The position numbers were made by a program, and so were the translations under genes. A model generated the notes under the pieces. The model saw nothing but the letters and a program-made list of their open reading frames with translations. It ran no database searches and was not told the DNA's origin. Of a stretch of 64,000 nucleotides of DNA, positions 1 through 64,000 are shown in pieces. Source of the DNA: an uncultured Pelagibacteraceae bacterium (GTDB lineage Bacteria > Pseudomonadota > Alphaproteobacteria > Pelagibacterales > Pelagibacteraceae); the NCBI GenBank assembly GCA_902563075.1, contig CACEWC010000001.1:1-64000 (forward strand). Direction: 5' to 3'. The number at the start of each line of letters is the position of its first letter. Within the stretch, counting starts at the first letter, position 1.

Positions 1-1
1 C

Positions 2-295
2 TTAGCCATCATGATATTAGCAATTATCAATGGGTTGATTACAAGTATAATTTTAGAAACAATTATTTTAATCCGTCAAAATTTGGAATTTAACAAAGCT
101 TTAAAAACAGCACTAGGCATGAGTTTTATTTCAATGATAAGCATGGAAACCACAATGAATTTAACTGATTATTTTTTAACTGGTGGAGCAATATTAACCT
201 GGTGGGTTGTACCTTTAATGCTTATTGTGGGTTTTTTAACACCATGGCCATATAATTATTGGAGATTAAAAAAATATGGCATCAGTTGTCATTAA
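2..295 (+). CDS. DUF4396-family membrane protein, 5' end cut by window edge
   Basis: The frame is open to the left edge, so the ATG at 11 may be internal and the true start lies outside. What is visible is a hydrophobic helix, then a GMSFISMISMETTMN segment and a C-terminal membrane segment ending WPYNYWRLKKYGI. That pattern (GM..., then a proline/tryptophan-rich helix and NxW-L-K-xGI end) is what I know from DUF4396 proteins, inner-membrane proteins of unknown function. The last 20 bases overlap the methyltransferase start, implying co-transcription. Family call is from memory of the pattern; function unknown. Confidence 0.6.
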   Translation, partial: LAIMILAIINGLITSIILETIILIRQNLEFNKALKTALGMSFISMISMETTMNLTDYFLTGGAILTWWVVPLMLIVGFLTPWPYNYWRLKKYGISCH

Positions 296-986
296 AAATT
301 GGGACAATAAAACTTGGTTATCTTCACAAAATTATATTAATTCATTTAATAATTTTTTAGTCAAAAATACCAAAATTAATTCAAATTTTAAAATTTTAGA
401 TATTGGTTGTGGAAGAGGGAAGATTTTAGGTTCTTTAAAATCAAGATTAAAACTTAAATATAAACCTTTAGGCATAGATATTGTTAATCACAAAGATAGA
501 GATAAAAGAATTAAATTTAAAAAAGCAAATATTTTAAATCTGTCTTTGAGAAAAAGTCAAAAGTTTGATTTAATTATGATTAAACAAACAATTCATTTAA
601 TAAAATTAAGTAAGGTAAAAAAATTAATAAAATCATTAAAAAAAATATTAAATACAAAAGGTAAAATTATAATTTTTACTTTAGATACAGAAAATAACGA
701 AATTCCAACTTTTAAATTAATGAAACTTAAACTTAATAAATCTCTTATAAGAGATAAAAAAATATTTAAGATTATTACAAATTTATATCCTCAAAGAATT
801 CAAAAAAAATTTATTTTTAATGTAAGAATAAGCAAAAAGAAATATCTCGATATGATTAAAAATAGATATATTTCTACTTTAATACCTTTATCAAAAAAAC
901 AACTTATACAAGGTATTCAAGAAATCGAATTAAATTATAAAAATAAATTAAAATTTAAAGACAAATTAACTTGTATTATTTTATAA
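276..986 (+). CDS. class I SAM-dependent methyltransferase
   Basis: Predicted 236-aa soluble enzyme. Residues 40-50 (ILDIGCGRGKI) are the glycine-rich motif I of Rossmann-fold methyltransferases that binds S-adenosylmethionine; GIDIV at 66-70 is the motif II acidic strand; FDLIMIKQTIHLI at 97-109 resembles the motif IV strand followed by the loop typical of ubiquinone/menaquinone-type methyltransferases. Substrate cannot be deduced. The C-terminal half is very lysine-rich. It overlaps the preceding DUF4396 gene by 20 bases and converges on the cytochrome b561 gene, whose stop overlaps its end by 6 bases. Confidence 0.75.
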   Translation: MASVVIKNWDNKTWLSSQNYINSFNNFLVKNTKINSNFKILDIGCGRGKILGSLKSRLKLKYKPLGIDIVNHKDRDKRIKFKKANILNLSLRKSQKFDLIMIKQTIHLIKLSKVKKLIKSLKKILNTKGKIIIFTLDTENNEIPTFKLMKLKLNKSLIRDKKIFKIITNLYPQRIQKKFIFNVRISKKKYLDMIKNRYISTLIPLSKKQLIQGIQEIELNYKNKLKFKDKLTCIIL

Positions 987-1508
987 AATTCTTTTCAGCA
1001 AATTTTCCTTAAACAATATTTTATGAATTAAAACAGCAAAAATATGTAAAGATATTAATGCGATAAGTGTATAATTGCCCAGGATATGAATTTCATAAAA
1101 TATTTCTGCTAATTCAAAATTATCTTGAATTTCAAGATTGAAAAAAAACATATTAAGCTCTTCACCGTTATATAATTTTTTTAGAGCACCTGAGATTGTT
1201 ATCATTAAAATTGAAATATATAAAAACACATGATTTAATTTTGCAATTATTTTCTGTCCAGGAAAAATACTATTATTTAAGTTTGGGGTTGGATTAAAAG
1301 TTTTATATATAAGCCTAAGTATAGTTAAATAAAATATACTTATACCGACTGCAACATGAATATTTTCTATGGTTAATCTTTTTTCACTAAAATCCATGTC
1401 TACTAGATACATACCTAAAGGAATTTGAATTATTAATACTGCGGCACTTAACCAATGAAATGATTTTGAAATTAAACCATACTCTGTTGAGGTATTTATT
1501 AATTTCAT
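981..1508 (-). CDS. cytochrome b561-family membrane protein
   Basis: 175 aa with four predicted membrane helices. FHW at 17-19, IHVAVG near H51, H93, and the H141...H155...H162 series match the histidine layout of prokaryotic cytochrome b561 (CybB-like), which binds two b hemes and passes electrons between the quinone pool and periplasmic carriers. It is transcribed away from the DUF411 and cytochrome c' genes across a gap of about 100 bases, so the three may form a divergently regulated redox group. The electron partner is inference; the family call is firm. Confidence 0.82.
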   Translation of the reverse strand: MKLINTSTEYGLISKSFHWLSAAVLIIQIPLGMYLVDMDFSEKRLTIENIHVAVGISIFYLTILRLIYKTFNPTPNLNNSIFPGQKIIAKLNHVFLYISILMITISGALKKLYNGEELNMFFFNLEIQDNFELAEIFYEIHILGNYTLIALISLHIFAVLIHKILFKENLLKRIL

Positions 1509-1651
1509 ATGATTTTTAAATATAACATAACTAAAAAATAAAATTAACTTTTACGTTTATAAAATTCAATAATTTCAAGTGGTACAATTTAGTCAATATT
1601 ACGTTCATTAAATTATTGTTAATTTACCTCTTAATGATTAATATTGATCCA

Positions 1652-2134
1652 ATGGTATTAAAAAATAATTTAACTAAAATCACATTCATCACATTATTTA
1701 TAATACTGTTCTCATATATTCTTAATTTTGTCACAGATAAAAATGAAGCTTTGGCTAATGTTGAGAATAAACAGATTGTCGAAGTTTTTAAAAGTCCATC
1801 TTGTGGATGTTGTAATGGTTATGTTTTATTTTTAGAAAAAGAAAATTTCAAAGTAAAGCAAACAGATTTGGAAAGTATTCATACAATTAAACAGAAATAT
1901 GCTATCCCATTAGAAATGCAGTCTTGTCATACAACAATTATTGATAACTATTTTATTGAGGGTCATGTTCCGCTAGAAGCGATAAATAAATTATTAAAAG
2001 AACGACCCGATATTGATGGATTAGCACTGCCTGGCATGCCAATTGGTACACCAGGTATGCCTGGTGATAAAGAGGAGCCTTATGTCATCTATCAACTTGT
2101 CGATGGGAATTTTTCAGTATTCATGACAATATAA
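1652..2134 (+). CDS. DUF411 metal-binding protein
   Basis: The core has PSCGCC near the start of the mature domain, then MQSCHT about 40 residues later, then a GMPIGTPGMPG motif: the signature of DUF411 proteins, periplasmic cysteine-rich proteins linked to copper handling. The ORF track starts at a TTG (1616); I prefer the ATG at 1652 because it gives a normal signal peptide (MVLKNN..., hydrophobic stretch, cleavage before NVEN). ATG at 1634 is the alternative. It is followed after 5 bases by a cytochrome c' gene, so the pair is likely one transcript. A role in metal delivery to heme or copper proteins is inference. Confidence 0.8.
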   Translation: MVLKNNLTKITFITLFIILFSYILNFVTDKNEALANVENKQIVEVFKSPSCGCCNGYVLFLEKENFKVKQTDLESIHTIKQKYAIPLEMQSCHTTIIDNYFIEGHVPLEAINKLLKERPDIDGLALPGMPIGTPGMPGDKEEPYVIYQLVDGNFSVFMTI

Positions 2135-2139
2135 ATCTT

Positions 2140-2589
2140 ATGATACAAAAAATAAAAATTTTAAAAGCAATCATAATTATTTTTTCCTTAAGCTTAACTT
2201 TTTCTGCTAATGCTGAAACTGTAGAAGAAATTATTAAAGGCAGAAAAGCTTTATTCAGTAAGAATTATAGTACTGCAAAAAGAGTACAAGCTTTGGCTAG
2301 TAAAGGAGAATTTGATAAGGCAAAATCTTTGATGATCAAAATGAGTGAAAATTACAAAACTTTATTAGAATATTTTCCGGAAAATTCAAAAGAGGGTTTT
2401 GAAACTGAGGCTCTACCTTTAATCTGGGAAAATAAAAAAGAATTCAATGATTTAATGAAAAAATCATCAGATGATATGATTAAATTAACTTCACTAATTG
2501 AGGATTCTGAAGATATAAGAGCTACTTTAACTCAAATGATGTGGAGTAACTGTAAAGCTTGTCATAGTAGATTTAGAGCACCACATTAA
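2140..2589 (+). CDS. cytochrome c' family protein
   Basis: 149 aa. A signal peptide ends about SANA at 22-25, so the product is periplasmic. The only CxxCH heme-binding motif, CKACH, is at residues 138-142 close to the C-terminus, followed by a basic residue-rich tail; a helical bundle with a C-terminal heme site is the cytochrome c' architecture (five-coordinate heme, binds NO/CO, function often nitrosative-stress protection). Five bases downstream of the DUF411 gene. Its 3' flank runs directly into the structured intergenic island. Confidence 0.82.
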   Translation: MIQKIKILKAIIIIFSLSLTFSANAETVEEIIKGRKALFSKNYSTAKRVQALASKGEFDKAKSLMIKMSENYKTLLEYFPENSKEGFETEALPLIWENKKEFNDLMKKSSDDMIKLTSLIEDSEDIRATLTQMMWSNCKACHSRFRAPH

Positions 2590-2598
2590 ATTTTAAGA

Positions 2599-2700
2599 TT
2601 AAACGAAGGGGTTCGCTCTTTCGTTCTCCAACCAAAAGAGCTCCCCTTAGTCGCCTTTTTGGCATTTAAGTCCAAATGGACTTTTATTTTTTTCGTTTAT
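2599..2700 (+). ncRNA. candidate structured RNA / 3' UTR with outer stem and three hairpins
   Basis: Outer arms TAAACGAA (2600-2607) and TTCGTTTA (2692-2699) are perfectly complementary. Inside lie GGGG...GCTCTT (2608-2620) pairing with AAGAGC...CCCC (2636-2646), GCC-TTTTT-GGC (2653-2663), and AAGTCC-AAAT-GGACTT (2668-2683) followed by a T-rich run, which looks like an intrinsic terminator. The stretch is GC-richer than its surroundings. It begins 10 bases after the cytochrome c' stop, so it is either that operon's terminator region or a separate small RNA. No known RNA family recognised. Confidence 0.45.
2668..2692 (+). terminator. intrinsic terminator after cytochrome c' gene
   Basis: Perfect 6-bp stem AAGTCC/GGACTT with an AAAT loop, followed directly by TTATTTTTTT on the plus strand. 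It lies 79 bases after the cytochrome c' stop and closes the DUF411-cytochrome c' unit. It is also the 3' part of the larger foldable region described separately. Confidence 0.6.
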
Positions 2701-2790
2701 GTTTTTATGAAATATAAAGCTACCCAGCTAAGTGTCAGGTGGCATTTGATTCATTAAAACTACCTCCTTGTATAAAAAAGATAAATTTTA

Positions 2791-2855
2791 GACAGGTTGT
2801 ATTCAAGGAATATATTTAACAAAAATCAAAATTAATTTCTTGAATACAACCTGAC
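2791..2855. repeat. 21-bp inverted repeat around a 23-base loop
   Basis: The left arm (2791-2811, starting GACAGGTTGTATTCAAG) and the right arm (2835-2855) are complementary at 19 of 21 positions, with 15 consecutive perfect pairs in the core. Shorter flanking arms AAACTAC (2757-2763) and GTAGTTT (2862-2868) are also complementary and nested outside it. No T-run follows the right arm, so a simple terminator is unlikely. It could be a long RNA hairpin, a protein-binding palindrome or the remnant of a small element; I see no transposase or target duplication. Confidence 0.7.
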
Positions 2856-2907
2856 TCTTTTGTAGTTTCCCAGCATCAAAAAAATCTTCCCCTATAAATA
2901 GAAATTT

Positions 2908-2927
2908 AATTTGCATTCAAGCAAATT
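2908..2927. repeat. 7-bp inverted repeat upstream of small ORF
   Basis: AATTTGC (2908-2914), loop ATTCAA, GCAAATT (2921-2927), perfect. It sits 16 bases before the ATG of the 59-aa ORF and could be an operator or a leader hairpin. The loop and flank share ATTCAAG with the larger inverted repeat just upstream. Confidence 0.45.
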
Positions 2928-2943
2928 GTAGTTAAGATTAATT

Positions 2944-3123
2944 ATGAACTACTTAAGCGGACTTATAAATCTTGTAACCAGTTTAGTTATTTCAACTATA
3001 ATAATTTATGCAATAAATTTTATAGCGGGATTTGCTGGAGCTGATTATTCATTTACAAATGGCGAGGTATTTGTGATGTGGATTTTAATGGCAATTTTAG
3101 TGAATAATTGTTTTAGAAAATAA
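2944..3123 (+). CDS. small two-helix membrane protein (59 aa)
   Basis: Below the ORF track cut-off. Translation begins MNYLSGLINL and ends LVNNCFRK. Two hydrophobic segments (about residues 5-30 and 42-54) flank a short polar loop with DYSFTNGE, so it is probably a small inner-membrane protein. No family recognised. It stands alone between the hairpin island and the TPP riboswitch. Being the only open frame in the gap and having a sensible membrane layout supports it, but it could be spurious. Confidence 0.5.
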   Translation: MNYLSGLINLVTSLVISTIIIYAINFIAGFAGADYSFTNGEVFVMWILMAILVNNCFRK

Positions 3124-3183
3124 AAATTAAATTTCTAAACATTATTCTTCTTTTTTTTTAATAATATTAAAGTATTATATTTA

Positions 3184-3247
3184 AAGGGGTGTCTTTTTAG
3201 ACTGAGATTAAACCCTAAGAACCTGTCCGGTAATTCAGAAAGGGAAA
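3184..3247 (+). promoter_or_regulatory. TPP riboswitch (THI box)
   Basis: The stretch carries the conserved TPP aptamer boxes in order: GGGGTG (3186-3191), a perfect P3 stem GTCT-TTTT-AGAC (3191-3202), CTGAGA (3202-3207), ACCCT (3212-3216) that pairs with GGGG as P2, GAACCTG (3219-3225), and the closing AGGGA (3241-3245). It ends about 4 bases before the ATG of the SSS-family transporter, and the final purine-rich box is the only ribosome-binding-like sequence there. That layout suggests TPP binding blocks translation initiation. The distal arm (CTG/CAG) is short compared with the enterobacterial thiM aptamer. Confidence 0.9.
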
Positions 3248-3250
3248 TAA

Positions 3251-4702
3251 ATGTATAATTCTTTTTTTTTAGAACAATCCACTTCATTAATCTTAATAAT
3301 TGCAATCAGTTTGTTATTTGCTTTTTTGGGAATTAATCACACTAAAAAATTCAAAGGATTAAATAATTATTTAACTGCTAATAGGAATATTGGTGTCTTT
3401 TCATTAACCACCAGTTTAACAGCATCAGCATTAGGAGCTTGGATTTTATTTGGACCTGCATCTGCTGCGACTTGGGGAGGGATAGGTGCAGTTATTGGCT
3501 ATTCTTTAGGTACAGCTTTTCCACTATTTCTTTTAATTTACTTAGGAAAAAAAATTAGAAATGAATTCCCCAAAGGATCTTCTTTAATAGAATTTATGAG
3601 AAGAAAATTTGGTAAAAGTTTATTTAAGCTAATTTTGTTGATGACCATATTTTATATGTTCATTTTTTTGTGCGCTGAGGTAACCGCTATTTCAGTTTTG
3701 ATCAATTATATATCTGGCACTGAATTTTGGATTACAGCTTTAGTAGTTCTTTCGTCTACTCTAATTTATACTTTATATGGTGGATTAAAGGCTTCAATTT
3801 TTACTGATAATATTCAAATGATTGTTATAGGAGTTTTGTTATTTATCTCGTTTATTTATATTACTTCGTTTACAGGTTCTAAATTTTCTTTTGATTTTGT
3901 GTTAAAAAAAAAACCTCAACTTCTGAGTAGTCATTACATTCCAAATTATACTGCAGGCTTAACTTTTTTTATTGCAGTAGCCGCAACTAATTTATTCCAT
4001 CAAGGAAATTGGCAACGTGTGTATGCAGCTAAAAATTACCAAACTTTAAAAAAAAGCTTAATTATTTCTTTTTTAATTATAATTCCTATTGTTTTCTTTA
4101 TGGGTTTTTCAGGAATGGTAGCTTTCTCAATTGACCCTAGTACTAGACCAGATCTTGGATTTTTTTCATTATTACTTAAAGAGCAAACAATTTTTTTATC
4201 TTTATTTATAATTATACTGGGTATGGCATTAACAATTTCAACTGTAGACACATTAATTAATGCAATCTCAAGTTTGTTAATTTTAGATGGAAAAGCAGTA
4301 TTTAATTTGAGTAAAAAAACTAATTATTTAAACTTTTCTAAATATATAATTTTATTTTTATCGTTTATCTCTTTTATTATCGCATCAAAAGGATTTGATA
4401 TTTTGTATCTTTTTTTATTAGCAGACTTATTTTGTTGTGCTTTTGTTTTAACTGTTTTTCTAAGTTTTTATGATAAATCAATCAATGAAAATTTAGCTTA
4501 TTTTTCTATTTTGATTGGATTAATAGGTGGATTTTTACTGTTCCCTTCACCCGATTTCTCTAAAAGTTTATTAGTAGGAATTTTCATACCAATAGATTTA
4601 TTTCCATCTTTAGTTTCACAGTCTTTGCTTTTTTTATCTTTTATTGTAGCGACCTTTCTACCTTTGTTGATTATTAAAGCTAAAAAGCTTCATATAAGTT
4701 GA
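3251..4702 (+). CDS. thiV: ThiV-like sodium:solute symporter, TPP-riboswitch controlled
   Basis: 483 aa, about 13 predicted membrane helices, with the SSS-family (solute:sodium symporter) feel: N-terminal helix then an NYLTANRNIG segment and TASALGAWILFGPA. SSS permeases behind a TPP riboswitch in SAR11 are called ThiV and are the proposed importer of the thiamine pyrimidine precursor HMP, for which these cells are auxotrophic. The riboswitch ends directly before the start codon, so repression by TPP is expected. The exact substrate (HMP versus thiamine or a derivative) is inference from that context. Confidence 0.85.
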   Translation: MYNSFFLEQSTSLILIIAISLLFAFLGINHTKKFKGLNNYLTANRNIGVFSLTTSLTASALGAWILFGPASAATWGGIGAVIGYSLGTAFPLFLLIYLGKKIRNEFPKGSSLIEFMRRKFGKSLFKLILLMTIFYMFIFLCAEVTAISVLINYISGTEFWITALVVLSSTLIYTLYGGLKASIFTDNIQMIVIGVLLFISFIYITSFTGSKFSFDFVLKKKPQLLSSHYIPNYTAGLTFFIAVAATNLFHQGNWQRVYAAKNYQTLKKSLIISFLIIIPIVFFMGFSGMVAFSIDPSTRPDLGFFSLLLKEQTIFLSLFIIILGMALTISTVDTLINAISSLLILDGKAVFNLSKKTNYLNFSKYIILFLSFISFIIASKGFDILYLFLLADLFCCAFVLTVFLSFYDKSINENLAYFSILIGLIGGFLLFPSPDFSKSLLVGIFIPIDLFPSLVSQSLLFLSFIVATFLPLLIIKAKKLHIS

Positions 4703-4738
4703 TTGTATTAAATCAATTAATAACTATATAAATGCCTC

Positions 4739-5674
4739 ATGTCAGATAATCAGATTTTAATAAACAATTTATCAAAAGTTTATGACAATGGCTTTAATGC
4801 CTTAAAGAATATAAATTTAAAAATTAGAAAAGGTGAAATTTTCGCAATGCTTGGTCCTAATGGAGCAGGTAAAACTACTTTGATAAGTATTATTTGTGGA
4901 ATAGTTAATCCGACTTCAGGGAATGTTAGTGTAGATGACTATGATATAATAAAAGATTACAGAGAAACTCGTTCAAGAATAGGTTTAGTCCCACAGGAAT
5001 TAACTTTAGAGCAATTTGAAACAGTTTTTAATAATGTCTCTTACTCGAGAGGTCTTTATGGAAAAAAAGCAGATCCAAATCATATCGAGAAAGTTTTAAA
5101 ACAATTAAGTTTATGGGATAAAAAAGATCTCAAACTTCGGCAATTGTCTGGTGGAATGAAAAGAAGAGTTTTAATAGCAAAAGCCTTATCTCATGAACCA
5201 ACAATTTTATTTTTAGATGAACCTACGGCTGGTGTTGATGTAGAGCTAAGAAAAGAAATGTGGCAGGTTGTTGAAAATTTGAGAAAAACTGGTGTTACAA
5301 TTATTTTAACTACCCATTATATAGAAGAAGCAGAAGCTATAGCTGATCGAGTTGGAGTTATAAATCAGGGAGAGATCGTGGTTGTTGATGAAACTAAAGA
5401 ACTATTAAAAAAAATGGGTCATAAAAAACTTACAATAGATTTACAAGAAAAAATAAATCAAATACCAACAACACTCCAAAAATATGATTTATCTTTTACA
5501 CCAGACTTGATGAGTTTAAATTATACTTATAATGTTCAGGCGAAACAGACAGGAATTACAAATTTACTACAAGATTTAAAAGATGCAGGCCTAAAATTAA
5601 AAGATTTAAAAACCGAACAAAGTACTTTAGAAAAAATTTTTGTAAATTTAGTAAGGGAAAAAAATGAAAATTAA
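4739..5674 (+). CDS. ABC-2 type exporter, ATP-binding subunit
   Basis: 311 aa. Walker [10 protein letters not shown] at 39-47, Q-loop around VPQE (84-87), signature LSGGMKRR at 136-143, Walker B ILFLDEP at 156-162 and an H-loop in TTHYIEEAE. The long C-terminal extension after the ATPase core is common in drug/polysaccharide-type ABC-2 exporters (YadG/CcmA-like). It overlaps the permease gene by 11 bases, so the two are translated together and should form a homodimeric ATPase/permease exporter. Cargo unknown. Confidence 0.9.
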
Positions 5675-6431
5675 TTTTTATGCGTTGAGAGCAATTTATT
5701 TTCATGAAATGGATCGTTTTAGAAGAACTTTAACTCAATCTGTATTATCTCCAGTATTAACGACTTCGCTATATTTTATAGTTTTTGGCTCAGTAATTGG
5801 AGGGTATGTGGAAAAAATTGATGGAATAAGCTACGGATCTTACATCGTGCCTGGTCTATTGATGCTAACACTGTTAACTCAATCAATCAGTAATACTTCT
5901 TTTGGAATTTTCTTTCCAAAATTTAATGGAACAATTTATGAGATTTTAGCTGCTCCAATTTCAACATTAGAGGTCGTACTTGCTTTTGTAGGAGCTGGTG
6001 CAACAAAAACATTAATAGTAAGTATAATTATATTTATCACCTCATTATTTTTTGTTGATGTTCAAGTCAAATATCCTTTGCTTATGATATTTTTATTAAT
6101 TTTAGTAGCATTTACTTTTGCTTTATTTGGTTTTTTAATAGGTTTAATTAGTTCAGATTTTGAGCAAATGTCTATAATTCCAACTTTGTTTGTGACACCG
6201 ATGGTATTTTTAGGTGGGAGTTTATATTCATTAGATATGCTGCCATCATTTTGGCAAACTGTGACTTATTTTAATCCAGTTGTTTACTTAATAAATGGTT
6301 TAAGATTTTCTTTTTATGGAGTTTCTGATTTCAATATATGGATAAGTATTGGAACTATGTTTTTATTTTTATCCATTTGTATAACAGTAGTAACAGTTCT
6401 TCTTAAAAAAGGTTATAAAATCAAATCTTAA
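5664..6431 (+). CDS. ABC-2 type exporter, permease subunit
   Basis: 255 aa with six predicted membrane helices and the ABC-2 membrane domain pattern, including the conserved FGxVIGGYV-type first loop and the ...[17 protein letters not shown]... segment before the last helices, as in YadH/NodJ-type permeases. It follows the ATPase gene with an 11-base overlap. It exports an unknown substrate across the inner membrane. The stop codon lies inside the hairpin that separates it from the convergent isocitrate lyase gene. Confidence 0.88.
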
Positions 6432-6453
6432 CTGACCCATTTCTGGGCCAGTT
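6430..6453. terminator. hairpin between convergent ABC permease and aceA
   Basis: AACTGACCCA-TTTC-TGGGCCAGTT: ten pairs with one G-U. It spans the permease stop codon and lies 30 bases beyond the aceA stop on the other strand, so it is placed to stop transcription from both sides. Flanks are A/T-rich but without a long T-run on either strand. Confidence 0.55.
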
Positions 6454-6482
6454 AATAACTCTAATTAAGAAGGATAGTTTTA

Positions 6483-7757
6483 TTAGAATTGTTCAGACTC
6501 TGTTGAACCTGCCATTGCCGTGGTAGAACTTTTTCCACTACTTATTGTATTGGAAACAGCGTCAAAATAAGATGTACCAACTTCACGTTGATGTTTAACA
6601 CTAGTATATCCATCTTTTTCACGAGCAAATTCTTGTTGTTGAATTCTTGAGTATGCTGTCATACCTTCTTTTTTATATTTTTCAGCTAACTCAAAAATTG
6701 CAATATTTTGTGTATGAAATCCTGCTAAAGTAATGAATTGAAATTTATAACCCATTTGACTAATTTTTTGTTGAAACGAAGCTATTTCCTCATCTGATAA
6801 ATGTTTTTTCCAATTAAATGATGGAGAACAATTGTATGCTAAAAGTTTTCCTGGAAATTTTTCATGAATTGCATCTGCGAATTTTTTTGCTTCCTCAAGA
6901 TTCGGTGTAGCAGTTTCACACCAAATTAAATCTGAGTAGGGTGCATAAGCAAGACCTCTTGATATTGCTTGTTCAATGCCAGCTTTTACATAATAAAAAC
7001 CTTCTGGAGACCTCTCACCTGTCAGGAAAGGTTTATCATTTTCATCGTAATCATTTGTAATTAATTTTGCAGCGTTTGCATCTGTTCTTGCTAAAATAAT
7101 TAAAGGTACATCCGCGATATCAGCTGCCAATCTAGCGGCTTTTAAATTTTTTATCATGGTACCAGTTGGAACCAAAACTTTTCCTCCCATATGACCACAT
7201 TTTTTTTCACTTGCTAATTGATCTTCAAAATGAACACCAGCAGCACCTGCTTTAATAAATTTTTTTGCAAGTTCAAAAACATTTAAAGGTCCGCCAAAAC
7301 CAGCCTCTCCATCAGCAATGATTGGTAGCATGTAATCAATTCTCTTCTCTTTTTTCATATCACCATCTTTTAATTCCATATGTTGAATCTGATCAGCTCT
7401 AATCAATGCGTTATTCATAGATTCTACTAATTTGGGAGCACTATCATAAGGATACAAAGATTGGTCAGGATACATTTCTCCAGCACTATTAGCATCAGCT
7501 GCTACTTGCCAACCACTTAAATAAATTGCCTTCAAACCAGCTTTTGCATGTTGAACTGCATGATTACCTGACAAGGATCCTAAAGTATTAACATAATTTT
7601 CTGTATTTAATAATTTCCAAAGCTTTGTTGATTGTTGTTTACAAATTGAATATTCAATTTTAATTGAGCCTCTAAGTCTTTCAACCTCTTCGTGAGTATA
7701 ATCTCTTTTAATCCCTGCAAATCTTTTTAAATCATAAGAAATCTTTTCTGCACTCAT
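6483..7757 (-). CDS. aceA: isocitrate lyase
   Basis: 424 aa. It splits isocitrate into glyoxylate and succinate, the first step of the glyoxylate shunt. The catalytic KKCGH motif is at 185-189 and metal-binding acidic residues surround ADGEAGFGG (148-156); WCETATP and NCSPSFNW later are also standard for the family. Length is typical for the short bacterial enzyme. A 53-codon gene on the same strand lies upstream and probably shares its promoter; further upstream is a divergent ScfR/RamB-type regulator, a known type of controller of aceA in other bacteria. Malate synthase is not in the window. Confidence 0.96.
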
Positions 7758-7811
7758 TATTGGCCCCTGTAATGTTCAAGTAATTGAAAATGAATGTTAA
7801 GAGTTTGAAAA

Positions 7812-7973
7812 TTAGTTTGAGTCGTTAAGTGTCTCAACTAGATCTTTCATTCCACTTGAACCCCAATCACAATGATCATCCCTCATGTAGATACCCCTGC
7901 TATTATGTTTAGCAAGGTCTTCATGTCTTATGATTTGAGCCTCATTTTCGTTGTTTTTTAATTTTTCGTCCAT
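7812..7973 (-). CDS. small acidic protein upstream of aceA (53 aa)
   Basis: Below the track cut-off. Reads MDEKLKNNENEAQIIR and contains RGIYMRDDHCDWGSSGMKDL, with one cysteine and one histidine next to each other and no membrane segment. Family not recognised. It lies between the putative operator cluster and aceA on the same strand, with a 54-base gap to aceA, so it should be the first gene of that transcript. The non-hydrophobic, low-repeat composition argues that it is a real protein rather than chance. Confidence 0.6.
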   Translation of the reverse strand: MDEKLKNNENEAQIIRHEDLAKHNSRGIYMRDDHCDWGSSGMKDLVETLNDSN

Positions 7974-7986
7974 GTAAATTTTATAA

Positions 7987-8072
7987 TTTACAAAATTTAC
8001 AAAATCTATTAAAAAGTATAAAACTGTTGTAAATTAAAGAAAAATCTTGTAAAAATAAATTTACAAAATTTA
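7987..8072. promoter_or_regulatory. cluster of TTTACAA heptamers, putative regulator operators
   Basis: The heptamer TTTACAA occurs at 7987, 7996 and 8060 on the plus strand and as TTGTAAA at 8027 and 8047, five copies in 86 bases; 7987-8005 is a tandem pair with 9-base spacing. The cluster fills the gap between the aceA-side transcript (starting at 7973) and the ScfR-type regulator (starting at 8085). RamB-type regulators bind TTTGCAAA-like sites, so these are probable binding sites for autoregulation and aceA control. AT-richness makes single copies likely by chance; the clustering is the argument. Confidence 0.55.
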
Positions 8073-8084
8073 CTAATAGAAAAT

Positions 8085-9518
8085 ATGAGTCAATTAAATC
8101 TAAAAATAGGACCAAAAATCAAGGCTTTTAGGAGACAGTTAGGGCTTCAAGCTAATAAATTGGCTGAGGATTTAAATATATCTCCTAGTTATCTAAATCT
8201 TATTGAGGGTGGAAAAAGAAAAATAGATGGAGATTTACTTTTAAAAATTTGTGAAAAATTGAACATTGAACTTTCTCAATTAACCTCAAAATCAGATATC
8301 AATTTAGAAAATACTTTATCAGAAATACTCGATGATAAATTGTTTGAAGATTTAGATATTCTAGGTCCAGAAGTAAAAGATTTAGTTGGGACTAATCCAA
8401 AAATTGGTAGGGCCATCGTTAGACTAGGAGATATTTTAAAAAAAAAGGATCATGAAATGATTAATAAAATTGAGACAATATCTGGTAAAATTGTTGATAA
8501 TAGAAAGAATTCTTTTCCTGGTGAAGTTATTTCAGACTTTTTACAAGACAATAAAAACTATTTTCCAAAATTAGAGGATTTCGCAAATGATGTTTTTGAG
8601 AAAGTTCAAAAAAATAATAGGACTAGATATATAGCTCTTTGTGATTATTTAAAATCAGAGTATGACATAACAGTAAAAGATGTTATTCCTGAAGAAAATA
8701 AACCTTTCTCAAAGCTCTATAAAAAAAATAAAAAAGAACTACTTTTAAGCGATTACAGCTCTTTAGAAACAAAAAAACTACATGCAGCTGCTCAAATAGC
8801 CCAAGAAGGTGCTGATAAAGAAATTGAAGAATATTTGTCAAAATTTACTTTTCCATCTGATGAATCTAAAAAATTGACAAAAATTGCTTTATTAAATTAC
8901 TGCGGTGCTGCAATCTTAATGCCTTATAAACTTTTTCATACAGAATGTAAAAAACTTAAGTATGATTTAGAGTTACTACAAAATACTTTTGCTACGTCTT
9001 TTGAACAGGTAGCTCATAGGGTAACGTGTTTACAAGATCCAAAATTACCAGGGATACCTTTTCATTTTTTAAGAGTGGATATGGCCGGGAATATATCAAA
9101 AAGATTTTCCTTATCAGGAATAGAAATTCCAAGATATGGTGGTGCTTGTCCACGTTGGAACGTTTATTCAGCTTTGACAAGACCTGGCATTATTCAAGCT
9201 GCTGTTAGCAAAATGTCTAATGGTGAAAAGTATGTATGTATAGCTAGAACAGTTGAAAAAGGGATTGGAAGATTTGGACAATCAAAAAGTATTTTGTCTA
9301 TTGGATTGGGATGTGAAGCAAAATATGCAAAAGAATTTATTTACTCAGAAAATTTAAACATTAATGATAAATCTACAGAAATACCAATAGGTGTGTCATG
9401 TAGAACGTGTGATAGATTAGACTGTTCTCAAAGAGCTTTCCCTCCATTACACAAGAAATTCGATGTTGATATTAACTCTAGAGGTGTTTCAGTATATGTT
9501 GGAGACAAAAACACATAG
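8085..9518 (+). CDS. ScfR/RamB-type XRE transcriptional regulator
   Basis: 477 aa. Residues about 8-65 are a Cro/CI helix-turn-helix (IKAFRRQLGL..., then PSYLNLIEGGKRKIDGD). The middle is an IrrE/ImmA-like region in which the usual HExxH zinc motif is replaced by LNYCGAAILMPY, and the C-terminal domain ends with CRTCDRLDCSQRAFP (C439, C442, C447). This three-part layout is that of short-chain fatty acyl regulators (ScfR) such as RamB, PrpC regulators and MccR, which sense acyl-CoA levels. Divergent orientation from aceA strongly suggests control of the glyoxylate shunt; direction (activator or repressor) unknown. Confidence 0.85.
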   Translation: MSQLNLKIGPKIKAFRRQLGLQANKLAEDLNISPSYLNLIEGGKRKIDGDLLLKICEKLNIELSQLTSKSDINLENTLSEILDDKLFEDLDILGPEVKDLVGTNPKIGRAIVRLGDILKKKDHEMINKIETISGKIVDNRKNSFPGEVISDFLQDNKNYFPKLEDFANDVFEKVQKNNRTRYIALCDYLKSEYDITVKDVIPEENKPFSKLYKKNKKELLLSDYSSLETKKLHAAAQIAQEGADKEIEEYLSKFTFPSDESKKLTKIALLNYCGAAILMPYKLFHTECKKLKYDLELLQNTFATSFEQVAHRVTCLQDPKLPGIPFHFLRVDMAGNISKRFSLSGIEIPRYGGACPRWNVYSALTRPGIIQAAVSKMSNGEKYVCIARTVEKGIGRFGQSKSILSIGLGCEAKYAKEFIYSENLNINDKSTEIPIGVSCRTCDRLDCSQRAFPPLHKKFDVDINSRGVSVYVGDKNT

Positions 9519-9521
9519 TCG

Positions 9522-9686
9522 ATGATTAAATTTATCATACCTGCTATCGCTATATTTTTGTTAGTTCTATTCTGGGATAAGATAAATGATACGATTTATA
9601 AAAGATTTAATATTAAGATAAATTACATTGTTGCAACGATTACAGTAATAATTTTAGGGGTAATTTTTGCTTTATTATACTTTTAG
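9522..9686 (+). CDS. small two-helix membrane protein (54 aa)
   Basis: Too short for the track. Two hydrophobic segments, FIIPAIAIFLLVLFW (about 4-18) and YIVATITVIILGVIFALLYF (about 35-54), are joined by a charged loop DKINDTIYKRFNIK. Starts 3 bases after the regulator stop and 23 bases before the next gene, in a run of same-strand genes, so it is probably translated from that transcript. Family unknown. Confidence 0.55.
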   Translation: MIKFIIPAIAIFLLVLFWDKINDTIYKRFNIKINYIVATITVIILGVIFALLYF

Positions 9687-9709
9687 TTAAAATAGATAAA
9701 AATTAGATA

Positions 9710-10339
9710 ATGAAAGAGATTTTTAAAAATGTAAGAAATAAACTAGCAGAGAAATACCTAGATAATAATAGTTTAAAAAATTCAAAAAAATTTAAACCTA
9801 GAATTAAAGCTAGAATTCGAAAAAATAAACAAATAATTAATAAAAATATTGATGACTTTTTTGGCTGGGTTAAAGGTGCTGAATTAGTTGAACTTAAAGA
9901 ATGTAATGTCTCTGAAGATCCAGTTAGACCAGAATTAAGTGTGACTTTCAGAAGAAGTCACGGTAGAAAAATATACGGGGTAAAATACAAAAAAGAAATT
10001 CATGCTGTAATGTGCTTCGCTTTTACAAATAAAGTACCAATAAATGTTGAGGAGCTAGATAAATTTAGCCAAGATGCTCATCTACAAAGCACTCACAGAG
10101 GTCAAAATGTTGGCCAGATTGCTATAGCTTATACAGTTTGGTCTAAAAAAAAAGGTGGTGGAAAATTGATTGTTAAGGAAGTTTACAAAAAGATTAAAAA
10201 ATCTAACCATTTAAATAGATTAGTCACGCTCTCTCCTCTAACTGAAATGGCTACAAAATTTCATAGCAAAAATGGTGCGAAACTTTTACAAGTCAATGAA
10301 ACTACTCAAAATTTTGAGTATGAAATAATAAAAGAATAA
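9710..10339 (+). CDS. uncharacterised protein, possible acetyltransferase-like fold
   Basis: 209 aa, soluble, basic N-terminal 50 residues. The C-terminal part reads RLVTLSPLTEMATKFHSKNGAKLLQ; LSPL and a final FH-KNGA-L strand recall the GNAT-like C-terminal domain of malonyl-CoA decarboxylase and other N-acetyltransferases, but the pyrophosphate loop RxxGxG/A is not clear (HRGQNVGQIA at about 141-150 is the nearest). I treat the fold as a weak suggestion and the function as unknown. Same strand as the neighbours, with a 33-base gap to the metallohydrolase. Confidence 0.6.
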   Translation: MKEIFKNVRNKLAEKYLDNNSLKNSKKFKPRIKARIRKNKQIINKNIDDFFGWVKGAELVELKECNVSEDPVRPELSVTFRRSHGRKIYGVKYKKEIHAVMCFAFTNKVPINVEELDKFSQDAHLQSTHRGQNVGQIAIAYTVWSKKKGGGKLIVKEVYKKIKKSNHLNRLVTLSPLTEMATKFHSKNGAKLLQVNETTQNFEYEIIKE

Positions 10340-10372
10340 AAAATTTTAAATTCCTATAAAATAAAAAGATAT

Positions 10373-11431
10373 ATGATAAATTTTTTATATTTTCTAATTT
10401 TAGTTTTAAGTTTAAACAATTTGACAGTTGCTATGGAAAAAAAACCTTATCATCATCTCTCTGACGGTACTTTTAGGAATCCTGAAGGCTCACCAAAAAG
10501 AGATCCAAATGTAAAATGGTCTTACAAAATTTTTAATCAAGAAAAAAAGAAACTTGATATGACAATTTCTGAAGGTCACGTTTTAGAAAAAAATGAAGTA
10601 TTGAGAAACTTAGAAAAATATAAAGATAATGATTATATTGCTTGGATTGGTCATGCTACGTTTATTATTAAATTAGGAGATACTACTATTATTACTGATC
10701 CAGTTTTTTCGAAGAATGCAGGTCCACTAATATTTGGACCAAAAAGATTTACTGAACCAGCATTGAAATTAAGTGAAATACCTAACATTGATTTATTTTT
10801 ACTAACCCACAATCATTATGATCATCAAGATATGATGACAATAAGGAGATTTCCTTTTAAGGATACCAAAGTTTTGGTTCCATTAAAACTTAGCAAATAT
10901 TTTAAAACGAATGGATATCGAGATATCAATGAGATGGATTGGTATGATGAAATTAATATTAATAAAAATTTAAAAGTTACTTTTCTTCCAGCTGTTCATT
11001 GGTCAAAAAGAAGTTTAACAGACACCAACAAAACTTTGTGGGGAAGTTTTTTAATTGAATATAATGGAAAAAAAATATTATTTGCCTGCGATACAGGATA
11101 TGGAAATATATATAAAGATCTAGGAAATAAATATGGACCAATTGATTTAACCATAATCAACATTGGTGCATATAATTTTTATCCAATTATGCCTTACAAA
11201 GATAAATCTATTTATCACACCAATCCAGAAGAGGCTCTCAAAATTGGAAGAGATTTGAAAAGTAAAAAGGTACTAGGTATGCACTGGGGAACATTTGTAT
11301 TATCTTTAGAACCAATTATGGAACCACCAATAAGATTTAAAGATAATGCTGAAAAATATGGATTTAATAAAGAGGATGCACTTATTTTTAAGATTGGTCA
11401 AATTTCAAAAATATCAGATATTATCAACTAA
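10373..11431 (+). CDS. metallo-beta-lactamase-fold hydrolase, exported (NAPE-PLD/UlaG-like)
   Basis: 352 aa with an N-terminal hydrophobic signal segment (residues 3-20), so probably periplasmic. Residues 92-99 (IGHATFII), TDPVF at 109-113 and THNHYDHQD at 145-153 are the strands and HxHxDH zinc motif of the L-ascorbate-6-phosphate lactonase / NAPE-PLD branch of the MBL superfamily; PAVHW and ACDTGY supply further ligands, and MHWGTF near the end the last histidine. Substrate unknown; phosphodiester lipids are one possibility from the NAPE-PLD likeness. Seven bases precede the alcohol dehydrogenase gene. Confidence 0.8.
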   Translation: MINFLYFLILVLSLNNLTVAMEKKPYHHLSDGTFRNPEGSPKRDPNVKWSYKIFNQEKKKLDMTISEGHVLEKNEVLRNLEKYKDNDYIAWIGHATFIIKLGDTTIITDPVFSKNAGPLIFGPKRFTEPALKLSEIPNIDLFLLTHNHYDHQDMMTIRRFPFKDTKVLVPLKLSKYFKTNGYRDINEMDWYDEININKNLKVTFLPAVHWSKRSLTDTNKTLWGSFLIEYNGKKILFACDTGYGNIYKDLGNKYGPIDLTIINIGAYNFYPIMPYKDKSIYHTNPEEALKIGRDLKSKKVLGMHWGTFVLSLEPIMEPPIRFKDNAEKYGFNKEDALIFKIGQISKISDIIN

Positions 11432-11437
11432 AAATTT

Positions 11438-12601
11438 ATGAAAAAGTTTAATTGGAATTATCCTACTTCAATGTGGGTGGGTGAAAATAGAATTAAAGAT
11501 TTAAGTATAGCTTGTAAAAATTTAAATATAAAAAAACCTCTATTGGTGACTGACAAAGGACTTGGACAATCAACTATTGTTAAAGATGCTTTGTCACATT
11601 TAAAAAGTAATAATTTATCAGTCGAATTATTTCATGATGTGATTGGTAATCCAACAGGTAAAAATGTAAGTGATGGTGTAAAACATTATAAACAAAAAAA
11701 TTGTGATGGTGTGATTGCTTTTGGTGGTGGAAGTGGTCTTGATGTGGGAAAAGCAATTGCATTTATGATAGGTCAAACTTTATCACTCTGGGACTTTGAG
11801 GATGTTGGCGATAACTGGACTAAGGCTGATCCAAATAATATTGCTCCCATTATAGCAGTACCCACTACAGCTGGAACAGGTTCTGAAACTGGGAGAGCAT
11901 CTGTTATTTTGAATGAAGAGCTAGGAGTTAAAAAAATTATATTTCATCCAAAATTTTTACCGTCCATTGTCATTTTAGATCCAGTTTTAACAAAAGATTT
12001 ACCCAAAAAAATGACAGCCGCAACAGGCATGGATGCATTAGCTCATAATTTAGAGGCATTTTGTGCCCCGGGTTATCATCCAATGGCTGATGGAATAGCT
12101 TTAGAGGGTATGAAATTAATTTTTAAATGGTTACCAGAGGCATATAAAAATGGGACTAACCTTGAGGCCAGAATGAACATGCTTACTGCTGCAAGTATGG
12201 GTTCAACCGCATTCCAAAAAGGCCTAGGCGCAATTCATTCTTTGAGCCATCCAGTAAATGCTCTAAATAACCTTCATCATGGTCTTTCAAATGCAATTTT
12301 CATGCCGTATGTTTTAACTTTCAACAGAGATGTGATTGAGAGTAAAGTTGCAAAGATCTCAGAATATCTTGAATTAAATGATAAATCTTTTGATGGTTTT
12401 TTAAAATGGATTTTAGATTTAAGAGAAAAATTTGATATTCCACATAAATTATCAAGTGTCATAAATGAAAAAGATTTTCAAATTGATCGTTTATCAAAAA
12501 TGGCTTTAGAGGATCCATCAACTAATGGTAATCCAAAAAAATTGAACATTGAGGACATGAAAATAATGTATCAACACAGTATGTCTGGTAATTTGTTTTA
12601 A
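11438..12601 (+). CDS. iron-containing alcohol dehydrogenase
   Basis: 387 aa, full length for the group III Fe-dependent alcohol dehydrogenases. NAD-binding GGGSGLDVGKA is at 96-106; the metal-site motifs GMDALAHNLEAF and AIHSLSHPVNA...HHGLSNAI are intact, giving the usual Asp/His/His/His set. It reduces or oxidises an alcohol/aldehyde pair with NAD(P); the substrate is not predictable, although SAR11 members use small alcohols. The next gene, a class I amidotransferase, starts directly after the stop. Confidence 0.9.
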   Translation: MKKFNWNYPTSMWVGENRIKDLSIACKNLNIKKPLLVTDKGLGQSTIVKDALSHLKSNNLSVELFHDVIGNPTGKNVSDGVKHYKQKNCDGVIAFGGGSGLDVGKAIAFMIGQTLSLWDFEDVGDNWTKADPNNIAPIIAVPTTAGTGSETGRASVILNEELGVKKIIFHPKFLPSIVILDPVLTKDLPKKMTAATGMDALAHNLEAFCAPGYHPMADGIALEGMKLIFKWLPEAYKNGTNLEARMNMLTAASMGSTAFQKGLGAIHSLSHPVNALNNLHHGLSNAIFMPYVLTFNRDVIESKVAKISEYLELNDKSFDGFLKWILDLREKFDIPHKLSSVINEKDFQIDRLSKMALEDPSTNGNPKKLNIEDMKIMYQHSMSGNLF

Positions 12602-13390
12602 ATGAAAAATCTTAATATTTTAATAGTTGAAGGAAATTTAAAAGAGGAAAATCAAAATTTTTTAAAAGTAGGTATTCAAACACATACTGAGAGTTTAAAA
12701 GATAGTCTTAATGTATTTAATAATAATTATCATTTTGATGTTATTAATCCATCCTCGGATCAAAATTTAGATGAGGTTAAAAATAAACTTCCAAAATATG
12801 ATGGATTAATTTGGGGTGGAAGTAGTTTGAACATCTATAACAATACACCAGAGATAAAAAGACAAATTGAATTTATGAGAGAATGCCAAAAACAAGTTAA
12901 AAATATTTTAGCAATTTGTTGGGGAATGCAAGTTGCAGTAACTGCTGCCGGAGGAGAGGTTAAAAAAGCAGAAAAATCTCATATTGGAATAGCAAATGAG
13001 ATTATAATTAATAATGAAGGATTAAATAATTCTATTTATAAGAATAAGAATAATAATTTTAATTCTCCAGCGTTTAATTTTGATGAGGTAGTAAAATTAC
13101 CAACAAACGGAATTTGTTTAGCATCAAATAAAATTAATAAAGTACAAAGTTCATATTTCACAGTTGGAAAATCGAAAATTTATGGGTTACAGTATCATCC
13201 TGAAATTACTTATGAGAAAATGATAAGTTTAATTGAGTTTAGGAAGGACAGATTAATTCAATCAAGAAAAGTATTTAGAGATGAGGAAGAAATTAAAAAT
13301 CACATATTATTTATAAAAAAAGAAATTGCTGTGTCAAATAAGTCTCAAAGAATGATTGAGTTAAAAAATTGGATGGATAGTATATACTGA
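12602..13390 (+). CDS. class I glutamine amidotransferase-like protein
   Basis: 262 aa. LAICWGMQ around C106 is the nucleophile elbow of class I glutamine amidotransferases and YGLQYHPEITYE carries the catalytic His-x-Glu pair, so the triad looks complete. Stand-alone proteins of this type (GMP synthase-like, YfeJ/gamma-glutamyl hydrolase-like) remove ammonia or gamma-glutamyl groups; the partner is not obvious here. It begins immediately after the alcohol dehydrogenase stop, so the two are translationally linked. The extra C-terminal 50 residues are helical and charged. Confidence 0.8.
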   Translation: MKNLNILIVEGNLKEENQNFLKVGIQTHTESLKDSLNVFNNNYHFDVINPSSDQNLDEVKNKLPKYDGLIWGGSSLNIYNNTPEIKRQIEFMRECQKQVKNILAICWGMQVAVTAAGGEVKKAEKSHIGIANEIIINNEGLNNSIYKNKNNNFNSPAFNFDEVVKLPTNGICLASNKINKVQSSYFTVGKSKIYGLQYHPEITYEKMISLIEFRKDRLIQSRKVFRDEEEIKNHILFIKKEIAVSNKSQRMIELKNWMDSIY

Positions 13391-13397
13391 TTTATAA

Positions 13398-14510
13398 ATG
13401 CTGAGTTATATTTTACCTTTTATTGTTCTAATTTTAATTGTCGTCTTTATTCATGAATATGGTCATTATTACTTTGCTAAAAAATTTGGAGTGGGTGTCA
13501 CTGATTTCTCTATAGGATTTGGTAAAGAAATTTTTGGTTGGAATGATAAATCTGGGACAAGGTGGAAAATATGCTGGATACCTCTAGGAGGATACGTAAA
13601 ATTTTTCGGAGATAGAAATGTATATTCTCAAGCGGATCATAAAGAAATTTTAGAAAAATATAGTGAAGAGGATCAAAAAAAATTATTTACTCTTAAACCC
13701 CTGTATCAAAGAAGTTTAATTGTTTTTGGTGGTCCTTTAGCAAACTTTTTATTAGCTTTAGTAATTTTCTTCTCAATTTATACTTTTGTTGGTAAAGATT
13801 TTACACCAGCCGTCATCAATGAAGTTCAGAAAGATAGCCCTGCAATGGCTGGAGGATTAAAACAAAATGACGTAATTTTAGAAATAGATGGCAACAAAGT
13901 TGAAAGTATTATGGATGTCTCTAAATTCATTACTATGTCCACTGATGAAATTATAGATTTTAAAGTGAAACGTTCATATGATGAGCTAATCTTAAAAGTA
14001 AAACCTAACATTGTTCCAAGTGAGGATAATTTAGGAAACAAACTTAACAAAAGAATAGTTGGTATAAAATTAGGTGCTTATAATAATGAGATTAATCATG
14101 TTAAATTGGGACCTGCAAAAGCCATATACCATGCTGCTCATGAAGTTTATTTTGTGGGAATTTCCTCCTTGAAATATATTGGTGCAATGATTTTTGGTAA
14201 AGCTGATACCTCTCAGCTTGGAGGACCGATAAGAATAGCAAAAATTTCAGGCCAGGTTGCAGAATTTGGTGTTTTGGCATTTATCAGCATGATGGCATAT
14301 ATTTCAATAAGTCTTGGTTTAGTTAATTTGTTTCCAATCCCAATGCTTGATGGAGGACATTTAATGTTCTATGCATTTGAAAAAGTTTTAGGTCGTCCGT
14401 TATCTCAAAAAACGCAAGAAGGTTTTTTTCGAATCGGGATATTTTTATTGATATCTTTGATGTTTTTTACAACTTTTAACGACCTTAAAGACTTAGGATT
14501 GTTCAATTAA
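13398..14510 (+). CDS. rseP: RIP metalloprotease RseP (site-2 protease)
   Basis: 370 aa inner-membrane zinc protease. HEYGH at 19-23 in the first helix is the HExxH catalytic motif, FGxGKEIFGW and WIPLGGYVKFFGD follow as usual, one PDZ domain covers about 120-195, and the C-terminal helix carries the third ligand motif NLFPIPMLDGGH. It cuts anti-sigma factors and remnant signal peptides within the membrane. The family often has two PDZ domains (E. coli); one is normal in alphaproteobacteria. The usual bamA/lpxD neighbours are absent; HU follows. Confidence 0.93.
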   Translation: MLSYILPFIVLILIVVFIHEYGHYYFAKKFGVGVTDFSIGFGKEIFGWNDKSGTRWKICWIPLGGYVKFFGDRNVYSQADHKEILEKYSEEDQKKLFTLKPLYQRSLIVFGGPLANFLLALVIFFSIYTFVGKDFTPAVINEVQKDSPAMAGGLKQNDVILEIDGNKVESIMDVSKFITMSTDEIIDFKVKRSYDELILKVKPNIVPSEDNLGNKLNKRIVGIKLGAYNNEINHVKLGPAKAIYHAAHEVYFVGISSLKYIGAMIFGKADTSQLGGPIRIAKISGQVAEFGVLAFISMMAYISISLGLVNLFPIPMLDGGHLMFYAFEKVLGRPLSQKTQEGFFRIGIFLLISLMFFTTFNDLKDLGLFN

Positions 14511-14560
14511 TAATATCTAAAAAAGTTTAAAAAACTCAATAAAATCAACGTTTTTTTATT

Positions 14561-14580
14561 TATACAACATATTGTGTATA
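14561..14580. promoter_or_regulatory. imperfect palindrome upstream of HU gene
   Basis: TATACAACATATTGTGTATA is self-complementary at 16 of 20 positions. It lies about 85 bases before the HU start, in the 154-base promoter gap, and TTGACA at about 14625 is a possible -35 box. Could be an operator or simply an AT-rich coincidence. Confidence 0.3.
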
Positions 14581-14664
14581 ACTTTTCTTTATATACTAAA
14601 AAAAGTCTTGATTTATCAATACTTTTGACAAGAATGAAAATAACCTAATAAAACCGGAGCTAAA

Positions 14665-14940
14665 ATGAATAAAAAACAACTAGTTGTCAAAATTTCTGGG
14701 GCATTAAATTTAAGTAAAGCTGATGCTGAGAGAACTTTTGATACAATTACCAACACAATTTTAGATGCTTTAAAAGCTGACGATTCAGTAAAAATTGCTG
14801 GTTTTGGTACTTATAAAGTAGCTAAGAGAAAAGCTAGAGTTGGAAGAAACCCAAGAACTGGAGAACAGATCCAAATTGCTGCGTCTCAAAAAGTTAAGTT
14901 TTTACCAGCAAAAGCTTTAAAAGAAGTATTCAACAAATAA
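14665..14940 (+). CDS. hup: HU-family DNA-binding protein
   Basis: 91 aa, typical HU length. Starts MNKKQLVVKISGALNLSKADAERTFD, and the DNA-bending arm GRNPRTGEQIQIAA is followed by KVKFLPAKALKEV, the standard C-terminus. It is a dimeric nucleoid protein that wraps and bends DNA. Preceded by a purine-rich GGAGC about 9 bases before the ATG, stronger than most starts here, which fits a highly expressed gene. A strong terminator follows. Confidence 0.95.
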   Translation: MNKKQLVVKISGALNLSKADAERTFDTITNTILDALKADDSVKIAGFGTYKVAKRKARVGRNPRTGEQIQIAASQKVKFLPAKALKEVFNK

Positions 14941-14949
14941 TGTCTTTTT

Positions 14950-14985
14950 ACAGCCTTAACGAAACTCTCGTTAAGGCTGTTTCTA
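14950..14985 (+). terminator. intrinsic terminator after HU gene
   Basis: ACAGCCTTAACG, loop AAACTCT, CGTTAAGGCTGT: a perfect 12-bp stem starting 10 bases after the HU stop, then TTTCTAT. It isolates HU from amtB. Confidence 0.9.
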
Positions 14986-15002
14986 TATGCAAATACTGCA
15001 TA
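14986..15002. promoter_or_regulatory. 17-bp inverted repeat upstream of amtB
   Basis: TATGCA-AATAC-TGCATA is a perfect inverted repeat with a 5-base spacer, 74 bases before the amtB start and just past the HU terminator. Spacing and position suit a dimeric regulator site; a nitrogen regulator such as NtrX would be the natural guess, but the sequence is not a standard NtrC box. Confidence 0.4.
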
Positions 15003-15075
15003 CCCAATTTTCGTAATCAGCGTTAGTTATTAGAATTTAATAAAATAAAAGAGCATTCTTTAACAGGGAGGTCGT

Positions 15076-16377
15076 ATGACTAAATTAATAAAAGTAATAA
15101 GTGCACCGCTTATTAGTTTAATTTTTTTATTAAACATGAGTAGTGCTGGTATGGCAGATACAACTGTTTCTGCCGAAGTAGGGTTTATATTTAACACCCT
15201 ATTATTCTTAATTTGTGGATTCCTAGTAATGTTTATGGCTGCAGGATTCGCAATGTTAGAATCAGGTATGGTTACATCAAAAAGTGTATCCGTAATCTGT
15301 GCAAAAAATATAGGTTTATTCTCAATTGCAGGTATAATGTTCTGGCTTGTAGGTTATAACTTAGCTTATGGTATTGATCCAGGTGGGTACATTGGTAAAT
15401 TTATTCCATGGGCAGATGGTAGTAAAATAGATACAGGTTATTCAGATGGTTCAGATTGGTATTTCCAGATGGTATTCTGTGCAACTACCGTTTCAATCGT
15501 ATCAGGAACAATGGCTGAAAGAATTAAGTTATGGCCATTCTTTACATTCGCTGCAATTCTATCAGGAATTATATATCCAATCGTAATGGGTTGGCAGTGG
15601 GGTGGAGGCTGGTTAGCAGAAGCAGGTTTTTCTGATTTTGCTGGTTCGACTTTAGTACACTCAACTGGTGGTGCAGCTGCTTTAGCTGGTGCAATGATAA
15701 TTGGTCCAAGACTAGGAAGATTTACTAAGTCTGGAGCTCCAGCGCCAATCAAACCTTTTGCAGCATCATCAATACCATTAGTTACAATTGGAGTATTTAT
15801 TTTATGGCTAGGTTGGTTTGGATTTAATGGTGGTTCACAATTAGCATTGGGAACGGCTACGGATGCAATCGCTGTATCAAAAATATTTATTAACACATTC
15901 CTTGCTGGAGCAGGTGGTGTTATAGGTGCAGCAATTATAACTAGATTGCATTTTGGTAAAACTGACGTAGTCCAAATGTTAAATGGATGTATTGGTGGCT
16001 TGGTTGCTGTGACTGCAGAACCATTGTTACCATCACCATTTGCTGCAATTTTAATTGGTGCTGTAGGTGGACTAATCGTAGTGTATGGTACGAAACTATT
16101 ATTCTCTTTGAAAATTGATGATGTAGTTGGTGCTATTCCTGCTCACTTATTTGCTGGAATTTGGGGTACATTAATTGTACCTGCAACAAACTCTGGTGCA
16201 AATTTTAGCACTCAGTTAATTGGTGTATTATCGGTAAACATATTTGTGTTTGTGGTTGCATATATTGCATTCAGCCTCATCAAAGCAACTATTGGTTTAA
16301 GGCTAAGTAAAGAAGCTGAAACCAAAGGTACTGATGTCACTGAAACTGGTGTAATTGCTTACGCAATTCGTGACTAG
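15076..16377 (+). CDS. amtB: ammonium transporter Amt
   Basis: 433 aa with an N-terminal signal sequence and 11 predicted membrane helices. It imports ammonium through a trimeric channel. STLVHSTGGAAALAGA and IPAHLFAGIWGT hold the twin pore histidines, and DWYFQMVFCATTVSIVSG and GFNGGS are standard family blocks. No glnK/PII gene is adjacent. An unusually good ribosome-binding site, AGGGAGG (15065-15071), precedes the ATG by 4 bases, in keeping with very high expression of this transporter in nutrient-limited SAR11. A structured 3' region with a terminator follows. Confidence 0.96.
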   Translation: MTKLIKVISAPLISLIFLLNMSSAGMADTTVSAEVGFIFNTLLFLICGFLVMFMAAGFAMLESGMVTSKSVSVICAKNIGLFSIAGIMFWLVGYNLAYGIDPGGYIGKFIPWADGSKIDTGYSDGSDWYFQMVFCATTVSIVSGTMAERIKLWPFFTFAAILSGIIYPIVMGWQWGGGWLAEAGFSDFAGSTLVHSTGGAAALAGAMIIGPRLGRFTKSGAPAPIKPFAASSIPLVTIGVFILWLGWFGFNGGSQLALGTATDAIAVSKIFINTFLAGAGGVIGAAIITRLHFGKTDVVQMLNGCIGGLVAVTAEPLLPSPFAAILIGAVGGLIVVYGTKLLFSLKIDDVVGAIPAHLFAGIWGTLIVPATNSGANFSTQLIGVLSVNIFVFVVAYIAFSLIKATIGLRLSKEAETKGTDVTETGVIAYAIRD

Positions 16378-16441
16378 TTGTTAACAACATGGGGATCCTT
16401 CGCTCTCTGTATATTCTCAGCGAATACTCATAGAAGGATCC
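16377..16441 (+). ncRNA. structured 3' UTR of amtB with long hairpin
   Basis: GTTGTTAACAAC (16377-16388) is a perfect palindrome at the amtB stop. It is followed by GGATCCTTC (16393-16401) pairing with GAAGGATCC (16433-16441), with an inner TATTC-TCAGC-GAATA hairpin (16412-16426). The T-run terminator lies 30 bases further on, so these folds are within the transcript, not the terminator itself. Could stabilise the mRNA or be processed to a small RNA. Confidence 0.45.
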
Positions 16442-16470
16442 TCAAACTCTCTCTTAGTTAGTTAAGTAAT

Positions 16471-16500
16471 AAGCCCCTCCCTCAAGGGGCTTATTTATTT
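16471..16500 (+). terminator. intrinsic terminator of amtB
   Basis: AAGCCCC-TCCCTCAA-GGGGCTT (16471-16492) followed by ATTTATTTT on the plus strand. The 7-bp stem is GC-rich for this genome. Its right arm touches the stop of the convergent glycosyltransferase-like gene. Confidence 0.88.
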
Positions 16501-17459
16501 TGATCCCACAAATTTTTGTAATCAATAAAAGGTGACAAACCATAACTTGAATTAACATTTGTTAAATGAACGGATAAACTTTTTAAAGGAGATATACAAA
16601 ACTCATTTTTATAGATCTCATTAATATATTTCTCAAAAGGGTCATGGCGATCTTCACAATTTTTTGTAAAATTTTCCCAATATAAATTTAATAATTTTTT
16701 GCTTGTCAAAAAGGTGCATAAAGTCTTAGTAATCGTTCTCCAGTGCCTTTTATTTCCTATAAGGATATTCGTTTTTTCATTATCCATATACAGATATGGA
16801 TAATCTGCAGGGCACATAAAAATATCTTTTCCTACTTGAGACGACACTCTTTCATATGTAGCAATCATCTCTTCCAACATGGTTTCAAAATGAAGATAAT
16901 CATCTTCAACAAAAAAAATTAGATCTTCACCAATCTCTTTTCCAATCTCAAAACACTGATATAAACTTGCTAAATTAGAGAAGGTTTGTTGTGTTTTTTG
17001 TTTTTTAATTTTGGCTTCAAATTTTTTTGTATCCAGAGGAATAATTTCTCCATTTACATCTTTTATTATTCCTTTGATTTTATCTAAATTTTCAATTTTT
17101 GAATAGTCATCTAGAATTATTGTTTTAATTTTTAAATCCAAGTATTTGCTTTGACAATAATTTATAGAGTTTATCAATGATTTTATTGATCGAATTGAAT
17201 ATTCGATTTTTGGTTGTTCGAATAATCTTCTTTTATTTTGATCCCAAACTTCAATTTCTGTATTAACCCTAATAACTATAAGTATTGATTTAACTTTTCT
17301 GGTAATTTTTACTTCTCCTAATGGAAGGACTATTGATTTTTTATTTAAAATTGAAAGATCCTTATTCAACTCTTTATTTAATGTTGGAGAAGTAAATTCA
17401 TTCTGATCTATAATTTCAAAGCCAAAAAATTTACAAATTTTAATGAAAAACTTTTTCAT
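16491..17459 (-). CDS. glycosyltransferase-like protein (GT-A type, tentative)
   Basis: 322 aa, soluble. The centre reads LIFFVEDDYLHFETMLEEMI, where VEDD takes the place of the DxD metal/nucleotide-sugar motif in GT-A glycosyltransferases, and the preceding DLKIKTIILDDYS and later FMCPADYPYLY fit a Rossmann-like nucleotide-diphospho-sugar transferase. The first 60 residues are unlike the rest and basic. Probably transfers a sugar in surface polysaccharide or lipid assembly, but no sugar-pathway genes are near. Family placement is moderate, substrate unknown. Confidence 0.6.
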   Translation of the reverse strand: MKKFFIKICKFFGFEIIDQNEFTSPTLNKELNKDLSILNKKSIVLPLGEVKITRKVKSILIVIRVNTEIEVWDQNKRRLFEQPKIEYSIRSIKSLINSINYCQSKYLDLKIKTIILDDYSKIENLDKIKGIIKDVNGEIIPLDTKKFEAKIKKQKTQQTFSNLASLYQCFEIGKEIGEDLIFFVEDDYLHFETMLEEMIATYERVSSQVGKDIFMCPADYPYLYMDNEKTNILIGNKRHWRTITKTLCTFLTSKKLLNLYWENFTKNCEDRHDPFEKYINEIYKNEFCISPLKSLSVHLTNVNSSYGLSPFIDYKNLWDQNK

Positions 17460-17494
17460 ATGTTTTTATTTATGATATAAATATTTACAATATA

Positions 17495-17878
17495 ATGACA
17501 ATTAAATCATCCCAAACTCTTGTGACAGAAGCTTTAAAAGAGATTAAAACTATATCTACTGACGAAGCTTTTGAAAAATTTAATAAAAATGAATGTAACC
17601 TGATTGATATTAGAGATGTAAGAGAGTTAGAAAGAGAGGGAAGAATAGAAAATTCAAATCATATTCCAAGAGGAATGTTAGAGTTTTGGCTTGATCCGGA
17701 GAGCGCTTATTTTAAACAAGGCAAACTTGATTTAAATAAAGAAATGGTTTTATTTTGCGCAGGTGGGATGAGATCAGCTCTTGCAGCAAAATCTTTAAAA
17801 GATATGGGATTTAATAAGGTCTCGCATATTGATGGGGGTTTTGGGGCATTGAAACAAAGTAAATTTAAAATTACTTAA
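17495..17878 (+). CDS. rhodanese-like domain protein
   Basis: 127 aa single-domain sulfurtransferase. LIDIRDVRELEREGRI and HIPRGMLEF are the conserved rhodanese strands, and the active-site loop CAGGMRSA has the catalytic cysteine at C88 that carries persulfide sulfur. LDPES... between them matches the subfamily with an inserted FWLDP segment seen in alphaproteobacteria. Cytoplasmic. Its stop overlaps by 4 bases the stop of the convergent isomerase gene. Physiological sulfur acceptor unknown. Confidence 0.88.
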   Translation: MTIKSSQTLVTEALKEIKTISTDEAFEKFNKNECNLIDIRDVRELEREGRIENSNHIPRGMLEFWLDPESAYFKQGKLDLNKEMVLFCAGGMRSALAAKSLKDMGFNKVSHIDGGFGALKQSKFKIT

Positions 17879-18453
17879 TTATTCAATTCATCCAAAGCAT
17901 ATTCAAGTCTATCCTGTCCCCAAAATAAATTATTATTTACAACAAAAGTTGGAGCACCAAAGACATCATTTTGGAAAGCAATGTTTGTTAAATCTTTTAA
18001 TTCATTTTTAATTTTTTGATCTTCAATGCCTTTTTTAAAATCATCAGGCTTTATCTCGCATTTTGATAGTATATTTTTTATATTTTCTTCTTTTGAAATA
18101 TCTTCATTATTTTTCCAATAAGCATCAAAACATAGATCAAAATATTTATCTTTTTTATCACTATTAACAAAAAGATAGCCTCTCATTAGATATAATGAAT
18201 TAATTGGAAATTTATCATTCCACACAAAGTCAATTTTACTTTTCTTAGCAATTAAATTGCAATCATTTTTCATATTTTTCATTTTTCTCTCATTGAATGC
18301 AGGAGCAGTAATTCCTCCTAAATTATGAAGTCCACCAAGAAGAATTGCTTTATAATTAAATCTATTCCTATCATTAGAACTGATAATTTTTTTATGAGCT
18401 AAAAATGAATAAGGACTAATGAAATCAAAGTAAAAATCGATTTTTTTAGTCAT
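17875..18453 (-). CDS. 2-hydroxychromene-2-carboxylate isomerase-like (DsbA family)
   Basis: 192 aa thioredoxin-fold protein. The N-terminus IDFYFDFISPYSFLA has the SPYS motif where the active-site serine of HCCA isomerases replaces the DsbA cysteine, and FGAPTFVVNNNLFWGQDRLEYALDEL holds the cis-proline and conserved GQDRL. In degraders of naphthalene this enzyme is a glutathione-dependent isomerase; in SAR11 the substrate is unknown, and no aromatic-degradation genes are nearby. It overlaps the upstream ABA4-like gene by 8 bases, so both come from one transcript. Confidence 0.85.
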   Translation of the reverse strand: MTKKIDFYFDFISPYSFLAHKKIISSNDRNRFNYKAILLGGLHNLGGITAPAFNERKMKNMKNDCNLIAKKSKIDFVWNDKFPINSLYLMRGYLFVNSDKKDKYFDLCFDAYWKNNEDISKEENIKNILSKCEIKPDDFKKGIEDQKIKNELKDLTNIAFQNDVFGAPTFVVNNNLFWGQDRLEYALDELNN

Positions 18454-18919
18454 ATAAACTTATATTTTTGGCGTAAAAAATTCTAATTAACCAATAAACT
18501 AACAATCCGAGAGGTCCAATTAAATATAAAATAATAAGTGGTATCGATAATAAAAATTTACTCATCATAAATTTTTGTGAATCTTTTACAATCCAACCTC
18601 CAGTGAATAAATTAATAGATATAAAATGTATCCAGAACATCATAAGAAAATTTTTCTTAGAAAATAATTCTTTTATATTATCAATCCCTAAATAAAGGCT
18701 AAAATTACTGTCAAAATTGTATGAACTTAAATAAGATTTGTACAATAAAAAAATATATGCACCACTCAATATAATGAATGGAAATATTGAAGTTACGAAA
18801 TACCTACAGAGGCTAGAAGTTGGAAAAAAAATTAAAATCAACCAAAATGGAAGAACACCTAAATTCACCCAATAATAGAGCATATCTATTGTAAAATAGG
18901 TATAAATTTGTTCGATCAT
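18446..18919 (-). CDS. ABA4-like (DUF4281) membrane protein
   Basis: 157 aa, four predicted helices. SINLFTGGWIVKDSQKFMMSK and LIGPLGLLVYWLIR match what I know of the ABA4 family, whose plant member is required for neoxanthin synthesis; bacterial versions are uncharacterised. SAR11 makes carotenoid and retinal for proteorhodopsin, so a carotenoid link is possible, but no crt genes are in the window. First gene of a two-gene minus-strand unit, divergent from recX with only 28 bases between starts. Confidence 0.72.
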   Translation of the reverse strand: MIEQIYTYFTIDMLYYWVNLGVLPFWLILIFFPTSSLCRYFVTSIFPFIILSGAYIFLLYKSYLSSYNFDSNFSLYLGIDNIKELFSKKNFLMMFWIHFISINLFTGGWIVKDSQKFMMSKFLLSIPLIILYLIGPLGLLVYWLIRIFYAKNISLYD

Positions 18920-18947
18920 TTTAAAATATATTATATTAAATCTTTCT

Positions 18948-19511
18948 ATGATTCCTATAAGAAATAAAAAAAAAACTCTAAAAGTAACTATCGAGGAGAT
19001 GAGAAATTTTGCATTTTCTTATGTAGAAAAATATGCTCCATCAAAACAACAGCTTAAAACTTACTTACTAAAAAAATACTTAAAAATTTCAGTGCCAAAT
19101 GTAAAAAAACAAGATGTTACTAATTTGATTGATATTGTTCTTTCAGACTTAGAAAAAAATAAGTTTATTAATGATAAATTTTATTCAGAGAGCAAAGCTA
19201 AAAGTATGATTCAAAGAGGTAATTCAATCAATAAAATTAGAAATTACTTAATAGGTAAAGGTATTAATAGTGAATATATTAAAGAAACTGTAAATAAAAT
19301 TCACGATGATAATTCAGACCAAGATTTTTTTTCTGCAATTAAATTATGTAAAAAAAAAAGAATTGGTCCTGCAAGAATAGAAGATAACAGATCTTTATTT
19401 TATAAAAAAGATATATCCCTATTAGCAAGAAATGGCTTCGATTTTGAGACCTCAAAAAAAGTAATGGAAATTGCAAAAGATGATTTTATAAAAATAGTAA
19501 AACTACTTTAA
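18948..19511 (+). CDS. recX: regulatory protein RecX
   Basis: 187 aa. Three repeated three-helix units typical of RecX are visible: AFSYVEKYAPSKQQLKTYLLKKYL, then LSDLEKNKFINDKFYSESKAKSMIQRGNSINKIRNYLIGKGI, then ARIEDNRSLFYKKDISLLARNGFDFETSKKVM. RecX binds RecA filaments and limits their extension. Usually next to recA, which is not in this window. Its 3' end overlaps by 9 bases the 47-aa ORF on the other strand. Confidence 0.82.
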   Translation: MIPIRNKKKTLKVTIEEMRNFAFSYVEKYAPSKQQLKTYLLKKYLKISVPNVKKQDVTNLIDIVLSDLEKNKFINDKFYSESKAKSMIQRGNSINKIRNYLIGKGINSEYIKETVNKIHDDNSDQDFFSAIKLCKKKRIGPARIEDNRSLFYKKDISLLARNGFDFETSKKVMEIAKDDFIKIVKLL

Positions 19512-19646
19512 CTTATTTTTTTTATTTTCTTTCACTAAAAAGTCAATTTTATTTTTTATATAATTTCTTACAAAGACAAAAACGAGTAAACCAAAAATTG
19601 AAACTGAAATAATTATAATCAAAATAATTCTTAGTTGTTCATCCAT
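19503..19646 (-). CDS. small single-helix membrane protein (47 aa)
   Basis: Not in the track. MDEQLRIILIIIISVSIFGLLVFVFVRNYI followed by a lysine-rich tail: one membrane helix, basic cytoplasmic tail. The ATG shares a base with the stop of the upstream cysQ-like gene (TAATG), a strong sign of translational coupling. Family unknown. Confidence 0.6.
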   Translation of the reverse strand: MDEQLRIILIIIISVSIFGLLVFVFVRNYIKNKIDFLVKENKKNKLK

Positions 19647-20419
19647 TATTGAATATTTTTGCTTTTTAAAATTAAACTTGGATTTTTAAAATCTTTTTTT
19701 CCATAATAAATTTCTTGTCCATTGAAATCAGTTACACTTCCGCCAGAGTGTTTCAAAATTGCATGGCCTGCAGCTATATCCCATTCTGATGCCCTTGGTT
19801 CTGCAACATAACCATCATACTCTCCAGCTGCAATAACACAAAATTTTAAAGAACTTTTCATTTTTACATACTTCTTTACATTAAGTTTTTTGTATATTTC
19901 ATTTATTTCTGGTTTGATTTTATTAGAGTAGGATACAAATTTAATCTCTTTTTTATCAAAATTTTTTGAGTTATCTAATTTAATTGGTTCTCCATTAATT
20001 AATTCAAAAGAAAAATCATCTCCATAAGAATAAAACATTCTATTTTTTGCTGGAGCATAAATTAATCCAGCAACAGGTTTTTTTTGGATTATTAATCCTG
20101 CATTAATTGTAAATTCATCCAGATCATTAATGTAATCATAAGTCCCATCGATTGGATCGATTAACCAAAAATTTTCCAGGTTATTTTTTGATTTATTTTC
20201 TGATGTTTCTTCAGATACTATTGGGATATTTGGTGTTAAGCTTAATATTTTTTTAATCAAAATTTTGTTAACTTCTAAGTCTCCATTACTTACAGGTGTA
20301 TTATCGGATTTTATTTCTTTAGTAAGACCTTTTTTCCTAAGATCTATAGAAATCTTCCCTGCATCTAAAAAGGTTTGAATTAGATTCTCAACAATTTTTT
20401 TAATATCACTTTGTGTCAT
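19646..20419 (-). CDS. cysQ: CysQ-like 3'(2'),5'-bisphosphate nucleotidase / inositol monophosphatase family
   Basis: 257 aa. Metal-dependent phosphatase fold: IVSEETSE (67-74) with the first acidic ligands, WLIDPIDGT (85-93) as the DPIDGT motif, and EWDIAAGHAIL near residue 212 for the last aspartate. CysQ removes 3'-phosphate from PAP made during sulfate activation or acyl carrier protein loading. The short length and the SEE (not EE within a longer insert) suit CysQ, although plain inositol monophosphatase activity is not excluded. It sits between a DUF3553 gene (14-base overlap) and a one-base-overlapping small membrane ORF. Confidence 0.8.
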   Translation of the reverse strand: MTQSDIKKIVENLIQTFLDAGKISIDLRKKGLTKEIKSDNTPVSNGDLEVNKILIKKILSLTPNIPIVSEETSENKSKNNLENFWLIDPIDGTYDYINDLDEFTINAGLIIQKKPVAGLIYAPAKNRMFYSYGDDFSFELINGEPIKLDNSKNFDKKEIKFVSYSNKIKPEINEIYKKLNVKKYVKMKSSLKFCVIAAGEYDGYVAEPRASEWDIAAGHAILKHSGGSVTDFNGQEIYYGKKDFKNPSLILKSKNIQ

Positions 20420-20582
20420 TTATTTTTTTTAATTCTATATTTTCAGAGTTTATTACTTTTTTACCAACATTTTGAAAATTAACAGTAATTTTACCTTTAA
20501 TTATTGATTGAACTTGTCCTATTCCCCAATCTTTATTTGCTGGATTGAAAACTTTGTCGCCTGGTTCGAAATCAAAAATCAT
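20406..20582 (-). CDS. DUF3553 protein (58 aa)
   Basis: Missed by the track because of its length. [22 protein letters not shown] and [14 protein letters not shown] match the DUF3553 pattern (PGD-V--P---DWG-GQVQS then TV-FE--GK), a single small beta-barrel of unknown role resembling CarD/UvrD-C-terminal Tudor-like domains. That resemblance suggests protein or nucleic acid binding. Its end overlaps the cysQ-like start by 14 bases, so it is the first gene of a three-gene unit, divergent from mnmA. Confidence 0.8.
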
Positions 20583-20623
20583 TTAACTTAACTTATATTA
20601 GAAATAAGTATAAATACCATCAA

Positions 20624-21742
20624 ATGAATAATAATTTAAACTCTATTGGGTTAAAAAAAAATCCATCAGAAACAACTGTTGTTGTTGCAATGTCAGGTGG
20701 AGTGGACTCATCTACAGTTGCTGGAATGATGAAAAAAGATGGTTACAAAGTTATTGGTATAACTTTAAAACTTTATGATGATGGTAAAGAGGTTGCTGCA
20801 TCAAAACAATGCTGCTCAGGTCAGGACATAATGGATGCAAAAAGAGTCGCCCAAAAATTAGATATTGAACACAAAATTCTCTATTACCAAAACAAGTTCA
20901 AACAAGGCGTAATTGATAACTTTATTGATAGTTATTTAAAAGGTGAAACTCCTATTCCTTGTGTGCAATGTAATCAAACTGTAAAATTCAAAGATTTATT
21001 TGAAGTTGCGAAAGATCTTAAGGCAGATGCATTAATTACTGGTCATTATGTAAAAAGTATTACTGTTGACAATCAAACTAATATGTATCGAGCTATCGAT
21101 GAAAATAGAGACCAAAGTTATTTTTTATTTAATACTTCTAGAGAACAATTAAATTACTTAAGATTTCCATTAGGAGGCCTGCTTAAAGATGAAACAAGAT
21201 CTATAGCAAAAAAACTAAATCTTAACGTAGCTGATAAGCCAGATAGCCAAGATATTTGTTTCGTGCCTAATGGTGACTATGCCTCGGTAATTCAAAAATT
21301 TAGACCAGACTCTTTTAAAAAAGGAAATATAAAAAATCTAGATGGAAACGTGATTGGAGTTCATGATGGAATAATTAATTTTACCATAGGTCAAAGAAAA
21401 GGAATTAAAGTTTCAGATAAAGATGCATTATATGTATTAAAAATAGATTCAGAAAAAAATGAAATTTTTGTCGGTCCAAGAGAAAAACTCGGAAAAAAAG
21501 ATATTAAACTTCATGATTTAAATTTACTTGTAAATCAAAATGAATTTGAAAATAATATTTTTGTTAAAGTAAGATCAACAGGCAAACTTCTTATGGGAAA
21601 AGTAAATTTTAATAATGATAATACAGCTCTAGTTAATTTAGAAGAATTTGAAGATGGAATATCTCCAGGACAGGCTTGCGTTTTTTATAATAAAGATAAA
21701 TTTGGTTATAAAGTTTTAGGTGGCGGGTGGATCAAAAATTAA
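20624..21742 (+). CDS. mnmA: tRNA-specific 2-thiouridylase MnmA
   Basis: 372 aa. It thiolates uridine 34 of Lys/Glu/Gln tRNAs using ATP and a persulfide donor. The PP-loop AMSGGVDSS is at 22-30, CVQCNQ has the first catalytic cysteine, DSQDICFVP the second, and FTIGQRKGI and SPGQACVFY are C-terminal family blocks. Length fits the family. The 3' end overlaps by 4 bases the stop of the convergent membrane protein gene. Confidence 0.96.
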
Positions 21743-22449
21743 TTTAGTTTTTTCCACATAAAAAATGTTAATAAATAAAAAGTGATTACTCCAATAAAAT
21801 AATCCCATTCCAACGCATGTTTTAAAAACTTTAATTGAATTCCAAAAAACTCATCACCAGGTAGACTGACAATAGGTATACTTATAACTGCAACTATAAT
21901 TAATATTGAAACTAAAATTATTTTAAGATTTAGCACTATCGGGTTTATATGATCTTTCAATTTCTCTTTGAAAGACCAAAAAGTTGCTACCAAGTAAGCT
22001 TGGGCAACAATTTCAAAAACAATAAAAGATAGCATTATTACTCTTCTAAAAAGTTTGTATAGGTCATTATCGAATTTGATGCCTAAAAAAATTGAATGCA
22101 CAGTTAGTGCAACCGCTGAGGCAATACCAAAAAAAACTATCTTTTTTAAATTTTTGTGGCCATTTTCAAAATATTTAATGATGTCTTTATTAAACAACCA
22201 ATATTTAATTAACAAATAAGACGTTAAAAACATTGCAGGCTTAAATACTAACCAAGATGGATAAGGTCTTGCTGTTCTGCTTATAGATGCCCCACCATCA
22301 AAGTATGGAAACGTATTATGTATTATATCTTCTTGATTTGGAAAAAGGCTGTGAAATTGAGTAACTAACAATAAACAGACATTAACTGCCACAAATGGAA
22401 CTACAAAAATCCATATACTAATGGATCTTGTCTTTTCAATTGAATTCAT
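21739..22449 (-). CDS. six-helix membrane protein, unknown
   Basis: 236 aa with about six membrane helices. The stretch [38 protein letters not shown] between helices 1 and 2 recalls the ISDTG...P-VF loop of Frag1/DRAM/Sfk1-type proteins (the CWH43 N-terminal family), a loose pattern match only. Function unknown. Followed on its strand by nothing; a 27-aa basic ORF precedes it by 6 bases and may share the transcript. Confidence 0.65.
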
Positions 22450-22455
22450 TGAGGA

Positions 22456-22539
22456 CTATTTCTTTTTATTTTTTTTTCTAGCTCTTCTTTTTTTTGAGCC
22501 CATTTTTCTTCGGCCTCTATGTTTTTTCGGATATCCCAT
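22456..22539 (-). CDS. tiny highly basic protein (27 aa)
   Basis: Not in the track. MGYPKKHRGRRKMGSKKRRARKKNKKK: about two thirds lysine or arginine, no hydrophobic core. Composition is like ribosome-associated extension peptides. It lies in the gap before the six-helix membrane gene on the same strand, and a GGGAAT precedes its ATG. Such a concentrated K/R string is possible in AT-rich noise for lysine but not easily for the arginine and glycine codons seen here. Confidence 0.5.
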   Translation of the reverse strand: MGYPKKHRGRRKMGSKKRRARKKNKKK

Positions 22540-22615
22540 TATTCCCTTCTGTTATAATTTAATTGAAATTATGTGAGGGATATAGCATTGTCCTTTAAAG
22601 TTATCAATTTTTTTT

Positions 22616-23791
22616 ATGGTAAAATCATTTAAGACATTTCTAAAACATACTGCAAAAGATTTTCATAATCAGTCAGTAAATCCACCAGTAGTTAGAGCTT
22701 CAACGATAATATTTAAATCAATGAAGCATATAAGAAAGACTCAAAAAAAAGCCCAAAAAAATCCAATTGGCGGTCATTACGATTATGGAAGACAAGGAAC
22801 TTCAACAACCTATATTTTACAAAAGATTTTAACTAAGCTAGAAGATAGTTATCATGTATTTACCACTCCCACAGGTTTTGGATCAGTATTTTTAGCTATA
22901 TTTAGTGTTGTTAGACCTGGTGATGAGATAATTGCTGCGGACCCAGTTTACAGTCCCACGAGAGTTTTAACTCAAGATTTTTTAAAAGAATTTAATATTA
23001 AAACAATTTTTTATAATCCACATGATTTAAAAACTTTAGAGAAAAGTATAACAAAAAAAACAAAATTAATTTTTGTTGAAAATCCTGGTAGCAATACTTT
23101 TGATTTTCAAGATCTTGGAAAAATTGTTTCAATTGCCAAAAAATACAAAATTTTAACAGCAATAGATAATACCTGGGGTACACCTTACTATCTTAAACCA
23201 ATAAAACTTGGTTTTGATATGTCTATTGTATCTGCTACCAAATATTACTCTGGTCATTCTGATGTTATGGGTGGAAGTTTAGCAGTTAATAAAAAAGTTT
23301 TCCAAAAAGTGAAAGCAGCTGAAAAAATAACAGGTTTAAGATTGGGACCTGATGACTCTTATTTAATCACTAGAGGTTTAAGAACTTTGGATGTTAGATT
23401 AGATAGACATAGAGAAAATGCAAAAAAAATTGCAGCTTTCTTGTCAAAAAATAAAAAGATTAAACTTCTCTATCCATTTAAGAAAAATTCCTTAAATTTT
23501 AGGATGTGGAAAAAGTATTACTCTGGTGCCTCAGGATTAATGGGACTCAAAATAAAATCAAATAATATCAATTCTGTTAGAAAATTTGTAAATTCACTTA
23601 AATTATTCGGATATGGTTATAGTTGGGGAGGTTTTGAGAGTTTGGTTTTACATCAAGAATTTAGGGAAACAGGAAATAGAAAATTTATGAATTTAGCAAA
23701 GAATGAACATTTAGTCAGATTTCATATAGGACTTGAGGATCCAAATGATTTAATTGCTGATATTAAACAAGCATTAAGATATTTGAAATGA
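22616..23791 (+). CDS. metC: cystathionine beta-lyase-like PLP enzyme
   Basis: 391 aa of the Cys/Met metabolism PLP family. The PLP lysine is K209 in SATKYYSGHSDVMGG; TPTGFGSVF, PVYSPTR and IDNTWGTPYYLKP are other binding blocks. SGHSDVMGG with histidine-serine-aspartate is the form usual in cystathionine beta-lyase MetC, which makes homocysteine, pyruvate and ammonia. It opens an operon with an MFS carrier (4-base ATGA overlap) and the pab genes; a methionine or sulfur-amino-acid link to the carrier is possible. Other lyase activities cannot be excluded. Confidence 0.87.
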   Translation: MVKSFKTFLKHTAKDFHNQSVNPPVVRASTIIFKSMKHIRKTQKKAQKNPIGGHYDYGRQGTSTTYILQKILTKLEDSYHVFTTPTGFGSVFLAIFSVVRPGDEIIAADPVYSPTRVLTQDFLKEFNIKTIFYNPHDLKTLEKSITKKTKLIFVENPGSNTFDFQDLGKIVSIAKKYKILTAIDNTWGTPYYLKPIKLGFDMSIVSATKYYSGHSDVMGGSLAVNKKVFQKVKAAEKITGLRLGPDDSYLITRGLRTLDVRLDRHRENAKKIAAFLSKNKKIKLLYPFKKNSLNFRMWKKYYSGASGLMGLKIKSNNINSVRKFVNSLKLFGYGYSWGGFESLVLHQEFRETGNRKFMNLAKNEHLVRFHIGLEDPNDLIADIKQALRYLK

Positions 23792-25008
23792 GTACAGAAA
23801 AATTTTTTCAATCCAGAACAACATTAATCACATTATTTGCGGCTTGTTTTGTTGTTTTAATTTCTCTTGGTGTACGACAAACCTTTGGTTTGTTTTTCAT
23901 GGATTTCAATGAAAGTCTCAAAATAAGCAACACAGCATTTGGTTTTGCGATAGGAATGCAGATGTTAATGTGGGGATTAACTGGACCTATTTTTGGTGCT
24001 ATTGCAGATAAGTATGGTGGTCATATAGCAATTATTTCAGCATTTATTTTTTATGCAGCTGGAATATTCTTTTTATATACAGGACCTAATACAGGAATCT
24101 TTTTTCAAATACACATGGGGTTGTTAATTGGAATTGGACTAGGGGGGACAGCCATTAGTATTCCAATGTCTATTGTTGGAAAACACTTTCCTTTATCTAA
24201 AAGAACTATTGCAATGAGTTTTGTGACTGCTGTTGGATCGTTTGGTTACTTTTTGTCACCAATTTTCACAAGTTACTCTCTAAATGAATTTGGATGGAAT
24301 TATACTTTATTCGTTTTCGGAATGCTTTTAATTGCTGGTTTAGTAGCTGCTTACTTCGTAAGATCTCCATCTGCAACTGAAAATGTGGAAAAAACATCAG
24401 ACCAATCATTTTCAGAAGCACTCAATGAAGCATTCAAAACAAAAAGTTATATTTTACTTGTATCTGGTTTTTTTGTTTGTGGATTTCATATTACTTTAGT
24501 TGGAACTCATGTTCCTAAGTATGTAATAGATAGAGGTCTTGAGGATTGGACTGCTGCAGCTATTTTATCTCTAATCGGGTTATTCAATATTTTTGGCTCT
24601 TTATTAAGTGGCTATCTTTCTGCAAAAATGAGTAAAAAAATAATCTTAAGTGCAATCTACTTTTTGCGAGGAGTTTCAATTATATTCTTTATATTTACCC
24701 CAGCTAGTAATTTTGCGGCATTTATATTTGGAGCAAGTTTTGGGTTCCTCTGGTTATCGACAGTACCGGCTACCAGCGGAATAGTTGCTCATCTTTTTGG
24801 AACAAAATATTTGGGCTTGTTATATGGAATAGTTTTTTTAAGTCATCAAATTGGTTCGTTTTTTGGTGCATATCTCGGAGGTTTATTTCACGATACTTAT
24901 GGGTCATATGACTATGCGTGGTATTTAGCAATTGCCTTATCTGTTTTTGCAGCAATAATTCATTTACCAATAAAAGAAGAACCAGTTTTAAGATTAAAAA
25001 CAGAATAA
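23788..25008 (+). CDS. major facilitator superfamily transporter
   Basis: 406 aa, 12 predicted helices in two bundles. GAIADKYGGH between helices 2 and 3 and the middle cytoplasmic loop with FSEALNEAFKTK are MFS hallmarks; FLSHQIGSFFGAYLGGLFHD near the end is typical of the oxalate/formate and monocarboxylate-like subgroup. Substrate unknown. Its start overlaps metC by 4 bases and the TTG start of the pabB-like gene follows its stop by one base, so it is in the middle of an operon. Confidence 0.85.
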   Translation: MSTEKFFQSRTTLITLFAACFVVLISLGVRQTFGLFFMDFNESLKISNTAFGFAIGMQMLMWGLTGPIFGAIADKYGGHIAIISAFIFYAAGIFFLYTGPNTGIFFQIHMGLLIGIGLGGTAISIPMSIVGKHFPLSKRTIAMSFVTAVGSFGYFLSPIFTSYSLNEFGWNYTLFVFGMLLIAGLVAAYFVRSPSATENVEKTSDQSFSEALNEAFKTKSYILLVSGFFVCGFHITLVGTHVPKYVIDRGLEDWTAAAILSLIGLFNIFGSLLSGYLSAKMSKKIILSAIYFLRGVSIIFFIFTPASNFAAFIFGASFGFLWLSTVPATSGIVAHLFGTKYLGLLYGIVFLSHQIGSFFGAYLGGLFHDTYGSYDYAWYLAIALSVFAAIIHLPIKEEPVLRLKTE

Positions 25009-25009
25009 A

Positions 25010-26161
25010 TTGAATAGAACAAATCAATTAACAAAAATACATTTATCAGGGAAACCCTACATTATTTATAAATCTCAAAACGGGTTTGATCTTTACACCG
25101 ATTTTTCAAAAAAAATAATTTTAAATAATAAAAATATTAAAAGTTTTTTAACAAAAAAAAATAAAAAACAATCAACCAACACAGATCTTTTCATTGGTTT
25201 TTTTGGATATGAGTTATTAAATAATCTGATTGATGTAAAAGTCCCAAAACAAAAAAATTTTAACTTTCCCAAAGGTATTTTTTATAAACCAGAAAAAAAG
25301 ATCAAACTCAGCAACAAGTTAAATTTTGATGTAAAAAATTTTGAATGTGGGAACTTTAAAATCAATATTAATAGAAAAAATTATACAAAAATATTCAATA
25401 AATTTAAGAAAAAGATAAAGAGTGGTGAGACGTATCAAATTAAAATTTGCACAAAATATAAAACAAAGTCGAAAATCAATCCGTTAGATTTTTTTTCAAG
25501 GTTGTCTGATACCAATCTAGCCCCGGAGGCCTTTATGATTAAAGATAATAATTACTCAATTATTAGCTGTTCCCCAGAAACTTTAATTATAAAAAAAGGA
25601 AGTGAAATATCTACAAAACCAATAGCTGGGACCGTAAAAAAAACTAAGCAGTTAAATAAAATAAAAGCATTAAATTATTTTAGAAAAAATTTAAAAGAAA
25701 CCAAAGAGCATAATATGATTGTTGATATGGAAAGAAATGATTTATCAAGAATTTGCAAGGTAGGTTCAGTAAAATTGTCTAAACAAAAAATTGTTGAGGA
25801 ATATAAAGACCTTTTTCACTATGTTAGCTTAATTAAGGGAAAATTAAAAAAAAATATAAATAATTTTGAAATAATTAAAGCAATGATGCCAGGTGGTTCA
25901 GTTATTGGGTGTCCTAAGATAAATACGCTTAATCTTTTAAATAATCAGGAAAAAGAAAATAGAAATATTTATACAGGAAGTTTTGGTTACATAAAATTTA
26001 ATGGCGATATGAGATTTAATATAATTATAAGATCAATTTTAAATTTTAAAAACATATCCGAAATTTCAGTTGCCTCAGGTGTCGTTGTCGATAGTAATGC
26101 TAATCATGAGTTTAATGAGAATTTTCTTAAAGCTAAGGCGTTGATAGATTTATTCAAATGA
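25010..26161 (+). CDS. pabB: aminodeoxychorismate synthase component I
   Basis: 383 aa chorismate-binding enzyme. SGETYQIKIC, CSPETLI, HNMIVDMERNDLSRIC and PGGSVIGCPKI are standard blocks. The loop reads TKPIAGTVKK; PabB from E. coli has PIKGT with a lysine nucleophile, while TrpE has PIAGT, so the sequence alone cannot separate anthranilate from aminodeoxychorismate synthase. I favour PabB because an amidotransferase and a PabC-like enzyme follow with overlaps. Start is TTG, one base after the MFS stop. It adds glutamine-derived ammonia to chorismate on the folate route. Confidence 0.8.
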   Translation: MNRTNQLTKIHLSGKPYIIYKSQNGFDLYTDFSKKIILNNKNIKSFLTKKNKKQSTNTDLFIGFFGYELLNNLIDVKVPKQKNFNFPKGIFYKPEKKIKLSNKLNFDVKNFECGNFKININRKNYTKIFNKFKKKIKSGETYQIKICTKYKTKSKINPLDFFSRLSDTNLAPEAFMIKDNNYSIISCSPETLIIKKGSEISTKPIAGTVKKTKQLNKIKALNYFRKNLKETKEHNMIVDMERNDLSRICKVGSVKLSKQKIVEEYKDLFHYVSLIKGKLKKNINNFEIIKAMMPGGSVIGCPKINTLNLLNNQEKENRNIYTGSFGYIKFNGDMRFNIIIRSILNFKNISEISVASGVVVDSNANHEFNENFLKAKALIDLFK

Positions 26162-26715
26162 TTTATGTAATTGACCATAACGACTCCTTTACTCATAATG
26201 TAGTTCATCAATTTGCTTTATTTGATAAAGTTGAGTGTGATAACTATGATAAAGTTAGCGAAAAAAAAATTAAGGAAGCATCAACAATAATTTTTTCACC
26301 TGGACCAGGTAATCCTAAAAATTATCCAATTACTTCAAAAATTTATAAAAAATATAAAGGTAAAAAAAAAATAATAGGTATCTGTTTAGGATTTCAACAT
26401 ATTTTATTTTGTGAGGGTGCAAAAATTGTTGAACAAAAAAAAATTTATCATGGTTTTCAATCAAATGTAAAAGTTATCACTAATAAATCTTTATTCAAAA
26501 AAGGAAAAATATTTAAAGTTGGCAGGTATCATTCTTTAAAATTAAAAGAACCTTTCAAATCTTATAATTTTGAGATAACTATGAGATGTTTAAATTCAAA
26601 AGTCGCGATGGCGTTTGAAAATAAAAGGGAAAGAATATATGGATTTCAATTTCACCCAGAATCTTTTTTAACTATCAATGGTAACTTACTTATTAAAAAA
26701 ATCTTATCAGCTTAA
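26158..26715 (+). CDS. pabA: aminodeoxychorismate/anthranilate synthase amidotransferase component
   Basis: 185 aa class I glutamine amidotransferase. SPGPGNPKNYPIT, the nucleophile elbow GICLGFQH (E. coli type is GVCLGHQ) and YGFQFHPESFLT with the His/Glu pair are all present. It supplies ammonia to the pabB product. It overlaps pabB by 4 bases (ATGA) and the next gene by 38 bases. Slightly shorter than most PabA/TrpG. Confidence 0.88.
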   Translation: MIYVIDHNDSFTHNVVHQFALFDKVECDNYDKVSEKKIKEASTIIFSPGPGNPKNYPITSKIYKKYKGKKKIIGICLGFQHILFCEGAKIVEQKKIYHGFQSNVKVITNKSLFKKGKIFKVGRYHSLKLKEPFKSYNFEITMRCLNSKVAMAFENKRERIYGFQFHPESFLTINGNLLIKKILSA

Positions 26716-27451
26716 AGACTTAAAACAGATAGAGTTCCAAGATCTTTGGGGAGATCATGGAATTTTTACAACGATGTGGATTTTTGGTAAACCAGCAAAA
26801 ATTTTATTTTTTGATAATCATTTAAAAAATTTAATTTTATCATTAAAAAAATATCAAATAAAAAAAAAATCATTAAAATCAGATATTTTAAAAATAATTA
26901 ATAAAAATTTATCAAAAAAGAGGAAATATAATCATCTATTAAGAATTGCTATAAATAAGAAAATTATTTCAATATCGTTAAGAAAAAGAGTCAAACCAAA
27001 ATTAAATTTTAATTTAAGGTTAGTAAAATTAAAAAGAGAAAAACCAGAATTTAAAAATCTAAAATACAAAAAGATTTTATCTTATTTATCTAAAATGGAT
27101 AACTCCCAATCAGATATTGCATTGGTATCTAATAAAAAATTATTAGAAACTGGAACCTCAAATTTATTATTTGTTAAAGATCAAAAATTTTTTACACCCA
27201 AAAAGGATTATTATGAAGGAAATACTTATAAATTTTTTAAAACAAAAATAAGAAAGATAATTAAAAAAGATATTTTGCTTAAAAAAATAAAAGATTATGA
27301 TGAAATATTATTAATAGGATCTGGCAAAGGTGTTACTTCAGTTAAAACTATAAATGAGCTTAAATGGAAAAGAAAAAATCTAAAAAAATTCAAGCTTCTA
27401 TCAAAACAATATGATTCAGTTATAAATAAATGTAATTCTTATAAATTTTAG
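26678..27451 (+). CDS. pabC: class IV aminotransferase-like, probable aminodeoxychorismate lyase
   Basis: 257 aa. Fold-type IV PLP enzyme: DLWGDHGIFTTMWIFGKPAKILFFDNHLKNL is the N-terminal arm, LLETGTSNLLFVKDQKFFTP is the ETGTSNLL motif that holds PLP phosphate and catalytic Glu, and GVTSVKTIN closes the site. A PabC enzyme turns aminodeoxychorismate into p-aminobenzoate and pyruvate. The PLP lysine is less clear than usual because the protein is very lysine-rich. Start ATG lies inside pabA; the 38-base overlap is unusual but no later ATG suits the arm. Confidence 0.75.
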   Translation: MVTYLLKKSYQLKDLKQIEFQDLWGDHGIFTTMWIFGKPAKILFFDNHLKNLILSLKKYQIKKKSLKSDILKIINKNLSKKRKYNHLLRIAINKKIISISLRKRVKPKLNFNLRLVKLKREKPEFKNLKYKKILSYLSKMDNSQSDIALVSNKKLLETGTSNLLFVKDQKFFTPKKDYYEGNTYKFFKTKIRKIIKKDILLKKIKDYDEILLIGSGKGVTSVKTINELKWKRKNLKKFKLLSKQYDSVINKCNSYKF

Positions 27452-27454
27452 CAA

Positions 27455-27853
27455 ATGAAAGACCCAAACAATCCTTGTTTATTTTGTAATGTTAAAAAAA
27501 GTGGATGTGCTCATGAAAATGAATTCGCATATGCAAGTTATGACTCATATCCAGTTTCAGAACATCATTGTTTGATTATACCTAAAAGACACATAAAAGA
27601 TTATTTTGATTTATCTAATGATGAATTGGTTGCCTGTAATGATCTTTTAAAAATTGTAAAAAAAGAAATAATCAATAAAGATCCATTAGTTAAAGGATTT
27701 AATCTAGGCACAAATATAGGAATTGTATCTGGTCAATCTATTTTACATTGTCATTTTCATCTGATTCCTCGAAGAGAAGGAGATGTAGATAATCCTCAGG
27801 GTGGAGTACGATCGGTCATTCCAAACAAACAACATTATAAAAGAAATAATTAG
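27455..27853 (+). CDS. HIT family nucleotide hydrolase
   Basis: 132 aa. The histidine triad HCHFHLIPRR (H98, H100, H102) is intact, with SEHHCLIIPKRHIKDYFDL as the preceding strand. CLFC at 8-11 may bind zinc with a later His. HIT proteins hydrolyse adenosine-phosphoramidates or dinucleoside polyphosphates. Last gene of the metC-MFS-pabBAC series, 3 bases after pabC, though it may have no folate role. Confidence 0.88.
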   Translation: MKDPNNPCLFCNVKKSGCAHENEFAYASYDSYPVSEHHCLIIPKRHIKDYFDLSNDELVACNDLLKIVKKEIINKDPLVKGFNLGTNIGIVSGQSILHCHFHLIPRREGDVDNPQGGVRSVIPNKQHYKRNN

Positions 27854-27871
27854 CCTGTTATAAAAGACAAA

Positions 27872-27906
27872 TTGACCCTAGTTTGAGGTTGAACTATAAA
27901 TTCAAC
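27872..27906 (+). promoter_or_regulatory. promoter of the aprM-aprB-aprA operon with overlapping inverted repeat
   Basis: TTGACC (27872-27877), 17-base spacer, TATAAA (27895-27900): a good sigma-70 match 54 bases before aprM. The -10 box sits inside an inverted repeat GTTGAA-CTATAAA-TTCAAC (27888-27906), an arrangement expected for a repressor that blocks RNA polymerase. Sequence shows the motifs; regulation is inference. Confidence 0.6.
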
Positions 27907-27953
27907 TATATATAAAACTGTAAAATTAATTCAAAATTTAACAAAAGGCGGAA

Positions 27954-28748
27954 ATGTTAAGCAACAATCCATTTTCAATTTTATCAGAAACCATTTCACC
28001 GTTTGCTATGCAATCTTTTATTATTGCAATGGTTTTGTTAATTGCAGTTGGAACTATTATTCAAATGATACATCATAAAAATTTAACTTATTTTTTTAAT
28101 AACGCCAAAAAAGCAAAACTATCAGCGACAAAAGAACTAGGTGTTGGGGAAAAAGTTTCCGTGATTGCTAAAACAACAGTTGTTGATATTGGTACTACGT
28201 CTGAATTAGGTTTTGGTAAAAGAAGACTGGCCCATGTTCTAGGAATGTACGGAACAATTTTATTTTGGGTCTCTTCAGCTGTTTTAGTTTTTTGTTACAC
28301 CGGTACTGATAAACCAAGTTCTCAAACTTGGTCATTAATTTGGCATGCAGGAGCAATATTAACTTGCTTGGGCGGATATTGGTTTTGGTTTTTTTTAAGA
28401 GTAGACGTATCAGCGGAAGCTCATCCTTGGTATAGAATCATCAAAGCTGATTTATTTGTTTTAGCTTTACTTGCATGTTCAACTTTTGGGCTAGCATGGT
28501 CTTACACTCAATTTAACGGACAAATGGGATTATCATATTTGTTTTTAACTTTATTTATTGCATCCAATTTAATTTTATTTGGTGGTGTTTATTGGTCTAA
28601 ATTTGCCCATATGTTCTACAAACCTGGAGCAGCAATACAAAAAAATCTAGCTGAAGCTGATGGTTCAAGAGACAATCTTCCTCCACCAGCAGATGCCCCT
28701 GAGCAATTTGGCTTAGGTATAAAAAGAGAAGAGCCAAAACACTATTAA
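27954..28748 (+). CDS. aprM: AprM, putative membrane anchor for APS reductase
   Basis: 264 aa with about five hydrophobic segments: two near the N-terminus, then GTILFWVSSAVLVFCY, WHAGAILTCLGGYWFWFFLR and ALLACSTFGLAWSY/FLTLFIASNLILFGGVYW. It precedes aprB and aprA, where SAR11 and other sulfur oxidisers carry aprM, proposed to link the soluble APS reductase to the membrane quinone pool. Several histidines (HxxH pattern IIQMIHHK, RRLAHVLG, IWHAG) could bind heme, but that is speculation. Its C-terminus is a soluble proline/glutamate-rich tail. Confidence 0.85.
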   Translation: MLSNNPFSILSETISPFAMQSFIIAMVLLIAVGTIIQMIHHKNLTYFFNNAKKAKLSATKELGVGEKVSVIAKTTVVDIGTTSELGFGKRRLAHVLGMYGTILFWVSSAVLVFCYTGTDKPSSQTWSLIWHAGAILTCLGGYWFWFFLRVDVSAEAHPWYRIIKADLFVLALLACSTFGLAWSYTQFNGQMGLSYLFLTLFIASNLILFGGVYWSKFAHMFYKPGAAIQKNLAEADGSRDNLPPPADAPEQFGLGIKREEPKHY

Positions 28749-28779
28749 TATGTTATTAAAAAAAGGAGAAAAATAAATT

Positions 28780-29250
28780 ATGTCAACTTTTGTATACATG
28801 ACAAGATGTGATGGTTGTGGACATTGTGTAGATATATGTCCTTCGGACATCATGCACATAGATGAAAATATTCGAAGAGCAAAAAACATTGAACCAAATT
28901 TTTGTTGGGAATGTTACTCATGCGTTAAAGCATGTCCTAATCATGCAATTGACGTAAGAGGGTACGCTGATTTTGCTCCTATGGGTCACAGTGTGAGAGT
29001 TAGAAGAGAAGAAGAAAAAGGAACCATCTCTTGGAAAATCAAATTTAGAAATGGAACAGAAAAAAATTTCGTATCCCCAATAACAACAAAACCTTGGGGT
29101 AAATTTATTCCTAAACTTGCTGAAGGTGACACTCCTAACCAAGGAGAAATTAATTCACAAAGATTATATAGTGAGCCAGAGGGTTTAAATACTAATAAAG
29201 AATTACCATCAGTTCCAAAAGAGTCTTTTAAAAAAGGTGTTTATTATTAA
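28780..29250 (+). CDS. aprB: adenylylsulfate (APS) reductase beta subunit
   Basis: 156 aa ferredoxin-like subunit. Two 4Fe-4S motifs: C10, C13, C16, C20 (CDGCGHCVDIC) and C42, C45, C48, C52 (CWECYSCVKAC). The C-terminal half carries the SAR11/sulfur oxidiser-type RRxEEKGTISWKIKFRNG tail that wraps the alpha subunit. With AprA it converts sulfite and AMP to APS in the oxidative direction. A clear AAGGAG box precedes the start; the stop shares a base with the aprA start. Confidence 0.95.
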   Translation: MSTFVYMTRCDGCGHCVDICPSDIMHIDENIRRAKNIEPNFCWECYSCVKACPNHAIDVRGYADFAPMGHSVRVRREEEKGTISWKIKFRNGTEKNFVSPITTKPWGKFIPKLAEGDTPNQGEINSQRLYSEPEGLNTNKELPSVPKESFKKGVYY

Positions 29251-31109
29251 TGGCTAAGCACAAAACACATTATGAGGAATGTGATGTATTAGTTGTTGGT
29301 GGTGGAATGGCTGGTACTGGAGCAACATTCGAGGCTAGACATTGGGGAAGAGATTTAAAAATTGTTTGTGTTGAAAAAGCAAATATTGATCGAAGTGGTG
29401 CAGTCGCACAAGGTTTATATGCAATCAATTGTTACATGGGTATGCAATGGGATGAAAATCAACCTGAGGACCATGTTAGATATGCCAGAAACGATTTAAT
29501 GGGAATGGTTAGAGAAGATTTAGGTTATGACATGGCTCGTCATGTAGACTCAACTGTTCACATGTTTGATGAGTGGGGTCTTCCAATGATGAAAAATGAA
29601 AAAACTGGAAGATACTTACGAGAAGGTAAATGGCAAATCATGATACATGGTGAAAGCTATAAGCCAATCGTTGCTGAGGCAGCAAAAAAATCTGCAGATA
29701 AAATTTATAATAGAATAATGGTTACTCATTTATTAATGGATGAAGCTCAAGAAAATAGAATTGGTGGAGCTGTTGGATTTAATATGAGAACAGGAGATTT
29801 TCATGTATTTAGAGCTAAAGCAGTTATTGTTGCTGCAGGCGGTGCATCGCATATTTTTAAACCAAGAGCGGTTGGAGAAGGTATGGGGAGAACTTGGTAT
29901 GCACCATGGAGTAATGGGTCTGCATATGCACTACCTATTGCTGCAGGCGCAAAGATGACTCAAATGGAAAATAGAATTGTATTGTGTAGATTTAAAGATG
30001 GCTATGGACCTGTTGGAGCATATTTTTTACATTTAAAAACATATACACAAAATGCTAATGGCGAAAATTATGAAAAAAAATGGTATGATCAAACTAAAGA
30101 GTTAGTTGGTGAATATATTGATCACCATCCAACTCCTACTTGTTTAAGAAACCACGCATTTATACAAGAAGTTGCTGCCGGTGGCGGACCGATCCATATG
30201 GTTACTAAAGAGGCTTTTCAAGATCCACATTTAGAAACAGTTGGGTGGGAAAACTTTTTAGGGATGACAGTTGGACAAGCTGTTGTTTGGGCATCACAAA
30301 ATATTGATCCAAAGTATACAAATCCTGAATTAACAACATCCGAACCTTACGTTATGGGATCACATGCAACATGTTCAGGAGCATGGGTTAGTGGACCTGA
30401 AGATTTGTCTCCACCAGAATACTTTTGGGGTTATAACAGAATGTTAACAATCGATGGACTATTTGGTGCAGGAGATACAGTGGGTGGAAGTGCACATAAA
30501 TTCTCATCAGGATCTTTTACAGAGGGTAGATTAGCAGCAAAAGCAGCAGTCAAATATATTGAAGATAAAAAAGCTGAAGGAATCAATGTTACAGATCAAC
30601 AATGTGATAATTTTAAAAAAGCTGTCTACAAGCCCTTAGAAACATACACAGTTGCTCAAAACGAGATAACCGGAGGAACAGTCTCACCAAGTTATATTTC
30701 TCCAATACAAGGATTACAAAGACTTCAAAAAATTATGGATGAATACGTTGGGGGTATTACATCAAATTATATGACTAACGGAAATTTACTAAAAAAGGCT
30801 TTAGAACTTTTAACTTGGTTACAAGAGGATTTAGAACAAGTTGGTGCAGAAGATTATCATCAATTGATGAGGGCTTGGGAGTTGAAACATAGAGCTTTGA
30901 CTTCACAATGTGTGACTGAGCATACTTTGTTTAGGGAAGAAACTCGTTGGCCAGGTTATTATTATCGAGGAGATCATATGAAATTGGACGATGAAAATTG
31001 GCATTGTTTGACAGTTTCAAGAAGAGATCCTAAAACTGGAAAATTTACTTTAGAAAAAGTTCCGGTTTATCACATAGTGGATGAAAAAGAGAAAAAGAAG
31101 GCATCATAA
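29250..31109 (+). CDS. aprA: adenylylsulfate (APS) reductase alpha subunit
   Basis: 619 aa flavoprotein. VVGGGMAGTGATFEARH is the FAD-binding Rossmann loop, RSGAVAQGLYAIN and FRAKAVIVAAGGASHIF further FAD contacts, and GSHATCSGAWVSGPEDLSPPEYFWGYNRM is an AprA-specific block. It holds FAD and the AMP/sulfite site. In SAR11 it is thought to oxidise sulfite released from organosulfur compounds, not to reduce sulfate. ATG overlaps aprB stop by one base (TAATG). The sulfonate-degrading genes 3-6 kb downstream fit that role. Confidence 0.96.
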   Translation: MAKHKTHYEECDVLVVGGGMAGTGATFEARHWGRDLKIVCVEKANIDRSGAVAQGLYAINCYMGMQWDENQPEDHVRYARNDLMGMVREDLGYDMARHVDSTVHMFDEWGLPMMKNEKTGRYLREGKWQIMIHGESYKPIVAEAAKKSADKIYNRIMVTHLLMDEAQENRIGGAVGFNMRTGDFHVFRAKAVIVAAGGASHIFKPRAVGEGMGRTWYAPWSNGSAYALPIAAGAKMTQMENRIVLCRFKDGYGPVGAYFLHLKTYTQNANGENYEKKWYDQTKELVGEYIDHHPTPTCLRNHAFIQEVAAGGGPIHMVTKEAFQDPHLETVGWENFLGMTVGQAVVWASQNIDPKYTNPELTTSEPYVMGSHATCSGAWVSGPEDLSPPEYFWGYNRMLTIDGLFGAGDTVGGSAHKFSSGSFTEGRLAAKAAVKYIEDKKAEGINVTDQQCDNFKKAVYKPLETYTVAQNEITGGTVSPSYISPIQGLQRLQKIMDEYVGGITSNYMTNGNLLKKALELLTWLQEDLEQVGAEDYHQLMRAWELKHRALTSQCVTEHTLFREETRWPGYYYRGDHMKLDDENWHCLTVSRRDPKTGKFTLEKVPVYHIVDEKEKKKAS

Positions 31110-31127
31110 TTTATTTTAAGAACATTT

Positions 31128-31478
31128 ATGGATCTTTTGTCAAAGTCAGATGAAGAGATTTTTAAAATCGGCAAACCTTTTTGGGAAAATTTAGTACGAG
31201 CCTCAAATATGAAGGATTATGGAGGTTTTACCAAAGATTTTTCAACACAGATGCTATTTGGAGCAAATGAAGTTGAGCTAGGTAAACAATGGGCAAACAA
31301 TAAAATTATCACAAATTTAGAGGAAACTTACAAACCCTTTGGAACTTTAAGACGAGGTGAGCACATAACAGTGCTAATCAAACAGACCAACAAGGAAATA
31401 CCTGGAGAGTTTCTAGGAAGATTGGTACTTGGGGTTGAGGATGATGAGATTAAAATTTTTGGAGCAACAATTTACTAA
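31128..31478 (+). CDS. uncharacterised 116-aa protein in apr operon
   Basis: Soluble, starting MDLLSKSDEEIFKIGKPFWENLVRASN and containing TQMLFGANEVELGKQWANN and a strand-rich C-terminal half (GTLRRGEHITVLIKQTNKEIPGEFLGRLVLGVEDDEIKIFGATIY). The alternation of an N-terminal helix pair with later beta strands suggests a small alpha+beta barrel such as the NTF2-like fold, but I recognise no family. It is 18 bases after aprA and on its transcript; a role in sulfite or APS handling, folding or redox coupling is inference. Confidence 0.75.
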   Translation: MDLLSKSDEEIFKIGKPFWENLVRASNMKDYGGFTKDFSTQMLFGANEVELGKQWANNKIITNLEETYKPFGTLRRGEHITVLIKQTNKEIPGEFLGRLVLGVEDDEIKIFGATIY

Positions 31479-31522
31479 TTATAGTTTGACAATTTTTTTG
31501 CTGGGTGTATTCAGAGACTTAG

Positions 31523-31657
31523 ATGCATCTTTCAAATTTAAAAATTCTAAATATCATAGCTAATAAAAAATCAACTTTTATTAAAACTGGAATTTTTTCA
31601 GCTATAGCTGCATGTTGGGGTGTTATCTTAGTTGGAACTTTTATTACTTTTAAATAA
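31523..31657 (+). CDS. small single-helix membrane protein (44 aa)
   Basis: Below the track limit. MHLSNLKILN then a basic stretch ANKKSTFIK and one hydrophobic helix TGIFSAIAACWGVILVGTFITF. It lies between the 116-aa gene and the TauE/SafE exporter, same strand, 25 bases before the latter. A helper of the exporter or of AprM is possible but unsupported. Confidence 0.5.
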   Translation: MHLSNLKILNIIANKKSTFIKTGIFSAIAACWGVILVGTFITFK

Positions 31658-31682
31658 GTAATATTTTAAGTTTTTATATTTG

Positions 31683-32777
31683 ATGGACGTATTTTTACCT
31701 ATAGCTCAAGTCTTTATTAATCCAGTAGAAATACTTTTAATAAGTGCGATTGTTGGTGTTCTATCAGGTTTGTTTGGAGTAGGAGGTGGATTTTTAATGA
31801 CACCTTTTTTAATCTTTATGGGTGTTCCCCCAGCTTATGCAGTAGCAAATGAGGCCAACAATATCCTAGCAACTTCTGTATCTGGATCTACCACTCATTG
31901 GTTAAAAAATACTTTAGATTATAAAATGGGATTAATGATCGTAATTGGTGGAACAATAGGAACTGTATTAGGTATTTTTACTTTCACTTATTTTAAAGAT
32001 ATTGGAAAAATAGATACAGTAATTTCTTTAGCCTATATGTACATTCTTGCAATAATTGGGACTCTGATGTTGGTGGAAAGTTTGGGTGAAATTGATAAAG
32101 CCAAAAAAAATATAGTAGAGAAGAAAAAATTACATGTACATTATTGGATCCATGGACTTCCTTTTAGGATGAGATTTCCTAAATCCAAATTATATGAAAG
32201 TATATTTACACCTATCGTAATTGGATTAATCGTTGGTTTTATTGCGGCTATCATGGGTATTGGTGGTGCATTCATTTTAGTGCCCGCAATGATTTATATT
32301 ATTAAGATGCCGACAAAATTAGTGCCTGGAACCTCATTGTTTGTGACCATTTTTGTAAGTGTGATAGTTACATTTCTTCATTCAATTAATTATGGGTCAA
32401 TTGATTTAATGTTAGTTTTAATGTTAGTCGTGGGGTCAATAGTAGGAGTTCAAGTAGGCCAGAAGCTTGGGGAGCAGATTGACAGCTCTGGATTAAAAGC
32501 TTTGTTAGCAATTTTATTATTAATAGTTGGGATTGTAATAGCTTACGATACTTTTTTTGCTGAGGAGATTAAGAACGGAGTCACATCTGTAACTTCACCA
32601 GATTTAAATTTCTTCTCAAAATTTATTAAGGAGTTTTCAGAAGATATGCCATTCTTCTATGGATTATTTTCAATCTTATTTGCTGTTATTTTAGGAATAG
32701 GAGCTGCATTTATTAGAAGATCGATTTCAAAATTTAGAGAAAAATATTTTAAAAAGACAGTTAAACAATCTAAATAA
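31683..32777 (+). CDS. TauE/SafE-family sulfite/anion exporter
   Basis: 364 aa from the ATG at 31683 (the track's TTG at 31680 adds one residue). Two repeats of the family are visible: ILLISAIVGVLSGLFGVGGGFLMTPFLIF and VIGLIVGFIAAIMGIGGAFILVPAMIY, each with the GxGGG-F-P loop, for 8-9 membrane helices. TauE exports sulfite or sulfoacetate in sulfonate degraders; the neighbourhood (APS reductase, SuyAB, Xsc) makes sulfite the likely cargo. The stop overlaps the convergent YeiH-like gene by 8 bases. Confidence 0.87.
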   Translation: MDVFLPIAQVFINPVEILLISAIVGVLSGLFGVGGGFLMTPFLIFMGVPPAYAVANEANNILATSVSGSTTHWLKNTLDYKMGLMIVIGGTIGTVLGIFTFTYFKDIGKIDTVISLAYMYILAIIGTLMLVESLGEIDKAKKNIVEKKKLHVHYWIHGLPFRMRFPKSKLYESIFTPIVIGLIVGFIAAIMGIGGAFILVPAMIYIIKMPTKLVPGTSLFVTIFVSVIVTFLHSINYGSIDLMLVLMLVVGSIVGVQVGQKLGEQIDSSGLKALLAILLLIVGIVIAYDTFFAEEIKNGVTSVTSPDLNFFSKFIKEFSEDMPFFYGLFSILFAVILGIGAAFIRRSISKFREKYFKKTVKQSK

Positions 32778-33837
32778 AAAATTTTACATAGATCTCAATT
32801 GTTAAAATACTCACAATTCCTACAGTCAACATTGATGTAAATCCAACAACAAAAGGTTTATAACCCATATTTCTAATATCTTTTAAATTTGTAGATAAGC
32901 CTATAGCTGCCATAGCCATAGTCAAAAAAATTTTAGAAGAGGCTTTAATTGTATTTATGAAATCGATCCAATTATTATTAGTTGAAAAAACTTCATCACC
33001 TACATTTCTTAAAATTATCATCCCAACAAAACCCAAAACAAAATATGGAAATATACTTAAAATAGAGTAACCCCTCTCTTTTGTTTGACCTCTATTATAA
33101 AGAAAAGCAAAAAGAGGAATCATAACAATTAAAAAAGTATTTCTTATAAGCTTTGTAACTGTTGCAATATTTAAAGTCTCAGGACTATTAAACTGTTGTT
33201 CGTATATTAATCCTGCTGCGGCTACCTGTGAGGTTTCATGTATGGCAGTTCCTAAAAAGAGACCTGCAAATAATGAGTTTCCTTCAAAATAAAAATTTGC
33301 AAAGTAGGGGTATAACAACATCGATAGTATTCCGAATAAAGTAATGTTAGCAATTGCATAAGAAATTTCACTTTTATTAGCTTTTATTACCGGTGCGGTT
33401 GCCATGATCGCTGTAGTGCCACAAACAGTGCTACCAATTGATATTAAGTAGGCCATCCTTGTTGGTATTTGCAGCTTTTTAATTATGAGCTTTATTACTA
33501 TTAAAACACTAACTATACAAATTACTATTAATGGAATTGCTACTTTTCCAAATTCTAAAAATTCAAAAGGTTTTAATTGTATTCCTAGGCAGATAATTCC
33601 AAGTTTTAAAATATAATCTCTACTAAAATCTAATCCTTTTTGAAAACTTTCTCGAATTTTAAAAAAATTTCCAAAAAAAATTCCTAGTAGAATAGCTATC
33701 ATCGCTGTAGAGATTGGGCTTTTGCTATATCCTAAAAGTTCAATACCAATAATATTATTAAAACCTTGAGAAAGAGAATAAAGAATAAATGCAAGTATTA
33801 TACCTGGTATTAACACCAAGTAATCTTTTAAGACCAT
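32770..33837 (-). CDS. YeiH-family (UPF0324) putative sulfate/sulfite exporter
   Basis: 355 aa, about 10 helices. GIQLKPFEFLEFGKVA, VCGTTAIMATAPVIKANKSEISYAIANITLFG, and AIHETSQVAAAGLIY with AMAAIGLSTNLKDIR are the blocks I associate with the YeiH family, some of which lie in sulfonate operons and are annotated as sulfate exporters. It is co-directional with suyB, 14 bases downstream, so probably removes the sulfite or sulfate made by SuyAB. Anion identity is inference. Confidence 0.85.
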   Translation of the reverse strand: MVLKDYLVLIPGIILAFILYSLSQGFNNIIGIELLGYSKSPISTAMIAILLGIFFGNFFKIRESFQKGLDFSRDYILKLGIICLGIQLKPFEFLEFGKVAIPLIVICIVSVLIVIKLIIKKLQIPTRMAYLISIGSTVCGTTAIMATAPVIKANKSEISYAIANITLFGILSMLLYPYFANFYFEGNSLFAGLFLGTAIHETSQVAAAGLIYEQQFNSPETLNIATVTKLIRNTFLIVMIPLFAFLYNRGQTKERGYSILSIFPYFVLGFVGMIILRNVGDEVFSTNNNWIDFINTIKASSKIFLTMAMAAIGLSTNLKDIRNMGYKPFVVGFTSMLTVGIVSILTIEIYVKFFI

Positions 33838-33851
33838 TTTTTATAAAGTGA

Positions 33852-35018
33852 TTATGCGCTTCTATAAAGTTTAGTCATAACAAATTCCTTATGACCCAAA
33901 GCTTCTGCACAAGTTAATCTTCCATTAGCAACTCTAAGAGTTGTCTCAATAAGTTTATCTCCCGCCTCTGATAAATTCATTTCTCTTGAAAGAATTTTTG
34001 ATACATCGCAATCTATGTGTTCACCCATACTTTTAACAGTCAGTGGATTAGCAGTTAATTTAACGACTGGCTCAATTGGATTTCCAACAATATTACCTTG
34101 CCCAGTTGGAAACAGATGAATATTAAATCCTGCTGCTGCTTGTAGTGTTACACACTCTGCTGCTGCTGAAGAAGTATCCATAAAGTATAATCCTTTACCT
34201 TTTTTTGGTTCTTCTGCTGGCTCTAAAACATCTATAAATTTACAATCACCAATTTTTTGAAAATTTCCAAATGCTTTTTCTTCAATAGTTGTCAAGCCTC
34301 CAGCAATGTTTCCAGCAGTTGGTTGACTTTCCGACAAATCATCCGTTGCTTCTTTTAAAATAAAATCATTATATGCGCTCCAAGTTTTCATAAATTTATC
34401 TGAGGCTTCTTTTGTTGCACCTCTAGTTGCACAAACTTTTTCTGCACCAGTTAGTTCTGAAGTTTCACCAAAACATAGATGAACACCAAGTGGTTCAAGT
34501 TTGTCCATTAAATTTCCAACTGTAGGATTTGATGCAAGACCTGATGTGGTATCTGACTCCCCACATTTTACTGAAATCCATAAATCACTTATTGGACATT
34601 CCTCTCTTTGTTTTTCTGAAGCCCACATGACAAACTCTTGTGCTGTTTTGGAGGCTTTCATAACTGTTCCAATATCACCTGTTCGTTCAATGTGAAAACC
34701 TTCCACAGGTTTTCCAGTTTTTGCTATTCCATCTACAATTCTTTTTGTCCACTTTGGCTCAATACCAATTACAATCACAGCGGCAACATTTGGATTGCTT
34801 CCTGTACCTATCATTGTTCTAAAGTGTAATTCTAAATCTGCTCCAAACTGTAATCGTCCATATGAATGAGGTAATGCGATAGTTCCTTTTATATTATTTG
34901 CGACTGCTTCCGCGCAAGCATTTGAAATATCATCTACTGGTAAAATAATTACGTGATTTCTAGTTCCCGCTCTTCCATTTTCTCTTTTGTAACCTAAAAA
35001 ACTTTTTGGAATTTCCAT
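33852..35018 (-). CDS. suyB: (2R)-sulfolactate sulfo-lyase beta subunit
   Basis: 388 aa from the ATG at 35018 (the track's TTG at 35021 is less likely). UxaA/altronate dehydratase large-chain family: [56 protein letters not shown] and [23 protein letters not shown]. With SuyA it splits sulfolactate to pyruvate and sulfite using an iron centre. The sugar-acid dehydratase alternative cannot be excluded from sequence alone, but the divergent xsc and nearby sulfite genes favour SuyB. The suyA stop lies 4 bases upstream. Confidence 0.85.
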
Positions 35019-35022
35019 CAAT

Positions 35023-35307
35023 TTACCACTTTTTTGTTTTTACGTTATGAACATGCACATGTTCACCTTTTTTTATGGATTTAACAACTTTTCCTATGTC
35101 GTGACCATATTTTAAAATTGTGTCTCCTTCTTTTAAGTCTGTCATAGCAATTTTATGACCCAATGGTATTTCATCCATTGATTGAATATCTGTTGAGCTA
35201 TCATCCTCCATAATCCAGCATTTACAGTCTTGTTTTGGTGTTATTTTTTCGATTACTACAACCCCTACATTATCCTTTTTATCGTGAATTATGATGTCAG
35301 TAGCCAT
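35023..35307 (-). CDS. suyA: (2R)-sulfolactate sulfo-lyase alpha subunit
   Basis: 94 aa. SAF-domain small chain of the UxaA family: [39 protein letters not shown] carries the YG--IG-A---I--G-HVHVHN consensus. It pairs with SuyB. In altronate dehydratase the same domain is fused at the N-terminus; the split form here matches SuyA/SuyB. Divergent from xsc with a 117-base gap. Confidence 0.87.
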
Positions 35308-35424
35308 TATATCGTGTCGATTTGTTTGTTTGAATTTTCAAAAATCTTATATATTAATCGCGACAATTAAGAAATAGTTTTATAAAAAAATTATTACACT
35401 TGCTAGATTAGAAAGGTTCTATTA
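35308..35424. promoter_or_regulatory. divergent suyA/xsc control region with nested inverted repeats
   Basis: A 117-base gap between divergent starts. TTTGAA-TT-TTCAAA (35329-35342) is a perfect short palindrome, and two further sites, ATCGTGTCGATT (35311-35322) and AATCGCGACAAT (35356-35367), are inverted and match at 9 of 12 positions, flanking it almost symmetrically. TTGAAT (35330) with TATTAA (35352) 16 bases on is a possible xsc promoter overlapping the palindrome. Confidence 0.45.
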
Positions 35425-37209
35425 ATGACGAAAATGACAACAGAGGAAGCTTTTGTAAAAGTTTTACAAATGCACGGCATCGAGCATGCTTTTGGAATAA
35501 TAGGTTCAGCATTCATGCCTATCTCTGATATTTTTCCTGATGCAGGTATTACTTTTTGGGACGTAGCTCATGAAACAAATGGTGGACTAATCGCTGATGG
35601 TTATACAAGATCTACAGGTAAAATGTCTATGGTCATTGCACAAAACGGGCCAGGTATCACTGGATTAGTAACCCCAATTAAAACTGCTTACTGGAACCAT
35701 ACACCATTATTATTAGTTACACCTCAGGCAGCAAATAAGACTATGGGTCAAGGAGGTTTTCAAGAAGTAGAGCAAATGAATTTATTTAAAGATATGGTTT
35801 GTTACCAAGAAGAGGTTAGAGACCCATCAAGAATGGCTGAAGTTTTAAATAGAGTAATTGAAAAAGCAATAAGAGGCTCAGCGCCGGCGCAAATTAATGT
35901 TCCAAGAGATTATTGGACGCAAGTTATCGATATTGAATTACCACCAATAGTAAGATTAGAAAGACAAGGTGGAGGAGCAGAGGCTATAGATAAAGCTGCA
36001 AAACTTTTATCAAATGCAAAGTTTCCAGTTATTTTATCTGGTGCAGGAGTTGTAATTGGTGGTGCCATTGAAGAGACAAAAAAACTTGCAGAAAAATTAG
36101 ACTCTCCAGTTTGTTCTGGTTATCAGCACAATGATAGTTTTCCAGGAAGTCATCCTTTGGCTGTAGGACCTTTAGGATATAATGGGTCAAAAGCTGCTAT
36201 GGAATTAATTTCAAAAGCAGATGTTGTTTTGGCTTTAGGAACTAGACTAAATCCATTTTCGACACTTCCAGGGTATGGCATAGATTATTGGCCTAAGAAA
36301 GCTAGCATAATCCAAGTTGATATCAATCCTGATAGAATTGGTTTAACTAAAAAAGTTACTGTTGGAATAAGCGGAGATGCAAAATTAGTTGCGCAACAAA
36401 TATTTAATAAATTATCATCTAATGCAGGTGATACGGATAGACAAAAAAGAAAAGACTTAATTCATCAAACAAAATCTGCATGGTTACAAAAATTATCTAG
36501 TCTAGATCATGAAGATGATGATGAAGGAACAGTTTGGAACAAAGAAGCAAGAGAGAGAGATAAAGATAGAATGTCACCAAGACAAGCTTGGAGAGCAATT
36601 CAAGCTGGAATGCCTGAAGATGTAATTATCTCAAGTGATATTGGAAATAATTGTGCAATAGGAAATGCTTACCCAACTTTTGAAAAACCAAGAAAATATT
36701 TAGCACCAGGTTTGTTTGGTCCTTGTGGTTATGGCTTTCCATCAATACTTGGAGCAAAGATTGGATGTCCCGATACACCTGTTATTGGTTTTGCGGGAGA
36801 TGGAGCTTTTGGAATTAGTATGAATGAGATGAGTTCATGTGCTCGTGAGGAGTGGCCAGCAATTACAATGGTTATTTTTAGAAATTATCAATGGGGTGCA
36901 GAAAAAAGAAATACAACTCTTTGGTTTGATAATAATTTCGTCGGAACTGAATTGGATCCTGAGTTAAGTTATGCAAAGGTAGCTGATGCTTGTGGTTTAA
37001 AAGGAGTAACAGTTAAATCAATGGAGGAAACAACTGCCGCAATCAAAAAATCTTGTGAGGATCAAAAGAAAGGTATTACTACATTTATAGAAGTAATTTT
37101 AAACCAAGAACTTGGTGAACCATTTAGAAGAGATGCAATGAAAAAGCCTGTAAGAGTGGCTGGTATTAAAAAAGAGGATATGAAAAAGCAACCTTCTTTG
37201 AATTCTTAA
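35425..37209 (+). CDS. xsc: sulfoacetaldehyde acetyltransferase Xsc
   Basis: 594 aa thiamine-diphosphate enzyme. It turns sulfoacetaldehyde and phosphate into acetyl phosphate and sulfite, the key step in taurine and isethionate breakdown. HETNGGLIADGYTRSTGK has the catalytic Glu, QNGPGITGLVTPIKTAYWNHTPLLLVTPQ and MGQGGFQEVEQMNLFKDMVCYQEEV are Xsc-type blocks unlike acetolactate synthase, and GDGAFGISMNE...FRNYQWGAE is the ThDP site. Length is typical. Its position across from suyAB and close to apr genes supports the call. Confidence 0.95.
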   Translation: MTKMTTEEAFVKVLQMHGIEHAFGIIGSAFMPISDIFPDAGITFWDVAHETNGGLIADGYTRSTGKMSMVIAQNGPGITGLVTPIKTAYWNHTPLLLVTPQAANKTMGQGGFQEVEQMNLFKDMVCYQEEVRDPSRMAEVLNRVIEKAIRGSAPAQINVPRDYWTQVIDIELPPIVRLERQGGGAEAIDKAAKLLSNAKFPVILSGAGVVIGGAIEETKKLAEKLDSPVCSGYQHNDSFPGSHPLAVGPLGYNGSKAAMELISKADVVLALGTRLNPFSTLPGYGIDYWPKKASIIQVDINPDRIGLTKKVTVGISGDAKLVAQQIFNKLSSNAGDTDRQKRKDLIHQTKSAWLQKLSSLDHEDDDEGTVWNKEARERDKDRMSPRQAWRAIQAGMPEDVIISSDIGNNCAIGNAYPTFEKPRKYLAPGLFGPCGYGFPSILGAKIGCPDTPVIGFAGDGAFGISMNEMSSCAREEWPAITMVIFRNYQWGAEKRNTTLWFDNNFVGTELDPELSYAKVADACGLKGVTVKSMEETTAAIKKSCEDQKKGITTFIEVILNQELGEPFRRDAMKKPVRVAGIKKEDMKKQPSLNS

Positions 37210-37328
37210 TGTAAATCCATAGGCCAGTTATCTTTACCATTATATCGATCTAGCTCTTTTTTTGTTATTGGCCTGAACAAAACCCATGCAATAACAATTA
37301 CTAAAGATAATAATATTAACGTTTTCAC
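37206..37328 (-). CDS. small single-helix protein (40 aa, GTG start)
   Basis: Not in the track. VKTLILLSLVIVIAWVLFRP then a polar tail ITKKELDRYNGKDNWPMDLH: one N-terminal membrane helix. GTG start is 3 bases beyond the stop of the upstream FAH-like gene; the stop overlaps the convergent xsc stop. No family. Spacing is what supports it. Confidence 0.42.
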   Translation of the reverse strand: MKTLILLSLVIVIAWVLFRPITKKELDRYNGKDNWPMDLH

Positions 37329-37330
37329 TT

Positions 37331-38101
37331 TTATCTTATTATTGTTTTAACAGAACCGAGCTTATCGATTTTACCTTGATAAAGACCTTTACCTATTGGA
37401 ACAACTCCTACAGTTGAACCAGTAAATACATAAAAATTTTTATTCAGATTAACTTTATCTTTTTTTAATTTGGTTAAGACAAACCTTAATGAGTTTAATG
37501 GATTAATAAAAACTGCACTAGTATTACCATTAATATTCTGTTTTGTATTTTTGTTCGAAATATTTGTTTTCAAATTTCCAATGTTAATTTTTCTATATTT
37601 TTTCTTTTGGCCGATCAAAAATTTTACATTAGCCCCAAAATCACTACATAAATCTCCAAACGAAGTTATTCCTTTTTTTCTTTGTCTATAACCAACGATC
37701 TCTATACAAGGAGCCATATGAGAAATAAATTTTGAAATATTCCTCATCGTAATTGCACCTTTTGAATTAAAAAAAGATCTTTTAATCAGATAGCAAACCT
37801 CTAACTCAATGCCGAAAGTTGTCTTACTTATCTTGACACTTTTACCACTTTTTAAAAAGTTATTTTTATAAACTGATGCATAAAATGGCTCTTTTTCCTT
37901 TAACTTTTTCATTACTGGAATTCCAGTTCCTCCAGCTTTGTAACCAATTATAGGTTTTTTAACTTTACTCTCACAAAGCATTCTAAATTTGTTTGCTTCA
38001 GTCAGTTTTTTTGTAAATCTTCTAGGTAATGGTGCGATAATTTTATTTTTAAGAAAAGCTTTTACTAATTTATTTGAAGTTCTGTCTATTAATGTGCTCA
38101 T
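37331..38101 (-). CDS. 2-keto-4-pentenoate hydratase / FAH-like family protein
   Basis: 256 aa. IGYKAGGTG near residue 50, FGIELEVCYLI with the ExE-like metal site, HMAPCIEIVGYRQ, and VFTGSTVGVVPIGKGLYQGKIDKLGSV at the end follow the MhpD/FAH hydratase pattern, where acidic residues bind Mg. It usually hydrates 2-hydroxypentadienoate or decarboxylates oxalocrotonate; here no meta-cleavage genes are present so the substrate is unknown. It lies in the long minus-strand operon starting with the GMC oxidoreductase. Confidence 0.78.
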   Translation of the reverse strand: MSTLIDRTSNKLVKAFLKNKIIAPLPRRFTKKLTEANKFRMLCESKVKKPIIGYKAGGTGIPVMKKLKEKEPFYASVYKNNFLKSGKSVKISKTTFGIELEVCYLIKRSFFNSKGAITMRNISKFISHMAPCIEIVGYRQRKKGITSFGDLCSDFGANVKFLIGQKKKYRKINIGNLKTNISNKNTKQNINGNTSAVFINPLNSLRFVLTKLKKDKVNLNKNFYVFTGSTVGVVPIGKGLYQGKIDKLGSVKTIIR

Positions 38102-38142
38102 ATTTTTGAATTATTTTTTTTATTTAATTAATAAACTATATT

Positions 38143-38292
38143 TTATGATCCAAAGTTTATCAAACTAAAACCAGCAATAAAAAAGACTATCAACCAAACT
38201 AAACCTTTTATTAAAAAAAAAGTAAATCCTCCAACTAGAATATATTTACCCCATTTACTCTTTGATAAAAAATTTTTAAGCCTAGTTATCAT
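38143..38292 (-). CDS. small membrane protein (49 aa)
   Basis: Below the track limit. MITRLKNFLSKSKWGKYILVGGFTFFLIKGLVWLIVFFIAGFSLINFGS: a basic amphipathic start followed by two tight hydrophobic segments. It is 14 bases after the M23 peptidase stop on the same strand and 41 bases before the hydratase. The basic start and SKWGKY...GGF...KGL run look like a conserved short SAR11 protein; function unknown. Confidence 0.6.
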   Translation of the reverse strand: MITRLKNFLSKSKWGKYILVGGFTFFLIKGLVWLIVFFIAGFSLINFGS

Positions 38293-38306
38293 TTAGATAA
38301 ATTTTG

Positions 38307-39110
38307 CTAATTCAATAAAGACATTGGATCAAGTCTAGTTTGAAACCAATTTACCCTAAAATCTAGGTGCGGGCCTGTAGATCTTCCTGTAGACCCAACC
38401 GTGCCTATGATATCTCCTTGATTAATTTGATCACCAACAGATACCATCACATTTTCTAGATGAGAATAAATTGTTGAAATCCCGTGTCCATGATCCATTA
38501 TAATTGTACCACCAGTATAATAGAGATCATCCTCGGCCATTGTCACAACTCCAGATGCTGATGATTTAATCATAGTTCCTTTTTTTGCTGCTATATCAAT
38601 TCCATAGTGAGGCCACTTTGGTTTACCATTTAAAATTCTCTGGCTTCCGTAAACACCACTAATAATTCCCTTTACAGGCATAATAAATTGGTTTTTAAAA
38701 AAAGGTAAATCAGAATTGATTGCTCTAGCTTTTCCAATTCTGTTGTTTTCTTCTTTTATTCTTTTGTAAACTGACTCAGGTGGTGTAACTTTACTTTCTT
38801 CTAAGCCATCTATTCTCTGAATGTTGTATTTTCTTTTAAGAACTTTTTTAATTATTTTTTCACTCTTTCCGTTTGTTATTTTAGTAATAATTAAATCAAA
38901 TTTTCTATCTCTATCAATACCAAAAGCAAAATAACCATCTTCAGAAACTTTCACTTCTTTTTTGTCTATAATTATTTTAGAAGAGGGATCAGTTATTCCT
39001 ATGATATAATGACCCTGTAAAAATTTTCCTTTAAACTCGATAGCATTTAAATGAGTTGATATAAAAAAAATTATTAAAAAAAAAATTTTTGGTATTATTT
39101 TGCAGTCCAT
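38307..39110 (-). CDS. M23-family peptidoglycan endopeptidase-like protein, exported
   Basis: 267 aa with a signal segment (FFLIIFFISTHLNA). The LysM-free C-terminal half is an M23 domain: HYGIDIAAKKGTMIKSSASGVV has the first H...D ligands and YSHLENVMVSVGDQINQGDIIGTVGSTGRSTGPHLDFRV the GPHLxF ligand block. The usual GPHLHF histidine is an aspartate here (HLD), a variant I also know from alphaproteobacterial M23 proteins. It may cut peptide cross-links or act as an LytM activator. Its start overlaps the SDR gene by 16 bases. Confidence 0.85.
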   Translation of the reverse strand: MDCKIIPKIFFLIIFFISTHLNAIEFKGKFLQGHYIIGITDPSSKIIIDKKEVKVSEDGYFAFGIDRDRKFDLIITKITNGKSEKIIKKVLKRKYNIQRIDGLEESKVTPPESVYKRIKEENNRIGKARAINSDLPFFKNQFIMPVKGIISGVYGSQRILNGKPKWPHYGIDIAAKKGTMIKSSASGVVTMAEDDLYYTGGTIIMDHGHGISTIYSHLENVMVSVGDQINQGDIIGTVGSTGRSTGPHLDFRVNWFQTRLDPMSLLN

Positions 39111-39865
39111 CCGCCATCAACTAATAAAGAAGTTCCAGTAATCATTGACGCTGCATCAGAGGCAAGAAATACTGCAGCGCTTGCTACATCTGAAAGTTCA
39201 GCAAATTTTCCTAAGGGAATATTTCCCAAAACCTCTTTTTTAAACTTCTTACTTTTCAAAAATTTACTTGTCATTGGAGTAACAACAAAAGTTGGGCAAA
39301 CAGTATTTACTCTTATGTTATATTTAGCTAGATCAATCGACATTCCTTTTGTTAAGCCTTCTAAGCCAAATTTTGTCATATTATACACACTTCTAATGGG
39401 ACCACCAACATGACCCATTTGAGAAGACATATTTACAATCGCACCACCAATTTTTTTTCTATTTTTGGACTTAATCATTTTTAAAGCACATAATTGAGCT
39501 AGATTAAAAGTTGCCATCGTGTTTATCTTAACCAAATACTCCATATTTTTTGTTTTAACTTTGGTAAAATGTTCTGGAATATTATTGCCTGCATTATTAA
39601 TCAGTATGTCTATTTTTGATTGCTTATTAATTATCTCTTTAATTTGATTGTAATTTGTGATGTCACATACATAAGATTTACATTTAGACTTTATTTTTTT
39701 TATCTTTTTTGAAACTTCATCTAAATCTTTTTTTGTTCTACTTATGATTATCAAATTAGCACCGGCTTCAGCAAGCGCTATAGCACATGCTCTACCAAGT
39801 CCTTTTCCAGCTCCAGTTACAATTGCAGTCTTATTCTTTAAATTGTAGTTTTTCAGATACATCAT
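39095..39865 (-). CDS. short-chain dehydrogenase/reductase
   Basis: 256 aa classical SDR. Cofactor loop TGAGKGLGRA, NNAGNNIPE, catalytic Ser in VNMSSQMGHVGGP, YNMTK for the Tyr/Lys pair, and SMITGTSLLVDGGWTA at the end as in gluconate/3-oxoacyl reductases. Interconverts an alcohol and ketone with NAD(P); substrate unknown. Overlaps terC-like gene by 4 bases, so it is within the GMC operon; ISRTK after the second strand suggests NADP. Confidence 0.87.
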   Translation of the reverse strand: MMYLKNYNLKNKTAIVTGAGKGLGRACAIALAEAGANLIIISRTKKDLDEVSKKIKKIKSKCKSYVCDITNYNQIKEIINKQSKIDILINNAGNNIPEHFTKVKTKNMEYLVKINTMATFNLAQLCALKMIKSKNRKKIGGAIVNMSSQMGHVGGPIRSVYNMTKFGLEGLTKGMSIDLAKYNIRVNTVCPTFVVTPMTSKFLKSKKFKKEVLGNIPLGKFAELSDVASAAVFLASDAASMITGTSLLVDGGWTAK

Positions 39866-40455
39866 AAAAATAATATTTTAATATCAGTATAAATCAATTC
39901 AATAGCAACAATTAAAATTGCCAATAATCCTGCCCAAGCGATCCATTTATATTTTTTTATCCAATTTGATATTAATGTTGCTGCTGTTGCCATCAGCACA
40001 ATTGATAAAACAAGACCAAAAATTAATAAGTAATAATGGTCTCCCGCTGCTCCTGCAACTCCTAAAACATTATCTAAACTCATGGTAAAATCAGCTAATA
40101 AGATTGTCCAAATAGCTTTAAGGAAACTGGAATTATCTATCTTTATATCACTTTCGTGATCAGAACCTTTAATGACATCTACATAAAGTTTGTAGACAAT
40201 ATAGAGAAGAAGAATACCTCCAATTAACCTTAAACCTGTAATTTGTAATAAATAAGCAGTCAATAAAGTTAAGATTATCCTTAAGACAACTGCTCCACCT
40301 ATTCCCCAAAAAATAATTTTTCGTCTTTGTTCTAAAGGAAATTTTGATGCAACCATTCCAATTATGATCGCATTATCTCCTGCTAAAACAAGATCAATTA
40401 AAATGATTTGTGTTAAAATTGTAATTTGTTCTGGAGTAATAAAATCAGTGGGCAT
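39862..40455 (-). CDS. TerC/YjbE-family integral membrane protein
   Basis: 197 aa, about seven helices. DLVLAGDNAIIIGMVAS and DFTMSLDNVLGVAGAA are the paired aspartate/asparagine motifs of the TerC family, in which members export manganese or calcium. YjbE-length (single-domain) version. It overlaps the GMC gene by one base at its start and the SDR gene by 4 bases, so it is co-translated with unrelated enzymes. Confidence 0.87.
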   Translation of the reverse strand: MPTDFITPEQITILTQIILIDLVLAGDNAIIIGMVASKFPLEQRRKIIFWGIGGAVVLRIILTLLTAYLLQITGLRLIGGILLLYIVYKLYVDVIKGSDHESDIKIDNSSFLKAIWTILLADFTMSLDNVLGVAGAAGDHYYLLIFGLVLSIVLMATAATLISNWIKKYKWIAWAGLLAILIVAIELIYTDIKILFL

Positions 40456-42050
40456 TAACTTCTAAGTATCATATCAGCACCTTTTTCGGCAATCATAATT
40501 GTAGGTGCATTAGTATTACCCGAAGTTATATTAGGCATTATTGAAGCATCAATTACTCTTAAATTATTTAAACCCTTTACTTTAAGATTTTCATCAACTA
40601 CTGCCATATCATCTTGTCCCATTTTACATGTACCAACTGGATGAAAAATAGTTTGCGCATAATTTGATCCAGCTTTTACAAGTTCTTCATCGTCATTAAT
40701 ATCAATACCAGGTCTATATTCCTCTGGTTTATATTTTTTAAAAGTTTCAGACTCCATTACTATTTTCCTTGTAAGTTTCAAACCTTTTGCAGCAACCATA
40801 CGATCATGGTCAGTTGAAAGATAGTTGAGTTTTACTTTTGCATAAATTCTTGAGTCTTTATTAATAATATTTACGTGACCTCTACTTGTTGGTCTTATAT
40901 TTGAAACAGTGGGTGTGAATGCATGAAAGTCATGGTTTTTTGTAGCACCTAAAGTGTCCATACTCATTGGTTGCACGTGCCATTGAAGATCTGGCAATTC
41001 TAAAGAGGGATCACTCTTTGCAAACATACACATTTGACTAGCGCCCATTGTCATTGGTCCACTCCTATTAAAAACATATTCTAGACCAATCATTAATTTA
41101 CCAAATAAACTATTAACTTTTTTATTTAATGATTTTAGTCCATTAACTTTGTAAATTGGTCTGAACATTAAATGATCTTGTAAATTTTCTCCAACTCCCT
41201 TTAGTTCATGCACCATAGTTACACCAAGGTCTTTTAATTTTTCTGAATTTCCTATCCCTGAAGTTTGCAAAATCTGAGGTGATCCAATTGACCCAGATGA
41301 GAGTATTATTTCTTTGTTAGCTGCAACCTTTTTAAGAGCATTTTCTTGCCAGTACTCAATATTTTTAGCAGTTTTATTTTCGAAATTTATTTTTTTTACA
41401 TGAGCATGAGTAATAATCTTCAAATTTTTTCTATTTTTAATTGGGTTTAAATATCCAACTGCAGTACTACACCTAAATCCATCTTTCTCAGTTACTTGAA
41501 AGTATCCACACCCATGATTATCACCAGTATTAAAATCTTTCGTTTTTGGAATACCAAATTCTTCTGCTGCATTTTGAAATTCATTTAACAGCGGTAATTG
41601 AATTCTTTGATCTGAAACAGATAAAGGCCCTCCAACACCATGGTAATCATCTTTACCACGTTCTTGATCTTCAGCTTTGATAAAGTAAGGTAGAACATCA
41701 TCCCAACCCCAACCAGTATTACCCAGTTGACGCCAAACATCATAATCTCTACTTTGACCTCTTATATATAGCAAACCATTTATAGCTGAGCTTCCTCCTA
41801 AAGTTTTCCCCCTAGGATAACGAATTGATCGATTATTCATTGTTTCATCAGGTTCAGTTTTGTAACACCAATCAACTGAAGGATTATGCATAGTTTTGAA
41901 ATAACCAACTGGTATGTGTATCCAAGGATAATTATCTTTACCGCCAGCCTCAATTAAGAGAACTTTATTTTTTGGATTTTCAGATAATCTATTAGCCAAA
42001 ACACATCCAGCAGATCCAGCTCCTAAAATTATAAAATCAAAGTTTTCCAT
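40455..42050 (-). CDS. GMC oxidoreductase (choline dehydrogenase-like)
   Basis: 531 aa flavoenzyme. FIILGAGSAGCVLANRLSE is the FAD loop, RYPRGKTLGGSSAINGLLYIRG the GMC signature 1, GSIGSPQILQTSGIG signature 2 and HPVGTCKMG with SGNTNAPTIMIAEKGA the catalytic His end. Such enzymes oxidise choline or other alcohols; the choline-specific betaine pathway gene betB is not adjacent, so I keep the general name. First gene of the long minus-strand operon, divergent from the TRAP transporter. Confidence 0.9.
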   Translation of the reverse strand: MENFDFIILGAGSAGCVLANRLSENPKNKVLLIEAGGKDNYPWIHIPVGYFKTMHNPSVDWCYKTEPDETMNNRSIRYPRGKTLGGSSAINGLLYIRGQSRDYDVWRQLGNTGWGWDDVLPYFIKAEDQERGKDDYHGVGGPLSVSDQRIQLPLLNEFQNAAEEFGIPKTKDFNTGDNHGCGYFQVTEKDGFRCSTAVGYLNPIKNRKNLKIITHAHVKKINFENKTAKNIEYWQENALKKVAANKEIILSSGSIGSPQILQTSGIGNSEKLKDLGVTMVHELKGVGENLQDHLMFRPIYKVNGLKSLNKKVNSLFGKLMIGLEYVFNRSGPMTMGASQMCMFAKSDPSLELPDLQWHVQPMSMDTLGATKNHDFHAFTPTVSNIRPTSRGHVNIINKDSRIYAKVKLNYLSTDHDRMVAAKGLKLTRKIVMESETFKKYKPEEYRPGIDINDDEELVKAGSNYAQTIFHPVGTCKMGQDDMAVVDENLKVKGLNNLRVIDASIMPNITSGNTNAPTIMIAEKGADMILRS

Positions 42051-42183
42051 CTATAGTTGAAAAGTTTTTTTTATAAATCTCATTTGTTCATCTTTACACT
42101 CATATTAATCAATTGTCACTTGTACGAACTTTGTTTTTCTGATTGTATGTTGTCGTTAAATTTAACTAACAAGAGGAAATATA

Positions 42184-43278
42184 ATGAAAAAAATCATTTC
42201 AATGTTGTTTGCAACTGTTTTGGTACTTGGATTTGCATCTAGTGCTAATGCTGCAAAAACACTAAAATGTCAGACAGTTCTTAACACTAAAGCTGATGAA
42301 GTTAAAATGTTAAAGGACTTTACTGATACAGTAACAGAACTTACATCTGGCTCGTTAAAATTTGAAATTTTACCAGCAGGTGCGGTTGTAGGAGTTAAAG
42401 AAACTCTAGATGCTGTTGATAAAGGATTGATTGATTGTGGTTTCGCATGGACACACTATTGGTCAGGTGATCACCCTGCTGCTATGTTATTTGGTTCACC
42501 AGTAGCTGGTGGTGGAGTTGGTATCGACAACTTAGCGTTTCTATCATGGTTTCAATACGGTGGTGGTAAAGAATTATACGATCAACTCTGGAAAGAAATG
42601 GGAAGAGATATCAAAGGATTTATGCTTCAACCAGTTGGTCCAGAAGCTTTAGGTTGGTTTCCAAAACCAATTAAAGATATGGCTGACTTTAGAAAATATA
42701 AGTTCAGAACTCCTCCAGGAATTCCAGGACAAACATACAAAGACATTGGTATAGCATCTGTAGCAATGGGTGGTGGAGATATTCTACCAGCTCTTGAGGC
42801 AGGAACTATTGATGCTGCTGAGTGGTGTTGTCCTAAACCAGACTTAACATTTGGTTTCCAAAAAGTATTAAAGCACTATTATCTACAAGGTCTACACCAA
42901 GTAGTAGTAAATGCTGACTTTTACATTACTGGAAAAACTTATAATGCTATGAGTGCTCATGAGAAAAAGTCTCTTGAAGTTGCAGCTAATGCTTCATTAG
43001 CTAAATCTTTAAGTTACAGAATCTATGAAAATGGAAAAGCATTACAAGAACTTACAACTAAACATGGGGTAAAATTAGAAGATACTCCATCAGACTACTT
43101 TACAGAGTACATGGCAGCTGCAAAAGCTACATTGAATAAAAACGCAGAGAAGAACAAATTCTTCAATGAAGTTTATACTTCAATGAAAAACTTTGCTGAT
43201 GTTGCTGTTCCTTTCTGGAGCGGTGCTCAAATGTCTAATGCGAAGCTAGGAATGGCTCACGCTGCAACATTAAAGTAA
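42184..43278 (+). CDS. dctP: TRAP transporter substrate-binding protein (family 7, TakP-like)
   Basis: 364 aa. Signal peptide MKKIISMLFATVLVLGFASSANA. The body shows KTLKCQTVLN..., WTHYWSGDHPA, KFRTPPGIPGQTYKDIG and the EAGTIDAAEWCCPKPDLTFGF block typical of DctP family 7, to which the 2-oxoacid binder TakP belongs. So a 2-oxo or hydroxy acid is a reasonable but unproven ligand. An AGAGGAAA box precedes the ATG. A hairpin terminator separates it from dctQ, so the binding protein should be made in excess. Confidence 0.9.
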   Translation: MKKIISMLFATVLVLGFASSANAAKTLKCQTVLNTKADEVKMLKDFTDTVTELTSGSLKFEILPAGAVVGVKETLDAVDKGLIDCGFAWTHYWSGDHPAAMLFGSPVAGGGVGIDNLAFLSWFQYGGGKELYDQLWKEMGRDIKGFMLQPVGPEALGWFPKPIKDMADFRKYKFRTPPGIPGQTYKDIGIASVAMGGGDILPALEAGTIDAAEWCCPKPDLTFGFQKVLKHYYLQGLHQVVVNADFYITGKTYNAMSAHEKKSLEVAANASLAKSLSYRIYENGKALQELTTKHGVKLEDTPSDYFTEYMAAAKATLNKNAEKNKFFNEVYTSMKNFADVAVPFWSGAQMSNAKLGMAHAATLK

Positions 43279-43301
43279 TCAGTAATTAATCTTGATTTTT
43301 T

Positions 43302-43333
43302 AGAGCGGACTTTTACAGTCCGCTCTAATTTTT
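43302..43333 (+). terminator. intercistronic terminator between dctP and dctQ
   Basis: AGAGCGGACT-TTTAC-AGTCCGCTCT perfect 10-bp stem followed by AATTTTTTT, 23 bases after the dctP stop and before dctQ. A leaky terminator in this spot fits the need for more binding protein than permease. Confidence 0.88.
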
Positions 43334-43347
43334 TTAACTAGAATTTT

Positions 43348-43968
43348 ATGGCAGAAGAACCTGGTAAACTAGATATCTCAGATGAAATGATTGCCGAAAG
43401 GCGAGGTGGATCAGGAAAAATGCCAACTGATATGCCATCATGGATGGCAAAATCTATTATTAATATTGATAAATTTAGTAAGTGGATTGGTAATATTGTT
43501 TGTTGGATATTGATGCCACTAATATTTGCAATGACTTATGAAGTTCTTGCAAGAAAACTATTTTTAGCACCCACAATTTGGGCTTATGACATTAGCCGTT
43601 TCCTTTACGGGGCGTTGTTTATGTTAGGAGCTGGTTACGCGCTTTCTCGAGGTGTACACATCAGAGCAGATTTTTTATATAGAAATTTCAAAACAAAAAC
43701 TCAAGGTTTGATAGATTTTTGGCTATATTTATTATTTTATTTTCCTGGTCTTTTGGTTTTTCTTTACATGACAATTGGGTTTGTAGAAGAGTCTATTAGA
43801 AGAGGTGAAAGAGGTATGGATACCACATGGATGCCTTTCATGTGGCCTATAAAAACTTGTTTATTAGTTGGAATTATTTTTTTACTTATTCAAGGTTTCT
43901 CAGAATTACTTAAAAGTTACTGGGCAGCTAAAAAGGGTGAGTGGCCAGGAGAGGATAATAAACAATGA
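43348..43968 (+). CDS. dctQ: TRAP transporter small permease (DctQ)
   Basis: 206 aa, four helices after a 40-residue polar N-terminal segment. WAYDISRFLYGALFMLGAGYALSRGVHIRADFLYRN is the DctQ block in which the ALSRGVHIRxD motif lies between helices 2 and 3. Longer N-terminus and C-terminus than the usual 160-190 aa. Overlaps dctM by 4 bases. Confidence 0.92.
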   Translation: MAEEPGKLDISDEMIAERRGGSGKMPTDMPSWMAKSIINIDKFSKWIGNIVCWILMPLIFAMTYEVLARKLFLAPTIWAYDISRFLYGALFMLGAGYALSRGVHIRADFLYRNFKTKTQGLIDFWLYLLFYFPGLLVFLYMTIGFVEESIRRGERGMDTTWMPFMWPIKTCLLVGIIFLLIQGFSELLKSYWAAKKGEWPGEDNKQ

Positions 43969-45299
43969 TAGCTGAGTTAATTGATCCAGCAATTTTAGGT
44001 TTCGTTCTCGTTGGTGTAATGCTTTTTGCAATTTTTGTAGGGTTTCCAATTTCATTCACTTTGATATTTTTAGGATTTGTTTTTGGATACCTTGGTTTTG
44101 GAAAATTAGTTTTTTATTTGATGACACTTCAATTTTCCATGGTAATGACTGAGCAAACTCTCGCCGCCGTGCCACTCTTTGTGTTTATGGGGATAATGAT
44201 GGAACAAGCTGGATTAATGGAAAGATTATTTTCAGCTTTTCAATTAATGTTAGCAAAAGTTAAGGGTTCGCTATATTACGCAGTTTTGTTTGTCTCAGTA
44301 ATTTTTGCTGCAGCCACAGGTATTGTAGGTGCATCAGTAACTATTCTTGGCATCATGGCTGCTAAATCAATGAATAGATCAGGTTATGACGTTAAGCTAG
44401 CAGCTGGTACGATCACTGCAGGTGGAACTCTGGGTATTTTAATTCCTCCAAGCATCATGCTTGTTGTCATGGGTCCTATAATGGAAATCCCAGTTATAGA
44501 TTTATTTGCTGCTGCAATCTTACCAGGAATACTTCTTGCAAGTTTATATGCAGCTTACACAACAATAAGATGTATGATTAATCCCAAGTTAGGACCGGTA
44601 TTACCTGATGATATGAGAGCTGCCAGTATGAAAGAAGTTTGGGTCGAGTTTTTCCTTGGCCTGGTTCCTCCTGCGGCCTTAGTTTTTGCAGCTTTGGGGA
44701 GCATATTATTTGGATTTGCGACTCCAACTGAAGCAGCAGGATGTGGTGCTATGGGAGCATTACTTCTCTCTTTAGCTTATAAAAAATTATCACTGTCTAA
44801 ATTACAAGAAGCTTTAGTAAAAACTTTAGAAATAACAGCTTTAATTATGGTTTTAGTTGCAGCTTCAAATTTCTTTGGTGCAGTATTTGCAAGATTGGGA
44901 ACACCAACTTTGCTTACTGAATTTTTATTAGGACTTGAAATGAACAAATATTTAATTCTAGCAATGATAATGGTTATGATCTTTTTATTAGGCTGGCCAT
45001 TAGAATGGGTTCCTATTGTAATGATAATAGTCCCAATTATCTTACCTTTGGTGGAAGCATTAGGATTTAATTTAACTTGGTTTGCAATATTAGTTGCAGT
45101 GAATCTACAAACCGCCTGGCTATCTCCACCAGTAGCTTTATCAGCGTATTTTTTAAAAGGAGTTGTTCCAGAATGGGATCTTAAAGACATCTATTATGGA
45201 ATGATGCAATTTATGGTCTTACAAGTAATTGGTTTAGTATTAATTATAATATTTCCTAAAATTGCTCTTTGGTTACCAACTCTCTTATATGGACAGTAG
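43965..45299 (+). CDS. dctM: TRAP transporter large permease (DctM)
   Basis: 444 aa, about 12-13 helices. VPLFVFMGIMMEQAGLMERLF, GIVGASVTILGIMAAKSMNRSGYD, GTLGILIPPSIMLVVMGPIMEIPVIDLFAAAILPG and FGFATPTEAAGCGAMGALL are canonical DctM blocks. Co-translated with dctQ, it forms the sodium-driven import channel for the ligand delivered by the TakP-like protein. Followed by an NCS1 permease gene after 25 bases. Confidence 0.94.
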   Translation: MIAELIDPAILGFVLVGVMLFAIFVGFPISFTLIFLGFVFGYLGFGKLVFYLMTLQFSMVMTEQTLAAVPLFVFMGIMMEQAGLMERLFSAFQLMLAKVKGSLYYAVLFVSVIFAAATGIVGASVTILGIMAAKSMNRSGYDVKLAAGTITAGGTLGILIPPSIMLVVMGPIMEIPVIDLFAAAILPGILLASLYAAYTTIRCMINPKLGPVLPDDMRAASMKEVWVEFFLGLVPPAALVFAALGSILFGFATPTEAAGCGAMGALLLSLAYKKLSLSKLQEALVKTLEITALIMVLVAASNFFGAVFARLGTPTLLTEFLLGLEMNKYLILAMIMVMIFLLGWPLEWVPIVMIIVPIILPLVEALGFNLTWFAILVAVNLQTAWLSPPVALSAYFLKGVVPEWDLKDIYYGMMQFMVLQVIGLVLIIIFPKIALWLPTLLYGQ

Positions 45300-45324
45300 A
45301 AACTTTAAGTTTTATATTGTCTAA

Positions 45325-46782
45325 GTGAGTCCTCAAAATTTAAAAAAAAACCTTACCAATTGGGATTTAGTTTCAGTTAACCCAAATGATAAAAACTGGG
45401 ATTGGAAGGTTTTATTCTGTTTTTGGGGCGTAAATATTCAGAGTGTTATAGGTTTCTCATTAATCACCTCTTTATATGTAATCTACAACCTTAATACTTT
45501 TGTTGTATTTTTTGGAACAATATTTGGAACTCTTCTAGTCTATCTATTTTCAAACTTGATTGGAAAGCCATCTCAAAAATATGGACTACCCTTTGTTGTT
45601 CTATTACGACCCTCATTAGGTATTATTGGAGCAAAATACTTTGGTTTATTGAGATTTTTAGTTGGTATTTTTTTATTTGGTATTCAAACATATTTTTTAT
45701 CAAAAGCATTTAGTTATTTGATCAGAATAGCAATTTTTTCTATAGAACCTGCAATACTTGATAAAGAAATATTACTTCTATTCTTTTTGGGAATGAACTT
45801 AATTGATTGGATTGCAATTATCATAGCAATAATTTTTCAAGGATTTTTATTTAGTGTTGGAATGAACATGAATAAAAAGATTATTATTTTTTCAGCAATT
45901 ACAGTTTATCTTGGAATTTTATTGTTTTTTTTATCTGTATTACTCAGTGATGTTAAATTTACCTCAAATGCATTTTTAAATTTATTAAACACAGAAAATT
46001 TTATGAATAAGAATAATTTTGTGCCATTAATAACAGTTACGAGCACGGTATTTGCATATTTTTCGATTATAATTTTAAGTTTTGGAGATTTTTCAAGGTA
46101 TGTAAAAAGTGAAAGCCAGCTCAAAAAAGGAAATATAACTTTAATATTTAATTTGATAATTTTTTCCTTTGCTGCTTTATTTATAGTTTCAGGCGTGGAT
46201 GGCTTTTTAAAGCAAGATCCGGAAAATCTTTCTAGAATATTAACAAATCCTACAGATATTCTTGGAAAGATAGATAATTTATTTCTAATTGTTATAGCTT
46301 TAATTTTTATAATTATTGCCTCTGCTTCAACTAATTTAATAGCAAACTTTATTCCATCTCAATATACTTTAATTAATTTTTTACCTTTTTCTTTAACTGT
46401 TAAAAGTGCTGGCCTTATAATCACTATCATAGGCTTTATTATAGGAATATTTTGGTTAACTTTTCTAAGTCAAGTTGGTGCCTTATCTTTTATTGATACT
46501 TTTGGAGCTTTTTTTGGACCTCTTTTTGGAATAATGATTTTTGATTTTTATTATATTCAAAAGGGTAAATTAAATAATAAAGATATTTATTCTTTGGAGA
46601 ACAGTGGGATTTATTATTACAGTAGTGGATGGCATATAAAAGCAGTTTACTCTGTAATTTTGGGTTTTATTTTTTCAGCTTCAACTATTTGGAATACTAA
46701 TTTAATGTTCCTTCAATCATTTTCTTGGATTATAGGAGCCTTTGTGGCGGCTTTTACTTATTATTTATTAACACGAAAATAA
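45325..46782 (+). CDS. NCS1-family nucleobase:cation symporter
   Basis: 485 aa, 12 helices. NWDLVSVNPNDKNWDWKVLFCFWGVN opening, GLPFVVLLRPSLGIIGA, and SFGDFSRYVKSESQLKKGN match the NCS1 purine/cytosine/allantoin/hydantoin permeases. Starts with GTG at 45325. The substrate is not predictable from sequence alone; no purine or hydantoin catabolic enzyme is adjacent apart from an SDR gene starting 4 bases downstream. Confidence 0.83.
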   Translation: MSPQNLKKNLTNWDLVSVNPNDKNWDWKVLFCFWGVNIQSVIGFSLITSLYVIYNLNTFVVFFGTIFGTLLVYLFSNLIGKPSQKYGLPFVVLLRPSLGIIGAKYFGLLRFLVGIFLFGIQTYFLSKAFSYLIRIAIFSIEPAILDKEILLLFFLGMNLIDWIAIIIAIIFQGFLFSVGMNMNKKIIIFSAITVYLGILLFFLSVLLSDVKFTSNAFLNLLNTENFMNKNNFVPLITVTSTVFAYFSIIILSFGDFSRYVKSESQLKKGNITLIFNLIIFSFAALFIVSGVDGFLKQDPENLSRILTNPTDILGKIDNLFLIVIALIFIIIASASTNLIANFIPSQYTLINFLPFSLTVKSAGLIITIIGFIIGIFWLTFLSQVGALSFIDTFGAFFGPLFGIMIFDFYYIQKGKLNNKDIYSLENSGIYYYSSGWHIKAVYSVILGFIFSASTIWNTNLMFLQSFSWIIGAFVAAFTYYLLTRK

Positions 46783-46786
46783 AAAA

Positions 46787-47539
46787 ATGGAAAAAATTAC
46801 CTTCGATTTCAAAAATAGAACGGCAATTGTAACAGGAGGTGCTCAAGGTTTTGGTTTTGATATTACTAAACGTTTTTTAAAATCAGGTGCAAAGGTGATC
46901 ATATGGGATAACGACTCAAAAGCTATAGAGTCAGCCATTAAAGAAATAGATAATCCAAATTTGATCTCCAGTACTGTCGATGTATCTAATTATAATGAAG
47001 TTGAAAAAAATGTTAAGGAGATTACAAAAAATTCTAATATTGATATTTTAATAAACAATGCAGGCATAACTGGTCCCACAGCTACCCTGTGGGAATATGA
47101 CATTGAGATGTGGAAAAAAGTTGTAGAAATAAATGTAATGGGAACGTTTAATTGTTGCAAGTCAATAGTGCCAAACATGATCAAAAATAATTATGGTAGA
47201 ATTGTAAATGTAGCTTCTGTAGCTGGAAAAGATGGAAATGCTAATGCTAGTGCGTATAGTGTAGGAAAAGCAGGAGCGATAGGTTTAACTAAATCATTAG
47301 GTAAAGAGCTAGCAGATAAGAATATAGCTGTAAATGCAGTCACTCCAGCAGGCGCAAATACTAGAATTTTAGATCAAATGACCAAAGAGCATGTTCAAAG
47401 AATGCTATCAAAAGTACCTAGAGGAAGATTTCTGGAAGTTGAAGAGTTTACCTCGTTAATTTGTTGGCTTTCTTCTGAGGAAAACACTTTTTCAACAGCA
47501 GCAGTCTTTGATATTAGTGGTGGTCGCTCTACTTATTAA
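46787..47539 (+). CDS. short-chain dehydrogenase/reductase
   Basis: 250 aa. Cofactor loop TGGAQGFGFDI, NNAGITGPTATLWE, catalytic block VNVASVAG...AYSVGK and C-terminal AAVFDISGGRSTY. Position after NCS1 and TRAP genes suggests oxidation of an imported alcohol or sugar acid derivative. Substrate not assigned. The IIWDND stretch after the second strand, with acidic residue, points to NAD rather than NADP. Confidence 0.87.
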   Translation: MEKITFDFKNRTAIVTGGAQGFGFDITKRFLKSGAKVIIWDNDSKAIESAIKEIDNPNLISSTVDVSNYNEVEKNVKEITKNSNIDILINNAGITGPTATLWEYDIEMWKKVVEINVMGTFNCCKSIVPNMIKNNYGRIVNVASVAGKDGNANASAYSVGKAGAIGLTKSLGKELADKNIAVNAVTPAGANTRILDQMTKEHVQRMLSKVPRGRFLEVEEFTSLICWLSSEENTFSTAAVFDISGGRSTY

Positions 47540-47673
47540 CTTCTTGGTTTTTGTTCAACTATTTTGATATTATTAATTTTAGCTCTACTAAACTTGATGT
47601 CTTTGGACATAACTGGTGCAAAAATCATTATAGACCAGTAAATTAAGAGTATAAAAGCGGATATTGTCTTCAT
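47536..47673 (-). CDS. small single-helix membrane protein (45 aa)
   Basis: Not in the track. MKTISAFILLIYWSIMIFAPVMSKDIKFSRAKINNIKIVEQKPRS: signal-like or single membrane helix and a basic tail. Converges on the SDR gene with a 4-base overlap of their ends. Family unknown; the layout resembles the 40-aa ORF beyond xsc. Confidence 0.45.
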   Translation of the reverse strand: MKTISAFILLIYWSIMIFAPVMSKDIKFSRAKINNIKIVEQKPRS

Positions 47674-47756
47674 ATTATTTATATAGAATCGAATGTTGAA
47701 TTTTGAATGTTTAAATTTTGTCTAAATAATGTATTAAGAATTTTTTTTAATTTTTT

Positions 47757-48407
47757 ATGAAAATTTTAATAAATATTTTAATCATCATAATTCTATCTAT
47801 TAATTTGTCTTTAGCAGATGAATTACAAGTCTTTGATTTTACTGAAACAGAGCTCGCAGAACTTAAAGTTAGAAAGGTAAGAGGGGCTGACAATAAAACA
47901 CTTTATACCGTTGGAACAAATGATAACGGAAATTATTTGAAATCGGTTGCTGATAATGCAGCTTCTGGCCTTGGAAAAGAGATCAAGATAAACTTAGATA
48001 AGACCCCATTTATAAACATAACTTGGAAAATTGAGAAAGATCTGTCAGGAATTAAAGAAAATACGAAAAAAGGGCATGATTTTGCTGCCAGAGTTTTTGT
48101 GATTAAAAAAACTGGAGCTACACCACTATCAAATAGAGCAATTAATTATGTTTTCTCAAGCAATAATGAAGTTGGGGCAAATTTTCCAAGTCCATATACA
48201 AAAAAATCAATAGACAATGTTTTAGCTAGCACAAAAGATAATTTAAATGAATGGGTAACAGTTAAAGCTAATGTTAAAGAGGATTTTAGAAGATTACACG
48301 ATCTAGATGTTAATGAGCTTGATGGAATTGCTATTATGTCTGATACTGATAACTCAAAGATGAAATCTATAGCTTATTTTCAAAATATATATTTTTCATC
48401 TCAATAA
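47757..48407 (+). CDS. DUF3047 family exported protein
   Basis: 216 aa with signal peptide (INILIIIILSINLSLA). The mature part reads WKIEKDLSGIKENTKKGHDFAARVFVIKKTG, then AINYVFSSNN and DDLDVNELDGIAIMSDTDNSK: the DUF3047 pattern, in which a K-GDD/HDFAARVYV block is followed by N-YVWS and DGIAIMTDTDN. Periplasmic beta-rich domain of unknown function. No operon partner visible. Confidence 0.85.
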   Translation: MKILINILIIIILSINLSLADELQVFDFTETELAELKVRKVRGADNKTLYTVGTNDNGNYLKSVADNAASGLGKEIKINLDKTPFINITWKIEKDLSGIKENTKKGHDFAARVFVIKKTGATPLSNRAINYVFSSNNEVGANFPSPYTKKSIDNVLASTKDNLNEWVTVKANVKEDFRRLHDLDVNELDGIAIMSDTDNSKMKSIAYFQNIYFSSQ

Positions 48408-48548
48408 TTAGAATTTAAGATATTTTTTAAGATAAATATTAAATAAAGAAAGTATAACAGCTACTGCAACATCTTCTAAAGGACTTGCTTGTGGATAACC
48501 AAAGTTCCATGCGGTAACCATCACTAACCAAATTACAAATATATTCAT
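48408..48548 (-). CDS. small membrane protein (46 aa)
   Basis: Below the track limit. MNIFVIWLVMVTAWNFGYPQASPLEDVAVAVILSLFNIYLKKYLKF: two hydrophobic segments with a proline-containing turn in FGYPQASPLED. Its end abuts the DUF3047 stop with no spacing. Non-trivial loop composition supports coding. Family unknown. Confidence 0.5.
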   Translation of the reverse strand: MNIFVIWLVMVTAWNFGYPQASPLEDVAVAVILSLFNIYLKKYLKF

Positions 48549-48605
48549 TAAATACTTATACCTTAGTTTCTATTAAATAGTTTACTTTTTTGATATAATT
48601 ATATT

Positions 48606-49028
48606 ATGCATGAAAATTTTTTTCATACTTTAAAAGTTTACTATGAAGATACTGATGCTGGAGGCGTCGTATATTATGCTAATTATTTAAAGTTTTTAGA
48701 GAGAGCCAGAACAGAAGCTCTCCATTCAATTGGGTTCAGTAACCAAAAAGTGAAAAAAGATTTTGGCTCACTAATCATAGTAAAAGCTTGCAACATTGAA
48801 TATAAAAAACCTGCAAGTCTTGAAGATGAACTAACTATAAGATCTTTTGTTAAATCTTTCACTAAAACATCTTTTTTTATGAATCAAATAATTACTAAAG
48901 GTGATGACACTATAGTTGAAGCACAAGTTCATTTAGTCTTTGTTAATGATTTAGGTAAACCAGTAAAAATACCTGATGAAATTTACTCAAAATTTAAACC
49001 CTATTTTTGTGATACTATTAAAATTTAG
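48606..49028 (+). CDS. ybgC: YbgC-type acyl-CoA thioesterase
   Basis: 140 aa hot-dog fold. YYEDTDAGGVVYYANYLKFLERARTEAL is the 4HBT/YbgC signature with catalytic Asp in DTDAGG. It hydrolyses short acyl-CoA or 4-hydroxybenzoyl-CoA-like esters and usually precedes the tol-pal operon; tolQ is absent here. The stop overlaps by 11 bases the convergent UDG gene. Confidence 0.9.
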   Translation: MHENFFHTLKVYYEDTDAGGVVYYANYLKFLERARTEALHSIGFSNQKVKKDFGSLIIVKACNIEYKKPASLEDELTIRSFVKSFTKTSFFMNQIITKGDDTIVEAQVHLVFVNDLGKPVKIPDEIYSKFKPYFCDTIKI

Positions 49029-49698
49029 CTATTTTTTTTGCCTTAATAAGTAATTGGTTAATCATAGGAGTTGTCACTAATTTTGTATTTACGTTTCTTG
49101 GGCTTGGGTGATAACAAGCAATTAAAACTTTATTATCTGGCAATAAATATTTGTTTCCGTGTTTAAATTCAAATTTTTTTTGTATCATAAACTTTTTTTT
49201 ATAAATTTTTAAACAATTATCAAATGCAACTTTACCAAGAGTTATGATCACTTTAAGATTTTTTAAATTTTCAATTTCATTTTCAAAATAGTTTGAACAG
49301 CGATTTAATTCTTTACTTTCTGGTTTATCACCTGGAGGAACACATTTAAGAATATTAGTTATGTAAGTATCATGTAATTTCAAATTATCATTTGCTTTTT
49401 CTGAAAAATCTTGATTTGAAATTCCTGTTAAAAATAAACTCTTAAATAAAAAATTCCCTGATTTATCTCCTGTGAATGCTCTTCCGGTTCTTGTTCCACC
49501 ATGAGCTGCAGGAGCAAGACCTAAAATCATCAATTTTGCTTTATTGTCTCCAAAGCCAGGGACTGGTTTTCCCCAGTATTTCTCATTCTTATTTTGTTTT
49601 CTTTTTTGTGTTGAAATTTTTTTGATAAAACTAACAAGTCTTGGACATTTTTTACATTTAATAATTGTATTATTTATTTTTTTTAATTTAATAGTCAT
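49018..49698 (-). CDS. family 5 uracil-DNA glycosylase (UdgB-like)
   Basis: 226 aa from the ATG at 49698 (track TTG at 49701 adds one residue). CKKCPR (C15, C18) and two later cysteines (CVPPGDKPESKELNRC) should bind a 4Fe-4S cluster. GLAPAAHGGTRTGRAFTGD (60-78) is the family 5 motif A, in which the polar residue of families 1 and 4 is replaced, and CYHPSPRNVNTK is motif B. It removes uracil and other deaminated or oxidised bases. Its start lies 2 bases from that of the divergent phosphatase. Confidence 0.87.
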   Translation of the reverse strand: MTIKLKKINNTIIKCKKCPRLVSFIKKISTQKRKQNKNEKYWGKPVPGFGDNKAKLMILGLAPAAHGGTRTGRAFTGDKSGNFLFKSLFLTGISNQDFSEKANDNLKLHDTYITNILKCVPPGDKPESKELNRCSNYFENEIENLKNLKVIITLGKVAFDNCLKIYKKKFMIQKKFEFKHGNKYLLPDNKVLIACYHPSPRNVNTKLVTTPMINQLLIKAKKIAKF

Positions 49699-49700
49699 CA

Positions 49701-50258
49701 ATGAAATTTATAAAATTTTTTTTTATTATTTTTATAACTTTCCCCTCATCGATTAAAGCAGATTTAAATCAAGAATTATCTTTAGAACTAAAAAAAGGTG
49801 GTAAACTTATATTTATTAGGCATGCATATGCACCAGGTGGTGGAGATCCTGAAAATTTTGATATTAATAACTGTGATACCCAAAGAAATTTAAGTGAGGA
49901 AGGAAGAAACCAAGCCAAAAAAATTGGAAATTTTTTTAAAGATAATGATGTTCAAATTTTCAAAGTTTTTTCAAGTGAATGGTGTCGTTGTAAAGAGACT
50001 GCTAAATTAGCTTTTACAAATTTTGAAACAAAAGATTTCTTAAATTCCTTTTTTAGCGCAAAGTTTGCCAATAATAAAAATAAACAAATTTTAGATTTGA
50101 AAAATTATGTTAAAAAATTCAAAGGTAATGAAAATTTAATTTTTGTGACACATTATGTAGTAATATCTGAAGCTTTAGATTATGCTCCTGCATCGGGTGA
50201 AATAGTTATTGCAGATAAGAATTTTAATAAGAATGGTAGTATAGAAATAGATTTTTAA
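49701..50258 (+). CDS. histidine phosphatase family protein, exported
   Basis: 185 aa with signal peptide (MKFIKFFFIIFITFPSSIKA). LIFIRHAYAPGGGDPENF is the RHG-type catalytic motif (RHA variant), SSEWCRCKETAKLAF holds the second Arg, and FVTHYVVISEALDYAPASGEIV the second His. Branch 1 histidine phosphatase fold; substrate unknown. Divergent from the UDG gene with 2 bases between start codons. Confidence 0.87.
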   Translation: MKFIKFFFIIFITFPSSIKADLNQELSLELKKGGKLIFIRHAYAPGGGDPENFDINNCDTQRNLSEEGRNQAKKIGNFFKDNDVQIFKVFSSEWCRCKETAKLAFTNFETKDFLNSFFSAKFANNKNKQILDLKNYVKKFKGNENLIFVTHYVVISEALDYAPASGEIVIADKNFNKNGSIEIDF

Positions 50259-50262
50259 TATT

Positions 50263-50388
50263 ATGTCATCAAAGCGAGCAATGAAACAAGCCCAAAAACA
50301 AGCTTACGCCAAACATAGAAGCAACATTACTAATAATAGATTTGGAAATAGAAAAAAATATTTCTCTAAGAAAAATAAAAAAAGTTAA
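50263..50388 (+). CDS. tiny basic protein (41 aa)
   Basis: Not in the track. MSSKRAMKQAQKQAYAKHRSNITNNRFGNRKKYFSKKNKKS, about 37% lysine or arginine, no hydrophobic segment. Four bases after the phosphatase stop, same strand, and its stop touches the convergent gene. Like the 27-aa protein at 22.5 kb it may bind RNA or ribosomes; no family. Confidence 0.5.
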   Translation: MSSKRAMKQAQKQAYAKHRSNITNNRFGNRKKYFSKKNKKS

Positions 50389-50807
50389 CTTTCTTTTTTA
50401 AATTTCTCAATTTTTTTACAAAAAGAAATTTTAGTTAGTCCTTCTTCATCATTAAGAACAGTTTTCATGAAAATCTCTTGTTTATCTTTCTCAAAAAGAA
50501 TTTGAGTATAAAATTGAGGATATCCGTGTTTATGAGTGAGTATTTTACCATTTTCTTCATAAATATTTCGAACATAAGAGTTTGATTTTTTAGTGCTTAA
50601 ATCAGTTAGTCGATATTTTTGATATGTTTTTTCCTTATAAACATAATTTCTAGTCATGATTAATTCGTCTAAATTTAAGATGTACTCATTTTTTAAAAAT
50701 TCGTCTTGTTTATCATCACATTTACTCATAATGATTATTTCTGATTTAACATGTTGAAAGGGAAGAATTATTAATAAAAGAGAAATTAAAAATCTAATTT
50801 CTTTCAT
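50385..50807 (-). CDS. exported protein of unknown function
   Basis: 140 aa from the ATG at 50807; the track's TTG at 50831 only lengthens the signal sequence. MKEIRFLISLLLIILPFQHVKS is a good signal peptide. The mature part has cysteines in MSKCDDKQDE and SFCKKIEKF, perhaps a disulfide, and is beta-rich with many tyrosines. No family recognised. Its start overlaps the 57-aa membrane ORF by 14 bases, making a chain of three overlapping genes with the DUF1289 gene. Confidence 0.7.
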   Translation of the reverse strand: MKEIRFLISLLLIILPFQHVKSEIIIMSKCDDKQDEFLKNEYILNLDELIMTRNYVYKEKTYQKYRLTDLSTKKSNSYVRNIYEENGKILTHKHGYPQFYTQILFEKDKQEIFMKTVLNDEEGLTKISFCKKIEKFKKES

Positions 50808-50967
50808 TTTTTTCAGCAAAAAATAAACCAATTAAAAGTAAAGCTGTCCAACCAAGTCCTATTAATCCTTTAATTATATTAGTGTCAGCACTCCATAAAT
50901 CAAGGAACAATGCTCCGAAAATAAGACCAAGAACATATACAATAATTACAATTGTAGTTTTACTCAT
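50794..50967 (-). CDS. small two-helix membrane protein (57 aa)
   Basis: Below the track limit. MSKTTIVIIVYVLGLIFGALFLDLWSADTNIIKGLIGLGWTALLLIGLFFAEKNERN: two clear helices with a DLWSADTN loop. Overlaps the DUF1289 gene by 8 bases upstream and the exported-protein gene by 14 bases downstream, so coupling on both sides argues it is real. Family unknown. Confidence 0.68.
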   Translation of the reverse strand: MSKTTIVIIVYVLGLIFGALFLDLWSADTNIIKGLIGLGWTALLLIGLFFAEKNERN

Positions 50968-51211
50968 CTAATAATTTCTTTTTAAAAAGAGAGATACCAT
51001 TTTCAATTTTATAAGTATAGGACTCTTTAAAACTTTCTAATTGCCAACCAGTCAATCTTTTTTGAATAATTTCAAGATTTTCTTTTTTCCATTCATCAGT
51101 TGTATCCCCAAGTTTCCAAATTTTTTTTTCCTCAGTATTTCTTCCACATCCATAGCAATAGCCAGTTTTTGGATCAGTTTTGCAAATACTTATACATGGA
51201 GAAACAATCAT
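50960..51211 (-). CDS. DUF1289 protein (YdhL-like)
   Basis: 83 aa. SPCISICKTDPKTGYCYGCGRNTEE has the four cysteines (C6, C10, C18, C21) of DUF1289, a small zinc- or iron-binding domain, followed by the WKLGDTTDEW segment. Function not known. First gene of a three-gene chain; a 72-base gap separates its start from the tRNA-Leu upstream region. Confidence 0.87.
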   Translation of the reverse strand: MIVSPCISICKTDPKTGYCYGCGRNTEEKKIWKLGDTTDEWKKENLEIIQKRLTGWQLESFKESYTYKIENGISLFKKKLLDE

Positions 51212-51300
51212 AATAATATTATAGAGTAAAAATTATATAATTTACAATAATTGTCGTTGGACAAATAGTTTCAATCATATATAAAACCACTTGAATTTGT

Positions 51301-51385
51301 GGGGCGATGGCGGAATTGGTAGACGCGTCGGTCTTAGGAACCGATAGAGCAATCTGTGAAGGTTCGAGTCCTTTTCGCCCTACCA
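51301..51385 (+). tRNA. tRNA-Leu (UAG)
   Basis: 85 nt with encoded CCA. Acceptor GGGGCGA pairs with TCGCCCT (first pair G-U), T-arm GAAGG-TTCGAGT-CCTTT, anticodon stem TCGGT/ACCGA with loop CTTAGGA giving anticodon TAG, which reads CUA-type leucine codons. A variable arm longer than normal (CGATAGAGCAATCTGTGAAGG region) fits a class II tRNA. It lies just before the trigger factor gene, 10 bases away from its start. Confidence 0.97.
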
Positions 51386-51395
51386 TTAATTTATT

Positions 51396-52808
51396 ATGAA
51401 AGTCACAGTAGAAAATAAAAAAGGTCTTAATAAAGATATAAAAGTTTTCATTGATAAAAAGACAATGAATTCTTATATGGATGAAAAATATGAAGAAATT
51501 AAAGGCACTGTAAATTTAAAAGGGTTTAGACCAGGAAAAGTTCCAGTAGAAGTTTTAAAAAGACAGTTTGGTAAAGCAGTATTTAGCGAAGTTTTAGACA
51601 AAGTTTTAAAAGACACAACTACAAAAGCTTTAGAAGAAAATAAAATAAAACCAGCAGGACAACCAAAACTAGATCTCAAAACTTATGGTGAAGATAAAGA
51701 TCTAGAATATATTATTTCCGTCACAGAGTTTCCAAAAGTTGAATTAAAATCTATAGAAAATATTAAATTTGATGAATACACGGTTAAAATCGACGAGAGT
51801 GAAACTGAAAAAAGAATTAAAGAGATAGCCAAAAATACACCAAGCTTTAAAGATGCTCCACCGGAAACAAAAGCAAAAGAGGGTGATTTAGTTTCTTTTG
51901 ACTATACAGCTACTGTTGATGAAAAATCATTTAAAGGAGGAGAAGGAAAAAATACACAATTAACCTTAGGTAAAGATTTATTCTTAAAAGGTTTTGATAA
52001 ACAATTGGTAGGTGTAAAAAAAGATGATCAAAAAATTGTTGAAGCTATACTTCCTGAAAATTTTCCTGAAAAAGAGTTAGTAAATAAAAAAGCAAAATTT
52101 AATTGTAAAATATTATCAGTAAAAATTTCAGAGGAAGTAAAAATAGATGACCAATTTGCAAAAAATCTGGGAGCAAAAGATTTGAAAGATTTGAAAACCC
52201 TAATTTCAAAGCAAATAAATGATGAATATAAGAATTCACTAGACAGATTGTCAAAAAATCAAATTCTTAAAGAATTAGAGAAATTTAAAGTAGATGAAAT
52301 CCCACAAAATTTAGTTGATGAAGAGGTGAAAGTTCTATCTCAAGGAATGACAGATGAAGATAAAAAAAAGAGTAAAGATAATTTTGAAGAAATAGCAAAA
52401 AAAAGAATTAAAGTTGGTTTAATATTAAATGAATTTGGTGAGCAAAATCAGATAAAAGTATCAGAACAAGAATTACAGGCTGAAGTTCAAAAACAAATAA
52501 GAATGATGCCTGGCCAAGAAAAAATGGTAATGGATTTTTATCAAAAAAATCAATCAGCATTGGCCAGTTTAAGAGGAACAGTTTATGAAGAAAAAATTTT
52601 AAATCTTGTTAAACAGAAAGCAAAGTCTAATAAAAAAGAGGTTTCGAAAGAGGAAGCCGAAAAAATATTAAAACAATCTCAAAATCAAGATGAGGGAACA
52701 AAACAAGCCTCAAAGAAAAAAGTTGAGACTAAAAAAAAAGAGGTAAAAAAAACTACGCCAAAAACTAAGTCTCCTACCAAAAAAACAAAAAAAGTTAGCA
52801 AAAAGTAA
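51396..52808 (+). CDS. tig: trigger factor
   Basis: 470 aa ribosome-bound chaperone and peptidyl-prolyl isomerase. GFRPGKVP at 44-51 is the ribosome-docking loop (consensus GFRxGKxP), the FKBP-like domain spans about 150-235 (EGDLVSFDYTATVDEKSFKGGE), and the rest is the C-terminal cradle. The last 50 residues are an added tail of lysine, threonine and serine repeats (KKVETKKKEVKKTTPKTKSPTKK). Starts only 10 bases from the tRNA end. Followed by clpP, clpX and lon in the classic order. Confidence 0.96.
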   Translation: MKVTVENKKGLNKDIKVFIDKKTMNSYMDEKYEEIKGTVNLKGFRPGKVPVEVLKRQFGKAVFSEVLDKVLKDTTTKALEENKIKPAGQPKLDLKTYGEDKDLEYIISVTEFPKVELKSIENIKFDEYTVKIDESETEKRIKEIAKNTPSFKDAPPETKAKEGDLVSFDYTATVDEKSFKGGEGKNTQLTLGKDLFLKGFDKQLVGVKKDDQKIVEAILPENFPEKELVNKKAKFNCKILSVKISEEVKIDDQFAKNLGAKDLKDLKTLISKQINDEYKNSLDRLSKNQILKELEKFKVDEIPQNLVDEEVKVLSQGMTDEDKKKSKDNFEEIAKKRIKVGLILNEFGEQNQIKVSEQELQAEVQKQIRMMPGQEKMVMDFYQKNQSALASLRGTVYEEKILNLVKQKAKSNKKEVSKEEAEKILKQSQNQDEGTKQASKKKVETKKKEVKKTTPKTKSPTKKTKKVSKK

Positions 52809-52841
52809 TCTCAAGTTGTATAAGTAATACGAATCAACTTT

Positions 52842-53453
52842 ATGAATAATAAACTGTCAGAACATATGAGTAGCTTAATACCCATGGTTGTTGAGCAATC
52901 TAACAAAGGTGAAAGAGCTTATGATATTTATTCAAGATTATTAAAAGAAAGAATTATTTTTTTGACAGGTCAAATTAATGACAATGTAGCTTCATTAATC
53001 ACAGCTCAATTATTATTTCTAGAAGCAGAAGATCCTAAAAAAGAAATTTTTTTATATATTAATAGTCCTGGCGGACTTGTTACTGCAGGTTTAGGTATTT
53101 ACGATACAATGCAGTATGTAAAACCAGATATTTCAACTTTATGCATTGGACAAGCAGCCTCGATGGGATCTTTTTTATTATCGGCTGGAACAAAAGGAAA
53201 AAGATTTTCACTTCCAAATTCAAGAATTATGGTTCATCAACCATCTGCGGGGTTCCAAGGACAGGCTACTGATATCGAAATTCATGCTAATGAAGTATTA
53301 TCATTAAAAAAAAGATTGAATGAAATATATTCTAAACATACTGGCAAATCTGTGGATGAAATTAAAACTGCTTTAGAAAGAGATAATTTTATGACTGCAG
53401 ACGCGGCTAAATCTTTTGGACTTATAGATTCTGTAGTAGAGAAAAGATCTTAG
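52842..53453 (+). CDS. clpP: ATP-dependent Clp protease proteolytic subunit
   Basis: 203 aa serine protease. [11 protein letters not shown] (Ser107), [22 protein letters not shown] (His132) and a later Asp form the triad; [12 protein letters not shown] is the oxyanion loop. Short propeptide [19 protein letters not shown]. Forms the barrel served by ClpX encoded next. 33 bases after tig. Confidence 0.97.
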
Positions 53454-53466
53454 AACACCACATATA

Positions 53467-53528
53467 GTTTACAAAATCCAAAACTTGATTAATAGGAGTC
53501 ATTTATAATAAAGTAAACCTATTGATTC
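53467..53528. repeat. alternative inverted repeats in clpP-clpX gap
   Basis: In this 87-base gap GTTTAC (53467-53472) can pair with GTAAAC (53513-53518), while AATAGG (53491-53496) can pair with CCTATT (53518-53523). The two pairings share base 53518 and so exclude each other. No T-run follows, so it is not a terminator; it may be a processing or regulatory hairpin, or chance. Confidence 0.3.
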
Positions 53529-53540
53529 GTTTAAAATTTT

Positions 53541-54809
53541 ATGAACACAAATAATAAAAATATTCTTTATTGCTCTTTCTGCGGCAAAAGCCAACACGAA
53601 GTAAGAAAATTAATTGCAGGTCCAACCGTCTTCATTTGTGATGAGTGTGTTGAACTTTGTATGGATATTATAAAAGAAGAAAGCAAAGACACATTTGTAA
53701 AACATCAAGATGGTTTACCATCACCAAAAGAGATTTGTACAGTCCTAGACGATTATGTAATTGGACAATCTCACGCAAAAAAAGTTTTATCAGTAGCTGT
53801 TCACAATCACTACAAAAGACTAAATTATGAAAATAAAACTAGTAAAAATGTAGAGCTTGCAAAATCTAATATACTCTTAGTTGGTCCAACTGGATGTGGA
53901 AAAACATTATTAGCACAAACGCTGGCTAGAATCTTAGATGTTCCATTTACAATGGCTGATGCAACAACTTTAACTGAGGCAGGTTATGTAGGAGAGGATG
54001 TAGAAAATATTATTTTAAAATTGTTACAAGCAGCAGATTATAATGTTGAAAAAGCCCAAAGGGGAATTGTGTACATTGATGAGGTCGATAAGATTAGTAG
54101 AAAATCTGAAAATCCATCTATTACAAGAGACGTTTCTGGTGAAGGTGTTCAACAAGCTTTATTAAAGATAATGGAAGGGACAATTGCAAGTGTACCTCCA
54201 CAAGGTGGTAGAAAACACCCCCAACAAGAATTCTTACAAGTTGATACTACAAATATTTTATTTATTTGTGGTGGAGCATTTGCGGGACTTGATAAAATTA
54301 TTTCTCAGAGAGATAAAGGTACATCTATTGGTTTTGGAGCAGATGTAAAGAATATACAAGATAAAAAGACTGGTGAGTGGATGAAGAACTTAGAGCCTGA
54401 GGATTTGCTCAAATATGGATTAATACCTGAGTTTATTGGAAGATTACCTATGATTGCAACTCTAGAAGATTTAGATGAAAAATCTTTAATTAAGATACTG
54501 CAAGAACCAAAAAATTCTTTAACAAAACAATATCAAGAGTTATTTAAACTAGATGGTGCAAAATTAATATTTAAAGACTCTGCACTTAAAGAAATTGCAA
54601 TTAAAGCAATTAGCAAAAAAACAGGAGCAAGAGGTTTAAGATCTATTTTAGAAAATATACTTCTTAAAACCATGTATGATTTACCAAGTCAAGAAAATAT
54701 TGAAGAGGTAATAGTCGATTCATCAGCGGCTAAAGGTCTGTCGCAGCCTATAATTGTTCATTCAAAAAAGGATGGTAAATCCAAAACAACTAAGACAACA
54801 GCGGCTTAA
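53541..54809 (+). CDS. clpX: ATP-dependent Clp protease ATPase subunit ClpX
   Basis: 422 aa. N-terminal zinc domain CSFCGKS...CDECVELC (C11, C14, C33, C36), Walker A GPTGCGKT, Walker [11 protein letters not shown], sensor and IGF-like loop region (FIGRLP is the RKH/sensor area). It unfolds tagged substrates and feeds ClpP. Standard length. In a clpP-clpX-lon operon. Confidence 0.97.
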
Positions 54810-54869
54810 TTACCCTAATAACTTGTAAAAAGGTATTGCAAAAATAATATTAATATCCATATTGATTTT

Positions 54870-57248
54870 ATGGACGTAAAAACTTCTTCACCACTATTAC
54901 CACTTAGAGATATTGTGGTTTTTCCTAGCATGGTAATTCCACTTTTTGTTGGAAGAGATAAATCAATCTCTGCTTTAAATGAAGTGATGAAAAAAGAGAA
55001 AAAAATTATTTTAGTAACTCAAAAAAATTCTGAAATCGATGATCCTAAGAAAACAGATATATTTATGTATGGATGTGAAGGTAGCATTTTACAACTTTTA
55101 AAACTCCCAGATGGAACAGTAAAAGTTTTAGTTGAGGGTGTTCGTAGAGTAAAAATTATTGATTTTAAAGATAATGAAAAGTTTATAACTTGTGACTTTA
55201 CACCTCACAATGATGTGATCGATGGTGATGAAGATTTGTATCCATTAGCCGTTACAGCAATAAGACGAATGGAAAAATTAACTTCTATTAATAAAAAAGT
55301 TTCTAGTGAAACTATTAATACAATTAAACAATTAAAAGATCCATCTCAGATTGCAGATAACATTGCTTCACACATCACTGCAACAATTTCAGAGAAACAA
55401 CAAATTTTTGAGACTATTGATGTTAAGAAAAGATTAAATGCAATCATAAAAATAATGGAAAATGAAACAAGCATTATTGGAGTGGAAAAAAGAATTAGAG
55501 GAAGAGTTAAAACCCAAATGGAAAAAACTCAAAGAGAGTACTATTTAAATGAACAATTAAAAGCTATCCAAAAAGAGTTAGGTGAAATTGAGGACGGCAA
55601 AGATGAAAATACAAGTTTAAATAAAGCAATTCTTAAATCTAAAATGCCAAAAGATGTTGAGAAAAAATGTCTTCAAGAATTAAAAAAATTAAAAAATATG
55701 AGCCCGATGTCAGCTGAAGCCACAGTAGTAAGAAATTACTTAGATTGGATGATAGATCTTCCTTGGCATAAAAAAAGTGATGTTGTTATAGATTTAAAAA
55801 AAGCTCTTGAAGTTTTAGATAAAGATCATTTTGGTTTAGAAAAAGTTAAAGAGAGAATTATTGAATTTCTAGCAGTCCAAAAAAGAATGGATAAGATTAA
55901 AGGCCCTATTTTATGCTTAGTAGGTCCGCCTGGTGTTGGAAAAACATCTTTAGGAAAGTCAATTGCTAAAGCGACAAACAGAGAATTTGTGAGAATGTCA
56001 GTAGGTGGAATGAGAGATGAAGCTGAAATTAGAGGTCACAGAAGAACTTATATTGGTTCTTTACCTGGTAAAATTATTCAAATGATGAAAAAAGCTGGAA
56101 CTAAAAATCCACTAATACTTTTAGATGAAATAGATAAAGTTGGAAATGATTATAGGGGAGATCCCTCTTCAGCTTTATTAGAGGCTTTAGACCCAGAGCA
56201 GAATACGACTTTTAATGATCACTATTTAGAAGTTGATTATGATTTATCTGATGTGATGTTTGTGACTACAGCTAATACATTAAATATTTTACCTCCATTA
56301 TTAGACAGAATGGAAGTTATTAGATTAGCTGGCTACACAGAAGATGAAAAAATAAATATTGCAAATAAATATCTTCTTCCAAAACAAATAAAAGATAATG
56401 GTGTTAAGGAAAAAGAGATGAATTTGGGTGATGATATTATAAAAGAAGTAATTAGAAGTTACACAAAGGAGTCTGGTGTTAGAAATCTTGAGAGAGAAAT
56501 TTCTAAAATTGCACGAAAAGTAGTTAAAAAGGTTGTTTCTGGAGAGGAAAAAGAAGTTAATATTAACACAAAAAATCTACCAGACTTTTTAGGAGTTCCT
56601 AAATTTAAATCAGGTGAGTTAGAGTCTGAAAATAGAGTTGGTATAGTAACAGGATTAGCTTGGACTGAATATGGTGGAGAGATTTTGAAAATAGAGACAG
56701 TAACAATGCCAGGTAAAGGCCGTATGCAAATTACTGGAAAGCTTGGTGACGTCATGCAAGAGTCGGTTAAAGCTGCAAAGTCATTTGTAAGATCAAAATG
56801 CTTAGAATATGGAATTATTCCTCCATTATTTGAGAAAAAAGATTTTCACATTCATGTTCCTGAGGGAGCAACACCAAAAGATGGCCCATCTGCTGGAATA
56901 GGTATGGTTACATCAATAGTTTCATCAATTACAAACATTCCAGTAAAAAGAGATGTGGCTATGACAGGTGAAGTAACATTGACTGGCCAAGTATTGCCGA
57001 TTGGTGGGCTGAAAGAAAAGCTATTAGCAGCTCATAGAGCAGGTATAAAAGAGGTTTTAATTCCAAAAGAAAATGAAAAAGACCTTGTAGACATGCCAAA
57101 AAAGATTATCGATGAGATAAAAATCACTCCAGTTGAGTTTGCTGATGAGGTTTTAAAAATTGCCCTAACTAAAGAGCTGAAGAAGACAGAATGGGTTGAG
57201 GTTGATATGTCTAAAAAAGATGATAAATCTCAAGCTAGCATTCAATAA
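54870..57248 (+). CDS. lon: ATP-dependent protease Lon
   Basis: 792 aa. N-terminal substrate domain from LPLRDIVVFPSMVIPLFVGR, AAA module with Walker A GPPGVGKTS and RGHRRTYIGS-type pore loop, then protease domain with KDGPSAGIGM (catalytic Ser) and the Lys in GGLKEKLLAAHRAGI. Hexameric quality-control protease. 60 bases after clpX. Size and blocks are typical of LonA; the C-terminal tail after TKELKKTEWVEVDM is short. Confidence 0.97.
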   Translation: MDVKTSSPLLPLRDIVVFPSMVIPLFVGRDKSISALNEVMKKEKKIILVTQKNSEIDDPKKTDIFMYGCEGSILQLLKLPDGTVKVLVEGVRRVKIIDFKDNEKFITCDFTPHNDVIDGDEDLYPLAVTAIRRMEKLTSINKKVSSETINTIKQLKDPSQIADNIASHITATISEKQQIFETIDVKKRLNAIIKIMENETSIIGVEKRIRGRVKTQMEKTQREYYLNEQLKAIQKELGEIEDGKDENTSLNKAILKSKMPKDVEKKCLQELKKLKNMSPMSAEATVVRNYLDWMIDLPWHKKSDVVIDLKKALEVLDKDHFGLEKVKERIIEFLAVQKRMDKIKGPILCLVGPPGVGKTSLGKSIAKATNREFVRMSVGGMRDEAEIRGHRRTYIGSLPGKIIQMMKKAGTKNPLILLDEIDKVGNDYRGDPSSALLEALDPEQNTTFNDHYLEVDYDLSDVMFVTTANTLNILPPLLDRMEVIRLAGYTEDEKINIANKYLLPKQIKDNGVKEKEMNLGDDIIKEVIRSYTKESGVRNLEREISKIARKVVKKVVSGEEKEVNINTKNLPDFLGVPKFKSGELESENRVGIVTGLAWTEYGGEILKIETVTMPGKGRMQITGKLGDVMQESVKAAKSFVRSKCLEYGIIPPLFEKKDFHIHVPEGATPKDGPSAGIGMVTSIVSSITNIPVKRDVAMTGEVTLTGQVLPIGGLKEKLLAAHRAGIKEVLIPKENEKDLVDMPKKIIDEIKITPVEFADEVLKIALTKELKKTEWVEVDMSKKDDKSQASIQ

Positions 57249-57370
57249 TTTGAAACTTTTTCTCATTTTGAACTCTTAGATTTTTTTCTATCAAGCTAAT
57301 TTATTCACTAGATCTATATTCATATTTTAGGTAACCTATTTTAAATAAATAATAACTAAGGGAAATAAAT

Positions 57371-58345
57371 ATGAATAAATTAAGTAAAATAATCGTTGTA
57401 TTGATCTCGTCTTTATTTTTAAGTTTTGCAGCAAACTCAGTTGAAGTAAAATTTGGGCACGTGGGTAAACCAGGTTCTCTATTTTCAGCTTCAGTTGATC
57501 ATTTTGCTAAACTTGCTAATAAGAGGTTAGGTAACAAAGGTAAAGTAACCGTATTTGGTTCTTCGCAACTTGGAAAAGACAAACAAGGAATGCAGAAACT
57601 AAAATTAGGTACAGTTAATATGTGGTTACCTTCATCAGTAATGGCTTCCATTCATGATGAGTTTGGTGTTTTTGATATGCCTTTTATTATTAAAGACAGA
57701 AAACACATGGCTAAAGTAGAAAAAAATGTTTTACCAGGGATGTTTAAAAACCTTGAAGATAAAACAGGTTACAAAGTTATTGCTGTATGGGAAAATGGTT
57801 TTAGACATATAACAAATAATACTAGACCAATTAATACTCCAGGTGATTTAAAAGGAATTAAATTAAGAACTCCTAAATCAAAATGGAGAGTTAAAATGTT
57901 CCAATCATATGGTGCAAACCCAACTCCAATGTCTTTTTCTGAAGTATTTACTGCTTTGAAAACAGGTACAATGGATGGACAAGAAAACCCATATGCTCAA
58001 ATAGCTAGTGCTAAATTTCAAGAAGTTCAAAAATATTTATCAATCACAGGTCACGTTTATACTCCTGCTTATGTAACTGTTCATAAGGATCACTGGAGTA
58101 AACTACCTGCAGATGTTCAAGATATTTTAGAGAAAGCTGCTCAAGATACACAAAAATTTGTGTACAAAGAAGCTGCTAAACTTGAAAAATCTTTATTAAA
58201 AGTAATTAAAGATGCTGGCGTCCAAGTAAACAAAGCGGACAAAGGTGCTTTTATTGCAGCTAGTAAAGGGATTTACGATCAATTTGGATCAGAAGTTCCT
58301 ACGGGTGGTGCTTTAGTTAAAAAAGTATCATCTTTAGCAAAGTAA
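57371..58345 (+). CDS. dctP: TRAP transporter substrate-binding protein (second system)
   Basis: 324 aa. Signal peptide ends about AANS (18-22). VKFGHVGKPGSLFSASVDHFAKLANKRL, FDMPFIIKDRKHMAKVE, and the LKGIKLRTPKSKWRVKMFQSYGANPTPMSFSEVFTALKTGTMDGQENPYAQI block (with the binding Arg) are DctP/SiaP/UehA-type. A carboxylate ligand is expected from the conserved arginine. GGGAAATAAATATG precedes it. The downstream ECH and CoA-transferase genes suggest an acid that is activated to a CoA ester. Confidence 0.92.
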   Translation: MNKLSKIIVVLISSLFLSFAANSVEVKFGHVGKPGSLFSASVDHFAKLANKRLGNKGKVTVFGSSQLGKDKQGMQKLKLGTVNMWLPSSVMASIHDEFGVFDMPFIIKDRKHMAKVEKNVLPGMFKNLEDKTGYKVIAVWENGFRHITNNTRPINTPGDLKGIKLRTPKSKWRVKMFQSYGANPTPMSFSEVFTALKTGTMDGQENPYAQIASAKFQEVQKYLSITGHVYTPAYVTVHKDHWSKLPADVQDILEKAAQDTQKFVYKEAAKLEKSLLKVIKDAGVQVNKADKGAFIAASKGIYDQFGSEVPTGGALVKKVSSLAK

Positions 58346-58364
58346 TATAATTTAGATTATCTTA

Positions 58365-58389
58365 TCAGGCCCTCATTCAGAGGGCCTGA
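58365..58389 (+). terminator. hairpin between second dctP and dctQ
   Basis: TCAGGCCCTC-ATTCA-GAGGGCCTGA, perfect 10-bp stem, 20 bases after the dctP stop. The dctQ ATG comes 7 bases after the hairpin, with no T-run, so it may act as an mRNA-stabilising or translation-limiting stem rather than a classical terminator. The first TRAP operon has a similar hairpin in the same place. Confidence 0.65.
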
Positions 58390-58396
58390 ATATAAT

Positions 58397-58906
58397 ATGA
58401 AATTACAAAATTTTATTAATTCGTACGAAAAAATATTAAAACTAATACTGTTTATAATGATGGTAGCATTAGCAGTAACGGTTTTACTTGGAGTTACCTT
58501 TCGTTTTGCTGGCAGTGCATTAGTTTGGTACGATGAAGTTGCTGCTGTCCAACTTGCATGGATAACATATTATGGTTCTGCATATGCCGCATTAAAAGGT
58601 TCTCACATAAGTGTACCAAGTATTTTTAAAGCTTTTCCACTGCCATTAAGAAAAATTTTTTTTGTTGTTTCTAAGCTAGTTGTTTATGGTTTTTTAATAT
58701 TATTAGCATATTACGGTTATTTAGTTTTAACCTTAATAACAGGTGAAACGCTGGTGACATTAGAATGGGTTCCTCAACCATTTGTTCAATCAGTAATTCC
58801 AATTGCATCATGTCTTTTTATTCTATCTGAGACTTTAAGAATTCCAGAAGATTATAAAAATTTAGTTTTACAAAATACGGGCGACGAGCAAACAGGAGAT
58901 ATTTAA
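58397..58906 (+). CDS. dctQ: TRAP transporter small permease (DctQ)
   Basis: 169 aa, four helices. LGVTFRFAGSALVWYDEVAAVQLAWITYYGSAYAALKGSHISVPSIF is the conserved DctQ block. The stop and the dctM start share a base. No ribosome-binding site, and a hairpin ends 7 bases before the ATG. Confidence 0.92.
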   Translation: MKLQNFINSYEKILKLILFIMMVALAVTVLLGVTFRFAGSALVWYDEVAAVQLAWITYYGSAYAALKGSHISVPSIFKAFPLPLRKIFFVVSKLVVYGFLILLAYYGYLVLTLITGETLVTLEWVPQPFVQSVIPIASCLFILSETLRIPEDYKNLVLQNTGDEQTGDI

Positions 58907-60189
58907 TGGTAATTCTAACAATGTTTATGGTCTTGTTACTTTTGTTGTCTATAAATGTGCCTATTGCGATTGGCCTTGCAGTAACAACTATTATTGCAAT
59001 GGTTATGAAAACTGGCACAAGTTTTCTAATTGATACTGCGATCGTAATGTTTGATGGATCAATGAAGTTTCCATTGATTGCAATTCCACTATTTATTTTA
59101 GCTGGTTCAATTATGAATAGTGCTGGTATTTCAAGAAGACTAATAGCTTTTGCCTCAGCTCTAGTTGGATTTATTAAAGGTGGGTTGAGTATGATTAATA
59201 TTGCAACCTCAATGTTTTTTGCTGAAATTTCTGGATCGGCAGTTGCTGATGTCGCTGCACTAGGTTCTATTTTAATTCCTGCAATGAAAAAGAAAGGATA
59301 CCCAGGTGCATTTGCTGCTGCAGTGACTTCATCTTCAGCATCTTTAGCAATTATTATTCCACCATCAATACCAATGATTGTTTATGCAGTTATGTCGCAA
59401 AGTTCAGTTGTACAATTATTTGTTGCTGGAATTATTCCTGGAGTAATAGGTGGATTTTTCCTTATGTTGGCAGCTTATGTTACAGCAAGAAAGAAAAATT
59501 TTCCTGTTGAGGAGACATTCAATATACCAAACGTTAAAAAAACAGCAAAAGATGCAGCTTTAGCCTTTTTGCTACCAGTAATTATTTTAGGAGGGATTTT
59601 TGGAGGCGTTGTAACAGCTACAGAGGGAGCTGGTTTAGCAGTTGTAGCATCTTTAGTGATTGGTTTTATTTATAAAGAGATAGACTTTAAAAGATTATAT
59701 GAGTCAGCTTGCGAGGGAGCGATACAGACTGCATCAGTAATGTTATTAGTTGCAGCATCTGTTTTATTAGGAGAGTTTTTAACCATTGAACAAATTCCTC
59801 AAAAAGTTGCTGAGTCAATTATTGAATTTACTAATAATAAATATGCAGTTTTAGGAATTTTAAATATATTTTTATTAATTATAGGTTTCTTTTTACACTC
59901 AGTTGCAGCAATAATTTTAACCGTTCCAATAGTTATGCCATTGGTTAATGCAGTTGGTATTGATCCTGTTCATTTTGGAATAATTGTAACTTTAAACCTA
60001 GCCATCGGACAGCAAACACCTCCTGTAGCAAGTGTATTAGTAACAGCCTGTTCAGTTGCAAAAGCAGATATCTGGGATGTAACAAGATCAAATATATCAT
60101 TTATATGTGTGTTGTTAGTTTTATTACTTTTGGTAACGTATGTACCAGCAATACCAATGACATTAGTAGAGTATTTTTATAGGAGTTAG
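58906..60189 (+). CDS. dctM: TRAP transporter large permease (DctM)
   Basis: 427 aa, about 12 helices. IPLFILAGSIMNSAGISRRLIAFA, EISGSAVADVAALGSILIPAMKKKGYPGAFAAAVTSSSASLAIIIPPSIPMIVY are DctM blocks. Overlaps dctQ by one base. Next gene starts directly after its stop. Confidence 0.94.
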   Translation: MVILTMFMVLLLLLSINVPIAIGLAVTTIIAMVMKTGTSFLIDTAIVMFDGSMKFPLIAIPLFILAGSIMNSAGISRRLIAFASALVGFIKGGLSMINIATSMFFAEISGSAVADVAALGSILIPAMKKKGYPGAFAAAVTSSSASLAIIIPPSIPMIVYAVMSQSSVVQLFVAGIIPGVIGGFFLMLAAYVTARKKNFPVEETFNIPNVKKTAKDAALAFLLPVIILGGIFGGVVTATEGAGLAVVASLVIGFIYKEIDFKRLYESACEGAIQTASVMLLVAASVLLGEFLTIEQIPQKVAESIIEFTNNKYAVLGILNIFLLIIGFFLHSVAAIILTVPIVMPLVNAVGIDPVHFGIIVTLNLAIGQQTPPVASVLVTACSVAKADIWDVTRSNISFICVLLVLLLLVTYVPAIPMTLVEYFYRS

Positions 60190-60972
60190 ATGAGCAGTTT
60201 AGTTAAGCTAAATAAAATAAATAGTCATTTATCTGAAGTGGTTATTAATAGACCAGAAAAATTAAATGCAATGACTAAACCAATGTGGATAGAACTTGGT
60301 AAAATTTTTAAAAAAATTTCAAAAGAAAAAAACCTTAGATGTGTCATCATAAGAGGTGAAGGGGGAAAATCTTTTTCACCTGGAAATGATATTGGGGAAT
60401 TTAAAAAAGAGAGATCATCATCAAAATTAGCAAAATCTTATGGAAAGTTTTTACATGGAACCTTAGGAGCAATATTTAATTGTCCAGTGCCTACAATAGC
60501 TATGATTGAGGGAATTTGTGTGGGCGGTGGTTTGGAAATAGCTGCTTGTTGTGACATTAGAATCTGTGGGAAAAGTTCGAGGTTCGGTATACCAATAAAA
60601 AGACTTGGTTTAACAATGGCTGCAAAAGAACTAGAGGTTCTTTTAAAAGCAACTACCTATTCAACTGCAATGGAAATTTTGTTTGAGGGAAGAGTATTTG
60701 ACTCTCAGGAGGCTTTAGAAAAAAGATTGGTTAACAGAGTAGTTAACGATGAAGACGTAAAGAAAGAAGCATATAAATCAGCTGAACTTATATGTGAAGG
60801 TGCTCCTAAAGTTGCTAGATGGCACAAAGAGTTTGCAAGAAATATTTTAAAGAAAGGTAAAGTAACAGAAAAAATAAATAATCTTGGTTACAAATGTTAT
60901 GATACTGAGGATTTTAAAATTGGATATCAATCTTTCCTAAATAAAACTAAGCCAAAATTTAAAAATAAATAA
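60190..60972 (+). CDS. enoyl-CoA hydratase/isomerase family protein
   Basis: 260 aa crotonase fold. SFSPGNDIGEFKKE and MIEGICVGGGLEIAACCDIRI give the two oxyanion-hole loops; RFGIPIKRLGLTM is where a catalytic Glu or Gly usually lies, and here Lys-Arg-Leu-Gly replaces the usual E-GLG, so activity might be different from a hydratase. It starts at the base after dctM stop and 6 bases ahead of the CoA-transferase gene. Acts on an acyl-CoA, probably of the imported acid. Confidence 0.83.
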   Translation: MSSLVKLNKINSHLSEVVINRPEKLNAMTKPMWIELGKIFKKISKEKNLRCVIIRGEGGKSFSPGNDIGEFKKERSSSKLAKSYGKFLHGTLGAIFNCPVPTIAMIEGICVGGGLEIAACCDIRICGKSSRFGIPIKRLGLTMAAKELEVLLKATTYSTAMEILFEGRVFDSQEALEKRLVNRVVNDEDVKKEAYKSAELICEGAPKVARWHKEFARNILKKGKVTEKINNLGYKCYDTEDFKIGYQSFLNKTKPKFKNK

Positions 60973-60978
60973 TAATAA

Positions 60979-62169
60979 ATGTCATCATTAAAAGGTATTC
61001 GAGTGTTAGAGATGGCTCAAATAATGGCTGGTCCTACGTGTGGATTACTATTGGCAGATCTAGGGGCTGAAGTTATTAAAATAGAAAAAACTCCAGGAGG
61101 TGATGATACTAGAAATTTCCTTCCCCCTGACGTCAATGGAATATCAGCAGCTTACTTAATGATGAATAGAAATAAAAAAGGTATTGCTTTAAATTTGAAA
61201 GACAAAAGGGGAATTGAAATTTTTAAGACAATGATAAAAAATTCTGATGTAGTTTTAGAAAATTTTAGAAAAGGAACGTTAGAAAAATTGGGTATTGGTT
61301 ATGATACGATGTCAAAAATTAATCCTAAAATTATTTTATGTGAAATTTCAGGATATGGTAGAACAGGTCCCTATGCAAATAAAGGAGGATTTGATTTAGT
61401 AGCACAAGGCATGAGTGGTTTAATGAGCATAACTGGTGAAGATAAAAATAAACCACCAATGAAAGTTGGAGCGCCACTTACAGACATCACTGCAGGATTA
61501 CTTGCTGCAAGCGGTATTTTAGCTGCTTTAATTCATAGAGATAAAACTGGCGAAGGTCAAAAAGTTGATACATCTTTGTATGAGGCAGGAATAGTTCATA
61601 CTTATTGGCAATCAGCAATTGCTGGTGCAACTGGTATATCTCCAGGTCCTCTTGGATCAGCTCATCCTTTAACTGCACCCTATCAAGCTTTTAAAACAAA
61701 AGATAAATGGATTACTATTGGTGCATCAAATCAGAATACATGGCTTATGTTATTAAAGGCAATCAATCGTCAAGATCTTAATGAAGATGAAAAATTTTCA
61801 ACTAATTCAAGTAGAAAAGAAAATTTAAATGAACTTGTAGAAATACTTAATAATGAATTTATCAAAAAAACTTCTCAAGAATGGTTAAAAATATTTGATG
61901 AAAATGGTTTACCATGTGGTCCTATAAATTCGATAACCGACATGTTTAAAGACCCTCAAACTATTGAAAGAGAGATGATCATTGACGTAAATAATAAAAA
62001 AGCTGGTCCAAGCAAAGCTGTTGGAATGCCAATCAAATTTTCAAAAAGCAAAACTGAAAAATCCAAAGGCGCACCAGACTTAGGTGAACATACAAGGGAA
62101 ATAATGCAAAATTTTGGTTATAAAGATGATGAGATAGATGATTTTTATAACAAAAAAATAATTCTTTAA
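60979..62169 (+). CDS. class III (CaiB/BaiF) acyl-CoA transferase
   Basis: 396 aa. VLEMAQIMAGPTCGLLLADLGAEVIKIEKTPGGDDTR is the N-terminal nucleotide block, VLENFRKGTLEKLGIGYD the second, and GAPLTDITAGLLAASGILAAL holds the catalytic Asp (in DITAG). It moves CoA between acids. Likely activates the TRAP-imported acid, perhaps for the crotonase partner. Converges on the D-lactate dehydrogenase-like gene with 4-base overlap. Confidence 0.92.
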   Translation: MSSLKGIRVLEMAQIMAGPTCGLLLADLGAEVIKIEKTPGGDDTRNFLPPDVNGISAAYLMMNRNKKGIALNLKDKRGIEIFKTMIKNSDVVLENFRKGTLEKLGIGYDTMSKINPKIILCEISGYGRTGPYANKGGFDLVAQGMSGLMSITGEDKNKPPMKVGAPLTDITAGLLAASGILAALIHRDKTGEGQKVDTSLYEAGIVHTYWQSAIAGATGISPGPLGSAHPLTAPYQAFKTKDKWITIGASNQNTWLMLLKAINRQDLNEDEKFSTNSSRKENLNELVEILNNEFIKKTSQEWLKIFDENGLPCGPINSITDMFKDPQTIEREMIIDVNNKKAGPSKAVGMPIKFSKSKTEKSKGAPDLGEHTREIMQNFGYKDDEIDDFYNKKIIL

Positions 62170-64000
62170 TTTAAAGTTTCGAAAATCTTAAATAGTAATT
62201 CTGAAACGTGCTTTCCTTTTTTTTCTGATAAATCAGATATTTGGTGTCTACAGCTTGTACCATTTGCAACTATAAAATCATTTTCGTCACTATTATTAAT
62301 TGCAGGTATTAAAGATATATTAGCCATTTTTTTTGAAGTTTCATAAGTTTTACTATCATAACCAAAAGAACCTGCCATCCCACAACAACTAGAATCTATC
62401 ATCTTATTATTTACATTTAGCTCAGATAAAAGATCTTTTAGTCCTTTCATTCTATCTTGAGATTTTTGATGACAATGTCCATGAATTAAAACATTTTGAC
62501 TAAAACTATTTGAATTAACATTTTTATCTTTTTTAATTTGTTCTAAAATAAACTCCTCTAATAAATAAAATCTGTTTTTTATTTTATCTCTATTCTTTAT
62601 GCCTTTAAGTGATTGATATTCGTCATTAAAAGTAAGCAAACAAGAAGGTTCAATACCTACAATAGGTAATTCGAAGTAGTTATTTTTTATAATGTAGTCA
62701 TTAAATCTATTCAATTCTTCTGCAGCCTTATCCAATTGACCATACGATATGTAAGTTCTTCCACAACAGAGTGGTCTATCAAGTTTATCATTACCAAAAC
62801 TTGGGATCACTGCTTGATAACCAAATTTATTTAATACTTTAATTGTATAGACCAAATTTTCATTTTCAAAATTGATATTGAATGTATCTGCAAATAAAAT
62901 TACTTTATTTTCTGAAATTTCTTGATTGTTATAAATGTCTTTTAAAGCCTTCTGATTTTGGACTTCAGGCAGGCTCCTTTCAGTTGCAAAACCAAATTTT
63001 TTAATAATGTTTGAAATAACTGGAAAATTTTTAATCTTATTAAGTATTGGATTTATGATTTTATATAGCCAAATCAGTCTAGGCATATCAGAGATAATTT
63101 TATCTTTAATTCTCATACTAAATTTTTTGTAATAGTGTGAGAGAAATTCACTTTTCATCTTTGCCATATCTACAGACATCGGACATTCTCTTTGACAAGC
63201 TTTACAGCTCACACAAAGTTCCATTGTCTCATACATTTCTTTAGATGCAAAAGACCCCTCCGGTAATTGATTAGAAAGTGCGAGTCTTAATGTATTTGCT
63301 CTTCCTCTCACTAAATCTTTTTCTTCTTTCGTTACCCTATATGAAGGACACATCACCCCTGAATCTAATTTTCTGCATGCGCCGTTGTTATTACACATTT
63401 CAATTGCATCTGAAAATTGACCCCAATTAGACCAATCATAATGAGTACTTATATTCTCTGTTTGATAATCTGATTTATATCTCATCAACGATCTATCATT
63501 TGATTTAAAAGGTCTTACAATTTTACCTGGATTTAATAAATTTTTATTATCGAATGTATCCTTAATTTCTTCGAATGCATTCGTGATATTTTTTCCAAAC
63601 ATCATTTCGTGGAATTCTGATCTAACTATTCCATCTCCGTGTTCACCAGAATGAGAACCTTTATAATTCTTAACCATTTCAAAAGCTTCCTCAGATATTG
63701 ATTTCATATTTTTAATATCTTGGTCAGATTTCATATTCAAAACTGGTCTTACGTGAAGGGTTCCAACAGATGCATGAGCATAAAACATTCCGCTTGTATT
63801 ATATTTTTTAAATATTTCATTTAATCTTGCTGTGTATTCTGCCAAGTGATCTAAAGAAACTGCACAATCCTCTATAAATGCAACTGGCTTTTTATCTCCC
63901 TTCATCGACATCAAGATATTTAATCCAGCTTTTCTAATCTCAAAAACTTCTTTTTGTTTCGATAAGTCTGAAAAAAAAGAAAATTGGTTTTTCTTATTTT
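62166..64000 (-). CDS. FAD/4Fe-4S oxidoreductase (D-lactate dehydrogenase/GlcD-GlpC fusion), 5' end beyond window
   Basis: The frame stays open from the track's internal start (63914) to the window edge, so the real start is outside; the visible part is about 611 residues. FAD-linked oxidase C-terminal domain (KGSHSGEHGDGIVRSEFHEMMFG and NPGKIVRP), then an Fe-S region CNNNGACRKLDSGVMCPS and CVSCKACQRECPMSV, then two CCG domains (LDRPLCCGRTY, IDSSCCGMAGSFG). This is the long fused form of D-lactate/glycolate-type dehydrogenases that pass electrons to quinone. Substrate not fixed. Confidence 0.87.
   Translation of the reverse strand, partial: NKKNQFSFFSDLSKQKEVFEIRKAGLNILMSMKGDKKPVAFIEDCAVSLDHLAEYTARLNEIFKKYNTSGMFYAHASVGTLHVRPVLNMKSDQDIKNMKSISEEAFEMVKNYKGSHSGEHGDGIVRSEFHEMMFGKNITNAFEEIKDTFDNKNLLNPGKIVRPFKSNDRSLMRYKSDYQTENISTHYDWSNWGQFSDAIEMCNNNGACRKLDSGVMCPSYRVTKEEKDLVRGRANTLRLALSNQLPEGSFASKEMYETMELCVSCKACQRECPMSVDMAKMKSEFLSHYYKKFSMRIKDKIISDMPRLIWLYKIINPILNKIKNFPVISNIIKKFGFATERSLPEVQNQKALKDIYNNQEISENKVILFADTFNINFENENLVYTIKVLNKFGYQAVIPSFGNDKLDRPLCCGRTYISYGQLDKAAEELNRFNDYIIKNNYFELPIVGIEPSCLLTFNDEYQSLKGIKNRDKIKNRFYLLEEFILEQIKKDKNVNSNSFSQNVLIHGHCHQKSQDRMKGLKDLLSELNVNNKMIDSSCCGMAGSFGYDSKTYETSKKMANISLIPAINNSDENDFIVANGTSCRHQISDLSEKKGKHVSELLFKIFETLN

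Follow-up and report, generated by a model that had tools for sequence, protein, structure and literature searches.

Introduction

Small RNAs that carry a short ORF, the dual-function RNAs, include SgrS/SgrT, Spot 42/SpfP, RNAIII and the alphaproteobacterial peTrpL. A predicted RNA gene of SAR11 bacteria resembles them in being stand-alone and in joining a structured part to a short ORF, whose translation is predicted here. It differs from them in an ORF of only 6-10 codons that sits right at the 5' end, in the near-fixed ending (P)P(D/E)(T/I)-stop, in hosts without Hfq and in having no Rfam match. The ribosome arrest peptides TnaC, SecM and the RAPP-type ApdP/ApcA form a second group of related systems. 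Like these, the mini-ORF combines a Pro-rich C-terminal motif beside the stop codon, a conserved end and a free N-terminus, but it is far shorter and has no downstream gene in cis. Structured intergenic RNAs of SAR11 were described earlier as the rhtB, pntA, babIM and SAR11_0636 elements, the last of which is thought to be separately transcribed (Meyer et al. 2009; PMC2704228). The present element shares the clade and the intergenic, structured character with these motifs, whereas its loci and neighbours are different.

The element lies in the intergenic island 2590-2943 of the window, the whole stretch of 64,000 nucleotides from an uncultured Pelagibacteraceae bacterium. Comparison with relatives indicates that it is more than a terminator, namely an undescribed stand-alone SAR11 gene for a small RNA, encoded by the minus strand. 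It is highly probable that this RNA gene is conserved and that its mini-ORF is translated.

The island and its flanks

The island is accompanied by the following features:
2140-2589, plus strand: cytochrome c' gene (PF01322, 74 bits), convergent neighbour, listed as context only
2944-3123, plus strand: 59-aa membrane-like ORF without a Pfam match
3175-3263, plus strand: TPP riboswitch RF00059 (49.1 bits; gathering score 54.3), directly 5' of the SSF/thiV-like transporter
3251-4702, plus strand: SSF transporter (thiV-like), flanking gene

An earlier note on this DNA had described a hairpin-dense island without a gene and with a first part richer in G and C than its neighbours. Positions 2590-2943 indeed lack a long ORF, and against a GC content of 0.30 for the window, 2600-2700 reaches 0.40 and 2606-2663 reaches 0.52. 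Folding of the island was more stable than that of dinucleotide shuffles (z = -7.0), and the segment 2597-2702 gave z = -4.8 on the plus strand and -5.9 on the minus strand. The note's title and coordinates were roughly right, while strand, parts list and mechanism needed revision. The thiV gene, named there as the flank on the other side, is separated from the island by the 59-aa ORF and the TPP riboswitch. This riboswitch, which escapes a plain gathering-threshold scan, is a structured RNA adjoining the island but a separate element of a known family. The 59-aa ORF adjoins the element in 102 loci.

Rfam 15 gave no match in the island at the gathering threshold; at relaxed E-values there were implausible microRNA, scaRNA and DUF2693-RNA matches, far below threshold. 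The element had no Rfam match in representatives of three genera either, and the scans otherwise returned the TPP riboswitch, tRNA and a glycine riboswitch, all elsewhere. A literature search found no description of the element.

Layout of the minus-strand gene

A promoter leads the conserved arrangement of the minus strand; AAGGAGGT and the ATG come next, then a few codons, CCACCTGAYACTTAG, the linker and the hairpins H1, H2 and H3:
2606-2771, minus strand: small RNA gene, predicted 5' end near 2771, three-hairpin module to 2606; covariance models R1-R3 match exactly here, and the gene is kept in 235 loci
2778-2806, minus strand: predicted sense promoter, -35 TTGAAT (2806-2801), 17 bp, -10 TATCTT (2783-2778)
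2762-2769, minus strand: Shine-Dalgarno (SD) sequence AAGGAGGT, near-invariant in alignment A1
2728-2754, minus strand: mini-ORF MNQMPPDT-stop, 8 residues, with frame and synonymous-change evidence
2668-2683, minus strand: hairpin H1 (AAGUCC-AUUU-GGACUU)
2653-2663, minus strand: hairpin H2 (GCC-AAAAA-GGC)
2606-2648, minus strand: hairpin H3 (AAGGGG-A-GCUCUUUUGGU ... AAAGAGC-GAA-CCCCUU), whose asymmetric internal loop is conserved
2840-2868, plus strand: predicted divergent promoter, -35 TTGAAT (2840-2845), 17 bp, -10 TAGTTT (2863-2868)
2792-2854, no strand assigned: palindrome GGTTGTATTCAA ... TTGAATACAACC, which takes in the two -35 boxes, separated by A/T-rich tracts

A transcription unit of its own is predicted from the convergent neighbours and from the sense promoter signature TTGA(A/T)N or TTGTAT, 16-17 bp, TAnnnT, present in 168 of 172 elements. 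The distance from the end of the -10 box to GGAGG is 7-15 nt, mostly 8-10, and the predicted start near 2771 lies a few bases 5' of the SD. The divergent promoter, TTGAAT (or TTGTAT) with a spacer of exactly 17 and TAnnnT, occurs in all 172 elements and is kept even where the gene beyond it changes or is absent; its product is not conserved. In the 102 loci where it adjoins the element, the 59-aa ORF is probably transcribed from it.

The inverted repeats named in the earlier note all exist in the letters; two of them are unconserved and a third is the promoter palindrome. The 21-bp repeat (2791-2855), read there as a hairpin, keeps its pairing in only 9 of 49 homologues, one half-site being nearly invariant, and each arm is the -35 box of one of the two back-to-back promoters. 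Judged from this pattern, the palindrome acts as a promoter/operator region at the level of DNA and does not form an RNA hairpin. Of 49 homologues, 5 retain the outer stem TAAACGAA/TTCGTTTA, correctly placed at 2600-2607/2692-2699, and 3 retain the 7-bp hairpin at 2908-2927; both were rejected as parts of the element. The note's three inner hairpins are conserved, and it had missed the minus-strand SD and mini-ORF (2728-2769), the most conserved part.

The mini-ORF

The 183 distinct elements encode 39 distinct peptides of 6-10 residues with the pattern M-x(1-6)-(P)P-[DE]-[TI]-stop. The SD precedes the ATG by 0-11 nt, mostly by 3, 5 or 8. The frame is open from ATG to stop in all 183 and varies in length by whole codons; part of this set was found by a pattern requiring the frame, and the mini-ORF is also present in 49 of 49 loci of the first set, which was selected by DNA homology. 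Changes in the last five codons are nearly all synonymous (CCA/CCG, CCT/CCA, GAC/GAT/GAA, ACT/ACA and TAG/TAA/TGA), with an ATT codon in four members of one sister genus. In the two sister genera the sequence is altered and the plan unchanged, the frames being MSPPET-TGA and MSPPEI-TAA, so that an exchange of D for E is kept across genera together with a different stop codon. This comparative evidence for translation is strong.

Residues of the arrest-peptide type, PP(D/E)(T/I)-stop, end the frame over three genera, with a few LPDT exceptions (two single-proline forms). It is conceivable that the peptide itself is the product; the RNA would then be the mRNA of a micro-peptide that acts in trans through its PP(D/E)T C-terminus, and the hairpins would serve as a stabilising 3' UTR. 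The conservation of the C-terminus at the residue level, including the D/E exchange that goes with another stop codon, would agree with such a role, which we nevertheless consider unlikely: the N-terminal part varies freely in sequence and length among the 39 peptides, and the hairpin covariation in three genera exceeds the need of a plain 3' UTR. A type I toxin-antitoxin system, in which a minus-strand toxin mRNA is overlapped by an antisense RNA, would account for a possible sequestration of the SD and for overlapping convergent transcripts. It is very improbable for a peptide of 6-10 residues that has no hydrophobic helix, and with a convergent partner that is another protein gene from one lineage to the next.

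RNAalifold proposed pairing of the SD with the Pro codons. A switch of this kind is offered as a suggestion, since these pairs hardly vary and the SD stays open when a single sequence is folded.

Covariation of the three hairpins

A covariance search across relatives, the check named in the earlier note, bore out the three inner hairpins, each with compensatory changes. H1 showed such changes in 5 of 6 pairs and was paired in 98%; H3 (helices 4 and 5) had double changes in 8 of 14 pairs and was 95-97% paired; the short H2, with 91% of its cells paired, has GCG/CGC and GUC/GAC versions in relatives. The signal comes mainly from H1 and H3. Evaluated as a fixed structure, the 44 sequences from within the genus had 96% of cells paired and double changes in 15 of 29 pairs, values equalled by 0 of 500 shuffles and compared with 34-61% pairing in slid controls, and the three-genus set of 18 sequences had double changes in 18 of 29 pairs and beat all 500 shuffles and the slid controls, although both alignments were fitted to the model and therefore lean towards structure.

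The strand is suggested by the exceptions to Watson-Crick pairing. Read on the minus strand, these are G-U in 43 and A-C in 8 cases (24:7 without one SD pair), counts that come from related sequences and hence do not represent independent events. The minus strand is favoured because the exceptions are mostly G-U on that strand. A plus-strand RNA with the anti-Shine-Dalgarno sequence ACCUCCUU, comparable to the alphaproteobacterial cuckoo (CCUCC-motif) RNAs, would explain the conservation of ACCTCCTT on the plus strand; we give it hardly any credence, as this asymmetry, the codon-like change and the promoter-SD spacing favour the minus strand and the motif lies outside the hairpin loops on the plus strand.

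The antisense of H1 with its T-run (2668-2693, plus strand) is the sole terminator-like site found on that strand. Read in this direction, the stem is followed by a U-tract, with U5 or more in 91 of 140 elements, a form in which H1 resembles an intrinsic terminator that would serve the convergent gene. An ordinary spacer, composed of the terminator of the left-hand plus-strand gene and divergent promoters, would fit this site and the left gene, which nearly always points into the island. Such a spacer is nonetheless a rather remote explanation, since a terminator needs neither an SD nor a mini-ORF with almost only synonymous change, and the compensatory change in H2 and H3 and the G-U bias on the other strand are not needed for it. 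The roles of H1 as a plus-strand terminator and as part of a minus-strand RNA gene can coexist. In the sense RNA, no consistent U-tract follows H3, the sequence there being T-rich in 44 of 164 elements.

Distribution and genomic context

A DNA search of 200 relatives gave matches in 70 genomes, one locus each, about 45 of which extended over most of the element; the alignment comprised 49 loci from this first DNA-based set. A pattern search in genome contigs added about 80 loci, all labelled Pelagibacteraceae (or Pelagibacterales/Pelagibacter). Covariance model R1 located the element in 79 of 197 genomes of the order and in 77 of 149 of high quality, in single copy each, 75 of these genomes belonging to the window's genus and 4 to a sister genus, and R2 gained the third genus. 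A class-wide search with R2 matched 3 of 289 genomes, all Pelagibacteraceae. The element is present in about half of the good-quality Pelagibacter genomes; even a lax search gave no match in G207, G215 and G218, for example. With about half of the genus lacking it, an essential role is disfavoured. A multi-copy or mobile element was rejected given the one copy per genome; a second match in the window's own genome was a 67-nt A/T-rich stretch inside an ORF. Viral contigs searched with the mini-ORF pattern contained no copy, thus giving no sign of phage carriage.

Genome G205 is taken here to be HTCC1062, and its match on contig 1 (762690-762861) agrees in coordinates with the HTCC1062 gap 762678-763012, within which it falls. 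Table 1 of Meyer et al. (2009) lists this 335-bp gap without an RNA; it had 76 BLAST hits, below their 200-hit cut (PMC2704228).

R3 also gave two weak matches from another family of the order, L240 and L241 (E 5e-4 and 0.04). An SD and CCACCA occur in both, with no suitable ATG-to-stop frame and another fold; they were left out of the element counts. Their gaps, L240 1501-1641 (minus strand) and L241 1501-1643 (plus strand), are related, share GTGGAGGTTAAAAAGTTGA..CCACCA and have flanking inverted repeats TCCACGTTATCAT/ATGATAACGTGGA, a terminator and no match in Rfam. They look like a different undescribed structured RNA. A sister-genus genome carries a glycine-GGAnGA riboswitch (RF03166, 69.4 bits, below the gathering score) at L221 9331-9486 (plus strand).

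In 222 of 225 loci the gene downstream of the element runs towards it; these downstream genes represent 17 unrelated families and mostly end 104-140 nt past the stop codon of the mini-ORF; in g32 and one g34 genome the translation of the downstream sequence reads as folD. Upstream neighbours come from 19 families and lie on either strand. The element has the layout typical of a leader, with hairpins behind a short ORF driven by an SD, and a leader-peptide attenuator would sense a metabolite or the translation state and control a downstream gene in cis. With all downstream genes of these unrelated families on the opposite strand, apart from three loci with a same-strand ORF at 204-415 nt, this reading is scarcely tenable. 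The convergent, changing downstream genes thus point to a free-standing RNA that is no leader and has no cis target.

Discussion

Conservation, covariation, independence of context and the lack of an Rfam family together support the island as an RNA gene. The reading of the earlier note, an unrecognised structured or small RNA, was supported in part, its strand emphasis being wrong. RNA gene, strand, mini-ORF, hairpins and lack of a cis target are all backed by comparison, and the element is probably a regulatory RNA whose fate is set by ribosomes translating its tiny frame. The best explanation as a whole, which we hold to be moderately probable, is a free-standing minus-strand small RNA with a mini-ORF and a trans-acting module coupled to a ribosome pause.

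The transcript predicted from the element's own promoter would start almost at the SD, so that ribosomes would load at the 5' end and translate the peptide M-x(n)-(P)P-(D/E)-(T/I) of 6-10 residues, while the RNA runs on into the three-hairpin module. A ribosome may pause at Pro-Pro-Asp/Glu, to be relieved by elongation factor P (EF-P), or at the stop codon two codons on, and once parked there it could govern the stability or the exposure of the module, which would act in trans without Hfq. Ribosome profiling of E. coli cells lacking EF-P placed PPD and PPE among the EF-P-dependent pauses (PMC4140641). The D/E exchange, which swaps two pause-prone residues, fits a pause function. We accordingly propose that the three-hairpin module, acting in trans, has its fate decided by a ribosome held near the start of the RNA. 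The single-proline LPDT forms count against a Pro-Pro pause. Among six Pelagibacteraceae genomes (G000, G205, G206, G012, G213, G200), EF-P was found in all six and Hfq (PF17209) in none, while positive-control genomes gave Hfq matches. No conserved single-stranded seed was apparent in the element, and no target was found. The pause mechanism, whose transcription, translation, pausing and trans action we infer, is put forward tentatively. Somewhat more speculative is the idea that the 8-codon Pro-Pro-Asp/Glu frame might be a built-in gauge of polyproline translation, be it EF-P activity or general ribosome speed, that switches a trans-acting module without Hfq. If true, cells devoid of Hfq would control a small RNA through the translation of a Pro-Pro-Asp/Glu frame of minimal size.

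Tiny ORFs of this kind can escape gene callers and RNA searches alike. SAR11 bacteria belong to the most numerous cells of the sea, and their genomes carry almost no non-coding DNA; an RNA of 170 nt that many lineages keep beside changing neighbours is therefore probably useful, and the element offers a testable entry to regulation in streamlined genomes.
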